Notes under the pieces: model-generated | Databases searched by the model: none | What the model saw: only the letters and a program-made list of their open reading frames with translations | What the model was told of the DNA's origin: nothing | Shown here: in pieces, positions 1-32,653 of the stretch | Layout of the letters: the number at the start of each line of letters is the position of its first letter | How positions within the stretch are numbered: position 1 is the stretch's first letter | NCBI GenBank assembly: GCA_007695115.1 | Contig: REEK01000058.1 | Location: 1-32,653 of the forward strand | Direction of reading: 5' to 3' | DNA from: Sphaerobacteraceae bacterium | Lineage (GTDB): Bacteria > Chloroflexota > Chloroflexia > Thermomicrobiales > Thermomicrobiaceae | DNA: 32,653 bases | Translations under genes and position numbers: made by a program

Positions 1-119
1 ATCTGATCGAAGAGCAATCGTCCCGACTGGAGACGATACTGCTCCACAGCCATCCGTCGATTCGAGAACGCCGCGAAGCCTGCGAGCGCTTCGCGGCAGA
101 ACAGCAAGCCGGAGACTAA
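1..119 (+). CDS. C-terminal end of an unidentified protein (possibly M48-type peptidase)
   Basis: An open frame enters from the left edge and ends at a TAA at 117-119, giving 38 residues. The tail contains SHPSIRERREACERF, which resembles the SHP-x-x-x-R-motif region near the C-terminus of Ste24/HtpX-like M48 metallopeptidases. That resemblance is the only clue to function and the zinc site would lie outside the window. Codon composition matches neighbouring genes (many GAG, CGC and GAA codons), so I think it is a real gene end. It is convergent with the surface-protein gene that follows. Confidence 0.5.
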   Translation, partial: LIEEQSSRLETILLHSHPSIRERREACERFAAEQQAGD

Positions 120-157
120 CCTGCCGACCCCTACACAGGTAACCCGAATTGATCCCT

Positions 158-183
158 CCCCTCTCCCAGCATTTGGAGAGGGG
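158..183. terminator. Hairpin between convergent genes (possible bidirectional terminator or dispersed repeat)
   Basis: CCCCTCTCC (158-166) and GGAGAGGGG (175-183) form a perfect 9-bp stem with an 8-nt loop. There is no T-tract on either strand. It sits in the gap between two convergent genes, where a bidirectional terminator is expected. The pyrimidine/purine composition, with a following GGGGGTGAGGG, also resembles short dispersed repeats found between genes in many Chloroflexota genomes. Confidence 0.4.
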
Positions 184-205
184 CCGGGGGTGAGGGCCGT
201 CCTAC

Positions 206-3200
206 CTAATCCAGCTGCTGCACATACCGCCAGGTAAAGTAGTGCTGGCCGACGTTTCCGGCTTCGATCACGAACCCCGGATCATTACCCGGTGTCCAGG
301 TCAGACAGCGCCGCTCGAAGCACTGCAGCAGCACATCACGTGGCTCACCATCAACAGGCACGGTGGCCCAGTAGGCTTCGGTGATCGGCCGACCCGTGGC
401 ATAGAACGGGTTCTCGAAGAGCGCCTCTTCGATCAGATCGCCATCCTCATGAACCAGTCCCTCGGACTGCATGAACTCCCAGAACGGTCCGGCGATGCCA
501 TGGTTGGTCACCTCATCGACGAAGCCGACGGTGAGACCGTATTCACCCCACTGAGCGTTCTCTGTGACAACGCCGTTCCGGTCGATCTCCTGCGTCAGCA
601 AGGTGCCGACACTCTGCGCCGGTTCATCCAGCACGTTCTGCAGCGCCGCGTAGGTGGGGCCGGTGGTGCCATCGGAATCACCGGCCACGTTGCTGGTGGA
701 AGGTTCGTACTGCTTGAACAGATCATCGCCGAACTGCCGGTTGCCGGTGATCATCTCGACAACCAGCAACCCGTTGGTGACGTACCAGAGGGAGTCAGTA
801 TCACCGCCCGGATCGTTGATCTCCATACGGGCCTTGTCGAAGTAGATCACTTCCCGTTCGGTCTCGGGCAGATCGCTCAGGAAGACCGGATCGCCATCAC
901 CCTGCAACTCGGTGGTGTATGGCTCCCACATCGAGCCAGTGAAGGGACCCGGTCCCCACATCCAGGTGCGGGAGACGTTACCATCGCGTACTGGCAGATC
1001 GGTACGTGCCCAGGTGGCCCAGAACCAAGGGTTCTCTGGATCGTCGACTGGCGTGAAATCAGGTTGATCTGGACCGCCGGTGTACGCCATCACGATGATT
1101 GCAAAGGCACGAGTGGCAGTCAGGTTGAGACTGTTTGTCGCCGAGCAGGTCACCGTGTTGTGACCGATGCCGAATAGCGCGCCTGGTGGTGGGTCACAGG
1201 TTACCGGGACATCACCGTCGGTCTGATCAACGGCTGACGGCATCGCGTAGTCGACAACTGTACCGTCCGGCCCATCGGATGGAACCACTATGTCTGATGG
1301 GAAATTCCGGAACGACGGGGGCTTCGGGTCTTGTTCGGTCAACACGGTGACGACGAAGGAGCCACTGGTTGACTGCCCGAGTGAGTCGATTGCTTCGCAC
1401 TGTACGGTTGTCTGGCCGACCGTAAAACTGCTGCCAGATACCGGGGAACAGACTACCTGATTGCTGCTGCCGGTCCAGTCGGTCGCCGAGGCCGACCAGG
1501 TGACAGAGTTGCGCTGGTTGAAATTGACCGTGAAGTTACCCGGCAGGTTCAGCGATGGTGCTGGGGCGACTTCTACAGCCCCGAGGTCACACCCCAGTCC
1601 GACCGGCCGCTCGACCCCACGCTGATCAACGTCCGAGCCAACCTCGCACTCACCATTGATTACCGGGATGATGTCGATTGCTACTGACCCCGGCAATGGC
1701 ATCATCGTCTGCGTTGGTCCACCGTTATCCTGTAGCGGCCCAAGAATTTGTGAGTCAATGGTCAGGGAGTAGCTTCGAGTAAAAGCCAAATCCCCAGAAA
1801 TGGACTGCCCCACATTTCCGGCGACAAGAGAACCAACGAGACTCAGCGTGGCGCCGTTGTAGATGCCGCCGCCGTCTCCTCCTGTTGCCGTGTTACTGCC
1901 CACCGTGCTGCTGGTCAGGTCTAGCGATCCAAGGTTGAGGTAGATGCCGCCGCCGCTAGCCGCGGTGTTGCCGCTGATGGTGCTGTTGGTGAGTACGAAC
2001 GTACCGGAGACGTAAAGTCCCCCTCCATTACCATTGATAACGGTGTTGCCGCTGACAGTGCTATTCTCCAACTCGAATCGTGTAGCCTCGAGACTGCTGA
2101 TTCCTCCACCGGTGATGGTAGCGGTGTTACCACTAATCGTGCTGTCTTTGATCCTGACTGTCGCACGAAAATTGTAGAACCCTCCGCCATATTCGGCGTC
2201 ATTGTTCATGATTACGCTATCGCTAATCATTACAGCAGGGCTATTTTCTACATCAGGGGCGTTTTCTACATACAGTCCTCCGCCAGTCTCCGCAGCGTTG
2301 CCATCGATGCGGCTACCTTGAATGGTCAGACTGGAGTCTTCTTCAACATAGAAGGCCCCTCCATAATCGGTCGTATCGAGCGAGCCGTTATTGCTCACAG
2401 TGGTATCAACGATTTCGACCTTGCTTCCAGGATATAGGTAGACACCGGCGCCCAATGCCGCCTGGTTATCGTCTAACGTGCTGTCAGAGATACTGAGGGT
2501 TTCATTTTCGCTGATGCCAATGCGGCTAGATACTCCGCCACCATTCTCGATGGCCGAGTTTTGGCTGACGATACTTTCAGTGATCTTTACCGTTCCTGAT
2601 CCGAGACTCAAACCTCCACCTGTGCGCTCGGCATAATTCTCGGTTACGGTGCTGTCAGTGATCTCAAGTTTGCCTCCGTCCATTCGCACACCACCACCGT
2701 TATTGCCCTTGGCTTCATTCTCACTGATCAAGCTTCCAGTAATTTCGACTGTTGCCTGGCTTGAACCCAAGTGTATGGCCCCGCCATTACTAGCCTGATT
2801 ATCGACAAAACCACTGTCCACGACCTTCGCAAAACCAGTTTGGACGGTCAGTCCGCCTCCATCAAAATCGACTTCGTTGTCACTTATGGAGGAATCATTG
2901 ATCTCTAGCTCGCCTCCCCAAACGCCGGCGCCGCCCCCACGACCTGCGCGGTTGAATTCCAATCTGCTTCCGACTACCGTCGTGGAGCCAGTCGGAACAA
3001 ACACACCACCTCCCCGCCCATCATCGGCTGAATTGCCGCTGATAACGACATTCGTCAGAGTCAACGAGCCACTGCTATAGACCCCGCCGCCGTTACGCTC
3101 AGGACCACGATTATCAGCAGTGCTTGAGTCCGCATTTCCGCCGGTGATGGTCACGCCGTCGATTGTGACCTCTGTGTCTTCCTCGATCGTCACCACGGTG

Positions 3201-3637
3201 TAGGCGTTGTCATCGGCGTCGTTGGCGATCCCGATGTCGCCGCTGAGGATTGTCGGGTTGACTTCGGGGTCTCGAGAAGCGAGCTCCCCGCCACTTGCAG
3301 GGAAACCGCCCAGAATGGCAACCCCATCGGGAACCGGGAACGTGGCGTCGCGAGAATCTGTCAACCCAGTAGTGTCTGGAAGATAGGTACCGGAAGCTAT
3401 CCAGATCTGCGTCGGAGACGTCGTTGCAGCATCGAGCGCAGTCGAAAGCGCATCGAACTCCTGATCGCAATCGCCGGAGTCGAACGTTCCAGACTCACTG
3501 ACGCAGAGGGTAACCAGGCTGGACTGCGCCCGGACATCGAATGCAGCAACCAGCAGTAGTATGCCTGCGGCTACGACAATCAGAGCAGTTCCAGCCCAGC
3601 GCTGGCTTCGTGACGGCGTACCCCACTCAAAATCCAT
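206..3637 (-). CDS. Secreted beta-helix / HYR-domain surface protein
   Basis: The protein is 1143 residues from an ATG at 3637, preceded by GAGGAGAAG about 9 nt upstream; the open frame continues further upstream but without this signal. Residues about 16-33 are hydrophobic and end in VRA-QSS, a plausible signal peptidase site. Residues about 125-625 hold many short repeats of the type GGG-(V/I)Y-x-x-G-x-L-x-(L/I)-T-(N/D)-S-x-(I/V)-S-x-N-x-A, typical of right-handed parallel beta-helix (polymorphic outer-membrane-protein-like) folds. A GPLQDNGGPTQTM segment near 632-650 matches the choice-of-anchor Q pattern that often ends such helices. Two HYR/Ig-like domains follow (about 693-855). The last 280 residues form a separate domain with WGPGPF, YFDKARMEI, NGLLVVEMI, FERRCLTWTP and GNVGQHYFTWRY; I know this pattern from Chloroflexota surface proteins but not its function. 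Likely an exported adhesin or cell-surface polysaccharide-binding protein. Confidence 0.85.
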   Translation of the reverse strand: MDFEWGTPSRSQRWAGTALIVVAAGILLLVAAFDVRAQSSLVTLCVSESGTFDSGDCDQEFDALSTALDAATTSPTQIWIASGTYLPDTTGLTDSRDATFPVPDGVAILGGFPASGGELASRDPEVNPTILSGDIGIANDADDNAYTVVTIEEDTEVTIDGVTITGGNADSSTADNRGPERNGGGVYSSGSLTLTNVVISGNSADDGRGGGVFVPTGSTTVVGSRLEFNRAGRGGGAGVWGGELEINDSSISDNEVDFDGGGLTVQTGFAKVVDSGFVDNQASNGGAIHLGSSQATVEITGSLISENEAKGNNGGGVRMDGGKLEITDSTVTENYAERTGGGLSLGSGTVKITESIVSQNSAIENGGGVSSRIGISENETLSISDSTLDDNQAALGAGVYLYPGSKVEIVDTTVSNNGSLDTTDYGGAFYVEEDSSLTIQGSRIDGNAAETGGGLYVENAPDVENSPAVMISDSVIMNNDAEYGGGFYNFRATVRIKDSTISGNTATITGGGISSLEATRFELENSTVSGNTVINGNGGGLYVSGTFVLTNSTISGNTAASGGGIYLNLGSLDLTSSTVGSNTATGGDGGGIYNGATLSLVGSLVAGNVGQSISGDLAFTRSYSLTIDSQILGPLQDNGGPTQTMMPLPGSVAIDIIPVINGECEVGSDVDQRGVERPVGLGCDLGAVEVAPAPSLNLPGNFTVNFNQRNSVTWSASATDWTGSSNQVVCSPVSGSSFTVGQTTVQCEAIDSLGQSTSGSFVVTVLTEQDPKPPSFRNFPSDIVVPSDGPDGTVVDYAMPSAVDQTDGDVPVTCDPPPGALFGIGHNTVTCSATNSLNLTATRAFAIIVMAYTGGPDQPDFTPVDDPENPWFWATWARTDLPVRDGNVSRTWMWGPGPFTGSMWEPYTTELQGDGDPVFLSDLPETEREVIYFDKARMEINDPGGDTDSLWYVTNGLLVVEMITGNRQFGDDLFKQYEPSTSNVAGDSDGTTGPTYAALQNVLDEPAQSVGTLLTQEIDRNGVVTENAQWGEYGLTVGFVDEVTNHGIAGPFWEFMQSEGLVHEDGDLIEEALFENPFYATGRPITEAYWATVPVDGEPRDVLLQCFERRCLTWTPGNDPGFVIEAGNVGQHYFTWRYVQQLD

Positions 3638-4037
3638 TTTCAGCTTCTCCTCGCAGAACATCAGCCCGACCGATTGCCCAAACGCACGTTTTGAGCAGAA
3701 TACCATTGAGACTCGCAAAATTCTAGCGTTCACTAGCAAATCTTGTCTATCCTGTGTGCATAAATAGCGATGTGTTAGATCAGGCGTGGAGGAGTGGGCA
3801 AGATGTTCCCGGAACCCAGGTCCAGGCTGGTGAAACCCTTGTGTCCGGCACAAAGATCAATGTGAGGAAATATGGACGCAGAGAAACTCAGGTGACCGAA
3901 GAGCAGGTACACACGAATGGATCTCGCGACGGACGAGAGACTGCAATGCAGCGTCCGGCGTCTGAATACGAAACGGGTGGCGCTGCCCCTCACCCAGATC
4001 TCGGTGCAGGATCAGGCAAGGGGCGCCGCTTGAGGAC
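3638..4037. other. 400-bp intergenic region with no convincing gene
   Basis: The gap separates the methyltransferase gene from the beta-helix protein gene, both on the minus strand. Besides the promoter candidate at 3720-3749 I see nothing well supported. Short open frames exist on both strands, but none has a Shine-Dalgarno sequence or a recognisable product. An imperfect GC-rich inverted repeat just after the methyltransferase stop (about 3985-4032) could help end its transcript. Confidence 0.4.
3720..3749 (-). promoter_or_regulatory. Possible sigma70-type promoter of the beta-helix protein gene
   Basis: On the minus strand, TAGACA (3744-3749) and TAGAAT (3720-3725) are separated by 18 nt. 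This would start the transcript about 75 nt before the ATG at 3637. It is only a pattern match. Confidence 0.3.
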
Positions 4038-4823
4038 CTATGCTTGCGTCTTGCGACACTTGAACAGCGTCTTCTGATCGGAGAAAGCCAGGAGTCGGCC
4101 ACCTTCGATCTCGAAGCGCAGCAGTTCCTGGAATTCGGCTGGAGACTCCAGCAACCATCGCTCCAGACCGGCACGATCATCCGGAGTCATCTTGCTCCGG
4201 GTGGTCCAATCTTCGAAAATATGGCGCTTCGGGAAATCCTCAGCTCGTTCGATTACCAGACCGCTGTCAACGATCATCGAACCCCACTCTGATCGCTTGA
4301 GCGAGCGGACGTGGCTGTTATCGCGGCGCCACTCCAGCTCGTTTACACGCTGATCGAGTTCGTCCTCTTCGGGAACGGTGCTATCGATCAAGAGAAAGAT
4401 CCCTCCTGGTCGAAGGACCCTGCTCACTTCCTTGACGAAACGGTTGCAATCGGAAAAGTGGTGCGGTGCGATTCGACAGGTCACCAGATCGAATGTGTCT
4501 GTCGGGAATGGAAGCTCTTCGGCATCAGCCAGTCGATAGCTGACATTGTGGACTCCGGCTGACTGCATTTCGGCCCGGGCCGTATCCAGCATCTGTGGTG
4601 TCAGATCCGAGATCACGACATGGGCAACGTGCGGAGCGATCATCCGTGCGGTGTGGCCGGCTCCGGTCGCGATATCGAGGGCCTCGACATCGGGACGGCA
4701 CTCGGCGAGCTCAACGAGACGATCAAGATCATTTCCGGCTCGATGTGTTGCACTCACAGCATAAGCTGCCGATGTTCCACCAAATTGTTGACGAACGCGG
4801 TCTTTAATTTGCTCTTGTGACAA
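4038..4823 (-). CDS. Class I SAM-dependent methyltransferase
   Basis: Rossmann-fold methyltransferase of the Methyltransf_11/UbiE-like type. The SAM-binding motif I is ALDIATGAGHTA, motif II is ISDLTPQML, and a post-motif ADAEELPFPTDTFDLVTCR and a VLRPGG segment follow in the usual order. The substrate cannot be read from sequence. I place the start at TTG 4823, giving 261 residues, because AGGAGG (complement of 4831-4836) lies 7 nt upstream. An in-frame ATG at 4865 would add 14 residues, but it lies inside a TATGCT -10-like sequence and lacks a good ribosome site. The gene is divergent from the MMPL transporter and followed by a long intergenic gap, so it looks monocistronic. Confidence 0.85.
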   Translation of the reverse strand: MSQEQIKDRVRQQFGGTSAAYAVSATHRAGNDLDRLVELAECRPDVEALDIATGAGHTARMIAPHVAHVVISDLTPQMLDTARAEMQSAGVHNVSYRLADAEELPFPTDTFDLVTCRIAPHHFSDCNRFVKEVSRVLRPGGIFLLIDSTVPEEDELDQRVNELEWRRDNSHVRSLKRSEWGSMIVDSGLVIERAEDFPKRHIFEDWTTRSKMTPDDRAGLERWLLESPAEFQELLRFEIEGGRLLAFSDQKTLFKCRKTQA

Positions 4824-4978
4824 GGTCGTTCCTCCTGGTCCCCACGAAAAATTCGGAGTTAGCATATCACGATTCAGGGGAACATTGGTTCGCCATCTGA
4901 GGGAGTGGTAATGTTGAGTTGTTGGCAGGATTCCCTGTCACTCGGGTCGTTTTCCTCTAGCGTTCTAACGGAGCTGCG

Positions 4979-7225
4979 TTGTTCGCTCGTCTCGGCCGCT
5001 TTACCTACACCCGCAGATATTATGTCCTCGCGTTCTGGATTTTCCTGTTTCTGACAGCGATCCCGACGATTCCGTTCCTGCCCGGCTCACTGGCCGTCGG
5101 CGGCTTCTCCAGCGACGACACAGAATCTGCTCGAACCCGGATGCTGCTGCAGGACGAGCTTCCCTCGTTCACGGCGTCCAGCCTGCTGGTCGTCTATCAG
5201 CATGAAGATCTGGTGGCAACGGATCCGGAATTCGTCGAGCGAGCCAATCAGGCAATCGAGTCGATCATTGAGTTACCCGAAGTTCTGACCGTTCGCTCGT
5301 TCGTCGATCTCCCTGCCCAGATCAGTGCCGATGGACACACCGCCTATACGTCAGTACAGCTCGATGTCGAGCCAGAAGATGCCCAGCATCTCATGCCGCA
5401 AATCGACGAGCGCCTCGCAGCAGTCGAGCTCGATATCCTCCTTGCCGGGGCTCCGGCCTTCTATGAAGACATCGAACGCACCAGTGAACAGGATCTCCGC
5501 AGAGCGGAGCTGATCGCGATCCCGTTTGCGCTCATCGCGTTGCTCTTCGTATTCCGGGGACTGGTTGCGGCCGGGACGCCACTGATCGCCGGGGCAATGG
5601 GAGTGGCTGCCTCGCTGGGGATGCTGTTCCTGGTTGCACAGCGCGTCGATATGACGATCTTCATCCTTAACCTGGCAACCATGCTCGGACTCGGTCTGGC
5701 GATTGACTACTCCCTGTTCATGACCAGTCGATTCCGCGAGGAGCTCAAGCAATCGTCGGTCGAGCAGGCGATCGAGCGGACGGTAGACACCGCAGGACGA
5801 GCGGTCTTCTTCTCCGGCTTTACCGTGATGCTCGGCCTCGCCGGGCTGATGGTGTTCGATTTCATGTTTCTGCAGTCGATCGGATTCGCCGGGGCAGTCG
5901 TCGTTGTCTTCGCCCTCTCGGCGGCCCTGACGCTTCTTCCGGCTCTTCTCGCTATCCTCGGCACGCGGATCAACAACTACACCTTCCTGAGCCGTGGCGA
6001 AGATACCGGAGCGTTCTGGTACCGGGTGGGCGGGTTCGTGATGCGCCATCCCTGGCGAGTCGTGCTGCCAACGGTTGGCATCCTGCTCCTGCTTGGCTCG
6101 CCATTTCTCGGCATTCGCCTCAGCGCGCCAGATGCCACAATCCTGCCGATGTCGACCGATTCGCGACAGGCATTCGAGACGTTACGGACCGAGTTCGGAG
6201 ACGGCGAGATCTCGCCAATCATCATCGCCGCTGAGCCCAACAGTTCGATCAGCGATCCGGACGTTATCGAGGATCTCTACTCATTGACCCGGACCATTGC
6301 CGCCGACGAGCGGGTCTGGAACGTCAACTCGATCGTGACGCTGGATAATCGACTGTCGCTGGAACAGTATCAGATTCTCTATGAAGATCTCGGAGCGATT
6401 CCCGACCCGTTCGTTGCCGCGGCCGCTGAGGATCTAGCATCGGATAACGTCACCACGATCTTCGTCTACACCAACGATCTACCGGCCAGCGATGAAGCCC
6501 AGGATCTTCTCACTGATCTCCGGGCACTGGAGAATCAGACCAGCCTCCAACTGTCATTTACCGGTGGATCGGCGGAGATCGTGGACACCGTAAACCGGAT
6601 GTACGCCGATTTTCCGCTGGCAGCGCTGATCGTCATCGGAAGCACCTATTTCGCACTACTCATCCACTTCCGGTCGGTCATCCTTCCGCTCAAGGCGATC
6701 CTGATCAATATTCTGAGTCTCACTGCAAGCTACGGTGCGCTGGTGGTGATCTTTCAGCAGGGCAATCTCAGCGCGATTCTCGGCTTCACCCCGATGGGAT
6801 TCATCGAATCGTCGATACCGATCCTGATGTTCTGCGTCCTTTTCGGGCTCAGCATGGACTACGAGGTCTTCCTGCTATCCCGAATGCGTGAAGAGTGGGA
6901 TCGAACGAAGAATAATCGCCAGGCCGTGCAGGTTGGTCTGGCACGGAGCGGCCGAATCATCACCGGAGCCGCGCTGATCGTGGTGGTGGTGACGGCCTCG
7001 TTCGTCAGTGCCGAGGTCGTGCTCATCAAGGCACTCGGTCTGGGTATCGCGATCGCAGTTGCGCTCGATGCATCGATCGTCCGAACCCTCGTGGTCCCGG
7101 CCACCATGCGTCTCGTTGGCGACTGGAACTGGTGGCTACCGGGCTGGCTGGAGCGCATTCTGCCGGACAGTCCGTTCGATGACGCGACACACGAGCAACC
7201 AGAGGAGGCCAGAACCGGTGATTGA
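4979..7225 (+). CDS. MMPL/RND-family membrane transporter
   Basis: The 748-residue protein has the two-fold repeated layout of the RND superfamily, MMPL branch. There is one membrane helix near the N-terminus (about 13-35), a large extracytoplasmic loop (about 36-165) and a block of five helices. Then come a second isolated helix (about 358-378), a second loop and a last block of five helices. FGLSMDYEVFLLSRMREEW and GLGLAIDYSLFMTSRFREEL are the paired repeat motifs, whose Asp in the D-Y segment belongs to the proton relay in this family. The start is TTG 4979, the first possible start after an in-frame stop at 4958, with GGAG 5-8 nt upstream. MMPL proteins export lipids, siderophores or drugs. 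The overlapping lipocalin-like lipoprotein gene suggests a lipid or other hydrophobic substrate. Confidence 0.92.
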   Translation: MFARLGRFTYTRRYYVLAFWIFLFLTAIPTIPFLPGSLAVGGFSSDDTESARTRMLLQDELPSFTASSLLVVYQHEDLVATDPEFVERANQAIESIIELPEVLTVRSFVDLPAQISADGHTAYTSVQLDVEPEDAQHLMPQIDERLAAVELDILLAGAPAFYEDIERTSEQDLRRAELIAIPFALIALLFVFRGLVAAGTPLIAGAMGVAASLGMLFLVAQRVDMTIFILNLATMLGLGLAIDYSLFMTSRFREELKQSSVEQAIERTVDTAGRAVFFSGFTVMLGLAGLMVFDFMFLQSIGFAGAVVVVFALSAALTLLPALLAILGTRINNYTFLSRGEDTGAFWYRVGGFVMRHPWRVVLPTVGILLLLGSPFLGIRLSAPDATILPMSTDSRQAFETLRTEFGDGEISPIIIAAEPNSSISDPDVIEDLYSLTRTIAADERVWNVNSIVTLDNRLSLEQYQILYEDLGAIPDPFVAAAAEDLASDNVTTIFVYTNDLPASDEAQDLLTDLRALENQTSLQLSFTGGSAEIVDTVNRMYADFPLAALIVIGSTYFALLIHFRSVILPLKAILINILSLTASYGALVVIFQQGNLSAILGFTPMGFIESSIPILMFCVLFGLSMDYEVFLLSRMREEWDRTKNNRQAVQVGLARSGRIITGAALIVVVVTASFVSAEVVLIKALGLGIAIAVALDASIVRTLVVPATMRLVGDWNWWLPGWLERILPDSPFDDATHEQPEEARTGD

Positions 7226-8321
7226 TCGACTGCGCAAGCTATCGCTGGTACTTGTCCCGTTGCTCCTTCTCTCGGGCTGTCTGGTTGCTGAGGATCCTTC
7301 GGCAGGGCGAGACATCAGCGATGAACAGGAGCGACCCGCGTCGCAAGTGCTCTCCGAGCGAGACGATCCGCAACCGATCAACCTGCCTGAAGATCTCTCC
7401 CCGCACGACCGTCTCACCGAGTGGTGGTACTACACCGGCCACGTGACCGACGACTACGGCAATCTCTTCGGATTTCAGTTCGTGATTTTCCAGGTTCGGC
7501 GCGGTGATTTCCCGCCCACATGGGCAGCACATTTCGCAGTAACCGACACAGAATCTGATCGATTCTCCTATGCTGAGCGGCTGGAGGTTTTCGACTACCA
7601 CCCTGCGGACCAGCCACTCGATCTGACCATGCAGGACTGGCGGTTGCAGAGCGACGGCGATACCCACCGAATCACAGCGTCGATGGACGGATACTCACTC
7701 GATATCAGGCTGGACGCCGTCAAACCAGTGGTGCTTCACGAAGATGACGGCTACTTTGAATTCGCACCTGGTTCGGAGTCCTACTACTACTCCCAGACAC
7801 GTATGGATGCTGCCGGTACGTTGACCATCGATGGTGAGGAACGCCAGGTGTCGGGTCAGGCTTGGTTCGATCAGCAGTGGGGTGACTTCCTGGTTCTGGA
7901 CAACATCGGTTGGGACTGGTTCTCGGTTCAGCTCGATTCCGGCGAAGAACTCATGGCCTGGCAATCTCATGATCGCGAGGGAAACGTTCTCGACGGAAAC
8001 GCAACCATCGTTGATGAGGACGGCGGCATCACCGATATCCCGGCAGACGAACTGAGCATTGTGGCCCGGGATGAATGGATCAGCCCGACCACCGGCGGAC
8101 AGTATCCGATGGGCTGGACGATCGAGATTCCATCGCTGGACATTTTGCTGGAGGTCGAGCCGGTGATGGTCGACCAGGAATTGATCACACTCGAATCGAC
8201 CGGCGTCATCTACTGGGAAGGCATGGTCACCATCAGTGGCGAGTTTGACGGTCGTGAGGCAGCAGGCCTGGGTTATGTCGAGCTCACTGGATACGCAGAG
8301 CTGAATCTGCCAGGCGAGTAA
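7218..8321 (+). CDS. CrtC/AttH-like lipocalin-domain lipoprotein
   Basis: The 367-residue protein starts at GTG 7218, preceded by AGGAGG (7203-7208), and overlaps the end of the MMPL gene by 8 bp, so translation is probably coupled. The N-terminus is a lipoprotein signal with lipobox L-L-S-G-C (Cys21). The mature part carries the two-lobed lipocalin-like domain of the hydroxyneurosporene synthase/AttH family: EWWYYTGHV near the start, FGFQFVIFQ, and QAWFDQQWGDF in the second lobe. In photosynthetic bacteria this fold is carotenoid 1,2-hydratase, but many homologues are secreted lipoproteins beside exporters and have no known reaction. No carotenoid gene is nearby, so I infer a role on a lipid-like substrate handled with the transporter. 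Confidence 0.85.
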   Translation: MIDRLRKLSLVLVPLLLLSGCLVAEDPSAGRDISDEQERPASQVLSERDDPQPINLPEDLSPHDRLTEWWYYTGHVTDDYGNLFGFQFVIFQVRRGDFPPTWAAHFAVTDTESDRFSYAERLEVFDYHPADQPLDLTMQDWRLQSDGDTHRITASMDGYSLDIRLDAVKPVVLHEDDGYFEFAPGSESYYYSQTRMDAAGTLTIDGEERQVSGQAWFDQQWGDFLVLDNIGWDWFSVQLDSGEELMAWQSHDREGNVLDGNATIVDEDGGITDIPADELSIVARDEWISPTTGGQYPMGWTIEIPSLDILLEVEPVMVDQELITLESTGVIYWEGMVTISGEFDGREAAGLGYVELTGYAELNLPGE

Positions 8322-8344
8322 CCAGCCGCGAGACGATCTGAGGC

Positions 8345-8373
8345 TTGACAACCGGAGCCTCTGGACGTACCAT
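8345..8373 (+). promoter_or_regulatory. sigma70-type promoter of the metX leader
   Basis: TTGACA (8345-8350) is a perfect -35 and TACCAT (8368-8373) a fair -10, with a 17-nt spacer. It would start transcription near 8380, about 20 nt before the SAM-I aptamer. A GAGGCT/AGCCTC inverted repeat (8340-8345 and 8356-8361) overlaps the -35 region and might end the upstream lipoprotein transcript. Confidence 0.65.
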
Positions 8374-8400
8374 AGTTTGAACAATCGAATGTAAGCTTTT

Positions 8401-8501
8401 GCTCATCAAGAGTGGTGGAGGGAAACGGCCCTTTGAAACCCGGCAACCAGTGCTAACGCACCAGGTGCCAATTCCGGCGGAGAAATTCCGCAAGATGAGT
8501 A
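8401..8501 (+). promoter_or_regulatory. SAM-I (S-box) riboswitch aptamer
   Basis: This has the conserved S-box core: CTCATCAAGAG at the 5' side, GGAGGGAAACGGCCC, the kink-turn region TGAAACCCGGCAACC, GGTGCCAATTCC, and a closing GATGAG. CTCATC (8402-8407) pairs with GATGAG (8494-8499) to form P1. The aptamer binds S-adenosylmethionine and turns downstream methionine genes off. GTGGAGG at 8415-8421 is identical to the 3' arm of the following terminator. It could therefore pair with CCTCCAC (8514-8520) as an antiterminator when SAM is absent. Confidence 0.93.
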
Positions 8502-8513
8502 GAATGTGATGAC

Positions 8514-8542
8514 CCTCCACCCAACGAAGTGGAGGTTTTTTT
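8514..8542 (+). terminator. Intrinsic terminator of the SAM-I riboswitch
   Basis: CCTCCAC (8514-8520) and GTGGAGG (8529-8535) form a 7-bp stem with an 8-nt loop, followed by seven T (8536-8542). It lies 13 nt after the aptamer, as in transcription-terminating S-boxes. Confidence 0.9.
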
Positions 8543-8565
8543 GTGCCTCTATCTTCCCGAATCAA

Positions 8566-8832
8566 CGGCGACGACGAGGAGAGTAGGCGTCGGGAACCAC
8601 GTCGACAGCGAGCCGCGACGGTGTGAGGCGGCACGGATGGCCCGATACTGAAAATGACCTCCGAGCCGCGGCCTGAACCGCTGAAGCGCAGTAGGGTACG
8701 CCGGGTTGACCACCGTTATCACGGTCCAGGTGTTCAAAACACCTTCTGAGGTCTGGATCGCGAGATCCGGACGAATCGGGGTGGTACCACGGGTAAAACA
8801 ACCCGTCCCCGCGTGTACCGGGGGCGGGTTTT
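8566..8832 (+). promoter_or_regulatory. metX: T-box leader, probable methionine (AUG) specificity
   Basis: A second RNA switch follows the SAM-I terminator directly. The T-box sequence GGGGTGGTACCACGGG (8778-8793) is unmistakable. A 9-bp Stem III capped by GCGA (8751-8772) precedes it. Stem I can be built from CGGC (8566-8569) with GCCG (8665-8668) and from GTCGGG with CCCGAT higher up. The 5' GGAGAGTAG (8578-8586) matches the usual AGUA-containing strand. The opposite strand reads GAAA-ATG-A, placing ATG (8654-8656) where the specifier triplet sits in glycine T-boxes. The TGGT of the T-box would pair with an A discriminator base, as elongator tRNA-Met has. Uncharged tRNA-Met should therefore promote readthrough into metX. 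The specifier assignment is my alignment by eye. Confidence 0.85.
8802..8832 (+). terminator. T-box terminator
   Basis: CCCGTCCCCG (8802-8811) pairs with CGGGGGCGGG (8819-8828), a 10-bp stem with one G-T wobble and a 7-nt loop. Four T follow. It overlaps the end of the T-box antiterminator region, the standard mutually exclusive arrangement. Confidence 0.85.
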
Positions 8833-8894
8833 GCGTTCCCCGGAACCGAATTCGATAGCCGATTACGGTACTACTCGAACTCCAGGAGGCCCAC

Positions 8895-10016
8895 GTGACC
8901 GTCACGACTCGAACTATCCGACGATGCTCGAAGGCAACCGCGACTATTGCAACTCCATCCGATCCGCTGGTGACCGAGCTCGGCCAGCGTCTCGATCATG
9001 CCGAAATCGCATACGAGACCTGGGGAACGCTCAACGCCCGCCGGGACAATGTCATACTGCTGATTCATGCCCTCACCGGTGACGCTCACGCCGCCAGCCA
9101 TCACCCGAAAGATGCGCCGGGATGGTTTGAGGGGATGATCGGACCCGGCAAGGCGCTCGATACCAATCGCTATTTCGTTGTCTGCACGAACCTTCTCGGT
9201 GGATGCAGCGGATCAACCGGCCCGCGATCGATCAACCCGACGACTGGCCGTCGCTACAACCTCTCCTTCCCGGCGCTCACCGTCCGCGATCTCGTGCGGG
9301 CCCAGAAGCGGCTGATCGACAAGTTGAAGATCCGCGAGTTGCACGCGGTAATCGGCGGATCACTCGGCGGTATGCAGTGCCTGGAGTGGGCGATCATGTT
9401 CCCGGATCGAGTCAACCGGATTGTTCCGATCGCCAGTTCGTCCCGATTCAGCCCGCAGGGAATCGCCTACAACGAGGTGCAGCGCCGGGCGATCCTGATG
9501 GACCCGAATTTCAACAATGGCGAATACGAGGACGACAACGGCCCGGCGCAGGGACTGGCCGTCGCCCGGATGCTGGGAATGATTACCTATCAGAGTGACG
9601 ACCTGATGTCAGCCCGGTTCGAACGTTCAACCGAGGCTCGTTACACCGAGTGGCCGGAGTTCCAGAACCGCTACGACATCGAGGGCTACCTGCACTATCA
9701 GGGTGACAAGCTCGTCAACCGATTCGATGCCAACTCATATCTGTATCTCACCCGGGCAATGGATTCGCACGACATCGGCTGGAAACGAGAGAGCTACGAT
9801 CACGCGCTGTCGATGATCGAAGCTCCTACGCTGGGCATCGGAATCTCGTCCGACATTCTGTTCCCGGCCTCGTACACCATCGAATTCGTGGACCAGTTGC
9901 GAGAGATCGGCCACCACGCCGAGTACCGGCAGATCGAATCCATCGATGGTCACGATGCGTTTCTGAAGAATTTCGAGCGCCTCGACCCGCTGGTTCGAGA
10001 CTTCATCCAGGGGTAA
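8895..10016 (+). CDS. metX: Homoserine O-acetyltransferase
   Basis: MetX transfers an acyl group, usually acetyl from acetyl-CoA, to the hydroxyl of L-homoserine, the first committed step to methionine by direct sulfhydrylation. The 373-residue protein is an alpha/beta-hydrolase fold of normal family length. The nucleophile is Ser156 in GGSLGGMQ, with Asp320 in SSDILFP and His353 in DGHDAFL completing the triad. LIHALTGDAHA and NLLGGCSGSTGP are family signatures. The start is GTG 8895 with AGGAGG (8884-8889) 5 nt upstream. It is transcribed behind the tandem SAM-I/T-box leader. No sulfhydrylase gene (metY) adjoins it, so the next step must be encoded elsewhere. Some MetX-like proteins use succinyl-CoA; sequence alone does not exclude this. 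Confidence 0.95.
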   Translation: MTVTTRTIRRCSKATATIATPSDPLVTELGQRLDHAEIAYETWGTLNARRDNVILLIHALTGDAHAASHHPKDAPGWFEGMIGPGKALDTNRYFVVCTNLLGGCSGSTGPRSINPTTGRRYNLSFPALTVRDLVRAQKRLIDKLKIRELHAVIGGSLGGMQCLEWAIMFPDRVNRIVPIASSSRFSPQGIAYNEVQRRAILMDPNFNNGEYEDDNGPAQGLAVARMLGMITYQSDDLMSARFERSTEARYTEWPEFQNRYDIEGYLHYQGDKLVNRFDANSYLYLTRAMDSHDIGWKRESYDHALSMIEAPTLGIGISSDILFPASYTIEFVDQLREIGHHAEYRQIESIDGHDAFLKNFERLDPLVRDFIQG

Positions 10017-10040
10017 CCCCCGGCCTGGATGCACACAGAC

Positions 10041-10077
10041 GAAGAGCGGGCCGGCATTCTTTGCCGGCCCGCTCTTC
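10041..10077. terminator. Strong bidirectional hairpin between metX and hom
   Basis: GAAGAGCGGGCCGGCA (10041-10056) and its perfect complement (10062-10077) form a 16-bp stem with a TTCTT loop. It lies midway between convergent metX and hom and probably ends both transcripts, although T-tracts are short. Confidence 0.8.
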
Positions 10078-10105
10078 TCACTTCCCGGATAGGCCAGCTA
10101 TAAGG

Positions 10106-11107
10106 TCAGACCTTCCAGGGCACGTTGGACGATGCTCCAGACGTCAACGCCTCAACGATGTCCGACAGGATCGCTGATGCGGTCGGATCTGGACCAGCTC
10201 CCTGACCACTCAGCACCACCGGCCCGACGCTATCGCCCACCAGCTCGACCGCGTTGTAGTTGTCCCGGACATGAGCCAGCAGGTTGTCGGCAGAGACGCG
10301 CTCCGGTCCGACGCTGGCCTTCACAGCGCCGCCAATCAGCGTCGCCTGTCCCAGCAGCTTGATGACCTCGCCACCTGCTGAGGCAGACGCGATATCGTCT
10401 GGAGTTACCCCGGTGATCCCGGTGCGCTCGATCGAGTCCGGATGAATGTGTGTCCCAGCCATGATCGAGGCGAGAATCGAAAGCTTGTACACGGCGTCGA
10501 ACCCCTCGACATCGGCCGTTGGATCCGGCTCGGCGTAGCCGAGCTCCTGCGCTTGAGCCAGCGCGTCATCGAACGTCGCCCCGGCCGTGGTCATCTGACT
10601 GAGGATGTAATTCGTGGTGCCGTTGACGATGCCCCGCAGTGAGGTGATCTGGTTAGCTGCCAGAATTTGCCGGTAGCTGACCAGCAACGGTATTCCGCCA
10701 CCGACACTCGCCTCGAACAGCAACGCTGAACCAGACTGATGCGCGGCCCGCTGCAGACGATCGAAATTTTTGGAGAGCGCTTCCTTGTTGGCGGTAACGA
10801 CGTGCTTGCCCGCCTTCAATGAAGCTTCGATCCAGTCTGCGGCTGGCGACTCTCCCCCAAGCGTCTCGACCACTACGCTGACACCGTCATCGCTGAGGAT
10901 CTCGTCGAGGCTCGTGGTGACCAGGTCTCTTGGGAGATCGGCGCGGGCTGCTCGCTCAGGTCCGCGTTCCAGAATCCGGGTTACCTTGAGGTCCAGTCCG
11001 TAGAGTTCGCCGATCGAGGCTCCGCGCTGGTTGATCAACCGGGCCACCGCGCTGCCGATGGTTCCCAGTCCGAGAATCGCGACGCCCGTGCTTCGATTGC
11101 TGTTCAT
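10106..11107 (-). CDS. hom: Homoserine dehydrogenase
   Basis: The enzyme reduces aspartate semialdehyde to homoserine with NAD(P)H, the branch point to threonine and methionine. The 333-residue protein starts at ATG 11107. Its N-terminal Rossmann domain carries GLGTIGSA (residues 13-20); VVTANKEALS (about 103-112) holds the conserved Lys of the active site. EASVGGGIPLL and GIVNGTTNYIL are strong family signatures. It ends soon after the catalytic domain and lacks the C-terminal ACT domain that gives threonine feedback control to longer homologues. An alternative TTG at 11146 would add 13 residues; the ATG has a GGGAAG at moderate distance and fits the family N-terminus better. Hom is divergent from asd. 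Unlike asd, it shows no obvious leader peptide. Confidence 0.94.
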   Translation of the reverse strand: MNSNRSTGVAILGLGTIGSAVARLINQRGASIGELYGLDLKVTRILERGPERAARADLPRDLVTTSLDEILSDDGVSVVVETLGGESPAADWIEASLKAGKHVVTANKEALSKNFDRLQRAAHQSGSALLFEASVGGGIPLLVSYRQILAANQITSLRGIVNGTTNYILSQMTTAGATFDDALAQAQELGYAEPDPTADVEGFDAVYKLSILASIMAGTHIHPDSIERTGITGVTPDDIASASAGGEVIKLLGQATLIGGAVKASVGPERVSADNLLAHVRDNYNAVELVGDSVGPVVLSGQGAGPDPTASAILSDIVEALTSGASSNVPWKV

Positions 11108-11184
11108 GATCTGCCACTTCCCTTGAATACCCTTTCGGGTCGTCAATTTGCAATTCCAGAGGCGAGTTGTTATCGTGGGCGTGT

Positions 11185-11207
11185 TCGACGCGCAGTAACC
11201 GCGTCGA
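11185..11207. repeat. Inverted repeat in the hom/asd divergent region
   Basis: TCGACGCG (11185-11192) and CGCGTCGA (11200-11207) are perfect complements around a 7-nt centre. It lies between the hom start and the asd leader peptide, where promoters for both directions must sit, so it may be an operator. No matching regulator gene is visible. Confidence 0.35.
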
Positions 11208-11246
11208 CTCTATCAGTGTAGCAATGTCTGGAAGGACATCCTACAA

Positions 11247-11324
11247 GTGCGTCATTTCGTCATCACCATCACTGGCATGACTATGACTACCACGGCCGGT
11301 ACCCGGTCGGAGGTGGTTGACTGA
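11247..11324 (+). CDS. Thr/Ile/Met-rich leader peptide of the asd attenuator
   Basis: A 25-codon open frame starts at GTG 11247, with GGAAGGA (11230-11236) 10 nt upstream, and ends at TGA 11322-11324. Residues 5-19 read VITITGMTMTTTAGT: seven Thr, two Ile and two Met among the 14 residues at 6-19. These amino acids are made from aspartate semialdehyde, the product of the next gene. Ribosome stalling at these codons would control the hairpins that follow, as in the enterobacterial thr operon leader. This short peptide is regulatory and is unlikely to have another function. Confidence 0.8.
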   Translation: MRHFVITITGMTMTTTAGTRSEVVD

Positions 11325-11386
11325 CGCGCAACCATAACCGATTGAGGCAGTACCGGCAGGGGTTATATCCAACCTCTGCCGTTTTT
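11295..11386 (+). promoter_or_regulatory. asd attenuator: antiterminator and terminator
   Basis: GCCGGTAC (11295-11302, inside the leader peptide codons) is a perfect complement of GTACCGGC (11350-11357). That pairing takes up 11354-11357, the start of the terminator 5' arm. A competing hairpin TGGTTG/CAACCA (11314-11319 and 11329-11334) lies between them, over the leader stop codon. A ribosome stalled on early Ile/Thr codons would leave GCCGGTAC free. One that reaches the stop would cover or disrupt it and allow termination. Confidence 0.7.
11354..11386 (+). terminator. Intrinsic terminator of the asd attenuator
   Basis: CGGCAGGGGTT (11354-11364) pairs with AACCTCTGCCG (11371-11381), an 11-bp stem with one G-T wobble and a 6-nt loop, followed by TTTTT. 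It ends 37 nt before the asd start codon and must be bypassed for asd expression. Confidence 0.88.
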
Positions 11387-11423
11387 GTTGCCCGAATTTC
11401 ACTTCGCGAAGGGACACACAACT

Positions 11424-12479
11424 ATGGCTGAGAAGATAAGCGTGGCCGTGCTCGGCGCAACAGGGAGCGTTGGACAGCGATTCATTCAGCTCCTGCAGGG
11501 GCACCCGTGGTTCGCCGTAAACGAGCTTGTTGCCAGTGATCGATCGTCGGGACAGCGCTATGCCGATGTCACCGACTGGAGAGTCAGCGATTCGATTCCG
11601 GAGTCCGCCCGGGACATGCCGGTGAAGGGCCTGTCCGATCCGCTTGAGAGCACAATCGTATTCTCGTCGTTACCCGGCGGGATCGCACTCGAGGTCGAAA
11701 ACCGGCTTGCCGGCGAGGGTAAGTCAGTCTTCACCAACGCCAGCGACAACCGGATGGTTCCCGACGTCCCGTTGATGATTCCTGAGGTCAACCCTGACCA
11801 TGCTAGCCTGATCAACACCCAGCGCAAGAATCGTGGCTGGGACAAAGGACTGATCGTCGCCAACCCGAACTGCTCCACAATTCACCTGATTCTGGCACTG
11901 AAGCCAATCTGGGACGCGTTCGGGATCGAACTGGCCATGACCACGACGCTGCAGGCGGTCTCAGGAGCCGGGTACCCGGGCGTTCCGTCACTCGACATGA
12001 TCGACAACATCGTCCCCTACATCGGAGGCGAGGAAGAGAAAATCGAGTCCGAAACGCTGAAGATCTTCGGCAGCCTCAATGGCGGGGAGATCTCCCCGGC
12101 TCCGGTCAAGGTATCCGCACAGTGTACCCGCGTCCCGGTTCGCGACGGTCACACAGAATCGGTCAGTCTCAAACTCGGCAAACAGGCGAGTATAGATGAA
12201 GTGATCGATGCCTTCGCAACGTTCTCAGGACGTCCTCAGGAACTCGGACTGCCCTCTGCACCTGCACATCCAGTAGTGGTGCGATCACAGGCAGATCGCC
12301 CTCAGCCGGTCCTGGATCGCGATGCAGAGAACGGGATGGCGTCGATCGTCGGGCGAGTCCGCGAGTGCCCGATCTTCGATGTGAAATTCATGGTGCTCGG
12401 CCACAACACGATCCGGGGTGCCGCAGGGGCTTCGATCCTTAATGCCGAACTGCTGGTCAAGGAGGGGTACATCAGCTGA
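11424..12479 (+). CDS. asd: Aspartate-semialdehyde dehydrogenase
   Basis: The enzyme reduces beta-aspartyl phosphate to aspartate semialdehyde with NADPH, the step shared by lysine, threonine, methionine and isoleucine synthesis. The 351-residue protein starts at ATG 11424 with AAGGGA upstream. GATGSVGQRF (11-20) binds NADPH. Cys150 in NPNCST is the acyl-forming nucleophile. His243 in PVRDGHTE matches the conserved acid/base position. The spacing, the NPNCST motif and the GHNTIRGAAGAS C-terminal segment resemble the archaeal/fungal type more than the E. coli type. It lies behind the Thr/Ile/Met attenuator. Asd and hom provide consecutive steps, but here they are divergently transcribed rather than in one operon. 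Confidence 0.95.
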   Translation: MAEKISVAVLGATGSVGQRFIQLLQGHPWFAVNELVASDRSSGQRYADVTDWRVSDSIPESARDMPVKGLSDPLESTIVFSSLPGGIALEVENRLAGEGKSVFTNASDNRMVPDVPLMIPEVNPDHASLINTQRKNRGWDKGLIVANPNCSTIHLILALKPIWDAFGIELAMTTTLQAVSGAGYPGVPSLDMIDNIVPYIGGEEEKIESETLKIFGSLNGGEISPAPVKVSAQCTRVPVRDGHTESVSLKLGKQASIDEVIDAFATFSGRPQELGLPSAPAHPVVVRSQADRPQPVLDRDAENGMASIVGRVRECPIFDVKFMVLGHNTIRGAAGASILNAELLVKEGYIS

Positions 12480-12539
12480 GCGAGTGATCGAGCTCCCACG
12501 GTCAGGCAATTGTCGGGGAGCGCCAATACGCAGCAGAAC

Positions 12540-13445
12540 TCACGCTGATGATGCTGTGTGCGTGGATGCTTCCCGAAGCTTGATCGAGAGGCCTTCATTC
12601 AGGCTCCCGGAGGTGTACCCCTTCAAGTCGAGCGTCACGAACCGGTACCCACTCGCTTTGATCCCCTCGACGATCAGGTCATGGTGCTCCAGGACAGCCA
12701 GAAAATCGTCCGGGGAAACCTCGATGCGGGCAATGGTGTCGTGGTGACGCACCCGAAATCCCTTGAAGCCGAGTTGGCGCAGGACACGCTCGGCTTCAGC
12801 GACCTGGCGAAGCTTCTCGACGGTAATCGGCGTTCCGTAGGGAAATCGTGACGAGAGACAGGCGAAGGCTGGCTTGTCCCATGTCCGCAATCCAAGTTCG
12901 TTCGAGATCTGACGAATCTCGTCCTTGGTCATGCCGATCTCTTGCATCGGGCTGCGGACACCAAGATCTCGAGCCGCTCTAAGTCCCGGGCGATGGTCGC
13001 CGAGGTCATCGGCGTTGGTCCCGTCGATAATCAGATCGAATCCACGCTCCTCGCGAATCCGGTCCAGGCGTCCATAGAGCTCGCTCTTGCAGAAGAAACA
13101 TCGTTGATGAGAGTTCTGCGCATAACGGGGGTCGGTCAATTCCTCGGTACGAGCCAGAACATGTTCAACGCCCAGCTCCTCGGCCAGCTCACGGGCTTCC
13201 TGCATCTCTTCGGCTGGATAGGTGTCTGACAGGCCAGTTGCCGCGATTACCCGGTCGGCACCGAGCGCGTCTCGCGTCGCACGAACCAGCAGCGTGCTAT
13301 CCACCCCGGCGCTGAACGCCACAACAATCGATGAACCCATTCCGGCGATGTGCCGGGTGAGCTCTGCGTATCGGGGCTCAAGTGCCGGGTTCTGAAACAC
13401 AGCTGCCTCTATTTCTCGTACAATCCGTTGATGTTCGTTGAGCAC
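12540..13445 (-). CDS. larE: LarE-type ATP-dependent sulfur transferase
   Basis: LarE supplies sulfur for the nickel-pincer cofactor of lactate racemase: it adenylylates pyridinium biscarboxylate mononucleotide and, in the best-studied enzymes, gives up a cysteine sulfur. The PP-loop is SAGVDSTL (45-52). Cys196 in ACLSSRFPYGT is the position of the sacrificial cysteine. RCFFCKSELYG (115-125) adds two more cysteines typical of the family. The frame opens at GTG 13445 (301 residues) without a clear ribosome site; a GTG at 13400, preceded by GAGG, would be 15 residues shorter and is equally plausible. No larA, larB or larC lies in the window, so the sulfur could serve the Lar pathway elsewhere or another acceptor. 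It is divergent from the flippase-like gene, with palindromes between. Confidence 0.88.
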   Translation of the reverse strand: MLNEHQRIVREIEAAVFQNPALEPRYAELTRHIAGMGSSIVVAFSAGVDSTLLVRATRDALGADRVIAATGLSDTYPAEEMQEARELAEELGVEHVLARTEELTDPRYAQNSHQRCFFCKSELYGRLDRIREERGFDLIIDGTNADDLGDHRPGLRAARDLGVRSPMQEIGMTKDEIRQISNELGLRTWDKPAFACLSSRFPYGTPITVEKLRQVAEAERVLRQLGFKGFRVRHHDTIARIEVSPDDFLAVLEHHDLIVEGIKASGYRFVTLDLKGYTSGSLNEGLSIKLREASTHTASSA

Positions 13446-13503
13446 TGGCTTGCATCGTATCAGAGCCCGATCAAATCAGTCAACGAACGCAGATTACCTT
13501 GGT

Positions 13504-13515
13504 GCGTACGTACGC
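13504..13515. promoter_or_regulatory. Palindrome 1 between larE and the flippase-like gene
   Basis: GCGTACGTACGC is a perfect 12-bp palindrome. Its core GTACGTAC is shared with the stronger palindrome 34 bp downstream (centre to centre, about three helical turns). This suggests two binding sites for one dimeric regulator. Confidence 0.4.
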
Positions 13516-13534
13516 CGACTCCCCACCCATCCTC

Positions 13535-13552
13535 TAACTGTACGTACAGTTA
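13535..13552. promoter_or_regulatory. Palindrome 2: 18-bp perfect operator-like site
   Basis: TAACTGTACGTACAGTTA is a perfect 18-bp palindrome 27 nt before the flippase-like start codon. Its form resembles operators of TetR-type dimeric repressors. No regulator gene is adjacent, so the binding protein is unknown. Confidence 0.5.
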
Positions 13553-13578
13553 TTTTCCAATACAGGATATCCAGCAAA

Positions 13579-14658
13579 ATGACCGAGGATCAGATCAGCG
13601 GAGAGAAGCCAAAGCCGACCAGCACGTCCGGCGATGTGATGGACCGGCTGCGACGTCGGTTCCTTTACGGACTGGCGTTCGGTCTGCTCGTGGTCGTGGC
13701 CCTGGTCGTCATCAGTGATGGCCCAGCGCTCTGGCAGACCCTCCGAGAGTTCCAGTGGTGGCTACTGCCACTCATTCTGTTCCTGACCCTCGTCAACTAC
13801 GCCGGCCGTTATGTCAAGTGGGAATTCTACCTCGCTGTCCTCGATATCCAGGGGTTGAAGCGACGCACCAGTGCCATCATCTTCGTCGCCGGGCTGGCGA
13901 TGGCGATCACCCCGGGAAAAGTCGGTGAGGTCCTGAAAGCGTATCTGGTGCGTCGTGCCACCGGGACCCCGATGGCGAAGACCGCGCCGATCCCGCTTGC
14001 CGAACGGCTGACGGACGGCATCGCCATGCTGATCCTCGCCTCATTCGGACTGCTGACGTTCCGGTACGGCTGGCCACTGCTGCTGGTTGCCTCGATCGGT
14101 GCTCTCACCGTGGTCGTGATCGTTCAGAATCGGCGCCTGGTGGAATGGATTCTGAGCAAGCTGGAGCGCGTGCCGGTCATTGCCCCGAAAGTCCACATCC
14201 TGCGGAGCCTGTACGATTCGACGTTCATCCTGCTCAAGAACCGGAACCTGCTCATCGCCACGACTATCGGGACGATCTCCTGGGCCGGAGAGTGTCTGGC
14301 CTTCTACGTGATTCTGATTGGCCTCGGCATGCCTGCCAATACCGAGTTCCTTATTCTGGCGTTCTTCGTTCTCGCCAGCGCCACGGTACTGGGATCGCTT
14401 TCGATGCTTCCCGGAGGCCTGGGCGCTGCCGAAGCCTCAGTGGCCGGGCTCCTGATACTCCTGGTCTCGGACACGCTGATGACAACGCAGATTGCTGGCG
14501 CCGCCACATTGCTGATCCGGTTTGCCACGCTCTGGTTCGGAGTTATGCTCGGGGTTGTCGCGCTGATGATGATCGAGCGGCATTTCCAGTCGCTGGACCC
14601 GGTCGTCCCGGCGGACGAGAGCCAGGGGTCTGTTTCAGTTGGGCTGAGCGATCGGTAG
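13579..14658 (+). CDS. Flippase-like / lysylphosphatidylglycerol synthase-type membrane protein
   Basis: The 359-residue protein is an integral membrane protein with about eight hydrophobic segments. It matches the flippase-like domain family (UPF0104/LPG synthase TM region). Conserved-looking elements are a FYLAVLDI-type loop, MAITPGKVGEVLKAYLV with the G-K-x-G-E segment, and SMLPGGLGAAEAS near the C-terminus, all typical of this family. No cytoplasmic aminoacyl-transferase domain is present, so it is not a complete MprF. Members are linked to lipid or glycolipid translocation. I chose ATG 13579, where the hydrophilic N-terminus begins; the open frame extends to 13438 but through the palindromes. 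The ribosome site (AGGA, 11 nt upstream) is weak. Confidence 0.82.
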   Translation: MTEDQISGEKPKPTSTSGDVMDRLRRRFLYGLAFGLLVVVALVVISDGPALWQTLREFQWWLLPLILFLTLVNYAGRYVKWEFYLAVLDIQGLKRRTSAIIFVAGLAMAITPGKVGEVLKAYLVRRATGTPMAKTAPIPLAERLTDGIAMLILASFGLLTFRYGWPLLLVASIGALTVVVIVQNRRLVEWILSKLERVPVIAPKVHILRSLYDSTFILLKNRNLLIATTIGTISWAGECLAFYVILIGLGMPANTEFLILAFFVLASATVLGSLSMLPGGLGAAEASVAGLLILLVSDTLMTTQIAGAATLLIRFATLWFGVMLGVVALMMIERHFQSLDPVVPADESQGSVSVGLSDR

Positions 14659-14748
14659 ACTGGGCAGCTCCGTCTGCCCCCGCCAAACAGGCCGGTTCGC
14701 GATACGGGGCGGCACGGAGCGCCAGTCCACAAGTCAACGCCAACGGGA

Positions 14749-14778
14749 AACAGCGTGGACCGAATGGTCCACGCTGTT
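14749..14778. terminator. Bidirectional hairpin between the flippase-like gene and pnp
   Basis: AACAGCGTGGACC (14749-14761) and GGTCCACGCTGTT (14766-14778) form a perfect 13-bp stem with a GAAT loop. The position between convergent genes suits a shared terminator. T-tracts are poor on both strands. Confidence 0.7.
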
Positions 14779-14812
14779 GGCTCTCATGCTTGAGTTGCAA
14801 CCGATGAGTCGG

Positions 14813-17221
14813 TTAGCTGCGGCCCGGTGGGGTCCGGCTGTCTCGCGGTCGACGCATGATCTGGTCGCCGCCCTCATCGTCCTTTTCCTTGTCCTTGTTC
14901 CTGGACGGATCGGGCTCGAAGCGCTGCTCAACGCGACCCTCGTTGCGGTTGTTACCGCCACGATCTCCACCACCGCTGGACTGGCTGCGATCCCGGCTGC
15001 GGTCTCCGCCGCCCCGGCGCTCGCCACCGCCACCACTGTTGCCACCGCTGCTGCTGCTGCCGCCGCTGCTTCCGGCGTCTCCAGCATCTGCACCACCTTC
15101 GGCGGGCAGCATACGCTTGCGGGAGAGGTTGATCTTGCCATCGTTACGAATGGCGCTGACCACCACAGTGGTTTCGTCGCCGACTGCGAGAACATCTTCG
15201 ACCTTCTCGACACGTCGGTTCTCCAGCTCGGAGATGTGGACGAAGCCGTCCTTTCCGGGCAGAATCTCGACGAATGCGCCAGAGGCGATAATCGTCTTGA
15301 CCTTGCCGGTGTAGACCTCGCCGACTTCCGGAACCTTGGTCAGTGCTTCGATGCGAGCAATCGCCGCCTCGGAACTGGCCCGGTCCACAGAGCTGACGTA
15401 GACGGTGCCATCTTCTTCGACTTCCAGCTTGGCACCAGTCTCTTCCTGGATGCCGCGGATCATCTTGCCGCCAGGCCCGATCAACGTACCGATCTGCTGC
15501 TTGTCGATCTGGATACGTGTGATCTGCGGTGCGAAGTCCGAAACCGAACCACGCGAGGCGTCAATGACTTCATTCATCTTGCTCAGAATGAAGAGGCGGC
15601 CTTTACGGGCCTGATCCAGCGCTTCCTGCATGATCTCTGCAGTGATGCCCGCGACCTTGATGTCCATCTGAATTGCCGTGACACCATCACCGGTACCGGC
15701 AACCTTGAAGTCCATGTCACCGAGCGCGTCTTCCAGACCCTGAATATCGCTCAGGATCTGATAGCGGCTGGAATCGCCGTCAGTGATAAGGCCCATCGCC
15801 ATACCGGCCACAGGGGCCTTGATCGGAACACCTGCATCCATAAGCGCCATTGTGCTGCCGCAAACGCTGGCCATCGAGGTCGACCCGTTCGAGGTCACGA
15901 CCTCAGACACCAGACGCATCGTGTAGGGGAACTCATCGAGGTCCGGGAGCACCGGAATCAGCGCTCGCTCGGCCAGCGCACCATGCCCGATATCCCGACG
16001 GCTCGGTCCACGCATGAATCGCGCTTCGCCGACACTGTAGGGTGGGAAGTTGTAATGGTGCATATAGCGCTTGTTGTCTTCGAGGCCGATGCCATCGATC
16101 ATCTGACCTTCGCCAGAGGTACCGAGCGTGGCGGCCGTTACGACCTGAGTCTGGCCACGGGTGAAGATCGCGGAACCGTGTGTCCGGGGAAGATAGCTGA
16201 CCTCGCCCCAGATGTCGCGGATCTCATCGGGCTTGCGGCCATCCGGGCGATCTCCGGCTTCGAGGATCTCCCGGCGAACCATGCCCTTGACGATCGAGCC
16301 GTACACGTCTGAGACCTCACGGGCGCTCGGAAGTGCAGCGATGTCCTCATCGGACATTCCATCGCTCGGCGTGGAAAGCTGCTCGACGACTTCAGCCTTC
16401 AGTGCTGAGGTTGCCTCGTTGCGCTGTTCCTTATCCGGGTGGAACAGTGCATCACGCAGCTTGCCTTCGACGGCCTTTTCAACCTTCTCGATCAATGCTG
16501 TGTTCTTGGCTGGTGGGGTGAAATCACGCTTCGGCTTGCCAACCGCTTCGCGAAGCTCGTTGATCAACTCAACGATCCGCTTGATCTCGTCATGACCGGC
16601 CATGACCGCTTCAATCATGCGCTCTTCGGAGACCTCGTTTGCTTCACCCTCAACCATCATCACGGCATCAGCAGTACCGGCAACAACCATGTTCAGCACG
16701 CTGTTTTCCAGGTCTGCTGAGGTTGGGTTGATCATGAGGTTGCCATCGATGTCGCCAATGCGGACAGCCGCGATCGGACCGTCCCACGGGATATCGGAAA
16801 TCGCCAGCGCCGTCGATGCACCCACGATAGAGAGGACATCCGGATCATTCTGCTGATCAGTCGACATGACCGTCGTAATCAGCTGGATCTCGGAGCGCCA
16901 TCCATCTGGGAACAGCGGGCGAATCGGTCGGTCAGTGAGACGTGCGGTAAGGGTTGCCTTCTCGGACGGGCGGCCCTCACGTTTGATGAATCCGCCAGGG
17001 ATCTTGCCGGCGGCGTACATTCGCTCTTCATAGTCGACGGTCAGCGGCAGGAAATCTACGCCTGGACGCGGCTCTTTGGAACCGACCGCCGTGGACAACA
17101 CCAGCGTGTCCCCGTAGCGGATTGTCACGGAACCATCGGCGAGACCGGCGATCCGGCCATGCTCGATCGTAAGTGTCCTGCCATTGATTTCAATAGACTT
17201 CTCGGTAATTACTGGAGGCAT
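14813..17221 (-). CDS. pnp: Polyribonucleotide nucleotidyltransferase (PNPase)
   Basis: PNPase degrades RNA 3' to 5' with phosphate and can add tails; it is a trimeric enzyme of the RNA degradosome. The 802-residue protein starts at ATG 17221 with GGAGAGGA just upstream. Two RNase PH-like domains are joined by a helical linker. The second holds the catalytic segment GDMDFKVAGT and QMDIKVAGI. A KH domain (IGTLIGPGGKMIRGIQEETG, about 575-610) and an S1 domain (GEVYTGKVKTI to HISEL, about 625-695) follow. The last ~95 residues are a low-complexity Gly/Ser/Arg/Asp tail with RGGGDRSRDR-like runs, longer than in the E. coli enzyme. It lies downstream of rpsO, the classic order, with a 376-bp gap containing hairpins. 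Confidence 0.97.
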   Translation of the reverse strand: MPPVITEKSIEINGRTLTIEHGRIAGLADGSVTIRYGDTLVLSTAVGSKEPRPGVDFLPLTVDYEERMYAAGKIPGGFIKREGRPSEKATLTARLTDRPIRPLFPDGWRSEIQLITTVMSTDQQNDPDVLSIVGASTALAISDIPWDGPIAAVRIGDIDGNLMINPTSADLENSVLNMVVAGTADAVMMVEGEANEVSEERMIEAVMAGHDEIKRIVELINELREAVGKPKRDFTPPAKNTALIEKVEKAVEGKLRDALFHPDKEQRNEATSALKAEVVEQLSTPSDGMSDEDIAALPSAREVSDVYGSIVKGMVRREILEAGDRPDGRKPDEIRDIWGEVSYLPRTHGSAIFTRGQTQVVTAATLGTSGEGQMIDGIGLEDNKRYMHHYNFPPYSVGEARFMRGPSRRDIGHGALAERALIPVLPDLDEFPYTMRLVSEVVTSNGSTSMASVCGSTMALMDAGVPIKAPVAGMAMGLITDGDSSRYQILSDIQGLEDALGDMDFKVAGTGDGVTAIQMDIKVAGITAEIMQEALDQARKGRLFILSKMNEVIDASRGSVSDFAPQITRIQIDKQQIGTLIGPGGKMIRGIQEETGAKLEVEEDGTVYVSSVDRASSEAAIARIEALTKVPEVGEVYTGKVKTIIASGAFVEILPGKDGFVHISELENRRVEKVEDVLAVGDETTVVVSAIRNDGKINLSRKRMLPAEGGADAGDAGSSGGSSSSGGNSGGGGERRGGGDRSRDRSQSSGGGDRGGNNRNEGRVEQRFEPDPSRNKDKEKDDEGGDQIMRRPRDSRTPPGRS

Positions 17222-17311
17222 ATATCCTCTCCCACTTTGAAACAGAGTGCGATGCTATTCTCTATAGCTCGCACATCCTGAACCAGAATTGGTGTGACGG
17301 TTTTGGGAGGG

Positions 17312-17374
17312 GTTAGGAACTGGCGGTCGATGACAATCGCTCTAATGGATCATCATCGGGCTCCAATACCTAAC
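17312..17374 (-). promoter_or_regulatory. Long hairpin in the pnp 5' leader
   Basis: On the minus strand GTTAGG-T-ATTGG pairs with CCAGT-T-CCTAAC as the outer stem. GATGATGATC pairs with GATTGTCATC (two G-U pairs) as the inner stem, with a 9-nt apical loop. The outer arms span 17312-17374. In E. coli, pnp is autoregulated through a leader stem cut by RNase III and attacked by PNPase. This hairpin has the right place and size for a similar device, but that is inference. No other element is evident in the rpsO-pnp gap apart from the terminator-like hairpin. Confidence 0.45.
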
Positions 17375-17474
17375 ACCTCACCTTCTTACCGTTTCACACC
17401 GTACAATGTTACCCAATGTTCCCGGGCGAGCCGGACTCGGAGATTCGCCGTTTTCTTCCCGCAAACAAGACAAC

Positions 17475-17499
17475 GGCCCAGGGCACGAAACCCTGGGCC
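17475..17499 (-). terminator. Hairpin after rpsO
   Basis: GGCCCAGGG (17475-17483) and CCCTGGGCC (17491-17499) form a perfect 9-bp stem with a 7-nt loop. On the minus strand it is followed by GTTGTCTTGTTTG, a loose T-rich tract. It may end rpsO transcripts or act as a processing/attenuation site before pnp. Confidence 0.6.
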
Positions 17500-17598
17500 A
17501 GTCCAGAAGACTTGTCAGCGTCGGCTACTCTGATATCGGCTTCCACCCGCGGGAACGGGAATCTGCGTCGAGCCGTGAACACGTTCAACGACCTCAAC

Positions 17599-17868
17599 CT
17601 AGCGTCGGAGCCCAAGTCTGGTGATGGTCTCACGATACCGCTCGATATCTTTCTTGCTGAGATAACTCAGCAGCCGGCGGCGACGACCGACCAGTTTCAA
17701 CAGGCCTCGTCGCGAATGGTTGTCGTGCGGATGTTCTCGCAGATGTCCAACCTGATTGTTGATCCGCTCTGTCAGCAGTGCAATCTGCACTTCCGGAGAC
17801 CCCGTATCCGCGTCATGGGTCTGGAAATCGCTGACAATGTCCTGCTTCTGCACCTTATGCAACGCCAT
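17599..17868 (-). CDS. rpsO: 30S ribosomal protein S15
   Basis: The 89-residue length is exactly typical for S15, which binds the central domain of 16S rRNA and organises the platform of the small subunit. Signature segments are [32 protein letters not shown] and RRRRLLSYL, the conserved helix that contacts 16S rRNA. The ATG at 17868 has GGGAGG 9 nt upstream. It lies before pnp in the standard rpsO-pnp order. Confidence 0.98.
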
Positions 17869-17923
17869 CTATCCGGCGCCTCCCTATTCTTCCCGCGCGT
17901 AAGCTACGCTCAAATACCATACA

Positions 17924-17952
17924 AGTATAACAGGGCCGACAAGCCCTCACAA
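17924..17952 (-). promoter_or_regulatory. sigma70-type promoter of rpsO
   Basis: On the minus strand TTGTGA (17947-17952) and TATACT (17924-17929) are separated by exactly 17 nt, 56 nt upstream of the rpsO ATG. This is one of the better promoter matches in the window and separates rpsO-pnp from ilvBN. Confidence 0.6.
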
Positions 17953-18012
17953 TCAGCAGATTTGCCCATCTGATTCAGCAAATTCGGCTACTCAACAGCC
18001 AGAATCGCCGGC

Positions 18013-18543
18013 TCAGACGACGGCTTCCTGTCGGGTAACACTGACGGTTCCGGTTCCGCGTTGCATCGCGACCATGCCAGTGCGGCTGATCTCCTTGATT
18101 CCATACGGCCGAATCAGGGCGATCAGCGACTCGATCTTGTCGGACGGTCCGGTCACTTCGATCACCAGCGTGTCCGGAGAGGCATCCACGATCCGGGCCC
18201 GGTAGACCTCTGAGACCAGACGCATAATGTCCCCACGTGTCCGCTCGCTGGCGGCGATCTTGATCAGTGCCAGTTCGCGCTGGATCAGGTTCTCACCGGT
18301 AACGTTGGTGACCTTGATCACTTCCAGCAGCTTGTAGAGCTGCTTGGTCAGCTGCTCGACAGTCTTGTCGTCACCGCGAACAACCAGCGTAATGCGTGAC
18401 TGGTCACTGGTCTCACAATGACCGACCGCAATGCTATCAACATTGAACCCACGTTGCCGGAAAAGGCTCATGATCCGGTTCATGACGCCTGGCTGATCCT
18501 CGACCAGCACGACCAGTGTATGACTACGCATCGCTTCTACCAT
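18013..18543 (-). CDS. ilvN: Acetolactate synthase small (regulatory) subunit
   Basis: The 176-residue protein is the regulatory subunit that activates IlvB and gives it valine feedback sensitivity. The N-terminal ACT domain is clear: [21 protein letters not shown] followed by [11 protein letters not shown]. The C-terminal ALS_ss_C domain ([19 protein letters not shown] onward) completes the normal length. The ATG overlaps the ilvB stop (ATGGTAG), so translation is probably coupled; a second ATG at 18531 is possible. The protein and IlvB form the enzyme for the first step of valine, leucine and isoleucine synthesis. Confidence 0.95.
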
Positions 18544-20270
18544 TCCGTTTCGTGCTGTTCAATGATCTCACCAAAGGAACCACCGGACGGGATCATCGGG
18601 TACACATTCTCTTCCTGATTGACCACGAATTCGACCAGAACCGGGCCTTCGATCGACTGGGCCCAGCGGATGACATCTTCAACCTCGTTCGGCTTCGAGA
18701 CTCGACGTGACGCCATTCCATAAGCCTGGCCGAGCATCACGTAGTCCGGGCTGGTGATCGGCGTTTCGGAATAGTTCCGATCGTGGAACAACTGCTGCCA
18801 CTGGCGCACCATGCCGAGATAGCCATTGTTGATGATTGCGATCTTCACGTTGAGATTGTGCTGAACGATGGTGGCGAACTCGAACAGGGTCATCTGCACA
18901 CCGCCGTCTCCGACGATCGCCCAGACTTCCTTGTCAGGGCGCCCGAATGCGGCACCCATCGCCGAGGGCACACCGTAACCCATCGTGCCCAGGCCACCTG
19001 AGGAAAGCCACTGGTTCGGGGAATCACACTTGTAGAACTGAGCCGCCCACATCTGGTGCTGCCCCACATCCGTCGAGACAATCGCATCGCCCTCGGTGAG
19101 CGTATGCAATCGCTCCAGCGCGTACTGAGGTGGCAGGCCGCCGTCCATGGCTGCTGGGGTCGATGGCAATGGATACTTCCATGTCTCGATCGTCTTCAGC
19201 CACTCGCGGTCCTGCACTTCATCAACCGCGTCGATCAGGAGCTTCAGTGACTCTTTCGCGTCGCCCACAACCGGAACGGTGGTGTCGACGTTCTTGCCAA
19301 CCTCGGCTGGATCGATATCGACGTGGATGATCTTTGCGTTGGGAGCAAACTCGCTGATTCGTCCGGTGACACGGTCATCGAACCGCATCCCGATGCCGAT
19401 CAGCACATCGGCGTCATTGATCGCGTGATTGGCATGTGCGAAACCGTGCATCCCCACCATACCGAGACAGTTCGGGTGCGATGCCGGGAAACCACCGATA
19501 CCCAGCAGTGTCAACCCGATCGGGATGTCGGCGTGTTCCGAGAAGCGAACGAGTTCGTCGGTCGCTTTCGAGATCATAATCCCGTGGCCGGCGAGGATCA
19601 GCGGACGCTCGGCCTGGTTGATCAGCTCGGCAGCCTTCTTGATCTGGCGTCGATGCGGCACCGTGGTTGGACGATAGCCCGGGAGATTGATCGGTCCGCG
19701 CGGGGCCAGCGTACCCTTGGTCAACTGAATGTCTTTGGGAATGTCCACCAGCACCGGCCCCGGTCGCCCGGAGGTCGCCAGATAGAACGCCTTCTGGATC
19801 GTCGGGCCGATATCCTCAACTCGGCGAACCACGAAGTTGTGCTTGGTAATCGGGATCGTGATGCCGGTGATGTCCGTCTCCTGGAAGGCATCGCTTCCGA
19901 TGACCGCCTGCGGAACCTGACCGGTGATGCAGACCATCGGCACCGAGTCCATCATCGCCGTAGCGATACCGGTCACCAGGTTCGTGGCGCCCGGCCCCGA
20001 GGTGGCGATACAGACACCTGGCTTGCCGGTTGCCCGGGCGTAACCGTCGGCGGCATGGGCAGCGCCCTGCTCGTGCCGGACCAGAATATGCCGCATGTTG
20101 AACTCGGGAATAACATCGTAGAGAGGAATGACCGCACCACCTGGATAACCGAAGACCAGATCGACACCTTCTCGCTCCATTGCCTGACAGAGCAACCGGG
20201 CACCGGTCTGCGGCTTTGCTTCAGCCGCTGTGTCAGTACGCTTCGCTGCGCCTGTATCTGTTGAAACCAT
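18537..20270 (-). CDS. ilvB: Acetolactate synthase large (catalytic) subunit
   Basis: The enzyme condenses pyruvate with pyruvate or 2-oxobutyrate to acetolactate or acetohydroxybutyrate, using thiamine diphosphate, magnesium and FAD. The 577-residue protein has the three-domain ThDP layout. Glu67 in [15 protein letters not shown] is the ThDP-activating glutamate. [16 protein letters not shown] is the FAD/substrate region, and GDGGVQMT with [12 protein letters not shown] is the cofactor-binding GDG-NN motif. [16 protein letters not shown] matches biosynthetic (anabolic) acetohydroxyacid synthases. The first ~20 residues are a poorly conserved extension. It lies behind the Ile/Val/Leu leader attenuator and is followed by ilvN. 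Confidence 0.97.
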
Positions 20271-20320
20271 CGTGCGAGCCCCTCTCTTCGAGTCGAATTA
20301 CACCCAACCAGGAAATGTTC

Positions 20321-20359
20321 CGCAAACGCAAACGAGCCTCCGGATGATCCGGAGGCTCG
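20321..20359 (-). terminator. Intrinsic terminator of the ilvBN attenuator
   Basis: CGAGCCTCCGG and CCGGAGGCTCG (20333-20343 and 20349-20359) form a perfect 11-bp stem with a 5-nt loop. On the minus strand it is followed by TTTGCGTTTG. It lies 50 nt before the ilvB start codon. Confidence 0.8.
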
Positions 20360-20409
20360 CGAGACTTGGTATCTTCTTCAGTGATCCCTAGCTTCTCGCA
20401 AAACCTCCG
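20350..20409 (-). promoter_or_regulatory. ilvBN antiterminator
   Basis: On the minus strand CGGAGG-TTTT-GCGAG (20395-20409) pairs with CTCGC-GAG-CCTCCG (20350-20363): two perfect helices of 6 and 5 bp with a small internal loop. The second strand contains the 5' arm of the terminator, so the two structures exclude each other. The first strand lies in the last codons of the leader peptide. A ribosome reaching the stop covers it, while a stall at the Ile/Val codons upstream leaves it free. Confidence 0.7.
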
Positions 20410-20576
20410 ACGGCTACACGGCCGCCAATAATAATGCGTACTACAAGGAGTACGAGCGAGCTAAGGACTACAGTGAGACCAGCAACGACAGCATCAGCCG
20501 ACTCGAGGATGTGGTCCTCGACCGACGGGTTCACGCTGATTGCGATTGCTTTCGCTGGCACGTTTGCTCTCACCAT
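20388..20576 (-). CDS. Ile/Val/Leu-rich leader peptide of ilvBN
   Basis: A 62-codon frame starts at ATG 20576, just after a consensus promoter, and ends at TAG just after the antiterminator strand. Its C-terminal half reads VVAGLTVVLSSLVLLVVR followed by three consecutive Ile codons ATT (20427-20435). GTA, CTT and ATT, which the structural genes seem to use sparingly, cluster here. This fits a leader peptide that senses charged tRNA-Val, tRNA-Leu and tRNA-Ile, the end products of the pathway. It is much longer than typical ilv leaders, so translation might begin at an internal start. A nearby out-of-frame micro-ORF (MLSLLVSL) is also Leu-rich. Confidence 0.7.
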   Translation of the reverse strand: MVRANVPAKAIAISVNPSVEDHILESADAVVAGLTVVLSSLVLLVVRIIIGGRVAVGGFARS

Positions 20577-20608
20577 TCATGTGTCTGGAGACTAACTCCA
20601 CTTACGGC

Positions 20609-20637
20609 ATAGTAGCAGCTTGTGAAATCTGTGTCAA
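20609..20637 (-). promoter_or_regulatory. sigma70-type promoter of the ilvBN leader
   Basis: On the minus strand a perfect TTGACA (20632-20637) and TACTAT (20609-20614) are separated by exactly 17 nt. It would start RNA near 20602, about 26 nt before the leader peptide ATG. It is the best promoter match in the window. Confidence 0.75.
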
Positions 20638-20673
20638 CCAGCCGAGCAGATTGGCGCGGATCTTAACTCAAAC

Positions 20674-21264
20674 CTAACGGATCGGGTTCTCCGGTCCACG
20701 GCCGCGATATGCCTCCACAAAGGCGTCGATGAGTTCTTCATCGAACGAATCGAGCTCCATCTTGTAGTTCCAGGCCGTCAGTGTCAACTCGCCGTCCATG
20801 TCCGGTCTTGGAACAGCCAGCACCGCGTCCCACTGGCCATCGAATTCCTCGGTCAGCTCAGTGATTTTGGCGACTGACTCATCGGACAAACGGCTCGTGT
20901 CGGTGGTGTAATAAATGACGATATGTCCGTGCTCCAGGTTGTGCACCAGTAATTCGTCCGGGACAACCTCTCGATGAATTCCTGCCGGAGCCCAGCTGGC
21001 GTAGTGCGGTCCAGAGGTGGGGGGGTCGGATTCGTACTCTACCGTCGTACCTTCGGCGACGTGATCACGACCTTCATCTGGCATCTCAACTACGTGGCCT
21101 TCGAGAACTTCGGGAGTGTCATCTCCGCCGAGGACGTTCATCGCTAGCGGGGCCGCGATGATCACCAGCAGGATGCCACCGACAATCCAGAGCGTTGTCC
21201 CCGAGAGCCAACTGTTGTCGTTCTTGTTCCGCTGCGAGCGAGATGTGGTGGTTCCAGTGCTCAT
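20674..21264 (-). CDS. DUF3105 membrane-anchored protein
   Basis: The 196-residue protein has a short hydrophilic N-terminus, one membrane helix (about 24-44, WIVGGILLVIIAAPLAM) and an extracytoplasmic domain. The domain has the DUF3105 signatures PPTSGPHYASW and LLVHNLEHGHIVIYY, with conserved histidines that could bind metal. Function is unknown for the family, which is common in actinobacteria and Chloroflexota. The start at ATG 21264 has AGGAG 11 nt upstream. The gene precedes the ilvBN promoter but is separated from it by only 37 bp. Confidence 0.85.
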   Translation of the reverse strand: MSTGTTTSRSQRNKNDNSWLSGTTLWIVGGILLVIIAAPLAMNVLGGDDTPEVLEGHVVEMPDEGRDHVAEGTTVEYESDPPTSGPHYASWAPAGIHREVVPDELLVHNLEHGHIVIYYTTDTSRLSDESVAKITELTEEFDGQWDAVLAVPRPDMDGELTLTAWNYKMELDSFDEELIDAFVEAYRGRGPENPIR

Positions 21265-21434
21265 ACGTCACTCAACTCCTGATTGTGGATGATGAAGTCT
21301 ATTGTCTATGGGCTGAAAACGCAGTCACGCGAAGCCTTATTCCCCGGCTCAGTGTGTCGGATCGCAATATCAATTCTCCTGAAACCCTACACCAGCGGCG
21401 ATCGCGTGAGGTAGTGGAAGCGGCACGCGCAACG

Positions 21435-21463
21435 TTGATGTCCGGGCATTGATATGGTAACGT
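21435..21463 (+). promoter_or_regulatory. Possible promoter of the tRNA cluster
   Basis: TTGATG (21435-21440) and TAACGT (21458-21463) with a 17-nt spacer would start RNA near 21470, about 33 nt before the tRNA-Arg. The -10 is weak. Confidence 0.35.
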
Positions 21464-21502
21464 ATCTGGAGTTCGGCGCCACGGTGCCAGCTAGTTGAAT
21501 AT

Positions 21503-21575
21503 GCGCCCGTAGCTCAGCGGATAGAGCGTCTGGTTGCGGACCAGAAGGTCGCAGGTTCGAGTCCTGCCGGGCGTA
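21503..21575 (+). tRNA. tRNA-Arg (anticodon GCG)
   Basis: A complete cloverleaf of 73 nt can be drawn: acceptor GCGCCCG/CGGGCGT (G1-U72 wobble), D arm GCTC/GAGC, anticodon stem TCTGG/CCAGA with loop TTGCGGA, and T arm GCAGG-TTCGAGT-CCTGC. The anticodon GCG reads CGC and CGU. Most bacteria use an ACG tRNA converted to inosine instead. CCA is not encoded (ACTC follows). Confidence 0.93.
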
Positions 21576-21585
21576 CTCATGACGG

Positions 21586-21615
21586 AATGCAAGGTGCCAG
21601 TCACCTTGCATTTTT
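21586..21615 (+). terminator. Terminator after tRNA-Arg
   Basis: AATGCAAGGTG (21586-21596) and CACCTTGCATT (21602-21612) form an 11-bp stem with a 5-nt loop, followed by further T. It suggests that tRNA-Arg is at least partly transcribed separately from the tRNA-Ser genes. Confidence 0.8.
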
Positions 21616-21641
21616 ACGTTCAGATTGGAACAATTCCCGGC

Positions 21642-21727
21642 GGAGAGGTGTCCGAGTGGTTTAAGGTGCCGCTCTCGAAAAGCGGTAAGGTTAGTAGCCT
21701 TCGTGGGTTCGAATCCCACCCTCTCCG
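21642..21727 (+). tRNA. tRNA-Ser (anticodon CGA)
   Basis: An 86-nt class II tRNA: acceptor GGAGAGG/CCTCTCC, anticodon stem CCGCT/AGCGG with loop CTCGAAA, a long variable arm, T arm GTGGG-TTCGAAT-CCCAC and discriminator G as expected for serine. It reads UCG. The sequence after the discriminator is CCG, so CCA must be added after transcription. Confidence 0.94.
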
Positions 21728-21732
21728 CCGGA

Positions 21733-21748
21733 CGACTCTTCGGAGTCG
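21733..21748 (+). terminator. UUCG hairpin between the tRNA-Ser genes
   Basis: CGACTC-TTCG-GAGTCG is a 6-bp stem with a stable UUCG tetraloop. With no T-tract it is more likely a processing or stabilising hairpin than a terminator. Confidence 0.4.
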
Positions 21749-21762
21749 GAACAGACAAGTCA

Positions 21763-21850
21763 GGAAGGGTCGCATAGTCTGGCCTAGTGCGCGCGATTGG
21801 AAATCGCGTAGGGTTTATAGCCCTCGAGGGTTCGAATCCCTCCCCTTCCG
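21763..21850 (+). tRNA. tRNA-Ser (anticodon GGA)
   Basis: An 88-nt class II tRNA: acceptor GGAAGGG/CCCTTCC, anticodon stem CGCGA/TCGCG with loop TTGGAAA, a long variable arm, T arm GAGGG-TTCGAAT-CCCTC and discriminator G. It reads UCC and UCU. CCA follows directly at 21851-21853, unlike the two tRNAs before it. Confidence 0.94.
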
Positions 21851-21863
21851 CCAGCACAGACAG

Positions 21864-21896
21864 AAACGGCCGGTGGTAGCGAGCCACCGGCCGTTT
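21864..21896. terminator. Terminator after the tRNA cluster
   Basis: AAACGGCCGGTGG (21864-21876) pairs with CCACCGGCCGTTT (21884-21896), a 13-bp stem with a 7-nt loop and T-tract on the plus strand. The run of A on the left lets it also serve the convergent acetamidase-like gene on the minus strand. Confidence 0.85.
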
Positions 21897-21917
21897 TGCA
21901 TCAGTGGCATCCTGGAT

Positions 21918-23042
21918 CTAGATGAAAATATCCAGCGGCAGAATTGCCGAGACGATGAAGTTCGGCACATCCACCACCTGGCTCACCTTCAGATCGACCG
22001 CCACACTGCAGATCGCGTAGGCCTGCTGCCGGTCGTATCCTCGCGTCTCGAGATGATCGATCATGCTGATCAGCGCATTCCTGGCAGCCAGGGTCAGGTT
22101 CTCCCCGTCGTTCCGCCCATCAGGGTGAATCGGCATCCCCGTTGTGGCGTAGAACCGACGCGGTACGGCCATTTCGGAGCTGGAGAAGTAGTCATCGTGC
22201 GAGAACTGCGGAAAGCGGATATTCCGGCTCTCGGCCACTCCCTTGTGAACCCGGAACCGCAGATGCACCACCGAGCGCATCTCGATCGCCGTCCCGCACG
22301 CCTCGCAGTCACCCTGGGCATAGTGAACATCACCGGTTGAGAAGAGCGCGCCCGGCTGATGAACTGGAAGGAACAGGCTGGAGCCTGGCGTCAACTGCTT
22401 GATGTCGATATTCCCGCCGGTCTCCCGAGGGGGAATCGTCCGCAGTCCCTGCGCGCCGATCTCCCCGCCGGGGATCGCTCCGCTGACGTCCGGTGGCAGA
22501 CAGGTCCCGCCCTGATCGATCAGTGCCTGCTCTCTCGCGGTGGTCGTCTCCCGTAGCGATGTCGATGGCGCCAGGCCCATGATTCCGGCGAACGGGCTAT
22601 ACGGAATCCGGACGCCGGGGATCTGCGATGATTCTGCATAGTAATCGTCCAGCAATTCCCAGTTGACCAGATACGGGTCCGGGAAGAGATCGCTCAGGAA
22701 GCCAAAGTTCGGAACCTGAGCGGTGAAGCCCCAGTTGTCCCAAGGATCAGCCTCGATATCGAGCAACTTGATTTCCAGCAGATCGCCTGGTTCGGCTCCA
22801 TTGACCGTAATGGGGCCAGTGAGCGGATGCACCCGGCTCAGATCGACTGACGCTACGTCCTCATGAGTCGATCCCGGGGCGAGCTGACCGTCGATCGCAT
22901 CGAGTGTTTCGATACTGACCGTGTCACCTGGATCCACCTCAGCGATCGGCGGGATCGCTTCATGCCATCGGTTGTGTCCTCGATCGGATTGCTCGCTGAG
23001 TGGCTGATGGGCATCAACGGTTATGTGGTGGTACCTGACCAT
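21918..23042 (-). CDS. Acetamidase/formamidase family protein
   Basis: The 374-residue protein belongs to the FmdA/AmdA family of metal-dependent hydrolases that release ammonia from formamide or acetamide. Family features are HNRWHEAIPPIAEVDPGD at the start, HPLTGPITVNGAEPGDLLEI, GGEIGAQGL, the metal-region GALFSTGDVHYAQGDCE with a conserved His and Glu, and CSVAVDLKVSQVVD near the end. The start at ATG 23042 is preceded by GAGGAA; an in-frame upstream ATG would add 11 residues. The real substrate is unknown; homologues often act on short amides. It ends a minus-strand run of proS and small membrane proteins, but its own upstream gap suggests separate expression. Confidence 0.88.
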   Translation of the reverse strand: MVRYHHITVDAHQPLSEQSDRGHNRWHEAIPPIAEVDPGDTVSIETLDAIDGQLAPGSTHEDVASVDLSRVHPLTGPITVNGAEPGDLLEIKLLDIEADPWDNWGFTAQVPNFGFLSDLFPDPYLVNWELLDDYYAESSQIPGVRIPYSPFAGIMGLAPSTSLRETTTAREQALIDQGGTCLPPDVSGAIPGGEIGAQGLRTIPPRETGGNIDIKQLTPGSSLFLPVHQPGALFSTGDVHYAQGDCEACGTAIEMRSVVHLRFRVHKGVAESRNIRFPQFSHDDYFSSSEMAVPRRFYATTGMPIHPDGRNDGENLTLAARNALISMIDHLETRGYDRQQAYAICSVAVDLKVSQVVDVPNFIVSAILPLDIFI

Positions 23043-23179
23043 CGAGTGTTCCTCTCTGATGCAGTCCGTATGCATATGAACGATGCGTATTTAGCGCTGA
23101 ATGCACGTGTACACACTAGCACACGAACTCAAGAACTGCATCGAACCATTCCGAGAGGCGTTGATGGCGAGGGGCGAAG

Positions 23180-23359
23180 TCAATCGGCTGATTGATCGCG
23201 GTTGCGCCGCATCCAGGACGAGAGGAAGTATGCGGTTACCGCACCAATCACTCCTCCAACGATTCCCGGCCAGTGGATTGCTCCAGCCACCATAAAGCTG
23301 ACGAGCGCATAGACGACCAGGAATATGGCGACGAATGCGATGGATGTACCAAGACTCAT
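23180..23359 (-). CDS. Small membrane protein (59 residues)
   Basis: A short frame from ATG 23359 encodes MSLGTSIAFVAIFLVVYALV at the N-terminus, a second hydrophobic segment (IVGGVIGAVTAYFLSSW) and a basic/polar tail RRNRDQSAD. This gives two predicted helices with the tail on the cytoplasmic side by the positive-inside rule. The only ribosome-site candidate is GGGGCAG. I do not recognise a family. Its composition and position directly after another tiny membrane ORF support it as a real small protein. Confidence 0.5.
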   Translation of the reverse strand: MSLGTSIAFVAIFLVVYALVSFMVAGAIHWPGIVGGVIGAVTAYFLSSWMRRNRDQSAD

Positions 23360-23399
23360 TATTCTGCCCCAGCCGATTCAAATTGTTGAAAACCAGCGG

Positions 23400-23585
23400 T
23401 TACGCCTGACTCGAATGATCCCACCGTGGAGACACCAGGCTCAGCATCCAGCTTACAGACCACCGTACCAGAGCGGACAATGTTCCAGTGATAATCGCAA
23501 TACCAATCCAGGTGTTCGTGACGGAGCCGGTGATCAAATAATCGGCTGACAGGAACGTAAGGGTAAAGATGGTGAAAAAGACCAA
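23400..23585 (-). CDS. Small membrane protein (61 residues), DUF2061-like
   Basis: The frame is best started at TTG 23585, which has AAGGAG (complement of 23595-23600) 9 nt upstream. It encodes two hydrophobic segments, FFTIFTLTFLSADYLITGS and TWIGIAIITGTLSALVRW. The T-x-x-T-F-x-x-x-Y-x-x-T-G-S pattern resembles the N-terminus of DUF2061 membrane proteins, but the usual Lys and HERIW end is not obvious. No function is known. It precedes the 59-residue membrane protein, so the two may work or be expressed together. Confidence 0.45.
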   Translation of the reverse strand: MVFFTIFTLTFLSADYLITGSVTNTWIGIAIITGTLSALVRWSVSWMLSLVSPRWDHSSQA

Positions 23586-23710
23586 TCGTAGCGACTCCTT
23601 TGCGGCGCCTGAACGAACGTGAAACAGCGGATAATTCCGCGGCGCCCCGCTTCGGGGCCAGAATGCCTGACGCAAACACCGTTCCACACCGAATCTCGGC
23701 CGCGGAAATG

Positions 23711-24325
23711 TCAGAGTCCCCCATGCGCAGCCACCAGCCAGAGTGTCATCCAGACGGTCAGCAGGCAGAGCACGGTATACGCCCGGCGTAATCCAAGCAT
23801 TGGCTCATATCCCCGCATGAGCGTAAAAATGATCCCGAACATCACCAGCAGAATCCCGCCGACTACAACGACAGGAACGACGTCTCCGATAGTGAACACC
23901 GGGCGGCGACCATCAGGGAACAGGAGCACCCAGGCGAAGAATCCCGTCGAGATAAGCGTGGTGAGAATGTGCCAGCCTGCAATGGCTAGCCCTTCAGCAT
24001 GGGGTGTCGAGGGATTATCCGGTGGAATGTACCAGTGAATGGCGGCCAGCCCGAGAACCAGCCAGAGTCCCGCCCCGAGCAGCAGAATGCTATAGGTCTC
24101 GGGGAGGATGAGTATGGCACCCAGCGATGCGGGAAGCATCGCGCCCAGGGCAATCAGCCAGACGATAATTGCCCCAACAGCTGACAACAACCAGCTACGG
24201 AGCGTCTCGGTCGACACCCCGGGTTCCAGCTCCTCTGCGGCGTCCGGTGGTGGCCGGAACACAAACTCTCGTTCCCGCTCCGACCGCGGTGGCTGTTGTT
24301 GGCGCTGGGGAGGACGCTGATTCAC
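23711..24325 (-). CDS. Multi-spanning membrane protein of unknown function
   Basis: The 204-residue protein has a hydrophilic N-terminus rich in Gln, Pro, Arg and Glu (about 1-42), then about six hydrophobic segments, with conspicuous LLGAGLWLVLGLAAIHWYIP and VVPVVVVGGILLVMFGIIF. I cannot assign a family. It starts at GTG 24325, only 9 nt after the proS stop and without its own clear ribosome site, so it probably depends on translation of proS. The N-terminal PPQRQQQPPRSERERE stretch is low complexity and is likely cytoplasmic and disordered. Confidence 0.65.
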   Translation of the reverse strand: MNQRPPQRQQQPPRSEREREFVFRPPPDAAEELEPGVSTETLRSWLLSAVGAIIVWLIALGAMLPASLGAILILPETYSILLLGAGLWLVLGLAAIHWYIPPDNPSTPHAEGLAIAGWHILTTLISTGFFAWVLLFPDGRRPVFTIGDVVPVVVVGGILLVMFGIIFTLMRGYEPMLGLRRAYTVLCLLTVWMTLWLVAAHGGL

Positions 24326-24334
24326 GGCACGAGA

Positions 24335-25786
24335 TTAATACGCTCGAGCGAATACGACCTCGGTCTCGGCCCCGGAGCCGCAAACGATACAATGCCCACC
24401 CTCGGCTGGCTGATCGAAGGGGATACACCGGATCGTTGCGTGTGTCTCTGCCTTCACTTTGTCCTCACACTCCGAACTCCCACACCAGAATGCGTAGCTG
24501 AAACCGGCATTCGCCGAGGCGCGCTCACGCAGACGCTCGTACTCGGTAACACGCTCAGAATTGTCATTGAGCATGGCCGTCGCCTGCGCCATCATGTTTT
24601 CCTGAATCTCCTCGAGCAGCTTCGGAAGCATCTCGGGCAATTCAGTCATCGGGACAGGCTGTTTCTCGCCGGTATCCCGACGCACCACCATAACCTGCTC
24701 ATTCTGGATGTCTCGTGGGCCCAGCTCAATCCGGATCGGAACTCCCTTGAGCTCCCACTCGTTGAACTTCCACCCCGGAGTCTTGTCATCCCGGAGGTCG
24801 ACCTTGACCCGGATGTCCTTGCCGAGAGATTCCTGAACGGTCTTGACGGCCGCTTCAACCGATTCGCGCTCCTTGGCCTTTCGCCAGATCGGAACAATGA
24901 CGGCCTGTGTCGGGGCCACCCGCGGCGGCATTCGCAGTCCACGCTCATCCCCATGGACCATGATCACCGCACCAACGATTCGAGTACTGAGACCCCAGCT
25001 GGTGTTGAAGGCGAACTGGCGCTCACCGTTGGCATCCAGGAATTCGATCTCGAAGACACGTCCGAAATGATCGCCGAGATTGTGCGATGTTCCCGACTGA
25101 AGCGCCCAGTGCTTGCCGCCCATCATCGCCTCGATGGTATAGGTCCGCAGCGCTCCGGCGAACTTCTCCGATTCACTCTTCAGACCCGGCACCACCGGAA
25201 TGGCGAGTTCCGTTACACAGAGATCTTCGTAGACGTCGAGCATCTGCCGCGTCCGCTCTTCAGCCTCATCCAGCGAGGCATGCGCGGTATGACCTTCCTG
25301 CCACAGAAATTCAACGGTGCGCAGGAACGCCCGCGGTCGTTCTTCCCAGCGAACCACGTTTGCCCACTGGTTGATCAGGATCGGCAGATCGCGATAGGAC
25401 TGCACCCAGCGCGCGTAGATCGGGCAAATGATCGCTTCCGAGGTTGGCCGCACGGCCCACGGCTCTTCGAGTTTCTTGTCTCCACCATGGGTGACCCAGG
25501 CCACCTCCGGAGCAAAGCCTTCGACGTGATTTGCTTCGCGCTCCAGCATGCTCTTCGGGATGAACAGCGGGAAATACGCGTTCTCCACGCCGGTCGCCTT
25601 GATGCGATCGTCCAGCTGTCGCTGAATGTTCTCCCAGAGCGCATAGCCGTATGGGCGGATGATCCGGGTTCCGCGAACCGGGGAGTCGTCCGCGAGTTCT
25701 GCTTTTCGAACAACTTCGACATACCAGCGGTCGAAATCGTCCTCGACATCCGCAAGTTCTTCTACGTATCCGCGATCGGTAACCAT
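24335..25786 (-). CDS. proS: Prolyl-tRNA synthetase, archaeal/eukaryotic-like short type
   Basis: The enzyme charges tRNA-Pro. The 483-residue length without an inserted editing domain, and the C-terminal zinc-binding region (CGSSECEDK and CIVCGSG) ending in a Tyr (FARAY), identify the archaeal/eukaryotic class also found in some bacteria. Class II motifs are clear: RPTSEAIICPIYARW and WEERPRAFLRTVEFLWQEGH for motif 2, and the final class II motif around SWGLSTRIVGAVIMVHGDE. The start is ATG 25786 with GGAGGTG 7 nt upstream. An open frame continues far upstream antisense to pfkA but has no family similarity. A TATAAT on the minus strand at 26000-26005 could be its -10. It heads a run of membrane-protein genes. 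Confidence 0.96.
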   Translation of the reverse strand: MVTDRGYVEELADVEDDFDRWYVEVVRKAELADDSPVRGTRIIRPYGYALWENIQRQLDDRIKATGVENAYFPLFIPKSMLEREANHVEGFAPEVAWVTHGGDKKLEEPWAVRPTSEAIICPIYARWVQSYRDLPILINQWANVVRWEERPRAFLRTVEFLWQEGHTAHASLDEAEERTRQMLDVYEDLCVTELAIPVVPGLKSESEKFAGALRTYTIEAMMGGKHWALQSGTSHNLGDHFGRVFEIEFLDANGERQFAFNTSWGLSTRIVGAVIMVHGDERGLRMPPRVAPTQAVIVPIWRKAKERESVEAAVKTVQESLGKDIRVKVDLRDDKTPGWKFNEWELKGVPIRIELGPRDIQNEQVMVVRRDTGEKQPVPMTELPEMLPKLLEEIQENMMAQATAMLNDNSERVTEYERLRERASANAGFSYAFWCGSSECEDKVKAETHATIRCIPFDQPAEGGHCIVCGSGAETEVVFARAY

Positions 25787-25999
25787 AGCGTGGCACCTCC
25801 GTGTGATGACTGGTTCGAGATTGTCAACGGCGCCCGCCTGCACCGGGTGCGACGCGTTCGAAATTGTGGCGTCGACGCCTCGTAAGGATCTGACAGAGTT
25901 GCGCGCGGAACCGGAACAGTGATATTCCCATGTAAAATGGGGAACGAACGAAGTCTTACCACCGCACGGCCGCGGCCCAGTCGATCCATCGTCGTGCGG

Positions 26000-26005
26000 A
26001 TTATA
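26000..26005 (-). promoter_or_regulatory. Possible -10 element for proS
   Basis: A perfect TATAAT reads on the minus strand about 214 nt before the proS start. No good -35 is found at 16-18 nt, so this is weak. A leader of about 200 nt would follow; I see no T-box or other riboswitch in it, only a 12-bp GGCGTCGACGCC palindrome (25868-25879). Confidence 0.3.
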
Positions 26006-26080
26006 GCAGCCATACGGTTGATCCGACGCTGCGAAATGACGTGTCATACACCACGACCGTATGTCTGGGGAGGAAACGGG

Positions 26081-27211
26081 ATGGGAAAGATTCAGCGAAT
26101 TGGCATTCTCACCGGAGGAGGCGACGCGCCGGGCCTCAACGCGGTAATCCGGGCGGTGACGAAGTCCGCCATCCTCGATCAGGGGTGGAGCGTTATCGGA
26201 TTCCGCAACGGCTTCGAGGGATGCATCACAGGTGAGTTCGAGGAACTTACGCTGCGTTCCGTTCGCGGCATTCTCCCCCGTGGGGGGACCATTCTGGGCG
26301 CCAGCAATCGCTGCAATCCTTTCTCGTTTCAAAACACTGCGGCCGGAGAGACCACCCCCAGAGATCACTCGGCAGACGTGATCAAGCGGTTCAACGATCT
26401 CGGAATCGAAGCAATCGTGGTCATCGGCGGCGATGGAACGATGTCGATCGCCAACGAACTGGCCCGCAAGGGGGTACAGGTCATCGGCATCCCGAAGACC
26501 ATCGATAACGATGTCCGGGGCACCAAAGTGACCTTCGGCTTCGACACCGCCGTCAACACGGCAACCGAGGCTATCGACAGACTGCACACCACTGCCGAGA
26601 GTCATCATCGGGTCATGATCGTCGAGTTGATGGGGCGAACCGCAGGCTGGATCACTCTCTATGCGGGTGTCTCCGGCGGAGCCGACATCATTCTGATCCC
26701 GGAAATTCCGTTCGATTTGAACGCCGTTCAGGAGAAGATCGAGCGCCGGGCACGTCTTGGTAGCCACTTCACGATCATTGCCATCGCCGAAGGTGCCCAG
26801 CCGGTCGATGGAACCCAGATCTATCAGACGATCGGTGAAGAGTGGTATCAGAAACGGTTCGGCGGAATCGGAGCATGGCTCGAAGTAGAACTCGACAAGC
26901 GCCTCGATCAGGAAGTCCGCTCGGTCGTCCTGGGCCATCTGCAGCGAGGTGGTGAACCAACGCCGCGTGATCGCGCGCTGGGGACGATGATGGGCACGTT
27001 CGCCGTGGACCTTCTCGCGAGCGGCGACACCAACCGGATGGTCGCGATCAGTCGCGATCCGATGGGGCAATCCAGCACGGACATGATGTCCGTCCCGCTG
27101 GTCGTCGCGACCCGCGGACCGCGCCACGTTCCGTTGACTCATCCACTATTGCGCAGCGCACGGGCGATGGACGTCTGCCTGGGCGACGTTGCCGGGTCGC
27201 CTGATGACTGA
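26081..27211 (+). CDS. pfkA: 6-phosphofructokinase
   Basis: The enzyme phosphorylates fructose 6-phosphate to fructose 1,6-bisphosphate, the committed step of glycolysis. The 376-residue protein starts at ATG 26081 with AGGA upstream. TGGGDAPGLNAVIR (11-24) is the nucleotide-binding loop, PKTIDND (138-144) the catalytic segment, and LMGRTAGW the fructose phosphate site. In the GGDG motif (116-119) the position that separates donors is Gly, as in ATP enzymes. The position in P-K-T-I-D-N-D is Lys, as in pyrophosphate enzymes. This Gly/Lys mix is seen in the actinobacterial-like group of PFKs, in which ATP use has been described; the donor should be tested. It overlaps the next gene. Confidence 0.94.
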   Translation: MGKIQRIGILTGGGDAPGLNAVIRAVTKSAILDQGWSVIGFRNGFEGCITGEFEELTLRSVRGILPRGGTILGASNRCNPFSFQNTAAGETTPRDHSADVIKRFNDLGIEAIVVIGGDGTMSIANELARKGVQVIGIPKTIDNDVRGTKVTFGFDTAVNTATEAIDRLHTTAESHHRVMIVELMGRTAGWITLYAGVSGGADIILIPEIPFDLNAVQEKIERRARLGSHFTIIAIAEGAQPVDGTQIYQTIGEEWYQKRFGGIGAWLEVELDKRLDQEVRSVVLGHLQRGGEPTPRDRALGTMMGTFAVDLLASGDTNRMVAISRDPMGQSSTDMMSVPLVVATRGPRHVPLTHPLLRSARAMDVCLGDVAGSPDD

Positions 27212-28247
27212 AGGACGCCGGGATCCTGACGCTCCGTTGCCAGTCGGCAAGCTTCCGGGAGATCTCCTCGCGGGGCTCCTGGCCGGGATCGAGGCTGGTG
27301 ATGACGTGCTGGTCGGTCCCGGAATCGGTCGCGATGCGGCCGCAGTCCGGGTCGGCGATCAGATCCTGGTGATGAAGACTGACCCGATCACCTTCCCAAC
27401 CGCTGATGTCGGCTGGTATCTCGTCAACATCAATGCAAACGACATCGCCTGCATGGGTGCCGTTCCACGCTGGCTGCTGGTTACCGCGCTGCTTCCCGAA
27501 GCATCGACCACTCCAGCGCTGGTGGAATCGATCTTCGCAGGGCTTCGCAACGCCTGTGCAGACGTCGGATGCTCGCTGATCGGTGGTCATACAGAGATCA
27601 CCGAAGGCCTCGATCGCCCACTCCTGATCGGGCAGATGATCGGCGTGACGACGCAGGATGAACTCATCGATCCTTCGACGGCTCAACCCGGCGATGCCGT
27701 GATGCTGATCGGTGGGATCGCCATCGAGGGAACCGCGATTCTTGCCTCAGAAGCGAGCGACCGACTCTCCGAAACAGTCGATGCCCTGACCCTGCAACGG
27801 GGTGCGTCGTTCGATCGGGCACCGGGCATCAGTGTTCTGAATCACGCCATCAATCTGCGAGGCGCCGCTCCGGGTCAAATCAAGGCAATGCACGATCCGA
27901 CCGAAGGTGGTCTGGCGACAGGGCTCGATGAGATCGCCCAGGCTACCGGTCTCGGCATCGAGATCGAAGCCGAAATGGTTCACGTCTACGAGGAAACCCG
28001 GGCCATCACGAGTGCGCTGAGCCTCGACCCGTGGGGGTTGATCGCCTCTGGCGCATTGCTCGCCGTGGTCTCGCCGGACCATGCCAGCGCGCTGTGCGAT
28101 CGGTTTGATACCACTGAACGTCCAGTGCGACAGATCGGGCGATTGACCGCCAATCCCGACGAACGGATCCTCATCAAGAACGGCGAACCCCGGAAGATTC
28201 CGGAATTCGCCGTCGATGAAATTGCTCGCTTTTTCGCCGGTCGGTGA
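27204..28247 (+). CDS. HypE-like AIR synthase-related protein
   Basis: The 347-residue protein has the two-domain fold of the PurM/HypE/SelD/ThiL superfamily. The N-terminal domain holds GPGIGRDAAAV and a DPITFP segment near the ATP-binding loop. The C-terminal domain holds KAMHDPTEGGLATGLDEIA, the glycine-rich HDPTxGG signature of this group. HypE from hydrogenase systems ends in a catalytic cysteine (PRIC); here the end is DEIARFFAGR, with no C-terminal Cys, so I do not call it HypE. The ATG at 27204 overlaps the pfkA stop (ATGACTGA), giving a probable translational coupling. Its substrate is unknown. Confidence 0.8.
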   Translation: MTEGRRDPDAPLPVGKLPGDLLAGLLAGIEAGDDVLVGPGIGRDAAAVRVGDQILVMKTDPITFPTADVGWYLVNINANDIACMGAVPRWLLVTALLPEASTTPALVESIFAGLRNACADVGCSLIGGHTEITEGLDRPLLIGQMIGVTTQDELIDPSTAQPGDAVMLIGGIAIEGTAILASEASDRLSETVDALTLQRGASFDRAPGISVLNHAINLRGAAPGQIKAMHDPTEGGLATGLDEIAQATGLGIEIEAEMVHVYEETRAITSALSLDPWGLIASGALLAVVSPDHASALCDRFDTTERPVRQIGRLTANPDERILIKNGEPRKIPEFAVDEIARFFAGR

Positions 28248-28249
28248 GG

Positions 28250-29641
28250 CTACGGCTTGGGCATCTGCTGCAGCGCTGTATAGGCCGGGCGCGGCGACCA
28301 GTTCGAGTTCAGTACTGACCAGGGATACTTCTCGTCTTCTGGCGGCGTCAGTGTCGTGAAGTTCAGATTCCAGACGAACATCCCCGTGATGTACGGCATC
28401 TGTTCTCGCGCCACTGTAAACGCGTTCACCAGATAGTTCGCCTGATCCTCTTCGCTCACGTCCGCACCATACTCGTACCCCTGCGCCTGGTTCTCAGTGG
28501 TCCATCCAAACTCGGTGACCCACATCTGCCGGCCATCTTCGTACTCCGACATCACGGCGTGTAGATCGATGCCCCGCAGGAAGTAGAAGCTGTTGTGATC
28601 CGACCACTCACCCGGTCCGGGGTTGTCCGGATAGCTCGTCTCCGGCGGGTTATTGGTCGCGTTGAGATGAGCCCCCATCACGTCAAAGTACTGTGTGAAA
28701 GCTCCACCCTCGAACGCATAGAACTCCCGCAAATAATCGACATCATTAACGGCGACTTCCGGATCGTTGATTCCGGTGGGAGTCAGCCCGCCGAACACCA
28801 CCAGCGCATCAGGGTCAGCCTCTTTGACGCCGCGGTAGCCGGCCTCGAGAAGATACGCGTAGTCGCTTACCCGGACCGTTCCGTGCATCTCATGTGCCAT
28901 GTTCTGCTCGTTCCAGATCTCCCAGGCATGGACGCGACCCCGATAGCGGTCGGCGAGAAACGCCATGATGTTCGCGAAGTTCTCCCAGTCACCGAGGAGT
29001 TGCGTGTCTTCCGGATGACGTGCCCAGTCAGGTACGCCAACGATTGAAATCAGTACCCGGACGCCACTACCCTCGTGGGCATCCAGCATACGATCGACCG
29101 GAAGCGGATCCATCCACTCGGGCTCACGCTGAATCTCGCTCCAGTGAACCTGGAATCGGGTCCAGTTGAATCCGGCCGTATCCAGCGCCTGCAGCGTCCA
29201 CTGGTTGAACTGTTCGCCATCCTCATCGGCTCGCCAGGCAACGTTGAACCCGTAGGCCATGAAGTCCGATTGCGGTCGCTCTGGTTCACCTTCCGGCAAA
29301 CTGACCTCGTCGGTCGGCTCCTCTTCCTGTTCCGGCTCTTCTTCCTCTTCAGGTTCTGGCTCTTCCTCGGGTTCTGGTTCCGGGGTAGGCTCAGGCTCCG
29401 GTGTCGGTTCGTCTTCCTGCTCCGGCTCCTCTTCCTCTTCAGGTTCTGGCTCTTCCTCGGGTTCTGGTTCTGGTGTGGGCTCCTCTTCTTCGTCATCGCC
29501 ACCGCAGGCCGCCAGCAGTGCGCTGACACCCGGAATCGCCAGGCTGAGTGCAGCCCCGCGTCGAAGCATCGTCCGGCGATCGACACGCTGCGCGAACAGA
29601 GACTGCAGCTTGTTGAGCGGAGCGTTATGGTTCGTCAGCAT
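28250..29641 (-). CDS. Tat-exported lipoprotein with glycoside hydrolase (clan GH-A) domain
   Basis: The 463-residue protein starts at ATG 29641 with GGGAG upstream. Twin arginines (RR22-23 and RR27-28) and a lipobox ending at Cys46 (LLAAC) indicate Tat export and lipid anchoring. Residues about 50-112 are an acidic Pro/Glu linker with a 30-residue internal repeat. The catalytic domain (about 120-463) is a TIM barrel of the GH-A type: acid/base Glu245 in AWEIWNEQN and nucleophile Glu377 in WVTEFGW. It is related to cellulase-like and GH39-like enzymes, but the substrate is unknown. The next minus-strand gene is a close paralogue with a different anchor. Confidence 0.87.
   Translation of the reverse strand: MLTNHNAPLNKLQSLFAQRVDRRTMLRRGAALSLAIPGVSALLAACGGDDEEEEPTPEPEPEEEPEPEEEEEPEQEDEPTPEPEPTPEPEPEEEPEPEEEEEPEQEEEPTDEVSLPEGEPERPQSDFMAYGFNVAWRADEDGEQFNQWTLQALDTAGFNWTRFQVHWSEIQREPEWMDPLPVDRMLDAHEGSGVRVLISIVGVPDWARHPEDTQLLGDWENFANIMAFLADRYRGRVHAWEIWNEQNMAHEMHGTVRVSDYAYLLEAGYRGVKEADPDALVVFGGLTPTGINDPEVAVNDVDYLREFYAFEGGAFTQYFDVMGAHLNATNNPPETSYPDNPGPGEWSDHNSFYFLRGIDLHAVMSEYEDGRQMWVTEFGWTTENQAQGYEYGADVSEEDQANYLVNAFTVAREQMPYITGMFVWNLNFTTLTPPEDEKYPWSVLNSNWSPRPAYTALQQMPKP
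29322..29482 (-). repeat. Direct repeat encoding the acidic linker
   Basis: Two copies of about 70 nt, 90 nt apart (starting near 29322 and 29412), are nearly identical. They encode the EPTPEPEPEEEPEPEEEEEP units of the glycosidase linker. A 90-nt (30-residue) tandem duplication, still in frame, explains them. Confidence 0.75.
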
Positions 29642-29739
29642 TGATGGTGTCTCCCTCTTTGATGCTCTCTGGCATCGGTTTAGAAACGTCCGGCGATCGA
29701 TATTCGCGAAAGACCTCCGCAAACATCGTGACACGGCCT

Positions 29740-29767
29740 CGCGCCCGCTCGATCTGGAGCGGGCGCG
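29740..29767 (-). terminator. Hairpin after the membrane-anchored glycosidase gene
   Basis: CGCGCCCGCTC (29740-29750) and GAGCGGGCGCG (29757-29767) form a perfect 11-bp stem with a 6-nt loop. There is no T-tract, so it is at best a weak terminator or a spacer between the two paralogues. Confidence 0.55.
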
Positions 29768-29803
29768 TGAAGGCTTGAGGTCAAGAATATGTGTCGACAG
29801 GAG

Positions 29804-31126
29804 TTATGGTTTGGGCATCTCCTGAAGGGCGTTGTAGACCGGTCTCGGGCTCCAGTTTGCGTTCAACGCAGACCAGGCGTACTTCTCATCAGCGGGATCA
29901 ACCAGCGTGGTGAAGTTGAGATTCCAGTGGAACATTCCAGTGATCCACGGCATCTGCTCACGAGCGACATCGAATGCACCGGTCACGAACTCCGCCTGGT
30001 CTTCCTCGGTGTTGTCTGCGCCATACTCGTAGCCTTCGGCCTGATTCTCGGTAGACCAGCCGAACTCGGTTACCCAGACTTCGCGTTCATCATTGAACTC
30101 GGCCATAACGCCGCGCAGATCCTGACCACGCAGGAAATAGAAGCTGTTGTGATCAGTCCACTCTCCGCGTCCGGGATTTTCCGGGTACGACGTATCTGGC
30201 GGGTTGTTGGTGGAGTTCAGATGCATTCCCATGATGTCGAAGAACTGGGCATAGTGTCCGTTCCCGTAAAGGTAGAACGCTTCGAGATAGTCGACATCGT
30301 TGACGGCAACCTCTGGATCATTGATACCGGTCGGAGTCAGCCCGCCGAACACCACGAGTGCGTCCGGATCGGCGTTCTTGACACCCCGGTATCCAGCTTC
30401 CAGCAGGTAGGCGTAGTCGCTTACCCGGACCGTTCCGTGCATCTCATGCGCCATATTCTGCTCGTTCCAGATCTCCCAGGCGTGTACCCGTCCCTGATAG
30501 CGCTCTGCCATGAAGCCCATGAAGCCTGCGAAGGCCTCGAAATCGGCCAGTAGCTGCTCGTTCTCTGGATCACGGGCCCAGTCTGGCGCACCGACGACCG
30601 AGATCAGAATACGGATATCGGTTCCCTCATAGAGTTCGACCATACGGTCGACCGGTAGCGGGTCGTGCCAGTCAGGCTCGCGCTGGATCTCGCTCCAGTG
30701 AACCTGAAACTTGACCCAGTTGAAGCCCGCCGTATCGACGGCCTGCTGGGTGTACTGATTGAACTGAGCGCCGTCCTCATCAGCTCGCCAGGCGATATTG
30801 AAGCCGTAGGCCATCTCATCACTCTGCGGTCGCTCAGGTTCTCCAGTTGGCAATTCGACGCCTGCTTGCGGCCGCTCTTCAGCCGGTTCTTCGTCCGCGT
30901 CATCGGTGGCTTCGGTTGCTTCGGAAACTTCCTCGTCATCTTCTACCGGAATACCATCATCTTCACCGGGCACATCGGCTACCGACTCCGTCGGGGTAGC
31001 CTCATCGGCGACGGCTTCGTCACTGTCATCGTCACTGTCGCCATTTCCGGCAAGAGCGAAGACAAGTGCTACGACGACGACGGCAACGAACAGGCCGACT
31101 ACACCAATCAGTACACGCTTATCCAT
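29804..31126 (-). CDS. Membrane-anchored glycoside hydrolase (clan GH-A), paralogue of the neighbour
   Basis: The 440-residue protein has one N-terminal membrane helix (about 4-26, VLIGVVGLFVAVVVVALVFAL), an acidic disordered spacer (about 30-95) and a TIM-barrel glycosidase domain. The catalytic pair is Glu222 in AWEIWNEQN and Glu354 in WVTEFGW. The domain is highly similar to that of the downstream lipoprotein: both share AYGFN, HGTVRVSDYAYLLEAGY and GLTPTGINDPEVAVNDVDY. The two arose by tandem duplication. The ATG at 31126 has AAGGGA rather far (16 nt) upstream. It is divergent from the DUF3090 gene. Confidence 0.87.
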   Translation of the reverse strand: MDKRVLIGVVGLFVAVVVVALVFALAGNGDSDDDSDEAVADEATPTESVADVPGEDDGIPVEDDEEVSEATEATDDADEEPAEERPQAGVELPTGEPERPQSDEMAYGFNIAWRADEDGAQFNQYTQQAVDTAGFNWVKFQVHWSEIQREPDWHDPLPVDRMVELYEGTDIRILISVVGAPDWARDPENEQLLADFEAFAGFMGFMAERYQGRVHAWEIWNEQNMAHEMHGTVRVSDYAYLLEAGYRGVKNADPDALVVFGGLTPTGINDPEVAVNDVDYLEAFYLYGNGHYAQFFDIMGMHLNSTNNPPDTSYPENPGRGEWTDHNSFYFLRGQDLRGVMAEFNDEREVWVTEFGWSTENQAEGYEYGADNTEEDQAEFVTGAFDVAREQMPWITGMFHWNLNFTTLVDPADEKYAWSALNANWSPRPVYNALQEMPKP

Positions 31127-31357
31127 AAAACAGTCGTCATCCCTTCAGGGTCTTTTGCGACCGGCTACTGTCGTTCGCGAATGGTACGAGAACGATACCC
31201 CAGCCGTTAAGACGAACGAAACCAACAATGGTGACCATACTGCCACAAACAATCGCGATAAACTGTCCCGCTGTCGGCCAATCGGATGCCAGTGTTCAGC
31301 AGCGTATAGTATGCTCCGAGAAGCGGCGCGATGCGAACCGAAGGAGTGGGGAATTCT

Positions 31358-31903
31358 GTGGTTTTCGAGCAGCACGAATACGAACACCTCGATGTTCTTG
31401 CCGCCGAGGCAATTGGCGAACCAGGTCAGCGTCGATTTCGCCTCATTGCAGGCACTCCCGGAGACATAATTTCACTCTGGATGGAAAAAGAACAACTGCA
31501 GGCGCTGGGGCTGGCGATCGAACAACTTCTCGAGCAGCTTCAGGATACTGGCCTCGATACCGACTCAATCACTCCTGAGCGTTTGCCGATGCTGGCGCCA
31601 GTCGACCCGACCGCCCCGGAGTATCAGGTCGGAAAGATGGCGATCGGCTACGATGACGAATCCCGACTCGTCGCGTTCTTCGCCCACGATATCGAACAGG
31701 AAAGCGATGCAGAGCCGGTCTTTACCGGGCGCTCTTCGATCGAAGCAGCCAGTGGCCTGGCCGAAGAGATCGCCGAAGTGGTTGCTGCCGGACGGCCACG
31801 CTGCCCTCGCTGTGGCGAGGTGATCGGGCCCGAGGGTCATGTCTGTCCGCACAGTAACGGCCATCTTCCCTGGGACCCGAACACCGAATCTGAGCCACAT
31901 TAG
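31358..31903 (+). CDS. DUF3090 family protein
   Basis: The 181-residue protein is a soluble DUF3090 member: GEPGQRRFRLIAG near the start, SLWMEKEQLQALGLAIEQLL, and the C-terminal metal-binding tail CPRCGEVIGPEGHVCPHSNGH with four potential Zn ligands. Related proteins in actinobacteria are of unknown function, often beside histidine-triad or phosphatase genes; no such neighbour is present. I place the start at GTG 31358, with AAGGAG 11 nt upstream; an ATG at 31331 would add 9 residues and has a poorer ribosome site. It converges on the gamma-glutamyltransferase gene. Confidence 0.85.
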   Translation: MVFEQHEYEHLDVLAAEAIGEPGQRRFRLIAGTPGDIISLWMEKEQLQALGLAIEQLLEQLQDTGLDTDSITPERLPMLAPVDPTAPEYQVGKMAIGYDDESRLVAFFAHDIEQESDAEPVFTGRSSIEAASGLAEEIAEVVAAGRPRCPRCGEVIGPEGHVCPHSNGHLPWDPNTESEPH

Positions 31904-31912
31904 TCGCTCGGG

Positions 31913-32653
31913 CTACCAGCCGAGCGCGTACCCGTTGGCCCGGGGATCCGCACCACCGATCAACACACCTTCTTTCCAGTCAATGCGAATTGCCTGGGCG
32001 TGCCCCATTGCCGACGAGAAGGACTCGGTTGTCCGAACCTCGTGGCCCATCTTCTGGAGCTGATCTGCGACATCCTGACCAAACTCCGGTTCCAGTTTGA
32101 GCAGATGCTCCGGATCTGCTGCCGTATCCGGACCTGAAACCCAGCGAGGCGACTCGATCGCTTCCTGTGGGTTCATCCCGTGATCGATCATCCGGGTGAC
32201 GAGCTGCAAATGCGTCTGAGCCTGCCCGTGTCCACCCATGCACCCGAACACTGACCAGGGGTTGTCGCCGTCGAAGATCATGCCGGGAATCAGCGTGTGC
32301 ATCGGTCGCTTGCCTGGTGCCAGACCGTTGGCCGCATTCTCATCCAGCGAGAACGACGCACCCCGGTTCTGCAGCACGATACCGGCGCCATCAGCAACGA
32401 TCCCGCTCCCGAACCCTTTGAAGAGCGACTGAATCAGTGACACGGCCATTCCGTCGCGGTCGAACGCGCAGAGATAGATGGTGTCACCAGATCCGGGCGC
32501 GGCACCGTTTTGAACCCAGGCCTGTCCGGGATCGATCTTCGCCCGCATCTCATCAGCACGCTCTGCGGAGATGAGCCAGTCAACCGGAACGTCGACCATT
32601 CTCGGGTCGCCGATGTAATGGTCCCGATCCAGGAACGCCTGTTTCTTTGCTTC
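31913..32653 (-). CDS. ggt: Gamma-glutamyltransferase, C-terminal part (runs off the window)
   Basis: About 246 residues of the C-terminal half are present, with no start in the window; the frame is open to the right edge (EAKKQAFLDRDHYIGDP), so the 5' part lies beyond. SGDT-IYLCAFDRDGMAVSLIQSL is the region where the autocatalytic cleavage/nucleophile Thr sits in this family. GKRPMHTLIPGMIFD and GCMGGHGQAQTHLQLV are the usual C-terminal motifs. The enzymes transfer or hydrolyse gamma-glutamyl groups of glutathione and related amides; some relatives process other amides. Likely exported, but the signal is not in view. Confidence 0.9.
   Translation of the reverse strand, partial: EAKKQAFLDRDHYIGDPRMVDVPVDWLISAERADEMRAKIDPGQAWVQNGAAPGSGDTIYLCAFDRDGMAVSLIQSLFKGFGSGIVADGAGIVLQNRGASFSLDENAANGLAPGKRPMHTLIPGMIFDGDNPWSVFGCMGGHGQAQTHLQLVTRMIDHGMNPQEAIESPRWVSGPDTAADPEHLLKLEPEFGQDVADQLQKMGHEVRTTESFSSAMGHAQAIRIDWKEGVLIGGADPRANGYALGW

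Follow-up and report, generated by a model that had tools for sequence, protein, structure and literature searches.

A threonine- and isoleucine-rich leader upstream of asd in Thermomicrobiales, probably a ribosome-mediated transcription attenuator

The window, the whole 32,653-nt stretch of contig REEK01000058.1 analysed here, encodes an aspartate-semialdehyde dehydrogenase of the asd_EA type (TIGR00978, 450.7 bits against a cut-off of 301.2), and the gene divergent from it is homoserine dehydrogenase. The best named relatives of the genome are Thermomicrobiaceae and Sphaerobacter assemblies; the first-pass annotation, which had called the DNA Chloroflexota-like, was right, and the relatives belong to the order Thermomicrobiales and to Sphaerobacter. 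A SAM riboswitch at 8400–8501 (84.2 bits), the sole riboswitch within the window, lies upstream of metX (8895–10016), so that the methionine branch, close to asd and hom, is separately controlled. The features at and upstream of asd are as follows.

11148–11176, forward strand: candidate promoter TTGCAA-N17-TATCGT, a weak, by-eye reading
11230–11236, forward strand: Shine-Dalgarno-like GGAAGGA, 10 nt upstream of the leader GTG; a purine-rich site is also present in relatives
11247–11324, forward strand: leader peptide ORF of 25 codons, GTG start, TGA stop, VRHFVITITGMTMTTTAGTRSEVVD; frame kept in relatives
11262–11303, forward strand: control-codon cluster, residues 6–19, with 7 Thr, 2 Ile and 2 Met
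11293–11309, forward strand: predicted protector (anti-antiterminator) hairpin, 7 bp, loop TAC, −11.6 kcal/mol, from folding
11294–11310, forward strand: antiterminator strand 1 (region 2), GGCCGGTACCCGGTCGG, from duplex energies, covariation and folding
11313–11335, forward strand: predicted stop-codon hairpin with the stop codon in its loop, nested inside the antiterminator, from folding
11338–11357, forward strand: antiterminator strand 2 (region 3), CCGATTGAGGCAGTACCGGC, sharing CGGC with the terminator 5′ arm
11354–11381, forward strand: intrinsic terminator hairpin, 11 bp with one G-U, covarying and present in 24 of 24 loci
11382–11386, forward strand: U5 tract of the terminator (TTTTT), read from the sequence
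11424–12479, forward strand: asd, the gene that the leader would regulate

The control residues of the leader peptide are I6, T7, I8, T9, M11, T12, M13, T14, T15, T16 and T19, and the original count of 11 Thr, Ile or Met codons among residues 6–19 of a 25-codon leader was exact on recount. When the 300 nt upstream of asd were shuffled, a short ORF with seven Thr or Ile in ten residues was found in none of 2000 shuffles. A short leader ORF and a ribosome-binding site precede the gene, as in ribosome-mediated transcription attenuators. The candidate promoter scores under the threshold of the pattern scan, which gave no strong promoter match in the asd upstream region; relatives have a TATCGT-like hexamer 5′ of their leaders as well, and three of them (G005, G020 and G024) also show a good −35 box.

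The 11-bp terminator with its T5 tract, reported from the first reading, is the only terminator-like site of the region, where 0.2 would be expected. The perfect complement noted earlier also stands: GCCGGTAC (11295–11302) pairs with GTACCGGC (11350–11357), and the CGGC of the latter is the base of the terminator 5′ arm, so that the two structures overlap as described. Only the extent of the pairing had been understated, since in the fold it spans 11294–11310 with 11338–11357. The leader RNA holds an intrinsic terminator and a mutually exclusive antiterminator with a common strand. A competing hairpin across antiterminator strand 1, like the protector of the window, is found in many relatives too.

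To assess conservation, we collected the asd upstream region of each family and order member having a usable contig. Among families f1 and f3, the asd 5′ region was available for 24 genomes, and every one of them has a leader, a terminator and an antiterminator, which answers the conservation check proposed in the first-pass annotation, the leaders containing Thr throughout. They are 22–28 codons long, often with Ile as well (for example VRQLVIITTTGMTTTTTAGTRSEVVD, MVSLRAIITIIDGMTITPAGAQAGAVT and LATQGLAITTTITTTPAGSARWRSA); four are Thr-poor, with a best window of 4 in 10. In 23 of 23 relatives checked, the Thr/Ile frame is uninterrupted, has a start close to where one is expected and ends in a stop, compared with 1 and 4 for the other two frames, and the distance from the leader stop codon to the terminator is 27–35 nt in all 23 leaders. 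Differences between close relatives fall more often at third codon positions (97, against 60 and 62 at the others), and the structural part of the leader RNA is conserved more than the peptide. In other families of the class (20 genomes), no Thr/Ile asd leader was found with the ORF test, which the poorest of the known leaders would not pass. On the opposite strand the asd leader gives a score too (G015:C12:61772-61896, G016:C13:33981-34105 and G008:C1:1698623-1698740, all minus), as its palindromic stems would lead one to expect, and we read no separate feature there.

The antiterminator columns contain 84.7% standard pairs compared with 75.1% in shuffles, 39 cells with two-sided changes compared with 15.2, and a covariation score of 0.290 compared with 0.138, none of these being reached in 500 shuffles; the covariation signal is lost when the partner columns are slid. 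The terminator is likewise conserved and covarying (22 sequences). In an alignment-free comparison, strand 1 pairs with its own strand 2 at a mean of −30.4 kcal/mol but with the strand 2 of other genera at −22.3 kcal/mol. The corresponding values for the lysC leaders described below are −31.3 (cognate) and −20.9 (foreign), for the 6 of 13 leaders located by a simple terminator finder.

How a translating ribosome would act on these structures was considered in a position model, in which RNA is blocked to 13 nt past the start of the A site (a textbook footprint) and strand 2 may or may not pair with strand 1 before the terminator 3′ arm is made; the model concerns position, not kinetics. In the window leader, the antiterminator is predicted to be open with the A site at codons up to 12 and closed from codon 13. 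All leaders behave alike, closing at codons 11–15 with an antiterminator probability near zero at the stop codon. Under this footprint, stalling at the control codons leaves the antiterminator free, and a ribosome that has reached the stop codon prevents its formation. Codons 6–13 of the window, where a starved ribosome would halt first, read I T I T G M T M, and a ribosome stalled at Thr14–16 would already mask strand 1. Since the terminator is favoured over the antiterminator at equilibrium, switching would have to be under kinetic control, like that of known attenuators. In contrast to the trp paradigm, most leaders are predicted to form the antiterminator when no ribosome is present.

Conservation, the reading frame, covariation and codon placement all strongly support the earlier proposal of thr-operon-style attenuation of asd. 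The asd leader is very probably a classical ribosome-mediated transcription attenuator, with Thr as the main signal, Ile second and Met doubtful. Under a shortage of charged tRNA-Thr (or tRNA-Ile), the leading ribosome would stall at codons 6–13, freeing 11294–11310 to pair with 11338–11357 behind RNA polymerase; this pairing would sequester the CGGC at the terminator base, and transcription would continue into asd. With sufficient Thr and Ile, the ribosome would reach the stop codon at 11322 and cover the antiterminator and the nested hairpin, upon which the terminator would fold and transcription would end upstream of asd.

Further leaders in the order were sought with a covariance model derived from those of asd. 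In families f2, f4 and f5 it found leaders upstream of lysC that are rich in Thr and Ile, some also in Met (13 genomes read; for example MKTYAATTITTTTIVVISITEITTTEPVGRGVSE). In f5, asd lies directly behind lysC and has no leader of its own; in f1, where lysC is located elsewhere, no Thr-rich leader was found upstream of lysC. The simplest history would start from a lysC-asd operon under attenuation, in which the loss or relocation of lysC left the leader in front of asd. The lysC-asd leaders (L191–L203) are rich in Met, which accounts for 21 of the 192 residues in their cores and forms part of runs like AMMMVTMIGKTII and GITMMTMMITK. Four matches of the model were rejected: in the window's genome, C174:17967 coincides with an ORF for a small membrane peptide and C184:6228 lacks any leader-like ORF, and G014:C260 and G018:C16, inside coding sequence, are apparently chance.

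Which amino acids the leaders sense was examined through codon enrichment. In the codon core of the asd leaders, Thr is enriched 5.5x (P=1e-49), Ile 1.9x (P=4e-4) and Met 2.0x (P=0.013), with P values computed as if the leaders were independent, shared descent being ignored. Control codons for the pathway end products Thr and Ile are thus conserved above chance. In the lysC-asd leaders the enrichment is 4.6x for Thr, where the core of the G022 lysC leader was cut too early and lowers the Thr count, 3.7x for Ile and 5.0x for Met. The first-pass annotation had the asd leader sense three end products at once; on such a reading, shortage of Thr, Ile or Met would each raise asd. All three derive from the Asd product via homoserine, two Met and two Ile codons of the window leader come no later than the switch point, and the Met enrichment of the lysC-asd leaders is strong (P=2.5e-9; runs such as TAMMMVTMIGKTII). 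In the asd leaders, however, the Met signal is slight (its P value uncorrected for descent) and Met is missing from many of them, several having no Ile or no Met; the Met:Ile ratio is near background, so Met may only accompany Ile; and the SAM riboswitch upstream of metX already serves Met in the window's genome. Triple sensing by the asd leader is therefore rather unlikely, and the proposal is supported only in part. From the codons, Thr would be the main signal of the asd leaders, Ile the second, and Met a doubtful one, while Met sensing by the lysC-asd leaders is plausible.

The covariance model of the asd leaders also matches leaders before DAHP synthase (identified with NCBIfam), in which the codon clusters are aromatic, for example WFAYYF, WYYFYF and FYWYF. 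The window's genome has such a leader before its own DAHP synthase (G000:C135, L267; MNGMTTDQLNIPNSGSWYYYYFTPPALLVGRSGFDR, with WYYYYF codons), followed by an antiterminator (CCTCCGGCGTTGCTGG/CCAGCAACGTCGGAGG) and then a terminator before the gene. About 18 members of the family share this device, and more distant versions occur in families f9 and f10. Because the sensor codons vary with the pathway on a similar scaffold, these leaders strongly support the codons as sensors. In genus g4 (L177, L178, L188 and L189), a leader on the same scaffold precedes pheS, the alpha subunit gene of phenylalanyl-tRNA synthetase; its codons read ...HHVHFSPPA, with only one Phe. When L249–L267 are compared with L001–L124, it looks as if a single nucleotide motif were read in two frames, giving ACTACTACGCCCGCCGGC in the Thr leaders and TACTACTTTAGCCCGCCGGCG in the aromatic ones (ACT ACT ACG CCC GCC GG compared with TAC TAC TTT AGC CCG CCG GCG). 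It is possible, as a tentative reading, that an order-wide modular scaffold exists, with a GCCGG antiterminator core, a GCAGAGG terminator and exchangeable sensors (Thr/Ile, with or without Met, or Trp/Tyr/Phe) that may be related by frame shift. If so, a frame shift over a common motif would be a possible route to changed specificity.

Three other explanations dispense with the Thr/Ile peptide or with regulation altogether. The RNA might be a switch that is not translated, a riboswitch or a protein-bound antiterminator, with an incidental ORF; the structure is indeed better conserved than the peptide, and the antiterminator is predicted even without a ribosome. This is very improbable given that the Thr/Ile frame with its start, stop and spacing is kept in 23 of 23 relatives, that Thr is enriched and the codons turn aromatic before DAHP synthase on the same scaffold, and that no Rfam riboswitch or T-box match appears even at E<=10. 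Slightly less probable still is that the site has no regulatory role, being an ordinary terminator close to a promoter or the place where an unrelated short transcript ends. Genes are often preceded by terminators, but here the antiterminator covaries and the codons match the pathway. That the His/Tyr-rich shifted frame of the window (HHHHWHDYDYH) is the translated one has next to no probability, since that frame lacks a start codon in the window, no more than 4 of 23 relatives have it complete, and His and Tyr do not fit asd.

The asd leader has the testable features of the general leader-peptide attenuator class and stands outside RF00506 (Thr_leader), whose covariance model gave no match at E<=10; the Rfam scan of the leader as a whole gave nothing at the gathering threshold or at E<=10. 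It resembles the thr attenuator of E. coli and the gamma-proteobacteria (thrL, RF00506) in its Thr/Ile-rich leader, its mutually exclusive antiterminator and terminator, and its aspartate-family gene. In contrast, the thr attenuator controls thrABC rather than asd, or lysC-asd in the sister families, and the ORF of the leader described here includes both the protector and antiterminator strand 1. The phylum is different and the sequence unrelated, and an independent origin is likely. The trp, his, leu, ilv and pheA/pheST attenuators follow the same logic, with the DAHP synthase leaders as an aromatic counterpart, but on other genes and with unrelated sequences. Lysine riboswitches (RF00168) and T-boxes likewise control aspartate-pathway genes of other bacteria through premature terminators; the family models of lysine riboswitch, SAM riboswitch and T-box have no match in the asd leader. 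The asd RNA motif of lactic acid bacteria is also a structured RNA upstream of asd, which is not known to have a leader peptide, and it was unmatched in Rfam scans of the window.

In published surveys, leader-peptide attenuators are found mainly in Proteobacteria and Actinobacteria (PMC2965389, PMC1262725, PMC3766115). A 2010 survey listed leader-peptide systems only in these two phyla and added one case from Firmicutes (PMC2965389), a 2013 survey of Rfam motifs, with Chloroflexi among the groups covered, proposed that amino-acid attenuators originated in gamma-proteobacteria (PMC3766115), and a study of Actinobacteria reported no Thr attenuator in that phylum (PMC1262725). The set in Thermomicrobiales, which is deeply conserved, covaries and stands before asd, lysC-asd and DAHP synthase, speaks for a greater age of the mechanism or for more origins of it. 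Our search of literature available without subscription found no paper on leader-peptide attenuation in Chloroflexota, where one broad survey might cover Chloroflexi, and no relevant paper on attenuation of asd or lysC, in agreement with the earlier remark that such control is little described in this phylum. What is new here seems to be the unusual target, asd, together with a clade in which leader-peptide attenuation appears undescribed.

For the aspartate pathway, these results suggest a division of labour, with Thr/Ile codons acting at the common step and a SAM riboswitch before metX. The leaders of asd, lysC-asd and DAHP synthase provide a defined regulon for studying attenuation in thermophilic Chloroflexota-type bacteria.
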